Positions 1 to 27,797 of a stretch of 27,797 nt of DNA are shown here, one piece after another. The notes under the pieces are model-generated. The model did not search any database, was not told the DNA's origin, and saw only the letters and a list, made by a program, of their open reading frames with translations. Source of the DNA: a virus. A program made the translations under genes and the position numbers. Location: positions 1 through 27,797 of the IMG/VR virus record IMGVR_UViG_3300009537_000136, one strand, 5' to 3'. How positions within the stretch are numbered: the first letter of the stretch is position 1; each line of letters starts with the position of its first letter.

Positions 1-129
1 TTAAATGAGCGCGACATCGTTACCATCCGAGGACATCTTCGACGTATCGTAGGGAAGAACCTCGGTGCTGGAGTATATGAACTAACGCTTGAGCCTCTGC
101 CGGTGAAGGAGGTGCCAGCCGATGAGTGA
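1..129 (+). CDS. C-terminal end of a small hypothetical protein (5' truncated)
   Basis: Frame 1 is open from the left edge to TGA at 127-129 and encodes 42 residues, ending in KEVPADE. The start lies outside the window. The tail resembles the EVPSE endings of genes downstream, because the last codons overlap the AAGGAGGT Shine-Dalgarno site (106-113) of the next gene. It overlaps that gene by 8 nt. The visible part (IRGHLRRIVGKNLGAGVYELTL) looks like the end of a small beta-rich domain, but no family is recognised. Confidence 0.55.
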   Translation, partial: LNERDIVTIRGHLRRIVGKNLGAGVYELTLEPLPVKEVPADE

Positions 130-361
130 CCGACTAACCGAAATCCGAAGCCGAATCACGTGCCACGAGGAACAGGGGTACTACACCACCGAGATTGCAT
201 ATGGTGATGTGTCGTGGCTGGTGGGTGAGGTGGATCAATTACGGGAAGCACTGGAGCGAATACGCGATCTGTCCGAGTGTGACTGTGCGCTCGAAGAGGA
301 TTGCATTTTCCATCTTGCACACTATGCGCTGCATACAGAGAAGGAGGTTCAGGGTGGGTGA
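122..361 (+). CDS. Small hypothetical protein with LREALERIRDL coiled-coil motif
   Basis: Encodes 79 aa from ATG 122, with AAGGAGGT at 106-113 placed correctly upstream. The middle (about residues 36-50, VDQLREALERIRDL) is a strongly predicted amphipathic helix. It is followed by a Cys-containing acidic stretch (SECDCALEEDC) and a His-containing tail. The helix motif recurs in the genes at 526-816 and 1782-2069, so the three look like paralogues. The 3' end carries AGGAGG for the following gene and overlaps it by 8 nt, implying translational coupling. Function is unknown. Early accessory phage proteins of this size are often host-takeover factors, but nothing here shows that. Confidence 0.6.
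   Translation: MSDRLTEIRSRITCHEEQGYYTTEIAYGDVSWLVGEVDQLREALERIRDLSECDCALEEDCIFHLAHYALHTEKEVQGG
233..272 (+). repeat. 40-nt duplicated helix-coding segment, copy 1
   Basis: Matches 682-721 at 33 of 40 positions with no gaps. It encodes DQLREALERIRDL in the first paralogue. Confidence 0.7.
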
Positions 362-533
362 AAAACCGCTGATGTGGTGTTTCTGCTGCGGAAAGAACGA
401 TTCGCGGAAACGCGAATTTGTGATTAAAAAAAGCAAGAAATCCCTAGATTTTTATTTGTGTGAATGGTGTTGGATAGGAATTACAGAGAACGTACAAAGA
501 CAACAGGCGGAACAGGAGGTGCCGAGTGAATGA
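354..533 (+). CDS. Small Cys-rich (zinc-ribbon-like) protein
   Basis: I place the start at GTG 354, giving 59 aa (VGEKPLMWCFCC...). AGGAGG at 342-347 lies 6 nt upstream. An open frame extends further upstream, but it overlaps the preceding gene completely and has no ribosome site. The protein has a CFCC cluster near residue 9 and a CEWC knuckle near residue 40, separated by a Lys/Arg-rich stretch. This is the layout of a small zinc ribbon. It ends in EVPSE, encoded by the junction cassette that holds the next gene's ribosome site and GTG start. No specific family is recognised; metal or nucleic-acid binding is inference. Confidence 0.6.
   Translation: MGEKPLMWCFCCGKNDSRKREFVIKKSKKSLDFYLCEWCWIGITENVQRQQAEQEVPSE
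515..533 (+). promoter_or_regulatory. Junction cassette copy A (SD, stop and start)
   Basis: GGAGGTGCCGAGTGAATGA. GGAGG is the Shine-Dalgarno site, the upstream gene stops at TGA 531-533, and the downstream gene starts at GTG 526. The first 16 bases match copies at 802, 1089, 1571 and 1771, apart from one A/G position. Confidence 0.75.
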
Positions 534-816
534 CGAACTCCTGCACTACCGGACCGCATGGGCAATTATGTCATCGGCTCTCGCTGGTGACTCTGCGGAA
601 GAGATCGAACGGAATTATGTGATACCGCGATGGATGGCTGAGTACTACATGGATCATGCGAAAATCTGGACAGCCGAGCGGGATCAATTGCGGGAGGCAA
701 TGATCCGAATCCGCGATCTGTATGACTTTCGTGGAAGGGTCTTGGAGCGGCCGTGTAGACAATGCGGGTATAAGCCAAAAATGATTCATTTGTCAGGAGA
801 GGGAGGTGCCGAGTGA
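526..816 (+). CDS. Small hypothetical protein, paralogue of the 122-361 product
   Basis: Encodes 96 aa from GTG 526, positioned 6 nt after GGAGG in the junction cassette. Residues around 50-65 read AERDQLREAMIRIRDL, closely matching the helix of the 122-361 protein. Nucleotides 682-721 are 33/40 identical to 233-272, so the relationship is visible at DNA level. The C-terminal part has a CRQCG knuckle (a half zinc ribbon) and ends in GGAE, encoded by the next cassette copy read in another frame. The N-terminal half (YRTAWAIMSSALAGDSAEEIERNYVIP) is not shared. Function is unknown. Confidence 0.65.
   Translation: MNDELLHYRTAWAIMSSALAGDSAEEIERNYVIPRWMAEYYMDHAKIWTAERDQLREAMIRIRDLYDFRGRVLERPCRQCGYKPKMIHLSGEGGAE
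682..721 (+). repeat. 40-nt duplicated helix-coding segment, copy 2
   Basis: Partner of 233-272, encoding DQLREAMIRIRDL in the second paralogue. Several differences are synonymous or conservative, so the segment appears to be kept at protein level. Confidence 0.7.
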
Positions 817-820
817 GTGA
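802..820 (+). promoter_or_regulatory. Junction cassette copy B (SD, stop and start)
   Basis: GGAGGTGCCGAGTGAGTGA. The upstream gene stops at TGA 814-816 and the next begins at GTG 813, a GTGA overlap that favours translational coupling. Confidence 0.75.
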
Positions 821-1103
821 ATTAAACTGGTATCCATTCGACCCCGAAAAAGGGAGTCGTCAGAAGCGACCGCCAGTGAAAAAGTATGTCTTAGTCCAAG
901 GTCGACATAAGGAACGTCGCGAAGACGGAACATCTCCGTACCCGGACCCGATAATGGTTGGCTATCGAAAGAATGCAGCAGGTGATAAGCAGTCGCCATA
1001 TTTTGTTACGCCCGGAGGTTCGTGCTTTACACCGTACGGCGTGTACAGATGGTGCGATTGCCTACCCGAAAACTTCAGTTGGCCGAATGGAGGTGCCGAG
1101 TGA
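813..1103 (+). CDS. Small hypothetical protein, DUF551-like
   Basis: Encodes 96 aa from GTG 813 (VSELNWYPFDPEK), with GGAGG 7 nt upstream in the cassette. The order W-x-P, then KKYVLVQ, a loop, then IMVGYRK and a final WCDCLPE resembles small phage DUF551-type proteins, where a PxxxxxVLV strand is followed by a Trp-x-x-LP ending. That resemblance is by eye and the family call is tentative. It ends in GGAE through the next cassette copy. No catalytic residues are obvious. Confidence 0.6.
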   Translation: MSELNWYPFDPEKGSRQKRPPVKKYVLVQGRHKERREDGTSPYPDPIMVGYRKNAAGDKQSPYFVTPGGSCFTPYGVYRWCDCLPENFSWPNGGAE

Positions 1104-1106
1104 GTA
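1080..1106 (+). repeat. 27-nt direct repeat, copy 1 (includes junction cassette C)
   Basis: Perfect 27-nt match to 1762-1788. It extends cassette copy C (1089-1107) nine bases upstream. Here it is the last coding part of the 813-1103 gene, yet no convincing gene begins at its GTG (1100). The ribosome site therefore looks orphaned. Confidence 0.8.
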
Positions 1107-1110
1107 GAGC

Positions 1111-1186
1111 AGAGGGGAGGGGATTGAGTTGCTGCGCTTTGCGCCCACAAGCTCAACTCCCCGTGCGGAGTCAACCGCATCCCTCT
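1111..1186 (+). ncRNA. Folded three-way-junction element, loosely tRNA-like
   Basis: Three nested helices can be drawn. A closing stem pairs AGAGGGG 1111-1117 with TCCCTCT 1180-1186 (one G-T pair). A long hairpin pairs 1119-1130 with 1150-1162 (12 pairs, one bulged C at 1157) and is capped by GCGC-TTT-GCGC (1134-1144). A third hairpin pairs TGCGG 1164-1168 with CCGCA 1175-1179 around a six-base loop. The last hairpin sits where a tRNA T-arm would, but its loop (AGTCAA) is not canonical and there is no D-arm or anticodon arm. The element fills the only gap between the genes ending at 1103 and starting at 1230. It could be an RNA gene, a degenerate tRNA or a leader structure. Confidence 0.45.
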
Positions 1187-1229
1187 AATACTTACATACC
1201 CCGTGGAAACGAAATGCGTCGGAGGAAAT

Positions 1230-1589
1230 ATGGACGAGATTGGAAAAAAGGCGTTGAGTATGCCGAATGGATTACTTTGGGACGAAAATATCTACTCGCA
1301 TAGACAGAGGGACCGCCTGATACGCGATCTAATCCGAGATGATTGGGCCGTGACGGTTCGCGTTGTCCCGCTGCCTCCATCCGACAAAGATCGGAACGGA
1401 AACCGTAAACCTAGATGCACCGTCAGTAACTGGGTCTGCCAAATCGACCGATGTGACGACTCCGGCGTAGGAGGTTCTCGCGTAGGTGTCTCAATGTGGG
1501 ATTGTCTACGGAGGGCCGTTGAGGCAATTGTTGTTCCGTTTCATGTAGGAACATGGGAATGGGGTCTAAAGGAGGTGCCGAGTGAATGA
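1230..1589 (+). CDS. Hypothetical protein, 119 aa
   Basis: I choose ATG 1230, which has GGAGG at 1221-1225 four bases upstream. A GTG at 1203 in the same frame has no ribosome site. The N-terminal half contains a basic/acidic helix (RQRDRLIRDLIRDD) followed by a strand (WAVTVRVVPLP) and a charged loop. The C-terminal half has RVGVSMWDCLRRAVEAIVVPF, a helix preceded by Gly residues. It ends in EVPSE, encoded by junction cassette D. The domain is not recognised. Confidence 0.6.
   Translation: MDEIGKKALSMPNGLLWDENIYSHRQRDRLIRDLIRDDWAVTVRVVPLPPSDKDRNGNRKPRCTVSNWVCQIDRCDDSGVGGSRVGVSMWDCLRRAVEAIVVPFHVGTWEWGLKEVPSE
1571..1589 (+). promoter_or_regulatory. Junction cassette copy D (SD, stop and start)
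   Basis: GGAGGTGCCGAGTGAATGA. The upstream gene stops at TGA 1587-1589. The GTG at 1582 opens only 14 codons (to TGA 1624-1626) before running into the tRNA-like element, so this copy also seems to lack a proper downstream gene. Confidence 0.7.
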
Positions 1590-1608
1590 TAAGGGGATTG
1601 AAGATTAT

Positions 1609-1733
1609 GTCGTCGGTACACGGTGAACGTGTGATCCGCCTTGTTCGCAGCAAGGCGATGGGGATGAAAATAGATCAACCTCACTGCATGCACAGGCCCC
1701 TGATCTACTCCGGTTCAAATCCGGACGACGGCA
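1609..1733 (+). tRNA. tRNA-like element with a ~50-nt insertion between anticodon and T arms
   Basis: GTCGTCG 1609-1615 pairs with CGACGGC 1726-1732 (7 bp, one G-T), leaving A1733 as discriminator. A canonical T-arm sits directly before the 3' strand: TCCGG 1709-1713, loop TTCAAAT, CCGGA 1721-1725. A D-like hairpin pairs ACAC 1618-1621 with GTGT 1629-1632. An anticodon-like hairpin pairs CGCCTTG 1637-1643 with CAAGGCG 1651-1657 around the 7-nt loop TTCGCAG, placing CGC (Ala-type) in the anticodon position. Between it and the T-arm lie about 50 nt containing a perfect 7-bp stem (1671-1677 with 1701-1707). Position 8 is G instead of the near-universal T, and the total of 125 nt is far above the 72-95 of ordinary tRNAs. 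CCA is not encoded. It is a tRNA relic, a tRNA with an insertion, or a tRNA mimic. Confidence 0.45.
1671..1707 (+). repeat. Inverted repeat inside the tRNA-like element
   Basis: TAGATCA at 1671-1677 and TGATCTA at 1701-1707 form a perfect 7-bp stem. The enclosed 23 nt contain the palindrome TGCATGCA. Confidence 0.7.
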
Positions 1734-1761
1734 ACATTAAATCGCAGCGATTTTTAGGTCG

Positions 1762-1788
1762 TGGCCGAATGGAGGTGCCGAGTGAGTA
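1762..1788 (+). repeat. 27-nt direct repeat, copy 2 (includes junction cassette E)
   Basis: Perfect match to 1080-1106. The nine bases upstream of the cassette are shared with the end of the 813-1103 gene even though no matching gene end exists here. This suggests the junction was copied as a block together with its neighbour's tail. Confidence 0.8.
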
Positions 1789-1789
1789 A
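1771..1789 (+). promoter_or_regulatory. Junction cassette copy E (SD and start)
   Basis: GGAGGTGCCGAGTGAGTAA. GGAGG is followed six bases later by the GTG start (1782) of the downstream gene. Confidence 0.75.
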
Positions 1790-2069
1790 AAAACCGTGGG
1801 TCGATGAACAACTCAAAGACCCGGAATTCTGTATCCTGCACGGCATGGAGGGGCTGAAGTTACGCATCGAGGAAGTTGAGGCTGAGCGGAATCAGTACAA
1901 AGAGGTCATCGAGAGAATCCACACAACCTCGCTGACTCACTCTACGATCTGGGAGTGGTGCGATGAGGTGTTGGAAGAGAATCACAAGATGGAAAAGATC
2001 CCGGAACCGGCTACTAAATGCCCTCGATGTGGCGCGATTTGGTGCGATGAGAGGAGTGCGAGATCATGA
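1782..2069 (+). CDS. Small protein with coiled-coil motif and Cys pair, third paralogue
   Basis: Encodes 95 aa from GTG 1782 (VSKKPWVDEQLKD), six bases after GGAGG. A GTG at 1761 in the same frame has no ribosome site and lies inside the direct repeat. The segment EAERNQYKEVIERIH (about residues 34-48) aligns with the DQLREAxxRIRDL helices of the 122 and 526 products. Near the C-terminus CPRCGAIWC forms a zinc-knuckle-like cluster, as in the 526 product. It overlaps the next gene by ATGA. Function is unknown. Confidence 0.65.
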   Translation: MSKKPWVDEQLKDPEFCILHGMEGLKLRIEEVEAERNQYKEVIERIHTTSLTHSTIWEWCDEVLEENHKMEKIPEPATKCPRCGAIWCDERSARS

Positions 2070-2668
2070 GCGATGTTCTGTATGTTTCGTTCTGTACGCC
2101 GGAGTACATCAAAGAGGCCGAAGGACTTGTTGCCTCAATGGGTGAGGTCGGGATCGACCGATACGAGATCTTGCATGTTCCCTCGTTCGGAAATTGGAAC
2201 CTGGCAACTCGGTTCAAGGCGGAGCTGATCTATCGATATCTATCCGCAGACGATCACGACTGGATCTGTTGGGTGGACGCCGATGCACGGTTTCGGAAGT
2301 ATCCGGCGTGGATTGACAGATTTGTTGTGAAAAACAAGGAGGTCGATGTCGTAGCAGCTCACCGCAGGAAGTCGGAGAATCCGGCGTTTCAGGCTGAACT
2401 TTTGAGCGGGACGATCCTGATAAACAGCTCGTGGACGTGCCTGGATCTCGTCAGAGAATGGATGTGGCTCTGCGTACAAGAGCCGGAACACATCAAAGAG
2501 CAGTCGCTACTCGATGTCGCCGCGTCGAAGGTGGGGATGCCTATCATGCCGCTCCCCCCGGAATACTGCTTCATCCACGATCTAATGAGGATTGACCATC
2601 CGGACGCGGATCCGGTGATCGAACATATGCAGGCAAGTCGGAGATTGAAAAAGGTAGTGAATAAATGA
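2066..2668 (+). CDS. Glycosyltransferase-like protein (GT-A fold)
   Basis: Encodes 200 aa from ATG 2066, with GAGGAG at 2051-2056. It has the hallmarks of nucleotide-sugar glycosyltransferases with a GT-A fold: an N-terminal strand (VLYVSFCTPEY), a metal-binding DAD triplet at 71-73 (ICWVDADARF), an acceptor-side LLSGTILIN block at 112-120, EQSLLD at 145-150, and a late EHMQASRR at 187-193 resembling the His-containing end of such proteins. At about 200 residues it is compact, a single catalytic domain without membrane segments. It starts a run of six sugar/methyl-transfer genes that ends at the terminase. Donor and acceptor cannot be read from sequence. Confidence 0.7.
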   Translation: MSDVLYVSFCTPEYIKEAEGLVASMGEVGIDRYEILHVPSFGNWNLATRFKAELIYRYLSADDHDWICWVDADARFRKYPAWIDRFVVKNKEVDVVAAHRRKSENPAFQAELLSGTILINSSWTCLDLVREWMWLCVQEPEHIKEQSLLDVAASKVGMPIMPLPPEYCFIHDLMRIDHPDADPVIEHMQASRRLKKVVNK

Positions 2669-2770
2669 GGGGAGTAGCTCAAGCGAGTTGCATGGTGGAC
2701 ACGTGCTAGCATCATGCAGCGAGAGCGCGGCTCATTACCGAAGTTGCTGGTTCAAGTCCAGCCTCCCCTC
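2668..2770 (+). tRNA. tRNA-like element with enlarged D-loop, CAT in anticodon position
   Basis: AGGGGAG 2668-2674 pairs perfectly with CTCCCCT 2763-2769, leaving C2770 as discriminator. TA at positions 8-9 is canonical, and the T-arm is textbook (GCTGG 2746-2750, TTCAAGT, CCAGC 2758-2762). The D-stem pairs GCTC 2677-2680 with GAGC 2723-2726, but its loop is 42 nt. Most of that loop is an extra hairpin, GTTGCATG 2687-2694 with CATGCAGC 2713-2720 (8 bp, one T-G). The anticodon arm has only three sure pairs (CGG 2728-2730 with CCG 2738-2740) around CTCATTA, which puts CAT (Met/Ile2 type) in place. CCA is not encoded. The first acceptor base is the last base of the upstream gene's stop codon. 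Removing the hairpin leaves 69 nt. It may be a functional tRNA with an insertion or a decayed one. Confidence 0.55.
2687..2720 (+). repeat. Hairpin inserted in the D-loop of the tRNA-like element
   Basis: 8-bp inverted repeat (2687-2694 with 2713-2720). The 18-nt loop contains the palindromes CACGTG (2700-2705) and GCTAGC (2705-2710). TGCATG also occurs in the insertion of the 1609-1733 element. Confidence 0.6.
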
Positions 2771-2794
2771 TCAAATAAGAAAGGGTGGTGAACC

Positions 2795-3493
2795 ATGGTG
2801 GATGATTTTAACATTTGGGCCGTTTTTCCTTCGGCAGATCCAGAACGTGCGCGTAATGCAATCGAACGATGGTACAATCTCGGATATCATGTCTTAGCGC
2901 AAACGGACAAGGATTTTGGAATTCGAGAAAGCGCGTATATTATGGTTCGAGAATATAACGGATACTGGGAGTCAATAAATTTTATCATAGCGGGGATTTT
3001 ACACGAGAGGTCGGCTCTTCGGGCCGACTTCGTGGTTGCAATCGGTGACGACATGGAACCCGACCCCAACTTCACCGCGCAGGAGATCGCAATGCAGATG
3101 TATGAACACTTCGGCGACGATCCCGGTGTCATGCAACCGTGCGGCGATCCACAAGGGAAGGACGCAACAGGACAGCCAGCAGCAGCGAGGATCTGCGGGA
3201 GCCCATGGTTCAATCGTGCATGGATCGACCGGGCGTATGGGGGCAACGGGCCCTGTCCCCCTTACTACCGGCAATTTTACGGGGACGAGGAAATCAAATA
3301 TGTTTCCGAAATGCTCGGCTGTCTCTGGATGCGACCCGACCTCACGCAGTATCATCTGCACTGGTCGTGGGGGCATAGCCAGAGGACAGAGTACCAGACC
3401 GAAAATCAAAAGTACTGGAAGCAGGATCAAGAAACATTCATGGGTCGAAAAGAGAAAGGATTCCCCGGTCATGAGCTACTCCCAAGGGGCTGA
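2795..3493 (+). CDS. Glycosyltransferase, GT2-like
   Basis: Encodes 232 aa from ATG 2795, with AAGGGTGG about 6 nt upstream. The fold pattern is GT-A: an N-terminal strand (FNIWAVFPSADPERA), then DFVVAIGDDMEPD (residues 78-90) with a GDDM metal-binding motif, and a downstream FYGDEEI (161-167), which fits the acidic catalytic-base position. YHLHWSWGH (186-194) supplies the late His/Trp motif of this group. The first ~200 nt are visibly richer in A+T than neighbouring genes, a mild sign of mosaic origin. It overlaps the next gene by 23 nt. Confidence 0.7.
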   Translation: MVDDFNIWAVFPSADPERARNAIERWYNLGYHVLAQTDKDFGIRESAYIMVREYNGYWESINFIIAGILHERSALRADFVVAIGDDMEPDPNFTAQEIAMQMYEHFGDDPGVMQPCGDPQGKDATGQPAAARICGSPWFNRAWIDRAYGGNGPCPPYYRQFYGDEEIKYVSEMLGCLWMRPDLTQYHLHWSWGHSQRTEYQTENQKYWKQDQETFMGRKEKGFPGHELLPRG

Positions 3494-4085
3494 AGAAGAA
3501 ACCATACTCGAAATCTTCAACGGCTATATCTCCGAAAGCGGCCCCCCGTGGCTCCTCGACATCGGATGCTACGACGGAAAAACCTTCTCGAACTCCCTCG
3601 CCCTGATCGAACAAGGGTGGAATGCCCTTCTCGTTGACGCCAGTCCGCGAGCATTCTCGGCAGCCGTTGAACTGCACAAGGACAATCCGAACGTCCAGCT
3701 CCTCTGCGCGGCAGTGTCTACCTCGTCCGGGATCATCGAGCTTCAGGAATGCGCCGATGCCGTCAGCTCCACCGAGGTCGGAAACGTCAAGACGTGGGCA
3801 GACAACGGAACGCAGTTCTGGCCGATCTTCGTCCAAGCTGTTACACTCCACGACATCATAAACCGGTTCGGGGGGCCGTGGGACTTCGTCAATATCGACG
3901 TCGAAGGGACCAGCCTTCATCTGTTCCACGAACTCATGAACATTGAAGAAACGTCCGGATGGCCATCCGCTATTTGTGTTGAACATGATGGGTACAGCGT
4001 GGAAATTGCTGAACGATCATCAAAACGAGGATTTTCAACCCGGTTCCTCGATGGGAACAATATCATCATTGCGAGGAAGCCATGA
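3471..4085 (+). CDS. FkbM-family SAM-dependent methyltransferase
   Basis: I place the start at ATG 3471 (MSYSQGAEEETIL), with AAAGGA at 3455-3460. The open frame upstream is a shadow of the preceding glycosyltransferase gene. The 204-aa product has the FkbM layout: LLDIGCYDGKTFSNS (28-42) as SAM-binding motif I, LLVDASP (53-59) as the acidic ribose-contacting loop, then DFVNIDVEG (138-146), the signature NIDVEG block. FkbM proteins usually O-methylate sugars or polyketides. Methylation of a glycan made by the neighbouring transferases is the likely role. It ends in ARKP and overlaps the next gene by ATGA within a second junction motif. Confidence 0.8.
   Translation: MSYSQGAEEETILEIFNGYISESGPPWLLDIGCYDGKTFSNSLALIEQGWNALLVDASPRAFSAAVELHKDNPNVQLLCAAVSTSSGIIELQECADAVSSTEVGNVKTWADNGTQFWPIFVQAVTLHDIINRFGGPWDFVNIDVEGTSLHLFHELMNIEETSGWPSAICVEHDGYSVEIAERSSKRGFSTRFLDGNNIIIARKP
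4071..4085 (+). promoter_or_regulatory. Second type of gene junction, copy 1
   Basis: GCGAGGAAGCCATGA combines the ARKP codons, a GAGGA ribosome site and an ATGA stop/start overlap. It matches 5310-5324 at 14 of 15 positions. Confidence 0.7.
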
Positions 4086-4804
4086 CTAAACGATGCGTCG
4101 TAACACTCGGAGTCGGAGCGTGGTATCCGATGGGTGCTCACCGGATGGAACAGTCCGCCGACATGGTGGGGTTCACCAAGGACGAAGATTCTGACGTAAT
4201 GATCTTCACAACCTATCCGGAAACATGCCCACCGTATCACGTCCGGCCATTTGCATTCAAGCCGTGGTGCTTCCGACAAGCCCAGAAGGCCGGGTACGAA
4301 CAGATCCTCTGGATGGACTCAAGCCACTGGTTCGTTCGACATCCACAACCGGTCTTCGACTGGATCAACGAGCACGGACATTACTTCATCCGTGATGGAT
4401 GGACGACGGGCGAATGGTGCAGTGACATCGCCCTCGAACCGCTCGGAATCACGCGCGAGGAGGCGTTCGAGATGCTCCACCTATGGGCCGGAATCATCGG
4501 ACTCGATCTCCGAAACGACGACGCCCGATGGTTCCTCGATGAGTGGGAGAAATACAGCGTGGACGATCGGATCTTCGGCGGGCCGGAGTCGCCGAGCGAA
4601 GGGTTCATTTCCGACTATCCCGGCGTGAGCGGTCACCGATACGACCAGACAGCAGCCTCCGTCCTGGTTCATCGTCGCAATTTGTCGTATCAAATGATGG
4701 GCGAGGCGTTCATGACGACGGACATCAAGACGGATCGTGAGGACGTATGCGTTATTGCCTGCGGCGGCGTGAGGGAGACCGATCTTGAACTTATACAGGG
4801 CTAG
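4082..4804 (+). CDS. Putative glycosyltransferase (nucleotide-sugar transferase-like)
   Basis: Encodes 240 aa from ATG 4082, coupled to the upstream gene by ATGA. After an N-terminal strand (CVVTLGVGAWY) comes HVRPFAFKPWCFRQAQKAGYEQILWMDSSHW (53-83), matching the GT-A pattern in which a substrate-loop Lys and helix precede a D-x-x metal motif. Here the motif is MDSS (78-81) in place of DxD. TGEWCSD (109-115) and GHRYDQTAAS (184-193) fit conserved acceptor-side blocks, the latter with an Asp-Gln pair typical of this superfamily. Because the second Asp of DxD is replaced, activity or metal use may differ. Donor and acceptor are unknown. Confidence 0.6.
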   Translation: MTKRCVVTLGVGAWYPMGAHRMEQSADMVGFTKDEDSDVMIFTTYPETCPPYHVRPFAFKPWCFRQAQKAGYEQILWMDSSHWFVRHPQPVFDWINEHGHYFIRDGWTTGEWCSDIALEPLGITREEAFEMLHLWAGIIGLDLRNDDARWFLDEWEKYSVDDRIFGGPESPSEGFISDYPGVSGHRYDQTAASVLVHRRNLSYQMMGEAFMTTDIKTDREDVCVIACGGVRETDLELIQG

Positions 4805-5324
4805 ACCGTGGAATCTTCAATGGTGGCTGAACCTCATTGTTCGCCGACGTATCAGGAAGTTCGTCCGACGATGCACCGCCGAGGGGATCTTCTCCGCCCC
4901 GATCCTCGACGCGGGCTGCGGATACCGATCGAGCTACCCGGAGATACAGATCCAGCCCTACCACACTCTCGACCTCGCCGCCGAACTCAAACCCGATTAC
5001 GTCGGTGACATCTGCAACATGCTCGGCATTCCCGACAACCGATACCGATCCATCGTCTGTACCGAAGTGCTCGAACACGTACGCGGACCCATCGCAGCCC
5101 TCGAAGAATGCTGGCGAGTCCTCCAGCCGGGAGGCTCCATCGTCATTACAACGCCGTTCTGGTATCCGATCCACGAGAAGCCTTATCAGGAAGACCACTG
5201 GCGATTCACCGAAACAGGGATCAAGATCCTTCTTGAAAGAGCGGGGTTCACGGACATCAAAACCGAAAACGCCGGTCGGAAGCTCAGGCCGACGGGAGTC
5301 TTTACTGTCGCGAGGAAACCATGA
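4785..5324 (+). CDS. Class I SAM-dependent methyltransferase (Methyltransf_11-like)
   Basis: Encodes 179 aa from TTG 4785, with GAGGGAGA at 4771-4778 and a 20-nt overlap with the upstream gene. No ATG or GTG start leaves motif I intact. The sequence shows ILDAGCGYRSS (40-50, motif I), TLDLAAELKPDYVGDIC (61-77, motif II region), VCTEVLEHV (91-99, motif IV with the EVLEHV signature) and LQPGGSIVITTPF (113-125, motif V/VI). The N-terminal NLYRARPWNLQWWLNLIVRR is an aromatic/basic helix. It ends in ARKP through the second junction motif. A glycan or small-molecule substrate is inferred from its neighbours. Confidence 0.8.
   Translation: MNLYRARPWNLQWWLNLIVRRRIRKFVRRCTAEGIFSAPILDAGCGYRSSYPEIQIQPYHTLDLAAELKPDYVGDICNMLGIPDNRYRSIVCTEVLEHVRGPIAALEECWRVLQPGGSIVITTPFWYPIHEKPYQEDHWRFTETGIKILLERAGFTDIKTENAGRKLRPTGVFTVARKP
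5310..5324 (+). promoter_or_regulatory. Second type of gene junction, copy 2
   Basis: GCGAGGAAACCATGA: end of one methyltransferase gene (ARKP) fused to the ribosome site and start of the next. Compare 4071-4085. Confidence 0.7.
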
Positions 5325-6325
5325 AACAGGAGATTCCGTCCTTCAGCTCGTATCAGACGCTTGAGCGCAAACTGCATGGTCCCGGCGCACCGAACCGAAA
5401 CATCCATGATCGAATTATCGAGTGCGGCTTGAGTGACTACATGGACGAGGACTCCGCCGTTCTCGACCTCGGCTGCAATCGAGGATACTTCGGCATCGCA
5501 ATGTCCGGAAAGATCAAGAGCTACACCGGCGTCGAAGTGTCCTCCGAGATCGAATTCGGAATCAAGGAGGCTGAACAAAGAAATATAAAAAACTGTGAAT
5601 ATGTACGAAGCACGATTGAGGAATTTTCGGTGAACAACGAAAAAACCTACGATCTAATTCTTTCGCTCGCCGTGATTGCATATCTCGAGTGGGACATGCC
5701 GAAGCTTTCTGAATGGTTGGAATCGATTTGCAATCCGAATGCCATCGTAATAGTTGAGGGACACCCCGATGGATACATGGGAGAGCCGGATAGATGCCTT
5801 AACCCCTTGATCGACGCAATGAAGTACAGATCCGTGGAAGTCAAGCGATTCAATACTTTCGATAGGGGGATGAAGAGATCCATAGTTCACTTCCGTATGC
5901 CGTTTAGTTCCGGCATGGCATCTCGTATATTTCGGGACGGTGAGACGATCACAAAACTGTATCGCCACGAATCCGAAAGGGAGGAACAGGTGATATGTCA
6001 TCATCGAAAAAACGAGGCCATTGCATACCAAGCCCTCGAAGGATGTTCGGGTTTCCCTCGAATCGAATCGATTGACGATTATTCCATCGTCATGAATTAC
6101 GTCGGCGAGCCCGTAACGCCGGACACACTTCCGTCCGACTGGCGCGAGCAGATCCGGCGGATCGAATCGGAAATGGATGCTCGTGGAATATGGCACGCGG
6201 ACGCTAAGACGAACAATATATGCGTCCTCGATGGGAAGTTGACCCTGGTCGACCTCGGCATGTTTCACCGATCCAGCGACAGATATACGAGCCCGATAAA
6301 ACACATAGAGGGGATGCTTAAATGA
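5321..6325 (+). CDS. Methyltransferase-kinase fusion protein
   Basis: Encodes 334 aa from ATG 5321. Residues 1 to about 190 form a class I methyltransferase: VLDLGCNRGYFGIAM (47-61, motif I), YTGVEVS (68-74, acidic motif II), YDLILSLAVIAYLEW (110-124, motif IV region). Residues ~200-330 form a small kinase fold: RDGETITKLY, with K212 at the beta-3 Lys position, E232 in KNEAIAYQALE as a candidate helix-C Glu, a hinge-like SIVMNYVGEP (255-264), the catalytic loop HADAKTNN (292-299, exact HxDxKxxN) and LVDLGMF (309-315, DxG metal motif). A Gly-rich loop is not clear. The pieces share one uninterrupted frame and catalytic residues are intact, so both domains may be active. Phosphorylation and methylation of one sugar acceptor is a reasonable guess. 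Overlaps the next gene by ATGA. Confidence 0.75.
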   Translation: MKQEIPSFSSYQTLERKLHGPGAPNRNIHDRIIECGLSDYMDEDSAVLDLGCNRGYFGIAMSGKIKSYTGVEVSSEIEFGIKEAEQRNIKNCEYVRSTIEEFSVNNEKTYDLILSLAVIAYLEWDMPKLSEWLESICNPNAIVIVEGHPDGYMGEPDRCLNPLIDAMKYRSVEVKRFNTFDRGMKRSIVHFRMPFSSGMASRIFRDGETITKLYRHESEREEQVICHHRKNEAIAYQALEGCSGFPRIESIDDYSIVMNYVGEPVTPDTLPSDWREQIRRIESEMDARGIWHADAKTNNICVLDGKLTLVDLGMFHRSSDRYTSPIKHIEGMLK

Positions 6326-7158
6326 AACTGATCGGCATGATGCTGGCTCGGAATGAGGGGTGGATTATCGGGTATTCGGCGCGGGTGGCGCTGGAGTGGT
6401 GTGACCATTTGATTTTCTATGGCCACAACTGCACGGACGAAACAGCTGATAAATTGCCGGGACATAGAACAACACACCGATGGATTAGCAGTTCGAATTG
6501 GGACGAAATGAAAATCCGCCAAGACATGCTCGAACTCGGAAGAAAGGAAGAAGGCACCCACTTCGCAATCATCGACGCCGATGAAATCGTCACCAAGAAC
6601 CTGTCCCCCGATTTCATACGATCAGAATTCGAGGCGCTCGGCCAAGGGCAGATACTGAACCTTCCGATGATCCCCGTGTGGAGAGGATTCGACAAGCATC
6701 GGGTTGACCCGTGTGTGTGGACCCGCTCAAAGATCACGGTCGGATTCTGCGATCATCCCGACCTCTGCTATCAGGACCGGGACGGATACCAGCACCACAA
6801 CCGACCGCCGAAGAACTATCAGGTATCCGTGAATGCCTCTCCGATATCGGGTGGTGTTCTCCATTGCCAGTGGGCGTGGTGGCGCAGAGTCCTTGCAAAG
6901 CATATCTGGTATCGAATGATGGAACACGGCCGCTGGCCCGGACGGGAGACCGTCGAGCAGCTCAACCGCAAGTACGACCAGGCCCTTGACGAAACCGGAC
7001 TGAAACTTGAGGCACTGCCGTATGAATGGCACTGGCCGGAGTACGAGTCATTCCTCGACACGTCTTCAGAAAGCACTTGGCATGAAGAGGAGATTAAGCG
7101 TATGCTGGATGAACACGGGCGGGAGTATTTCGAGGGGTTGGATCTGAGGGGGTTTTAA
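6322..7158 (+). CDS. Glycosyltransferase family 2-like protein
   Basis: Encodes 278 aa from ATG 6322. The N-terminus LIGMMLARNEGWIIGYS (3-19) is the classic start of GT2-like enzymes that begin with a strand and ARNE. HFAIIDADEIV (80-90) carries the DxD motif within DADE. A later segment with HCQWAWWRRVLAK (181-193) provides the His/Trp block often seen in related transferases. The C-terminal third is charged and helical (YEWHWPEYESFL). It closes the sugar island, and its stop (TAA 7156-7158) shares a base with the terminase small-subunit start. Like its neighbours it has no signal peptide or membrane segment. Confidence 0.75.
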   Translation: MKLIGMMLARNEGWIIGYSARVALEWCDHLIFYGHNCTDETADKLPGHRTTHRWISSSNWDEMKIRQDMLELGRKEEGTHFAIIDADEIVTKNLSPDFIRSEFEALGQGQILNLPMIPVWRGFDKHRVDPCVWTRSKITVGFCDHPDLCYQDRDGYQHHNRPPKNYQVSVNASPISGGVLHCQWAWWRRVLAKHIWYRMMEHGRWPGRETVEQLNRKYDQALDETGLKLEALPYEWHWPEYESFLDTSSESTWHEEEIKRMLDEHGREYFEGLDLRGF

Positions 7159-7772
7159 TGTCAACCAAGCTCACCGAAAAACAGAAACGATTTTGCCTTG
7201 AGTATTTGATTGACTTCAATGCAACTCAAGCCGCTGTCCGCGCTGGCTACTCAAAGAAGACATCAAAACAGATTGGATCTGAAAACTTGTCCAAACCTGT
7301 CTTGCAAGAGTTCTTGGCTAAAAAGGTAACGAGAGTCAACGAAAAGCTCGAACTCACCGTCGAACGAATCCTCGAAGAACAGATGCGACTTGCATTCGTT
7401 GACACGTCAAAGTTGTTTGATGAAGACGGCAACCTTATTCCGATTAACGAACTGCCCGAAGACATCACAAGGGCAATCTCATCAGTAAATATTGAACAGA
7501 TCTCACTCACAGATGACAAGGGAGGCGAAACCGTCACTAGGAAATTTCGATACAAATTATGGGACAAGAAGGATGCCCTTGCTAAACTCATGCAATATAT
7601 GGGAATGCTGGTCACCAAGAATGAACATTCCGGCCCCAACGGCGAACCCATCCGAACAGAAACAAAGACCGAAGCCACCATCAACTTGAAGAACCTCAGC
7701 GATGACGAACTTAAAAATCTCAGACAGATCCTTGGTCGAACTCGCTTCGAACATTTCGGAAGCCGCAATTGA
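7158..7772 (+). CDS. terS: Terminase small subunit
   Basis: Encodes 204 aa from ATG 7158. The N-terminus KLTEKQKRFCLEYLIDFNATQAAVRAGYSKKTSKQIGS is the helix-turn-helix typical of Terminase_2 (P27/XtmA-type) small subunits, which recognise packaging sites and load DNA onto the large subunit. The middle contains the usual RILEEQMRLAFVDTSKLFDEDG segment, where a DxxxLFDxxG motif is common. The C-terminus is polar and ends with basic residues. The GAGGGGG run at 7146-7152 supplies the ribosome site. It lies directly upstream of, and overlaps by 71 nt, the large-subunit gene. Confidence 0.9.
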   Translation: MSTKLTEKQKRFCLEYLIDFNATQAAVRAGYSKKTSKQIGSENLSKPVLQEFLAKKVTRVNEKLELTVERILEEQMRLAFVDTSKLFDEDGNLIPINELPEDITRAISSVNIEQISLTDDKGGETVTRKFRYKLWDKKDALAKLMQYMGMLVTKNEHSGPNGEPIRTETKTEATINLKNLSDDELKNLRQILGRTRFEHFGSRN

Positions 7773-9240
7773 TCGGGAGCTGTGCGGACGGAAACTCAAG
7801 CCGTTCATCGAGGCGGCATGGCATGTGGTCGAGCCAGGCCGACAGTTTGTTGACAACTGGCACATCGACGCGATCGCCGACCACCTCGAAGCCGTTCGAT
7901 CCGAACAGATCCGGAACCTTGTCATCACCATGCCGCCCCGGCATATGAAATCACTGACCGTCTCGGTGTTCTTCCCGGTCTGGTGGTGGACGACCGAGCC
8001 GCACATCCAGTTTCTTTATTCCTCGTACTCCCAGATCCTCGCGACGCGAGACAGCTTGAAGTGCCGGCGGATCGTTCAGCACCCATGGTTTCAAGCCCGA
8101 TGGGGGGACGTCTTTTCAATGACCGGGGATCAGAACTTGAAGATGAGGTTCGAGAACGATCAAAGCGGATATCGGATCGCAACGAGCGTGGGCGGGACCG
8201 CGACGGGGGACGGAGGCGACGTCGTCGCCTGTGATGATCCGCACAACATAAAAGATGCAGAGTCCGAGGCGATCCGAGGCAGCACCGTGGACTGGTGGGA
8301 TCAGGTTATGAGTACTCGACTCAACGATCCGAAGACCGGGCGCCGCATCGTCATCCAGCAGAGGACGCACGAGGAAGATCTGGCCGGGCATTTGATCGAA
8401 AAGGGCTGGACGGAGCTGAGGCTTCCGGCGGAGTTTGAGCCGGAGCATCGGTGCATAATCGATGTAACCGGATTCAAGGATCCACGGACTGAACGAGATG
8501 AACTGCTATGGCCGGAACGCATGGGTCGCGAAGACCTCAACGAGCTGAAGCTCGACCTCGGCCCGTACGGTTCAGCCGGTCAGCTCCAACAACGGCCCGC
8601 CCCGCTCGAAGGCGGGATATACAAGCGGGAATGGATTCGGGAGTTTCAATGGGATGAAGGCAACCCGGTCGTTGACGGGAAGACGTATCCGATCAAGAAC
8701 ATGATCCGCGTTGGGTTCGTCGATCTTGCCGCTAGTATGCGGGAGTCGGCGGACTTCACGAACATCGACATCTACGCGGGGGAACGAGCGACCAAACGCT
8801 TGTTCAAGCTCCACGAGATCAACGCTCGGATGGAGGCACCGGAGATCCTGACGACTCTTGAGCAGATCCGGGACGATTACGGGCTGGCAAAGATCTTCAT
8901 CGAGTCCGCAGGGTTCCAGCTCGCATTCTGTCAGCTTGCCAGGCGAGCAGGACTTCCGATCGAGGAGCTCAAAGCCGATCGGGACAAGATCGCTCGCGCC
9001 CTCGGAGCGGTCCCCCTATGGTCTCGCGGTCTGTTCTGGGTTCCGGCGCATGCCGATTGGAGGGTGGCCCGCGACCGGGAACTGTTCACGTTCCCGAACG
9101 TCAAGCACGATGATCGATGCGATACCGAAGCATATGCCTGTATCTGGTGGCAGAATATCATTCGACGGACTCGGCCCATGACAGATGCAGCGAGAAACGG
9201 CCATACATCCACGGCGAATCCTCTTCGGGGGATGATATGA
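7702..9240 (+). CDS. terL: Terminase large subunit (ATPase and nuclease)
   Basis: Encodes 512 aa if it starts at ATG 7702. That start overlaps the small subunit by 71 nt and has no strong ribosome site, so a later start near residue 10-30 is possible. The ATPase domain shows VITMPPRHMKS (74-84, Walker A in the PPRHxKS form), VVACDDP (174-180, Walker B) and RIVIQQRTHEEDLAGHL (215-231, coupling motif III). The RNase H-like nuclease domain shows GFVDLAAS (338-345), IESAG (400-404) and KHDDRCDTEAYA (468-479), giving the acidic triad. The length is normal for Terminase_6-type motors. It cuts concatemers and pumps DNA into the prohead through the portal. Confidence 0.95.
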   Translation: MTNLKISDRSLVELASNISEAAIDRELCGRKLKPFIEAAWHVVEPGRQFVDNWHIDAIADHLEAVRSEQIRNLVITMPPRHMKSLTVSVFFPVWWWTTEPHIQFLYSSYSQILATRDSLKCRRIVQHPWFQARWGDVFSMTGDQNLKMRFENDQSGYRIATSVGGTATGDGGDVVACDDPHNIKDAESEAIRGSTVDWWDQVMSTRLNDPKTGRRIVIQQRTHEEDLAGHLIEKGWTELRLPAEFEPEHRCIIDVTGFKDPRTERDELLWPERMGREDLNELKLDLGPYGSAGQLQQRPAPLEGGIYKREWIREFQWDEGNPVVDGKTYPIKNMIRVGFVDLAASMRESADFTNIDIYAGERATKRLFKLHEINARMEAPEILTTLEQIRDDYGLAKIFIESAGFQLAFCQLARRAGLPIEELKADRDKIARALGAVPLWSRGLFWVPAHADWRVARDRELFTFPNVKHDDRCDTEAYACIWWQNIIRRTRPMTDAARNGHTSTANPLRGMI

Positions 9241-9254
9241 TTTTCTCGTTTTCC

Positions 9255-9283
9255 TTGACGGACGACTGCCAATTCGGTTAATT
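9255..9283 (+). promoter_or_regulatory. Weak promoter candidate before the portal gene
   Basis: TTGACG at 9255-9260 is close to a sigma-70 -35 box. GTTAAT at 9277-9282 (16-nt spacing, 4/6 to TATAAT) is a poor -10. It lies in the only sizeable gap (49 nt) between terminase and portal. The portal start has no clear Shine-Dalgarno site. Confidence 0.25.
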
Positions 9284-9289
9284 GCACCC

Positions 9290-10765
9290 ATGGCACACAT
9301 AAAATTCAATCGATCAAACATCATCCGACAGCATTATACGTCGGCTCTTCGTTCAGCCTATCTCGGCCACGAGATATTTGACCCGGATTATGCGACCCAG
9401 AGAGACGTGGAAATCTGGGACAAGCTCCGGCGTGACGGAAAGATCCTGAGCCTGATTGAGCGTCGCCTGTTCGGGGTCGCAGCCGCCGAGCCGATCTGTG
9501 AAGCAGCATCCGATCGACCGGAAGACAAGATGGTTGCAGCAGCGATGGACGACCTGATCAAGAAGATCAAGAAGTTCCCGACCGCTCGAAAGCTCCTCGC
9601 CAAGTCTGTATTCCGTGGCGATGCGTGGGCGGCGATCTCCGGACGACGCGACAATCTGGCCCTGTCAACCGATGTGGCACCGAGAAACTGGTGGGTGCCC
9701 CGGAAGCTTGTGGACGTGGACCGAAACCGATTTCGGCAAGTGGTCGACGAAGAGTATCGACAGACGCACGGCGGCATTCGGACCAAATGGCAGATTTACA
9801 AGTTCAAGCAAGAGCAGCAGACCGACGACTGGGAAGACCTCGGCGAACGGCGTCAATGGTTTGTTCGCGTCGTCTTTGACGAATCTGAAGAGTCTCTCGG
9901 CTACGGCCTAGGACTTCAGGGCGGAATGTACTACTACGCCCGAGCCAAGGCCGTCGCCCTCGCTGACGGCGTTGATGGTCTCAAGCGATGGGCGCAGGGA
10001 CTCCTGAAGGTCAAGGTCGGAAGCTCGCAGATCGGGGACGAGAACTCAACCACATCCGACATTCAAGACGCATGGATCAACGTTTTGAAGAAGCACCTCG
10101 CCGAACATATCCTCGTCTATTTCGAGGACGACGAGGTGGATGTGGTTCAATGGGACGGCAAGGGCCATGAGATCGTCATGGATCTCGTGAACTACTTTGA
10201 CAACTGCCTGAGCCAGCTCGTCCTGATGTCGGTCCTTCCGACGGGTGGTGGAGATCAAGCCGAGGGATCGTTTGCACGAGCCAAGGTCGAGGAGGGTCAA
10301 CAGGACTCGGTGATCAACTTCGATCAGAAGACTATGTATGAAGACATCACCAACGACCTTCTGACGCTTCTGTGGAAGACCAACATCGCCCAGTTCCGCG
10401 AGATGCTCGTGGATGCTGGACTCTCTCCGGTCGCATCCATGCCGAGTCTGGTCCCCTCGAACGTCGAGATATTCGACCCCGTAGAACAGATGCAGATCAT
10501 TGAAGGTGCATCGAGGATCGGCCTTCCCCTCAAGAAGGAAGAGGTCTACCAGCGGATCGGATTCACCATGCCGGCTGATGACGATGAAATCTTTGTCGGG
10601 GAGCAACCCCAACAACCGGGCGCGTTTGGCGGCATGTTTTCGAGGGAGGAAGAGCCCCCGATCATCGTTAATCCTCGCCTTAATGGATCGGACGGACAAT
10701 TCAAGTTCATCGGCGACAGCATAAAGGCGGCCAATGGGAAATCCACTTCTCCACCCGGAGCGTGA
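9290..10765 (+). CDS. Portal protein (DUF935 / Mu gp29-like)
   Basis: Encodes 491 aa from ATG 9290. It resembles DUF935 portals in length and in its blocks: an N-terminal segment with KLRRDGKILSLIERRL (46-60), a region rich in aromatics before the channel (MYYYARAKAVALADGVDGLKRWAQGLLKVKV, 213-243), then LSQLVLMSVLPTGGGDQAEGSFARAKVEEGQQD (308-339) and YEDITNDLLTLLWKTN (350-365). The C-terminus has GLPLKKEEVYQRIGFTMP, a helix-proline block shared by these portals. The portal is the dodecameric DNA gate and docking site for terminase and connector. It overlaps the gpF-like gene by 32 nt. Confidence 0.9.
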   Translation: MAHIKFNRSNIIRQHYTSALRSAYLGHEIFDPDYATQRDVEIWDKLRRDGKILSLIERRLFGVAAAEPICEAASDRPEDKMVAAAMDDLIKKIKKFPTARKLLAKSVFRGDAWAAISGRRDNLALSTDVAPRNWWVPRKLVDVDRNRFRQVVDEEYRQTHGGIRTKWQIYKFKQEQQTDDWEDLGERRQWFVRVVFDESEESLGYGLGLQGGMYYYARAKAVALADGVDGLKRWAQGLLKVKVGSSQIGDENSTTSDIQDAWINVLKKHLAEHILVYFEDDEVDVVQWDGKGHEIVMDLVNYFDNCLSQLVLMSVLPTGGGDQAEGSFARAKVEEGQQDSVINFDQKTMYEDITNDLLTLLWKTNIAQFREMLVDAGLSPVASMPSLVPSNVEIFDPVEQMQIIEGASRIGLPLKKEEVYQRIGFTMPADDDEIFVGEQPQQPGAFGGMFSREEEPPIIVNPRLNGSDGQFKFIGDSIKAANGKSTSPPGA

Positions 10766-11702
10766 ACTTGACCGGCTGTCGGATCGGTCGGTCCGAACGT
10801 TTGTCGAGGACATCAACGATCTGATCGCGTCTCACATCAGCGGTTCACCCGAACGGATGGACATCGCCGTTGAGAACCTCGCCGAGACTCTAAGCGCGAC
10901 CATGGCCCTCGCCGACCTGATCGGACGACGCCGGGCTATGCTCGAACTCAACAATTTTCAGAACCGCGGACTCATGCCGGATCGGAATATGGTCGTTCTT
11001 GATCGGGCGAATACAACGCCTTTGGTTGCAAATGTTCCTTTTCGTGAGGCATTCGAAAATCTGTTGAGCAAGATACCGATTGGAGTTGATGAACGCTTGG
11101 CTCGCATATTTGATGTTCGGACGCTCGGCGAGGCCGTTGCAGAAGCTTATTCCCGATCCAATGTATTTGCCCTCGCGGGAGCTGCCGATTCGGTGGTTGC
11201 CTCGAGGGTTCAATCTTTGATTCAGAGCTCGATCCTGAATGGCCTCCCCGCACCGACGGCGCAACAGGCGATTGCGAACCTCGGAGAATTCAGTCAGTCC
11301 TATTCCCGGACGGTGTATCGAACGAACCTGACCTCAGCCTATTCAGCCGGAAGGATTCAGACGGCCCTCGATCCGAATATCCGGCAGATTGCCCCCGCAC
11401 TCATGTTTGTGACACAGAGAGATTCGGACGTAAGGGCAGGTCGGCAACAGGACCACGGGGAGAATCACGCGGCCCTCGATGGAATGATCGCAGCCCCCGA
11501 CGATCCGATCTGGCGTGAATGGGCTCCCCCCCTTGGATACAACTGTCGATGTTCTCTGCGATTTGTCCCGATCCTCGAAGTCGAACGCAAGGGACTCCTC
11601 CTGAACGGACAGATGAGATCAGCATCTGCACCAGCCGGCGCGTCGAAAAACCCACGGTTTGGAAGACGTCCGGATTCAGCATTCTATCCGAGATCAGCAT
11701 GA
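10734..11702 (+). CDS. Minor head protein (Mu gpF / SPP1 gp7-like)
   Basis: Encodes 322 aa from ATG 10734. The C-terminal half matches the Phage_Mu_F family: SRTVYRTNLTSAYSAGRIQTALDP (191-214), then RDSDVRAGRQQDHGENHAALDGMIAAPDDPIWREWAPPLGYNCRCSLRFV (229-278) with the conserved His (H245) and CxC (271-273) before a strand. The N-terminal helical part binds portal in related phages. The protein is needed for head assembly and may be ejected with DNA in some relatives. It overlaps the portal gene and ends in an ATGA overlap with the next gene. Confidence 0.9.
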   Translation: MGNPLLHPERELDRLSDRSVRTFVEDINDLIASHISGSPERMDIAVENLAETLSATMALADLIGRRRAMLELNNFQNRGLMPDRNMVVLDRANTTPLVANVPFREAFENLLSKIPIGVDERLARIFDVRTLGEAVAEAYSRSNVFALAGAADSVVASRVQSLIQSSILNGLPAPTAQQAIANLGEFSQSYSRTVYRTNLTSAYSAGRIQTALDPNIRQIAPALMFVTQRDSDVRAGRQQDHGENHAALDGMIAAPDDPIWREWAPPLGYNCRCSLRFVPILEVERKGLLLNGQMRSASAPAGASKNPRFGRRPDSAFYPRSA

Positions 11703-12280
11703 GTGTTTCGACCGACGCGAAAAGCATTGAGAAGATGTTTGGTCTGTGGAGAGGAAGAGAGGCGGTCCTGATCGGAGGATCTCCCGAACTCGAATCGTTC
11801 AACTGGGATGTCCTCGAATTCCATCTCACCCTAGGACTGAACGCCGCATACATCGTCGGATCTCCGATTGTCGATGCCGTCATGATTAAAGATCGACGCC
11901 TCATCAACAATATCGAAACGATCGACATCCCCATGATCTACATCAAACGAGGCCCGACGGATGACCTCGGATGGGACAATTCATTCGGACTTATTGAACG
12001 CCGCGAGTGGAGCGAGAGTCTGGCTGATGGCGTGTACGTCGGAGACACGACGGCTGTGTCGGCCCTCAATTTTCTTCAGATTATTGGAGTGTCTCGAATC
12101 ATCCTGATCGGATTCTCCGGAAAGACCAAGGGCCATTGGCATCACGAATATCCTCTCGACTGGGAAGCCGATGATTACGAGAAACAGCGTGATGAGATCC
12201 GAGGGTTTTTGCGTCCTCAAGATTATATTTTGACCGTTGAACAGGCCGAGGAGTATCTTTCTTATCATGCAACATTCTAA
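11699..12280 (+). CDS. DUF115-like protein (putative sugar-transfer or nucleotide-binding)
   Basis: I start at ATG 11699, which overlaps the upstream stop; the open frame before it is a gpF shadow. The 193-aa product has VLIGGSPELESF (23-34), a Gly/Ser nucleotide-loop-like start, then LTLGLNAAYI (43-52) and TTAVSALNFLQIIGVSRIILIGFSG (117-141). This series resembles DUF115 (MptE/Maf-like) proteins found in phages and in flagellin or glycan modification loci. The following GHWHHEYPLDW (145-155) is His-rich and may bind metal. It sits inside the head operon, far from the sugar island, so it looks like an inserted accessory gene. Family assignment is by pattern only. Confidence 0.55.
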   Translation: MSVSTDAKSIEKMFGLWRGREAVLIGGSPELESFNWDVLEFHLTLGLNAAYIVGSPIVDAVMIKDRRLINNIETIDIPMIYIKRGPTDDLGWDNSFGLIERREWSESLADGVYVGDTTAVSALNFLQIIGVSRIILIGFSGKTKGHWHHEYPLDWEADDYEKQRDEIRGFLRPQDYILTVEQAEEYLSYHATF

Positions 12281-12443
12281 AAAAATAGAAAATTCACTTG
12301 ACACGCCCATGGGAAAAAAATTACAAAGCAAGCAGTTAGATCGATATCTGGCTGATATCGAGCAACATGCGAAGGGGATGTTGAAAGCAGTAAGGCTCGC
12401 GAGGCGAGTCACAAACAGGGAACGGGATATAAAAACAATCTGA
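12267..12443 (+). CDS. Small basic hypothetical protein, 58 aa
   Basis: ATG 12267 overlaps the end of the DUF115-like gene by 14 nt, with GAGGAG at 12249-12254. An internal ATG at 12309 would give 44 aa. The product is very basic, with no cysteine and a helix (KQLDRYLADIEQHAKGMLKAVRLARRV) that could bind nucleic acid. The sequence is clearly richer in A+T than its neighbours and is followed 25 nt later by a strong terminator. Together with the preceding gene it has the look of a moron. Function is unknown. Confidence 0.5.
   Translation: MQHSKKIENSLDTPMGKKLQSKQLDRYLADIEQHAKGMLKAVRLARRVTNRERDIKTI
12298..12327 (+). promoter_or_regulatory. Promoter-like sequence (weak)
   Basis: A perfect TTGACA (12298-12303) is followed 18 nt later by TACAAA (12322-12327, 4/6 to TATAAT) in an A-rich stretch. 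It lies inside the small 58-aa gene and upstream of a terminator, so its role is unclear. Confidence 0.25.
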
Positions 12444-12468
12444 CCTCACCCCCGAGGTTTGTTGACTG

Positions 12469-12506
12469 CCCCGGCGAATCATAGGATTTGCCGGGGTGTT
12501 TTTTTT
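12469..12506 (+). terminator. Strong intrinsic terminator
   Basis: CCCCGGCGAATC (12469-12480) pairs with GATTTGCCGGGG (12485-12496), 12 bp with one G-T, closing a 4-nt loop, followed by TGTTTTTTTT. The T-tract ends only 12 nt before the ATG of the protease/scaffold gene. Confidence 0.9.
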
Positions 12507-12518
12507 GGGAACGAAACA

Positions 12519-14138
12519 ATGGCATTTGACGAGCGGACATCGGCCTTGCTTTCTGAGTTCCGGGTTGACCTCGCCCAGTTCACAGAGCCGGAGCAGACCT
12601 GTATCGGCAGAAAAATCAAGAAGCTCCGAGACGAAGGCAAGTCACAAGACCAGGCCATCGCCATTGCGATTTCGACCTGCGCCCCGTCAAAATCTCAGAA
12701 CGCCCTGAAAGCCATGAACAACGCCATGACGTTTGATCCGGAAAAGATGCTGGATCGCGAACGAGTGAAGATTGACAATCGACTTCCGGGCGGGGAATAC
12801 GAATCGTTCCAGAATGCCGATGGAACGTGGGACATCTTCGACGTCCCGATCATCGCCAATCGTCCGGTTCCCCTGATGTCGGGCGAGATGTTCGAGATCA
12901 CGAAGGAATGGCAGGAATCCGCAGTCAATAAGGCTCTCCTGAAGTGGCATCGCGACAACTACGCTCCGCCTCTTCGCCTCCGGCACGATCGCGGATTCGA
13001 GAACAGGCCGACCGGAAAGCTCCTCCTGAAGGAGGTCCGGCTCGGGACGTTTGAGGGAGAAGAGGCGTATATCACCTATTCCGACTTCGTGGCAGTTCCC
13101 GACGACATCTACCAGCGAATCCGTCGAGGCGAGCTGTCCTATCTGTCCGCAGAGATGCAGGACATCAACAATCATGAAATCAACGCAGTGGCTCTCTTGC
13201 CGGACGAGGAGCCGTTTTTCCGATTTGCAATGATCAATATCGGGGTCGAAAACCGAATAGCCGAGGGCTATCCCGTGGGTCAGGCTGTCCCCCTGTCCCG
13301 GGATGCTCTGACCATTGCCAGCAGGGCGTTTGGTAATTCTGGAGTTTGTATGCTCAGCAGATTTGCTTTGACACTTCAACAGGAGAACACAGGCATGGAA
13401 GACGAAAAGAAGAAGGACGAGGCCGAGCTCATGGACGAAGAGTACGACATGGATGACAAGAAGGCTGATCTTCAGGCGACTGAGGACGGCTTGAAGACAG
13501 ATGCGATTGCCACCATGATCGCAAAGGCCATGGGAGCCATTCATGATGCTCTGGCTCCCCTGATGGAACTTTCAGAGACGTTGTCGGGCAAGGATGAGGC
13601 TGTGGAGTCTCCCGAAGAGGAAGCCATTGAAGAAACCGTTGAGGAGGAAATCCCCGTGAGTTTGAAATCGAGCGCAACGACTGAAGCAACGAAAACGGCA
13701 ATCGCCCTTCAGGCCGAACTGGCGAAGCGTGACGACCGAATCGCCAATCTGGAGAAGAAGGAGAAGCTCGCCACGAAGATCGCCGAAGCACAGGTCAAAC
13801 TCCGTCGGTACGGGGTGGACGATGTGAAGGTGGCAACGCGGGTGACGGACGTCTTCGAGCAGCATGGCGCGGAAGGCGTCGATCTCTGGCTGTCGGCATA
13901 CGTCGCAGATCGAACGGAAGATCCCCCGGAAGACATGGACGCGATCTTCGGATCGTCCATCGAGTCCGATCCTGAACTCAGTGAGTTTGCGAACGCCAGT
14001 CATCTGACGCGCGAACGCGCCTCGAATCTGTCCACGATCTACGATCGATCGGGCGGTCACCGTGTTCTGAAGGTCGACAAGAAGACATACATCAAGGACA
14101 ACCTGGTCGCAGATTCTTTGAACGGCTCTCGTGCGTGA
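12519..14138 (+). CDS. Prohead protease and scaffold (Mu gpI-like)
   Basis: I choose ATG 12519 (MAFDERTSALL) because an upstream extension would include the terminator. The 539-aa product starts with a helix (KIKKLRDEGKSQDQAIAIAIS, 32-52) common in phage structural proteins. Residues ~70-270 form a globular domain with WDIFDVPIIANRP (104-116), WHRDNYAPPLRLRHDRG (143-159), ITYSDFVAVPDDIYQRIRRGELSYLSAEM (185-213) and LPDEEPFFRFAMI (227-239), typical of gpI-type proteases. From ~290 it becomes highly acidic and coiled-coil (EAVESPEEEAIEETVEEEIP), the scaffold. Position before decoration and capsid genes supports this. A nested start is described separately. Confidence 0.85.
   Translation: MAFDERTSALLSEFRVDLAQFTEPEQTCIGRKIKKLRDEGKSQDQAIAIAISTCAPSKSQNALKAMNNAMTFDPEKMLDRERVKIDNRLPGGEYESFQNADGTWDIFDVPIIANRPVPLMSGEMFEITKEWQESAVNKALLKWHRDNYAPPLRLRHDRGFENRPTGKLLLKEVRLGTFEGEEAYITYSDFVAVPDDIYQRIRRGELSYLSAEMQDINNHEINAVALLPDEEPFFRFAMINIGVENRIAEGYPVGQAVPLSRDALTIASRAFGNSGVCMLSRFALTLQQENTGMEDEKKKDEAELMDEEYDMDDKKADLQATEDGLKTDAIATMIAKAMGAIHDALAPLMELSETLSGKDEAVESPEEEAIEETVEEEIPVSLKSSATTEATKTAIALQAELAKRDDRIANLEKKEKLATKIAEAQVKLRRYGVDDVKVATRVTDVFEQHGAEGVDLWLSAYVADRTEDPPEDMDAIFGSSIESDPELSEFANASHLTRERASNLSTIYDRSGGHRVLKVDKKTYIKDNLVADSLNGSRA
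13395..14138 (+). CDS. Nested scaffold protein from an internal in-frame start
   Basis: ATG 13395 is in frame within the protease gene and has AGGAGA at 13381-13386, a well-spaced ribosome site. It falls exactly where the globular domain ends and the acidic Lys/Glu region begins (MEDEKKKDEAELMDEEYD). The product would be 247 aa, equal to the scaffold half. Nested scaffold genes inside a protease gene are known for lambda C/Nu3 and Mu I/Z. Expression from this start is inferred. Confidence 0.6.
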   Translation: MEDEKKKDEAELMDEEYDMDDKKADLQATEDGLKTDAIATMIAKAMGAIHDALAPLMELSETLSGKDEAVESPEEEAIEETVEEEIPVSLKSSATTEATKTAIALQAELAKRDDRIANLEKKEKLATKIAEAQVKLRRYGVDDVKVATRVTDVFEQHGAEGVDLWLSAYVADRTEDPPEDMDAIFGSSIESDPELSEFANASHLTRERASNLSTIYDRSGGHRVLKVDKKTYIKDNLVADSLNGSRA

Positions 14139-14180
14139 TCGAGAACAACCACAGGATCAACATTTGAGGAGATGTGAAAA

Positions 14181-14633
14181 ATGGCACTTACCGCATCAGT
14201 TCAGTACACCAAGCGGGAACCCGAATCGCAGTCGTTTGAGGTTGCGAACGGGGAGACGATCTACAACGGCGCGTACGTCGCCCTGAATACGGCGGGGTTT
14301 GCCGTGAACGTTGTGGACACAACCGCATTCGAGCCGGTCGGATTCGCAGTCGGATTCGACGCGGAGAACGCCGATCAAACCAACGTGACAGGAGATGGTA
14401 CGGATGCGTTCGAGGTCGCTGTAGACATCAGCGGAACGATCCTCGAAAACATCCCGGTCACTGGATTGAGTGGCCAGACGGATGTCGGGGCTCTGGTTTA
14501 TGCCACCGACGAGAACACCTTCACCCTGTCAGCAACCTCGAACATTCCGGCGGTCGGAGTGGTGACTCGATATGTGAGCAACACATCTGTTGATGTTCTG
14601 TTCTTCAGCTTCGAGCAGATGCGCGGTAACTGA
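14181..14633 (+). CDS. Head decoration protein (putative)
   Basis: Encodes 150 aa from ATG 14181, with GAGGAG 10 nt upstream. It is a beta-rich protein with no Cys, containing TIYNGAYVALNTAGFAVNVVDTTAFEPVGFAVGF in the first half and VGALVYATDENTFTLSATSNIPAVGVVTRYVS in the second. This matches small capsid-decoration proteins (DUF2190-type or Mu gp35-like), which have a 'YVALN... G VGYAT...' architecture and lie just before the capsid gene. It would bind the capsid surface and stabilise it. The last codons lie in a 16-nt tandem duplication. Confidence 0.75.
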   Translation: MALTASVQYTKREPESQSFEVANGETIYNGAYVALNTAGFAVNVVDTTAFEPVGFAVGFDAENADQTNVTGDGTDAFEVAVDISGTILENIPVTGLSGQTDVGALVYATDENTFTLSATSNIPAVGVVTRYVSNTSVDVLFFSFEQMRGN

Positions 14634-14648
14634 GATGCGCGGTAACTG
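14617..14648 (+). repeat. 16-bp perfect tandem duplication at the decoration-gene stop
   Basis: The unit AGATGCGCGGTAACTG occurs at 14617-14632 and again at 14633-14648. The first copy holds the last codons (MRGN) and most of the stop codon; the second is untranslated. It looks like a recent slippage event. Confidence 0.85.
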
Positions 14649-14679
14649 ATCCGAAAACCCCGAATAATGGAGAAACACA

Positions 14680-15669
14680 ATGCCGAGTTCATTCAATCCA
14701 ATCCAAGGGGCTGAGGCCCTCACCCCGGCGATCCGACCCAACTTCGCCGACACGTACCGGAAGCGGTATCAGGGTGTTCTGGCAGACATGGGCTCCGTCA
14801 TGGAGCTGGCTGTTCCGTCCGACAAGTTCCAAGAGGTCTACGGATACCCCGAAACGGCGATGTATCCGCAGAGAGTTCCGGACGGCGAAGGTATGCCGTC
14901 GAAGAGCCATCGGTATCGCTCCTTCACGATCACGAACGTGACGTGGAAGGCGTCGGTCCAGTGGTTCCGGAATCAGGCTCTGTTCGACCAGCTCGGGACC
15001 GTGATCAAACAGGCCCGTCAGGCGGGCGAGAACTTCGCGAACCTACCGGAAGAGGTGTTTTTCCAAGTCATCCAGCAGCAGACGAACGCTCGTCTCCTGC
15101 GGACGATTCCGAACGCCCCGGATGGTGCAGCGATCTACGCGACCACAGACGGAGCCGGATCAAACCGATTTGGTGTGAGTTCCGGGAACCTGGTCACGGG
15201 TACGGGCGTGGCGACGAGCGAAGCGATCCGAACGGATTATTTCTCGGCGATCACTCAGTTTGCCCTCATGCAGGACACCGAAGGCCAGCCCTTGCTTCCG
15301 GCCAACATCCTCGATCAGGGTTTCACCCTGTTCTACAACGCATCCAACGAGAAGATCGTCTCGGAAGCGTTCCTCCAGCTCCGATCTCTCGCCGGTTCTG
15401 TCGTTCCGACGAATATCGTGCAGGATGCGAATAAGGTTCCGCGACTGGTCGGAACACAGCGGATCACGGACAACGATATGTACGTCTTCGCCAATGGCGT
15501 CGATACCAAGGCCGTGATCGAACAGGTTGCGAGTCCTCTCGAAGAGATGCCGTCGAACGTCGGCAACTCCGACTTCGCTCGCGACTACGATGTCGAGTCG
15601 TTCAATTATAAGGCCGTCCGAGGTTACGGAGTGGGTCTTCCGTACGGAACGGTCAAGATCAATAACTAG
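14680..15669 (+). CDS. Major capsid protein (Mu gpT-like)
   Basis: Encodes 329 aa from ATG 14680, with GGAGA at 14669-14673. The N-terminus (IRPNFADTYRKRYQGV) and the block VPSDKFQEVYGYPETAMYPQRVPDGEGMPSKSHRYRSFTITNVTWKASVQWFRNQALFDQLG match the Mu-like major head subunit family, including its SF-T-I-x-N-x-x-(W)KASVxW motif. A later section (DNDMYVFANGVDTKAVIEQVASPLEE, about 264-289) fits the HK97-fold C-terminal domain. It forms the icosahedral shell after proteolysis. It follows scaffold and decoration genes, as in Mu-type morphogenesis clusters. Confidence 0.9.
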   Translation: MPSSFNPIQGAEALTPAIRPNFADTYRKRYQGVLADMGSVMELAVPSDKFQEVYGYPETAMYPQRVPDGEGMPSKSHRYRSFTITNVTWKASVQWFRNQALFDQLGTVIKQARQAGENFANLPEEVFFQVIQQQTNARLLRTIPNAPDGAAIYATTDGAGSNRFGVSSGNLVTGTGVATSEAIRTDYFSAITQFALMQDTEGQPLLPANILDQGFTLFYNASNEKIVSEAFLQLRSLAGSVVPTNIVQDANKVPRLVGTQRITDNDMYVFANGVDTKAVIEQVASPLEEMPSNVGNSDFARDYDVESFNYKAVRGYGVGLPYGTVKINN

Positions 15670-15680
15670 CAGGAGGGTAC

Positions 15681-16247
15681 ATGGCGAAGAAGAAGAACAC
15701 CCAGGGCGACGAAGTGGAAGCAACGGAAGACAAGACGGTTTTTCTTGACGACAGCGATCTGATGGAAAAGGCCGGAACTGGAATCTCGACGGAGTGGAAT
15801 GAAGACTTCACTCCGCTAAGCGAAGATCGAGAGACCACAGAGGGCCTCAAGCCGTACTGGTGTGGATGTGTCAACACGATTGTCTTTCGAGGTGACGAGA
15901 TACAGAATCCGAGGCAAACGGTATACCTCGCGGGGGTGGATTTCCCGAGAGTGAACGAGGTGGTGCCGTGGTCGGTCGGAATGGATATACCGAGAAACAC
16001 ACCGCATGACGGACAGATGAAATTGCTGTCCGATGAGCAGGTGGACAACATCAAGGCCGGGTCGATCTCCAAGGTAGTCAGGAGAGATGGGAAGGTAACC
16101 AGGCTGATCTCGGTGAACCATCCGACTTATCGGAGACGGTCGACAGATGTTCCGATCGGTGCGTTCTGTTATCTCGTTCCCATGCGTTCCACGAATCAGG
16201 ATTACCCCACGGTCGGATATTCGAAACCGAATATGCTTGTGACATAG
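15681..16247 (+). CDS. Hypothetical virion protein, 188 aa
   Basis: ATG 15681 has AGGAGGGT immediately upstream, one of the best ribosome sites in the head region, suggesting high expression. The N-terminus is Lys-rich and then acidic (MAKKKNTQGDEVEATEDKTVFLDDS). The rest is beta-rich, with WCGCVNTIVFRGDEIQNPRQTVYLAG and TRLISVNHPTYRRRSTDVPIGAFCYLVPM. It is not recognised. Its position right after the capsid gene is typical of head-stabilising or head-closure proteins. A terminator follows. Confidence 0.6.
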   Translation: MAKKKNTQGDEVEATEDKTVFLDDSDLMEKAGTGISTEWNEDFTPLSEDRETTEGLKPYWCGCVNTIVFRGDEIQNPRQTVYLAGVDFPRVNEVVPWSVGMDIPRNTPHDGQMKLLSDEQVDNIKAGSISKVVRRDGKVTRLISVNHPTYRRRSTDVPIGAFCYLVPMRSTNQDYPTVGYSKPNMLVT

Positions 16248-16277
16248 ATCGAAGTCGCCATAAGGTGTCTTCGCTAT

Positions 16278-16311
16278 GACCCGGCTCGGGGAACTGGGTC
16301 GGGTCTTTTTT
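16278..16311 (+). terminator. Strong intrinsic terminator
   Basis: A 12-pair stem (16278-16289 with 16294-16305, three G-T pairs) is closed by GGAA and followed by TTTTTT. The T-run ends 14 nt before the ATG at 16326. Confidence 0.85.
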
Positions 16312-16325
16312 ATCAAGGGTGACGC

Positions 16326-17660
16326 ATGGCAACGCCAACAATCGCACAACTCCGCACGGACCTTCAGAACTCGGTCAATATCCTCGAAAAGCTGAGATCC
16401 TTCGGCGAGACGGATGCAACGAATCTGATCGGGTTGATTGACACGTACAAGGATGCTGTCAACACGAATTTCCCGTCTCAGAGGACCGCAGGGATATCGG
16501 CCATCCGGTCGGCATTTTCAACGGCGATCGCCGATAGCACGGTTCGGTCCCTGTTGACTCCCGTTCTCTTTGATTGGGGTGCTCTGGTCAATGCTCCGGA
16601 ACAATCTTCCGGTCAGGCGATTCTGGATCGGATGTATCAGTATTTCATCGACAATGCGGAGTTCGTCCAGTCCAGACAGATCACCTACGGAACACCGGCA
16701 GCCGTGACGGGAACAGGGACCGGGCAGATCCATCGATTGACTGTCGATGATCGGAATTACGCTCTTGAATCGCTGAACCCCTCCCTGAACATTGAAGCAA
16801 GGGTCAGGCGAGATCAGAACAGTGGAGCAACAAAGCATCAGGAGATTTGGGAGCTCAAGGATTCAGACTCCGGGGTGGATTCAGTCGACCGATCCAGCCA
16901 TGCTACAGGCTTAGTCGGATCTCTGACCACAGGGGGGCGAAAGAATGCCCTCCTTCGGAATTCGTCGTTTGACAGCCGTGGGGGCAGTGATTCTGTTCCG
17001 ACGAGCCTCCCGGGTTGGATTCTTCTGGATTCATCGGATGCTGAACTTGCGGTGTCATCCAGTCTGATCACGTTTGAGACCGATGCGGCCAATGTATACC
17101 TCGAAAAGATCCGGGATTCGGAGACCATCCGATCTATCAACCTCGGAAGCACGACACAGATCAAACTTGATCAGAAGCTCAACCTTCAGGGTATCTCAAT
17201 TGATCCGGCGATTCCGCACTATCTCCAGATCGCGTATAACCGACAGGTGAATTCGGCAGCCGGAACGCTGGTCCTTCGCCTCGGGTCGAAGAGCGTAACC
17301 GTGGCCGTATCAGCCCAGACAGGATGGAACGTCGCTCGGATCGCGATCGGTCAGGAGAACTGGCTTCGCGATGTCAATGAAAACAATATTAACATTCAGG
17401 TCGACTGGACCCCGGATAGCGGTGGAACGGGACTACTGATTGACGATGTGATCCTCGCACCGTTCACCCCCTTTGCCGGCTCATGGTATTTCGCCGAACC
17501 AGGGCGGACACCGTTCTTGTTTGACGACAAGACCTCATGGTCCGATTCATTCGCCTCCGGCATATCGGATGGAATCGTTCAGAAGTGGCTGTGGCGTGGC
17601 TTTAACCGAATGCTGCCCCATGCGACGGGCGGCAGTGTAACTCTGGCAGATCCGAGCTGA
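16326..17660 (+). CDS. Virion protein with carbohydrate-binding-like jelly roll
   Basis: Encodes 444 aa from ATG 16326, with AAGGGTGA 4 nt upstream. Residues 1-110 are helical (IAQLRTDLQNSVNILEKLRSF; LLTPVLFDWGALVNAPEQSS). Residues ~207-381 read NALLRNSSFDSRGG...SLPGW...TGWNVARIAI...INIQVDWTPDSGGTGLLIDDVILAPF, the pattern of CBM4/9-type galactose-binding folds (N-G/S-F start, PGW, closing IDDV-x-L). The C-terminus is Trp/Phe-rich (WSDSFASGISDGIVQKWLWRGFNRML). It lies between capsid and connector genes, so it may be a head or neck protein that binds glycans. No enzyme residues are apparent. Confidence 0.6.
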   Translation: MATPTIAQLRTDLQNSVNILEKLRSFGETDATNLIGLIDTYKDAVNTNFPSQRTAGISAIRSAFSTAIADSTVRSLLTPVLFDWGALVNAPEQSSGQAILDRMYQYFIDNAEFVQSRQITYGTPAAVTGTGTGQIHRLTVDDRNYALESLNPSLNIEARVRRDQNSGATKHQEIWELKDSDSGVDSVDRSSHATGLVGSLTTGGRKNALLRNSSFDSRGGSDSVPTSLPGWILLDSSDAELAVSSSLITFETDAANVYLEKIRDSETIRSINLGSTTQIKLDQKLNLQGISIDPAIPHYLQIAYNRQVNSAAGTLVLRLGSKSVTVAVSAQTGWNVARIAIGQENWLRDVNENNINIQVDWTPDSGGTGLLIDDVILAPFTPFAGSWYFAEPGRTPFLFDDKTSWSDSFASGISDGIVQKWLWRGFNRMLPHATGGSVTLADPS

Positions 17661-17662
17661 TC

Positions 17663-18079
17663 ATGGCACTCTCTGACGAACTGACAAACAGGCTGTCAAC
17701 CCAGAAGCTCGTTGACCTCACGAACCCGGATACAACGGGGGCGACGACGGTTGACACGACTCGAAGGGATGCAGCGATCGCCGACGTGGAGGGGGAATTC
17801 CGAACAATCGCGGGCGTGGTCTATGACAATACAGACAACCGTCACGTCAAGATCGCGGTGAAGGGCGTGGTTCTCTACCTCCGATCGTATGCGAAAAATG
17901 CAAAGGTCAATTTCGACGGATTCGAAAAGGAATTGAAGGCTCTGAGGAAGGTCACGGCTAACAATCGACTGCTGCCGAAAACCAATTCCGTCAAGACAGT
18001 GAAACAGGATATTGCAAAGGTTCGAGACTTTGACCTGAACTCCGAATTCAGAAACATTATTCCAGATGCAATGGACTGA
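17663..18079 (+). CDS. Head-tail connector protein (Mu gp36 / DUF1320-like)
   Basis: Encodes 138 aa from ATG 17663, starting 3 nt after the upstream stop with no strong ribosome site, so translational re-initiation is likely. ALSDELTNRLSTQKLVDLTNPD followed by RRDAAIADVEGEFRTIAGVVYD and VKIAVKGVVLYLRSYA resembles the helical connector family in which an N-terminal L-x-x-RxxxxxLxxLT(D) segment is followed by AxxxAxxEID and a xxARYxLY helix. Such proteins form a ring below the portal. The match is by pattern and moderate. Confidence 0.55.
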   Translation: MALSDELTNRLSTQKLVDLTNPDTTGATTVDTTRRDAAIADVEGEFRTIAGVVYDNTDNRHVKIAVKGVVLYLRSYAKNAKVNFDGFEKELKALRKVTANNRLLPKTNSVKTVKQDIAKVRDFDLNSEFRNIIPDAMD

Positions 18080-18084
18080 TATGA

Positions 18085-18678
18085 ATGGTCGAACTCAACA
18101 GGTTCCAGCTACAGTTTCTTGTGAAGAATCCAAAGTTCCTGCTGGAGCGAGCAGGAGCGTTCGCCGTTTTCGCATCCCAGAGACACTTTGAAACCCAATC
18201 ATTCGACGGCCAAGCCTGGCCCGCTCGATATCCCGGACAGGCCCCCCCGATCCTGAACATTGGCGGAGCCCTCAAGGATTTCACGGAAGGAAGGAAGACA
18301 CTCCCCTCCAGACGATTCAAGGATCGACCTGTATTGAAAGACACGGGGGATCTCGCCAATCGGATCGCCGTTCAGGTCTTGACGGATGATAAGATAGAGC
18401 TTGGAAACAATCTTTCATACGCTGCAAATCATCAATACGGCCTCGAATCGTCTCAACCGATAACATCTATGACGAAAGAGGGGATCCGAAATTTCATTGA
18501 GGAGAGTCCGGAATATGGGAAAAAGCTCAGGCCGTTTTTGAAGAAAGACGAACACAAACAGAGGATCCAGAAGCGGCCCTTCCTCGGTCTGGACTCGATC
18601 GATAAGGTGGAACTGATCGCCAACCTCGAGCGGTCACTGCAAGTGGAGATCAAGAGTGGCACAACGAACAGCGCTTGA
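18085..18678 (+). CDS. Tail completion or virion morphogenesis protein (Mu gpG-like)
   Basis: Encodes 197 aa from ATG 18085. WPARYPGQAPPILNIGG, RPVLKDTGDLANRIAVQVLTDDKIELGNNLSYAANHQYG and RPFLGLDSIDKVELIANLERSL are the landmarks of the Phage_tail_S/gpG family: a P-x-L-x-x-T/S-G-x-L block, an (A)xxHQYG block and a final RPFLGxS/D segment. These proteins finish the head-tail interface or tail. Its place after the gp36-like gene and before tail genes agrees. It overlaps the next gene by 23 nt. Confidence 0.8.
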   Translation: MVELNRFQLQFLVKNPKFLLERAGAFAVFASQRHFETQSFDGQAWPARYPGQAPPILNIGGALKDFTEGRKTLPSRRFKDRPVLKDTGDLANRIAVQVLTDDKIELGNNLSYAANHQYGLESSQPITSMTKEGIRNFIEESPEYGKKLRPFLKKDEHKQRIQKRPFLGLDSIDKVELIANLERSLQVEIKSGTTNSA

Positions 18679-19213
18679 CATCATCAGAAACCCCGGGCGG
18701 CTTGTTGCAGATCCGACCGATCTGAGCACCGATTATCCGCACGGGGGAACGGCCCTCGGCGAAACCCATAGCCGGGAATTCTCGGACGAGGTGATCCTTC
18801 GGGAGATTCGGGGGGAAGCATTCGGGTCATCGACGATTGAATATGTTCAAGCAGGGGAACAGGTCTTTCTGGCTGGAATTGCCGTCGGATACGACAACGA
18901 CATGCTCGGAAAACTGTTCCTGAACACAGCCACGGGGAGTTCATCGGGTCGGACGAAGATCACCTATCCGGGGTCGAACCTCGAGGGATCCAGACTATCG
19001 GATAAGGGGTTTGTCCTGCTATTCAGTCCGAACGACACGACGCAGCCGGGGATCATCCTGTACAATGCCCTTCCGATGGTGAATCCAGCACATCGGATCA
19101 GCATGGCGCTGTCGAAACAGCAGGATTTCGGATTCTTTTTTCGGGGGATCCGGAACACAACGAATAATCTGGTATGGGATATGGCGATGCTCGAGGATAT
19201 CACGCTGCCATGA
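18656..19213 (+). CDS. Tail-tube-like structural protein
   Basis: Encodes 185 aa from GTG 18656. The first half has RLVADPTDLSTDYPHGGTALGETHSREF, then EAFGSSTIEYVQAGEQVFLAGIAVGYDNDMLGKLF. The 'PTDL...YP-GGTALG' and 'GEA/GEQ...L...YDND' features recur in siphovirus tail-tube-like proteins. It ends with a strand-rich part (MALSKQQDFGFFFRGIRNTTNNLVWDMAMLEDITLP) compatible with a tube-type beta-sandwich. Position just after the tail completion gene and before a small gene and a tape-measure candidate fits. It overlaps the next gene by ATGA. Confidence 0.55.
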   Translation: MAQRTALDIIRNPGRLVADPTDLSTDYPHGGTALGETHSREFSDEVILREIRGEAFGSSTIEYVQAGEQVFLAGIAVGYDNDMLGKLFLNTATGSSSGRTKITYPGSNLEGSRLSDKGFVLLFSPNDTTQPGIILYNALPMVNPAHRISMALSKQQDFGFFFRGIRNTTNNLVWDMAMLEDITLP

Positions 19214-19500
19214 TCGAGAAAAGCTGCTGGTTGCATGAAAGTTTTGTCCGGTCGTTCCTCCTTGTCGGGAGGTTCAGCGCCGTGGAGTGGTTGAAATTGA
19301 CGGACGAGGAAAAGGCGTTTGTACTGGAGGTATCGGGTCGTATGGATGTGGAGCGGGCATTGATGGTTTCGGCAGCCGTCAGCGATCCCGGTGCGGTCCT
19401 TGATACGATCCAGACCGACGAAGATCGAGACGCCGGCGCCGTCCGATCGGTCATGGCCGAAGAAGTTAGAAACGCAGAATTCGCAGAGGTGGCACTATGA
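19210..19500 (+). CDS. Small tail-region protein (assembly chaperone position)
   Basis: ATG 19210 overlaps the tube-like gene's stop; GAGG at 19189-19192 is a plausible ribosome site. The 96-aa product is acidic and helical (EWLKLTDEEKAFVLEVSGRMDVERALMVSAAVSDP). It occupies the tail-assembly-chaperone slot between tube and tape-measure genes, but no slippery heptamer or -1 frameshift extension is evident. It ends in an ATGA overlap with the next gene. Confidence 0.55.
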   Translation: MIEKSCWLHESFVRSFLLVGRFSAVEWLKLTDEEKAFVLEVSGRMDVERALMVSAAVSDPGAVLDTIQTDEDRDAGAVRSVMAEEVRNAEFAEVAL

Positions 19501-20309
19501 GCCCGTGGCAGATTGTCAAAGAGATCAAGAGCCGGTTACAGGCCCGTCGATGGGAGGATGACGGATCGAACAGCATCGTTTTCGGATCGGTCCATGTCAC
19601 ACAGGCGAGCATCGAACGGATCATGGAGGAATCGACCCTTCCGGCCATTGCGATCAGCATTTCCGGGGCGCGATTCGACCCGACGAACCAAGAGTTCTCG
19701 GACCTGATCGAACAGGATTTTGACTTGAGCATCATCCAGTCAGTCGCGGCGGATGCGGTCGGAGAATCGGCGTTGATTGGTGGCAACCGAACATCCGGTC
19801 AGGGTTCATCTCTTGGCCGGGGACTTCTGGAGATCGAGGAGGAGGCGTTTGGATCGGTCGGGGAGGTTCTGACATCTCTCGGAATTCAGCATCAAGTAGT
19901 CTTAAAATCTCGGGTGGATGCAACGTGGATCGAGGATATGGGCTATCTGGTATGGCGTGATTACAGGCTGCAGGCGCTTTGCACCACGTCTCGGTTTTAT
20001 CATCCGGTAACGAAGTTCACCGCGGTGGATGCAGCCGGTGGCGGGGATGCGGATCTGGCGTGGACGAACCCCCCATCTCGACATGATTATATTCGGAACG
20101 TGGTTCGAAGGGCCTCGGGCGCGACCCCTCCGGCATCGGCTACGGCAGGGACGGGTGTGACACTGGGGAGCGACACGGCCACCTCGGTCACGGACTCCCC
20201 CGGGGCCGGGACATTCTCATACGCTGTCTTTGCAGCCTATAACGAGACGGGTGGAACGGTGAACGAGAGATTCAGCGCATCGAGGACAGCAACGGTGGTG
20301 GTGACCTAA
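19497..20309 (+). CDS. Tail-associated protein with C-terminal FN3-like domain
   Basis: Encodes 270 aa from ATG 19497. Residues 1-165 form a mixed alpha/beta part (WQIVKEIKSRLQARRW, EESTLPAIAISISGARFD) that could be a tail terminator or tail-end protein. Residues ~180-270 (DADLAWTNPPSRHDYIRNVVRRASGATPPASATAG...TFSYAVFAAYNETG) carry the fibronectin type III pattern: LxWTNPPxxD, VVRRxxG-x-PP, FSYAVFAAY. Such FN3/Ig-like additions are usual in phage structural proteins and may bind surface carbohydrate. The junction is at a Gly-rich stretch (AAGGGD). Confidence 0.5.
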   Translation: MSPWQIVKEIKSRLQARRWEDDGSNSIVFGSVHVTQASIERIMEESTLPAIAISISGARFDPTNQEFSDLIEQDFDLSIIQSVAADAVGESALIGGNRTSGQGSSLGRGLLEIEEEAFGSVGEVLTSLGIQHQVVLKSRVDATWIEDMGYLVWRDYRLQALCTTSRFYHPVTKFTAVDAAGGGDADLAWTNPPSRHDYIRNVVRRASGATPPASATAGTGVTLGSDTATSVTDSPGAGTFSYAVFAAYNETGGTVNERFSASRTATVVVT

Positions 20310-20950
20310 TGGCAGAAGAACTGGTACTCAGAATCGATCTGAATGACAAAGACGCCCGCAGGCAAGCGGATGATCTGGATGGGAACATCCGCGATCTTCG
20401 TCGAGAGCGCCAGAAGTTCGACCGGACCACGGGGCAATTGCGACGAGGTGCAGACACTGCTGGATCCACTGCGGGTCGAAGTGCCGTCGTCGGTGCAGTG
20501 GCCGGATCAAAGCAACGGGCGGTTGGAATTGTACGCCAAGCATTCGGCGCCCTTGCCCTGACCGAGGCTTTGAGCATACTCGGCCCGGTTCTGTCTGAAG
20601 GAATTAAAGCGACTCCGGGAGTTCCTGAGCCGATCAAGGCATTTACAACCACGGCCATTGATTCAGCATTTGATACGGTTCAGAAGAGAATTTCTGAGAT
20701 TCAAGCATCGATCAAGACCGCAGGACAGGCAAAAGAACTCTTGAAAGCCTTTGCCGTAACCGGAAACATCCCTCCATCAGATCAATTGTCGGACATCGGA
20801 ACAGCTCTGTTCTCCGTCAACGCTGCGCGGGCGAAATTCGACAAAGACGTAAATGAGGCCCTCCTGCGAGTCGGAACCAGAAACACGATCAACGGGGCGT
20901 CGAAAGTATTTCAAAAACAAATCTTTGACCGATTGAACAGGACATCCTAA
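20309..20950 (+). CDS. Putative short tape-measure protein
   Basis: Encodes 213 aa from ATG 20309, sharing a base with the upstream stop. The N-terminus is a charged coiled coil (NDKDARRQADDLDGNIRDLRRERQKFDR), then Ala/Gly-rich segments (AGSTAGRSAVVGAVAG) and more helix (AIDSAFDTVQKRISEIQASI). This is tape-measure style. Siphovirus tape measures are commonly 600 aa or more, so 213 aa would imply a short tail, or a truncated or divided measure. It may instead be an unrelated helical tail protein. No clear transmembrane helices. Confidence 0.4.
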   Translation: MAEELVLRIDLNDKDARRQADDLDGNIRDLRRERQKFDRTTGQLRRGADTAGSTAGRSAVVGAVAGSKQRAVGIVRQAFGALALTEALSILGPVLSEGIKATPGVPEPIKAFTTTAIDSAFDTVQKRISEIQASIKTAGQAKELLKAFAVTGNIPPSDQLSDIGTALFSVNAARAKFDKDVNEALLRVGTRNTINGASKVFQKQIFDRLNRTS

Positions 20951-22380
20951 TGGCGATCGTAGACCAGGAAATAACCATATCGTACGGAGCCGTCTCGATT
21001 GGTGGGACCACGGATCGATTGATCGATTCGAAGGTTCAGAAAATTCGGGTCCGAAAGTCATATGAAGAGTGGGAGCTTGAGGCGTTATTCGTGACGGTCG
21101 GATCTGTCAGCGATGCGGCGTTTGCTGCCGAAATCAGTGCTCTTGAAATAGCATTTCGGGAGCCAGACAACGCCATTACAGTGACCCATAATTCCGAGAC
21201 ATGGTATTCGTTCAGCCCTGCCTCGAACACCGGATTCAACACTCGGGCCGAAATCAGCAAGCCGGGAGACGACGCGGACACCGTTCGGAGCCGAGCGTAT
21301 GTGGTGACCTTGCGGGCAGAATTGCCGGCAGATAAAACAGGCAGGGGTGGCCGGAGGGATTCCGAAGTCTTGATCGATTACGAGAACTCCCAAAGACGAT
21401 GCGTCGAGATCAGTGGAACGTACACAGCGATCGGCGGAAACTCGGCGCTCGATCAATATACGGCATCGATCGATGCTTATACCGGATCGGTTCTCAGTGC
21501 CGTGGACGCTGCCGCGACATGGGAGCTCCAAACCCCGCATCAGGTTCGCCACGATGACCAGAACAAGGTGGCCACATTCACGAAACGATATTGTGAAATC
21601 ATTGCAAACCAAGCCAGCGGGACACTCGACGATGACGACATCGTCAGATCCACCATGAAGATCAGCCGAAAGGAACTCGGCGATGGTGACAGCCTCGCGA
21701 ACGGAACAGCCCCAACGCGACTGACCGAGATGGATGCGACGTACGAGACATGGATCAACAAGGAAAACACGACGGATCTTGAGGCAAAATGGAATGGGTC
21801 GATCAAGGATCTCATACTTGAAAACATCCAGACATTTTCAAACGCTGGATTCATTGCCGTGACCGTCCTGAATCCGGTATTTGAGCCAGACGAAAATAAA
21901 ATCACGGCCACCGTTCAGGTTCTCGCCCATGGCGGGAACAATATCCTCGAATATGAACTCAGAACCCGCATATCGAGCGGAACCGGAGCGGTGATCCAAA
22001 AGGTTCATAACGGCGATCCTCATGCGGGGTATACGTGGCCCGGACCGGGGCCGAAGGTCTTGGTTTCGACTCATCGTGGAAAGGTTGCTGGAACTCTGTT
22101 CGAAGAAGACCTCGAGAAGGATGGTATCGGAGCCGTATTCGGAGGAGGTGGGGGTGTCGGGCCAGCGGCTCCGGGAGGCCCAAATCGTGCAGGAGGGGCA
22201 GGGAATACAGGAAACGATGGATACGTGTTGCAGAACCGAACGGCTGATGTATCTCGAAAGCAGGTCGGCCTGTCGGAAGGGGCGTTCTTTGTCTCTGAAT
22301 TCGAGATTATAGAGACCTCAGAGTTCGTCAAGGGGTTTGACGTTGCGCCTCCTGTAGTCTTCTCTCCATTCAGGCCATAG
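20950..22380 (+). CDS. Distal tail or baseplate protein with Gly-rich linker
   Basis: Encodes 476 aa from ATG 20950, overlapping the previous stop by ATGG/TAA arrangement. The N-terminal third (ITISYGAVSIGGTT, VRKSYEEWELEALFVTV) is strand-rich, like distal-tail or hub proteins. A Gly/Pro-rich linker lies at 394-423 (FGGGGGVGPAAPGGP), followed by a short C-terminal domain ending in PPVVFSPFRP. It precedes the large 727-aa protein and is probably part of the tail tip. No enzyme motif is visible. The assignment rests mainly on position and composition. Confidence 0.5.
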   Translation: MAIVDQEITISYGAVSIGGTTDRLIDSKVQKIRVRKSYEEWELEALFVTVGSVSDAAFAAEISALEIAFREPDNAITVTHNSETWYSFSPASNTGFNTRAEISKPGDDADTVRSRAYVVTLRAELPADKTGRGGRRDSEVLIDYENSQRRCVEISGTYTAIGGNSALDQYTASIDAYTGSVLSAVDAAATWELQTPHQVRHDDQNKVATFTKRYCEIIANQASGTLDDDDIVRSTMKISRKELGDGDSLANGTAPTRLTEMDATYETWINKENTTDLEAKWNGSIKDLILENIQTFSNAGFIAVTVLNPVFEPDENKITATVQVLAHGGNNILEYELRTRISSGTGAVIQKVHNGDPHAGYTWPGPGPKVLVSTHRGKVAGTLFEEDLEKDGIGAVFGGGGGVGPAAPGGPNRAGGAGNTGNDGYVLQNRTADVSRKQVGLSEGAFFVSEFEIIETSEFVKGFDVAPPVVFSPFRP

Positions 22381-22382
22381 AC

Positions 22383-24566
22383 ATGTCCCTTGCGCTCATT
22401 GATGACATACCGATCTCGACGAAAAATTCTGTGCGATGGGAACTCGCGCGAGGAACCGATCCAGTCATCGAGCGGTTTACGACCGTTCGGACCCCGATCA
22501 TTGTCGACAAATTGAACGCACTGGGAAACGCCCATCTCCCTGTAACCTTGACAATGGGGGCCGATACAGAGAATCAAATTGAAGTAAAAAATCTGTATAT
22601 CGTCAACATCCTTCCAGATACGAATCCATATGAAATGCAGATCGAGGTGGCTGACGTTCGTTTCTGGTGGAATTACATTCACATCAGGCGGGCAATGAAT
22701 ATGCCTCGACGGGTGGGGTTTCGACGTCGTGGGGCGTTCAACGAACAGCTTCAGCAGGAAGTGGTAGAATCTCTCCGTTTCGCAAAGTATAGCTTGACCG
22801 ATCCAAATAATGCAGACAGCCCACCGTTTACGCCTCAGATCGCACTGGATTCGATCCTCGAAGAGATCAAAACGAAACTGAAGGACAGTGCAGAGATCGA
22901 AATGAACTATGATACGTCCTCGTTGACGTATTTCAAGCAGTTGACTTTTCAGGGTGTCGAGCTCGACGACCCCGGGAACGTGGCGGTGTCTCGGATTATG
23001 GAGTTCGTCCCCGGGGCATATCCATATCCGGATTACGATGGAATCATTCGGTTCGATAACAATCTGACAGGATTTGAAGAGAACGCAGTCAATAACCTCG
23101 GACCGGAACTCGCAGACAAAGGGCATATTGAAGTTGTATCAAATTCGTTTACTCGGCCACAGGAAATCCACATTCTGTTCACCCGTGAATGTGAGGTCCG
23201 GTTTGATTTCGAAGAACCGACTACAAAGAACGATACAATTGCATTGATTGAAGATGGTCGTTTCATCGAGAACGTTCTCCCGATCCCCGACTTCAAGTTG
23301 AATTCAAATGGAGTGGATGTGGCTCAGGGAACGTTCATGGATATCGGGTCGTATATCGCATCCATCACATCCCCGACGGGAACGATTAAAGACATTGATT
23401 TTCCATTGATCCGACAAGCCATGGTCCTCAACGAGGGGATCTGGTCGGCGCTTGGTTTGGCTGGAAGTGTAGATTTGACGAGCGAGGAGGCCGATTGGGC
23501 TGCGAGATGGGCGGCGATCCAGACGCATTTCCGAACGACTATGCGGATCAATCGGGTGTGGACGGATCGGATGTATGCGATCAAGCCTTATTTGGTGGCG
23601 ACGATCGATCCGGTGAGTGGCCAGAGGGCTCCGGCAATGGCTTTCATGGATCAGACCATCGTTGCAAGCCAGCGGGCGCAGCTGTTCTCTGCGATCAATG
23701 GAAATGACATCCCGTACGGGTTTCAGGTCTTGGGATACCCAACCGGGCCGATCAACGAAGAAAGCCGACCCGCATTCGGTCGGGTCCAGATCCTCGATGA
23801 AGATCAAGGTGTCATCCATGTTTCGTCGCAGCTCGACCCGTATCGTTTCGGGGATCGAGTTCTTCCCGGCCTGGTCGAAGCGGATACGATGCCGAATTAT
23901 GATCCGACTCAATGGCGGAACTCGCCTGCAACGTTTGATTCCGTCGCCGGAAACGGCAAGGTTCCTCAATTGAAAGACGGATTCAAGCTCGCCATTCTTC
24001 TGACCGCGATTCCAGCGGCTCCGAACAACAATAATCAATTTGAGCGAATTATCATCAGGCCGAATGATGTCATGGACACAATCGCCGGAATCAGCCCGAA
24101 AGCCAGTGAGGGACTTTTATCGGCCAATGGTCCGGCAATGGAGATCCGAATCCAGCCGGGTACGGCAACGGCCTTGATCGCATGGGACGATTCCCGGTCA
24201 GATGATATCGAAAAGATTTTCGGTGTGCAGGATGGTGAAGCAAATACAGACGGGCTGGTAGTGAATAAGAGCGATGGTGGAACCGTCCGGGGCGAGGCGT
24301 CCAATGCCGTATCAATAGACATCGTTGCAAAGTTCGTGGCAGCGGCGAAGTATATCGAGATGTCCGATCGGATGCAGGGAAGCGCACAGGGTTACATCAG
24401 GCAGATCAACCCGACCGGATGGCTTGAAACCGTCATCCACAACGTCCTCGCAGATGGACAGGCGATCACAACATTGCAGATGAAGGATCGTCTCCCTGCC
24501 ATCAGCCCAACAAGCCTGATGGACAATTCGACGCGACGAATCCTCTTGAAGATGGTGGGTCAATAA
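22383..24566 (+). CDS. Large tail-tip/hub structural protein, 727 aa
   Basis: Encodes 727 aa from ATG 22383, 3 nt after the previous gene's stop. The first ~130 residues (DDIPISTKNSVRWELARGTDPVIERFTTV, PVTLTMGADTENQIEVKNLYIVNILPDTNPYEMQIEVADVRFWW) have the strand pattern of phage hub or baseplate proteins that form a tube-like N-terminal domain. DVRFWWNYIHIRR is characteristic of such proteins in siphophages. The rest is long and beta-rich with no obvious enzymatic motif. It is the largest protein before the fibre genes. Confidence 0.55.
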   Translation: MSLALIDDIPISTKNSVRWELARGTDPVIERFTTVRTPIIVDKLNALGNAHLPVTLTMGADTENQIEVKNLYIVNILPDTNPYEMQIEVADVRFWWNYIHIRRAMNMPRRVGFRRRGAFNEQLQQEVVESLRFAKYSLTDPNNADSPPFTPQIALDSILEEIKTKLKDSAEIEMNYDTSSLTYFKQLTFQGVELDDPGNVAVSRIMEFVPGAYPYPDYDGIIRFDNNLTGFEENAVNNLGPELADKGHIEVVSNSFTRPQEIHILFTRECEVRFDFEEPTTKNDTIALIEDGRFIENVLPIPDFKLNSNGVDVAQGTFMDIGSYIASITSPTGTIKDIDFPLIRQAMVLNEGIWSALGLAGSVDLTSEEADWAARWAAIQTHFRTTMRINRVWTDRMYAIKPYLVATIDPVSGQRAPAMAFMDQTIVASQRAQLFSAINGNDIPYGFQVLGYPTGPINEESRPAFGRVQILDEDQGVIHVSSQLDPYRFGDRVLPGLVEADTMPNYDPTQWRNSPATFDSVAGNGKVPQLKDGFKLAILLTAIPAAPNNNNQFERIIIRPNDVMDTIAGISPKASEGLLSANGPAMEIRIQPGTATALIAWDDSRSDDIEKIFGVQDGEANTDGLVVNKSDGGTVRGEASNAVSIDIVAKFVAAAKYIEMSDRMQGSAQGYIRQINPTGWLETVIHNVLADGQAITTLQMKDRLPAISPTSLMDNSTRRILLKMVGQ

Positions 24567-24567
24567 G

Positions 24568-26910
24568 ATGCCGGGATGGGATAATGATGTTCTGGGTGGG
24601 CCGAAGCCATTACAAGATTGGTCTCAGCTTGCCATTGGCTCGAACGAATTCAGCTCGATGCTGGAGAAGGCCGGGCGGCTTGTCAACCGGAATATCGGTG
24701 ATGGAGAGGCCAGCCAGTGGGTTCCGGATGCGGAGTCCGGGGGCGTGACGGATGGATCGTTCCTGTTCCTCCGTCAGGATGCCAATGCGGGGGGATGGCG
24801 TCGGGGGCCGTGGCCTGTTTCGACGGATACGAAATCCACAGCACCCTTGAATCGGACGGCTTTTGATACCTATCCATCGGGGACGGTTCCGACGTTTGCA
24901 TTTCCGATCATCGACAAGACCTATGATCCAGCTATCGATATGTTCTATCGAGAGCAGCCGGACTACCACCCCGACTGGCCTCGAATTCCGGGCGGTATGT
25001 CCGGGTTCGTCACGGCGGCGGTGGACTATCAGAAGCAGGTTCCGATCTACCTCCACGGAGACCCTCGACTCGTAGCGGTGAATTTCGCGGGGGATCCTTT
25101 TTGCGGATCACTGGTTTGCGATCTGAATGCAGACGATGAGCTCGATACCGATCGATGCGCGAGACTGCAATCGGCGTGGAGGGTCGTTCTGACCCGGAAT
25201 GGGTGCGGAGATTTCAAGGTCACCGGCGCCCTGAACGGCCTCGCATGGCAGCTCGGATACAGCGGACAGGACAAGATTGCAGGACTCGGCATGACGTATG
25301 ACACCGAGAACATCCCGGCGGGATTCACAGGATCGGCGGCGGGTAGTGATCGTGGCATCGTCGGTCTGTTCGGGATGAAGGCATACGGGCCTTTTGATGT
25401 CGGGGACTACGTCGATCAGCACCAGATAGGCGTGACAGCAGACGGGGAGCCGATCAATTCCGGGCACATCACCACCGATGCGTATTTCCACGGCCATGGC
25501 GGCGATGCGCCGTTGCATTTTCAGGCTGCATTGTATCGAGAGCCTCCGAAGCAACCCCTCAAGACTCGCGTCCATCTCCGATACGATCCCAAGATAAAGC
25601 ATCCTCATGTATGCGGCGAGAAGGACGGAATGTGGCGCTGGATCGCCGAGGCCATGTTCGACATTCCCCCGACGGATCAACCCCCTCCTCCTCCGGGACC
25701 GGGACCAGGGCCAGGACCGGGTGGCGGTGGTGGTGGAGCGGGTGGAGGAGGAGCAGGCGGCGCAGGTGGAGGCCCGGGGCCAAAGCCGAAGCCTATCCCT
25801 GATTTCGAGACGCCGGGTCTGATTGGACCGGCAGAGATATTCCGACTCCTGTCGCAGGAGATGGAAGAAGCGTTTCGAAGTCGAGCCGTCGATACGCCAC
25901 CAGAGGCGTTCGGATCAACGACCGTCCAGACATCCTTCCCGGCGATCCTGATGCGCCCGACAGTCGCAAGCATAATGGAAGCGGACCTTCGATCGGATCG
26001 GAACCCGACCGATGAATCGATCGACTGGTACAACGCAACGGCACCCGTCACCCTCCGGATGGAGGGCTTCGGTCAAGTCGTCGGATCAACCCCGATCTAC
26101 ACTCAAGCACCCGGAGACGGTCGATTCCGACCGGGGACGTCGAACGGCGGAATGCTTTTCGTCAACCCCGAACTTGACCTCGCGGACTATGAAACGAGCT
26201 TTGAGCCGGATGAGATAACAAAATCCACATCGTACGTCGTCATGACTCCCGGCGTCAATTTGGGGTTCGGCCTCCCCGACCTGACCACAGGGGGCGTGAA
26301 ATCGGCCCATGTCCTGATCGGAGATATTGACACTCCGGCCAACCCCGGCCTTGAGTTCGCATGCGTGAACCACCTCGGAACGCAAAGCACGATCTGGAAA
26401 GCCGACTGCATCTCGGTGAACTATTACGACGACATCGTTCTGTATTTCGGCGACGACGTAGCAGACCGATCGGCACATTTCTTCGAGGCGTCAAGCGGAA
26501 ACTATGTCACGGATTTGACTTCGTTGAACTCGACGAACGTATGGGAGGTCCGTGGAGGGCTGACGGGATTCGAGAAAACCGATCCAGTATCGACACTGGA
26601 AACAGGCGGCTCGTTTGGTGCGACGGTAACGACGGTGACAGCCACGACCCCGTTGGACGCCTCATACTATTGCGTCTTAGTGAACAACTCCGCAGCGGCC
26701 AACATCCTCTTGCCAACATCCTCCACGAGTGCAAACCGGATCTATGTCATCAAGAAGATCAGTGCAACGGGCGGAGGCCGGACCGTCACGATTGTGCCGG
26801 CCACAATCGACGGGCAGGAGTACGTTGACGGGCAGACGACGCATGTGATAAACAAGCAGTACGACACGATTATGATTCAATGCGACGGATCAGACTGGTT
26901 TATAATCTGA
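24568..26910 (+). CDS. Tail/adhesion protein with long Pro-Gly hinge
   Basis: Encodes 780 aa from ATG 24568. Three parts are visible. Residues 1-370 are a globular domain with CGSLVCDLNADDELDTDRC (179-197), an acidic Asp-rich loop that could hold Ca2+, and several Trp-rich stretches. Residues 372-411 form a hinge of Pro/Gly repeats (QPPPPPGPGPGPGPG, then GGAGGGGAGGAGG) ending in KPKPIP. Residues 412-780 form a second domain whose end, NKQYDTIMIQCDGSDWFII, is a typical fibre C-terminus. A protein with a flexible linker between tail-anchored and exposed parts is likely. Confidence 0.55.
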   Translation: MPGWDNDVLGGPKPLQDWSQLAIGSNEFSSMLEKAGRLVNRNIGDGEASQWVPDAESGGVTDGSFLFLRQDANAGGWRRGPWPVSTDTKSTAPLNRTAFDTYPSGTVPTFAFPIIDKTYDPAIDMFYREQPDYHPDWPRIPGGMSGFVTAAVDYQKQVPIYLHGDPRLVAVNFAGDPFCGSLVCDLNADDELDTDRCARLQSAWRVVLTRNGCGDFKVTGALNGLAWQLGYSGQDKIAGLGMTYDTENIPAGFTGSAAGSDRGIVGLFGMKAYGPFDVGDYVDQHQIGVTADGEPINSGHITTDAYFHGHGGDAPLHFQAALYREPPKQPLKTRVHLRYDPKIKHPHVCGEKDGMWRWIAEAMFDIPPTDQPPPPPGPGPGPGPGGGGGGAGGGGAGGAGGGPGPKPKPIPDFETPGLIGPAEIFRLLSQEMEEAFRSRAVDTPPEAFGSTTVQTSFPAILMRPTVASIMEADLRSDRNPTDESIDWYNATAPVTLRMEGFGQVVGSTPIYTQAPGDGRFRPGTSNGGMLFVNPELDLADYETSFEPDEITKSTSYVVMTPGVNLGFGLPDLTTGGVKSAHVLIGDIDTPANPGLEFACVNHLGTQSTIWKADCISVNYYDDIVLYFGDDVADRSAHFFEASSGNYVTDLTSLNSTNVWEVRGGLTGFEKTDPVSTLETGGSFGATVTTVTATTPLDASYYCVLVNNSAAANILLPTSSTSANRIYVIKKISATGGGRTVTIVPATIDGQEYVDGQTTHVINKQYDTIMIQCDGSDWFII

Positions 26911-26917
26911 GGCAACT

Positions 26918-27797
26918 ATGTCCTATTTTCAATCCCTGACATTTCACACAACCAGCCCGCTCGCAACGGATGATTCCGACGAGGGCTACGAGAACGGCCA
27001 TCTGTGGATCGACAACTCAGGACCGAGCCTATACATCCTCGAAGACGAGACACCCTCGGCGGCGGTCTGGACTTCCTTTGCTACGGGGGCGGGTGGCGGC
27101 ACCGACCTAACCGGCCTCGGAGTAGACAATCGGGTTGCTCGATGGGATGGGACGGATACGCTTCAGAGCAGCCTTGTATCCCTCTCCGATGCAGGACTCC
27201 TGACCTCTCTCGTGGATGGGATCGGGGGAGGACTCGCAGCGGGTGCAAGCGGAGATGTGCAGTGGTATCGGGGGGCAGCGGATCAGTGGAGGACGCCGGA
27301 TTCGTTGCGGGTGGATGGTCACCTAGCTGTCGGAGCATCGGGGGTTCCCGATGCAACAATTATCGGATATTTTTTTGAATCATTTACGAACACATCCGGA
27401 AGTCGATTTGGGATACTTGAAAATCTGGTAATCCAACCATCGGGTGCATCCAGTGCAAATTACTACGGTAATCAATCTATCGCTGCTCCCGTTACGGGGA
27501 ATGCGATAACAGGCGCAGTAATTGCATTGCATGGATGGATAAATTCAACGGTTATTCCGAATGGAAATACTCACTCGATTTATCGTTCGATGCAGGCTGA
27601 ACTCGATGTTCTGGCGTTATCCGGTGTTTCGACACATACGATCTCGGAGTACTCCGGTCTGCGAGTTATTGCACCGGTGGTTACGGTGCTTTCTGGCAGC
27701 GTGGCAATTACTAATGCCTATGGAATTTACATCGAAGATTTCAGCGATGCGACGATCACGAATGCGTACGGGATCTATCAGACGGGAACAACGGGCG
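26918..27797 (+). CDS. Fibre-like protein, truncated at the right edge
   Basis: ATG 26918 opens 293 codons that run to the window end without a stop. The start MSYFQSLTFHTTSPLATDDSDEGYENGHLWIDNSG and the stretch NRVARWDGTDTLQSSLVSLSDAG resemble phage tail-fibre N-terminal segments. Near the edge, NAYGIYIED and NAYGIYQT repeat a short beta motif seen in trimeric fibre shafts. From ~27360 onward base composition shifts towards A+T, as if a different module begins. It probably continues well beyond the window. No ribosome site is strong; GAGGCAA lies 4 nt upstream. Confidence 0.6.
   Translation, partial: MSYFQSLTFHTTSPLATDDSDEGYENGHLWIDNSGPSLYILEDETPSAAVWTSFATGAGGGTDLTGLGVDNRVARWDGTDTLQSSLVSLSDAGLLTSLVDGIGGGLAAGASGDVQWYRGAADQWRTPDSLRVDGHLAVGASGVPDATIIGYFFESFTNTSGSRFGILENLVIQPSGASSANYYGNQSIAAPVTGNAITGAVIALHGWINSTVIPNGNTHSIYRSMQAELDVLALSGVSTHTISEYSGLRVIAPVVTVLSGSVAITNAYGIYIEDFSDATITNAYGIYQTGTTG

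Follow-up and report, generated by a model that had tools for sequence, protein, structure and literature searches.

A compact methyltransferase-kinase fusion predicted in a glycan cassette of a tailed phage

Introduction

Why would a tailed phage encode, in one reading frame among glycosyltransferase genes, a methyltransferase followed by a kinase-fold domain, and what would the two activities act on? Bacterial WbdD terminates the O-antigen chain by adding a phosphate and then a methyl group on that phosphate (PMC3482155). The Klebsiella pneumoniae O7 terminator ORF6, also a methyltransferase-kinase, is the second one known to place a methyl-phosphate at the end of a glycan; its kinase resembles AmiN and differs from WbdD in sequence and predicted structure, and it carries a carbohydrate-binding domain and a coiled coil (PMC11231755). 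Because the kinase of the O7 terminator is a different one, methyl-phosphate chemistry exists in more than one form. Methyl-phosphate caps are known from a few bacterial O-antigens; in the papers searched, none was reported for phage particles and no discussion of WbdD-like proteins in phages was found. An earlier note on the phage gene analysed here had described a methyltransferase motif I and a kinase domain with HxDxKxxN, DLG, Lys and Glu in a single frame within a glycosyltransferase island, and had likened the protein to WbdD.

Results

The gene lies in a recurring glycan cassette

The window, i.e. the whole stretch of 27,797 bases that was analysed, is an entire IMG/VR contig. It belongs to a tailed phage, and genes for terminase, portal and capsid follow the cassette (Table 1). 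The gene in question (5321-6325, plus strand) starts with ATG, is open through all 334 codons and belongs to a series of closely overlapping, co-directional genes. Its first bases share ATGA (5321-5324) with the stop of the methyltransferase gene upstream, and its end runs into the glycosyltransferase gene that starts at 6322; these overlaps on both sides fit the expectation for a translated operon. Because about 85 loci of terminase relatives of the window phage are without a copy, the gene is an accessory gene of its phage.

Table 1. Features of the cassette in the window, and the reversed relative in phage L162
Feature	Position	Strand	Basis and remarks
Putative glycosyltransferase (WVDAD motif)	2066..2668	+	weak match
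Putative glycosyltransferase	2795..3493	+	weak match; relatives upstream of the methyltransferase/kinase pair in L160, L161
FkbM-like methyltransferase	3489..4085	+	Pfam below cut-off; relative over cut-off; relatives in L160, L161 cassettes
Putative glycosyltransferase (WMDSS)	4082..4804	+	motif resemblance; relative directly upstream of the pair in L160, L161
Second class I methyltransferase, Methyltransf_11/23	4785..5324	+	Pfam
Methyltransferase half, residues 1-192	5321..5896	+	Pfam, alignments, AlphaFold2; class I SAM fold
Fusion junction, ...CAC TTC CGT/ATG CCG TTT AGT...	5876..5910	+	alignment, DNA reading
Compact kinase half, residues 193-334	5897..6322	+	motifs, profile, AlphaFold2, alignment
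Glycosyltransferase family 2, Glyco_tranf_2_4 over cut-off	6322..7158	+	Pfam
Small and large terminase subunits; the structural block opens here, immediately downstream of the cassette	7158..9240	+	
L162 protein, 362 residues, kinase first, methyltransferase second	L162:5848-6936		both domains over Pfam cut-offs

As a query on its own, the 334-residue protein retrieved no close relatives in viral contigs, phage records or genomes, and the cassette proteins tried gave no match among 50,697 deposited phage records. An alignment of the kinase half and WbdD gave no match in viral contigs, whereas a full-length alignment of the protein and WbdDs identified three phage relatives (L160, L161 and L162) in the viral collection. 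In L160 and L161, the methyltransferase (33-36% identity to the window) and a compact kinase (about 29%) are encoded by two overlapping genes. Since L160 and L161 differ from one another (56% and 62% identity), their split is not a single error counted twice. In L162, the two domains are fused in reverse order; its methyltransferase has R-x4-R ahead of motif I, and the gene lies among structural genes just before a tail-fibre-like gene. The single-frame fusion is thus found again in WbdD and, reversed, in L162, while the two closest relatives, L160 and L161, are split. In total, the occurrence of both families in fused, adjacent and reversed arrangements is strong evidence that the two predicted activities act in one pathway, and their linkage is well supported by these sequences.

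Besides the pair, the window, L160 and L161 have in common relatives of the genes at 2795, 3489 and 4082 (E 1e-4 to 1e-28). A family-2 glycosyltransferase over the Pfam cut-off is present in the window and L160 cassettes, and L161 has a gene of similar sequence in the same place. The glycosyltransferase-island setting described in the earlier note is therefore borne out, in that phages otherwise unlike each other carry a glycosyltransferase/methyltransferase cassette around the pair; a single putative glycosyltransferase of the window passes the Pfam cut-off, the rest being recognised by weak matches and motif resemblance. Beyond the cassette genes, no other match between the window and the L160/L161 loci and no shared structural gene was detected, the window terminase was found in neither the L160 nor the L161 record, and the GC content is 54% in the window vs 38-39% in L160/L161. 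Because nothing else matches, the common property of the three is the cassette and not the phage. Profile searches with two unassigned cassette genes against solved structures gave no match.

Both halves retain catalytic residues

Residues 1-192 are a class I methyltransferase and residues 193-334 a kinase-fold domain. In the methyltransferase half, motif I (VLDLGCNRGYFGIAM) spans residues 47-61 and the domain passes Pfam cut-offs (Methyltransf_23, E=6e-9; Methyltransf_31, 1.6e-8; Methyltransf_25, 1.7e-7), in agreement with the earlier note; Pfam, AlphaFold2 and PDB matches all point to the Rossmann fold with motif I of class I SAM methyltransferases. The best PHROG match of this half is named tRNA methyltransferase. 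An identity as a DNA or tRNA enzyme was considered and rejected, as PHROG labels were its sole basis and were judged generic for the superfamily.

In an alignment using E. coli WbdD numbering, WbdD Y16, R31, R36 and R203 correspond to Y11, R26, R31 and R186 of the phage protein, and counterparts are present in all three phage methyltransferases of the window type (window, L160, L161) and in nearly all WbdDs. The Y16F and R203A mutations abolish the methyltransferase activity of WbdD, and R31 and R36 line its pocket (PMC3482155). A Y...R-x4-R signature upstream of motif I was found in 34 of 35 aligned WbdD/phage rows vs 2 of 53 control methyltransferases, for which 120 genomes had been sampled. 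The positions of WbdD H132 and H133, near the SAM methyl, are aligned with Ala120 and Tyr121; the second His is kept in L160 and L161, and the WbdD set is mostly HH and varies.

The kinase half contains HADAKTNN at 292-299 and DLG at 311-313, with K212 as the Lys, E232 as the Glu, D294 and N299 in HxDxxxxN, and D311 in DxG. By sequence alone, its Pfam matches are weak (APH, 0.0035; RIO1, 0.035; Pkinase, 0.088). The assignment becomes firm through the relatives, in which K212, E232, D294, N299 and D311 are kept: all five are common to every phage kinase relative and to 34 WbdD sequences (E232 to nearly all WbdDs). These shared residues, the WbdD profile described below and the AlphaFold2 model confirm the kinase domain that had been read from the motifs. 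The domain is not a complete kinase, however: the N-lobe and the catalytic loop are present, but the chain ends 21 residues past DLG and most of the C-lobe is absent. Because the separate kinases of L160 and L161 are just as short (156 and 155 residues), the short form is the usual size in the phage family. EBPR siphovirus 2 gp9 was considered as a kinase relative and rejected; gp9 is a peptidyl-tRNA hydrolase.

AlphaFold2, given 38 further aligned rows, returned a model of the 334-residue protein with a mean pLDDT of 87.8 and a pTM of 0.84; from the single sequence, the model was unusable (pLDDT 35). The kinase N-lobe, helix alpha-E, the catalytic loop and the subsequent hairpin are predicted with high confidence. 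The lack of an N-lobe or ATP pocket, which would have refuted the earlier note, is thus not seen, the modelled N-lobe containing the ATP-pocket Lys-Glu pair. In order, the modelled kinase has strands 202-206 and 209-213, helix C (219-238), strands 248-251 and 255-259, helix E (274-287), the catalytic loop, a hairpin (300-309) and a last helix (325-333). With its N-lobe and Lys-Glu pair, catalytic loop and DxG, the model has the elements of a compact protein-kinase-like fold. The top five PDB matches of the model were WbdD structures (E down to 1.5e-17), followed by NodS and other methyltransferases, a top rank that is partly built in since 33 of the aligned rows were of the WbdD family. The whole-chain TM-score reached only 0.48, which the differing hinge between the two domains and the lack of a C-lobe would lead one to expect.

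Over the full model, the best viral structure match was BFVD K7YUZ4 from Megavirus courdo11 (E=1.6e-17, 349 columns, 17% identity), which is possibly a methyltransferase-kinase fusion in a giant virus.

The protein resembles WbdD, but membership of the WbdD family is not supported

In a full-length tblastn search of plasmids, WbdD was the best match, with 94% coverage and 22% identity but an E value of 0.2. The alignment to Klebsiella WbdD is collinear across residues 1-313 (22% identity) and scored 113 vs 37 +/- 5 for shuffles. A profile made from 40 genome-derived WbdD proteins scored 50.7 bits against the whole protein and 13.1 bits against the kinase half alone, while 400 shuffles gave at most 3.5. 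Moreover, when the protein was compared with 13 WbdD-bearing genomes, WbdD, recognised by open-frame length and translation, was among the matches in 6 and was usually the top one.

Like WbdD of E. coli O9a and K. pneumoniae O3 (PDB 4AZS, 4AZW), which is also its best structural match, the phage protein has the methyltransferase and then the kinase in one chain and a glycan biosynthesis setting, and the catalytic K252, E278, D351, N356 and D369 of WbdD correspond to K212, E232, D294, N299 and D311. By contrast, it has 334 residues vs 708, shares about 20% identity, and lacks the C-terminal helix bundle, trimer helix and coiled coil, the next gene beginning at 6322; its kinase stops before a full (distal) C-lobe. 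For Y230 of the Gly-rich loop, a reliable counterpart is lacking, the alignment placing the methyltransferase residue H190 there; W355 is missing and the position of H132 is Ala. Its gene lies in a phage late gene block and not in an ABC-transporter O-antigen locus. WbdD depends on the helix bundle for full activity and for its polymer preference. Without this bundle, without a clear Y230 and with a shortened region past DLG, the phage protein is short of acceptor-side features of the WbdD kinase, which argues against a WbdD-type function.

Profiles built from the phage proteins only match other families better. With the phage-only methyltransferase profile, WbdD ranked only 15th (4e-4) behind generic methyltransferases, and against 398 genomes this profile gave nothing at 1e-10; with a profile from the four phage kinases only, Bud32 was the best PDB sequence match (E=2.5e-9). 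For this reason, and because the coiled coil, trimer helix, distal C-lobe and ABC-transporter O-antigen context are missing, we do not place the protein in the WbdD family, although on the evidence it would work like WbdD. Of the likeness proposed in the earlier note, the domain order, the best match by tblastn and structure, and the phosphate-methylation residues stand; membership of the WbdD family does not.

A Salmonella protein annotated as MetW (STM4500; L093:2965-4494) matched WbdD beyond the methyltransferase domain (query 34-297, 22.6%, E=2e-3) and may be another methyltransferase fusion.

The fusion junction

At the junction, M193 falls opposite the start Met of the separate L161 kinase (MPFSSGMAS vs MQLDKGMVS), and the retained ATG is closely followed by a TAG in another frame. 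One extra base before this ATG would stop the methyltransferase at the TAG within 11 nt and give an overlapping pair like that of L161, the overlap reading ATGCCGTTTAG in the window and ATGCAATTAG in L161. The window fusion may reflect a single base lost naturally or an error in sequencing. Taken further, these features would mean that the single frame arose through faulty sequencing or assembly, or through fusion very recently, and that the genes are really an overlapping pair as in L161. We consider this improbable: no stop interrupts the 334 codons, L162 and WbdD are fused as well, and a stop that near is not rare by chance. The functional pairing is in any case independent of the fusion state in the window contig.

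Discussion

Altogether, the sequences and the model demonstrate two apparently intact active sites of known fold (one fold by prediction), recurrently coupled, in a glycan cassette. We lean modestly towards the reading that the protein is a miniature bifunctional glycan-modifying enzyme, which phosphorylates a sugar and methylates the phosphate on a glycan built by the cassette, probably as a decoration of the virion. In this mechanism, the kinase half would transfer a phosphate from ATP to a hydroxyl of a sugar, the likeliest acceptor being the non-reducing end of a short glycan that the adjacent glycosyltransferases would assemble. The methyltransferase half would then use SAM to methylate that phosphate, giving a methyl-phosphate cap that would end or mask the glycan, i.e. 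the WbdD reaction carried out by a smaller enzyme that has no coiled-coil ruler. The sequential reaction on one substrate, the sugar acceptor and the virion target are what we infer. Since structural genes accompany these genes in every setting examined, and the window cassette heads the late structural genes, a virion protein is the likeliest carrier of the glycan; the main alternative is a host surface glycan.

On that alternative, the same chemistry would act on O-antigen, capsule or exopolysaccharide, and stopping growth of the glycan or hiding the receptor would prevent reinfection of the infected or lysogenic cell. Phage-encoded changes of surface glycans are common. WbdD itself caps an O-antigen chain by this chemistry (PMC3482155). 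However, in the window, L160 and L161 the cassette belongs to the late structural block, the reversed L162 enzyme has structural genes around it, and nearby in the window, which is a fragment, nothing was recognised as an ABC transporter, polymerase, integrase or repressor gene; we therefore regard a host glycan as an unlikely target.

A substrate other than a glycan is less likely still. The phage kinases are small with a reduced C-lobe like Bud32 (PRPK, of the KEOPS complex), although shorter still (about 140-156 residues), and the closeness of the phage-only kinase profile to Bud32, together with the name of the top PHROG match, could indicate a Bud32-like kinase/ATPase joined to a tRNA methyltransferase, for tRNA modification or counter-defence. 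Bud32 has no methyltransferase partner and works with Kae1 on tRNA, and no Kae1/TsaD partner was recognised in the window. Moreover, the PHROG labels are generic, the pair has glycosyltransferase and FkbM neighbours in the window, L160 and L161, and the phosphate-methylation residues of WbdD are kept. Finally, the early end of the chain, without the distal C-lobe of ordinary kinases, might suggest a catalytically dead or structural remnant and an enzyme that only methylates, but this is very unlikely because the K, E, D, N and D residues are all kept in four divergent phage kinases and the separate kinases are equally short, arguing that the short form is the norm and that the catalytic residues are under selection.

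The chemistry and the architecture of a methyl-phosphate-capping enzyme of the kind we favour are known; the size class, the arrangements and the setting are new. Compared with K. pneumoniae O7 ORF6, by its description, the phage protein has no room for the additional domains, and its APH match is weak. Mycobacteriophages Che8 and Rita encode their own glycosyltransferases and carry glycans covalently on capsid proteins, for which an immune-shielding effect has been reported (Freeman et al. 2023, cited in PMC11256854). Unlike the present cassette, those of Che8 and Rita are presented in the relevant part of PMC11256854 with no mention of a kinase-methyltransferase pair, and the hosts differ. 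The broader proposal, that phages have a module whose kinase fold (about 140-156 residues) ranks among the smallest, that this module is shuffled between fused, overlapping and reversed states in a mobile glycan cassette, and that it caps virion glycans with methyl-phosphate, is one that we advance tentatively, as possible but on balance rather doubtful. If it were true, phages would use the chemistry of O-antigen terminators with a much smaller enzyme, and virion glycosylation would extend from sugars and O-methyl groups to methyl-phosphate caps. The enzyme would also offer the simplest kinase-methyltransferase terminator for study, one that has no coiled-coil ruler, and would show the lower size of a working kinase. 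The recurring cassette provides a concrete target for glycan analysis.

Further observations on the locus

A relative of the putative glycosyltransferase at the start of the cassette (2066-2668) is encoded at 14151-14840 in phage L018, between the portal and minor head genes; the L018 terminase, portal and capsid are related to those of the window. Close to that position, the window has an open reading frame (11519-12280) between the minor head and protease genes that overlaps its neighbour and has no Pfam hit; by eye, we take it to resemble glycan-linked proteins of the DUF115 kind. In the tail region, the gene at 24568-26910 encodes a protein of 780 residues with a long Gly/Pro-rich stretch in its middle (GPGPGPGPGGGGGG), possibly a flexible hinge in a tail fibre.
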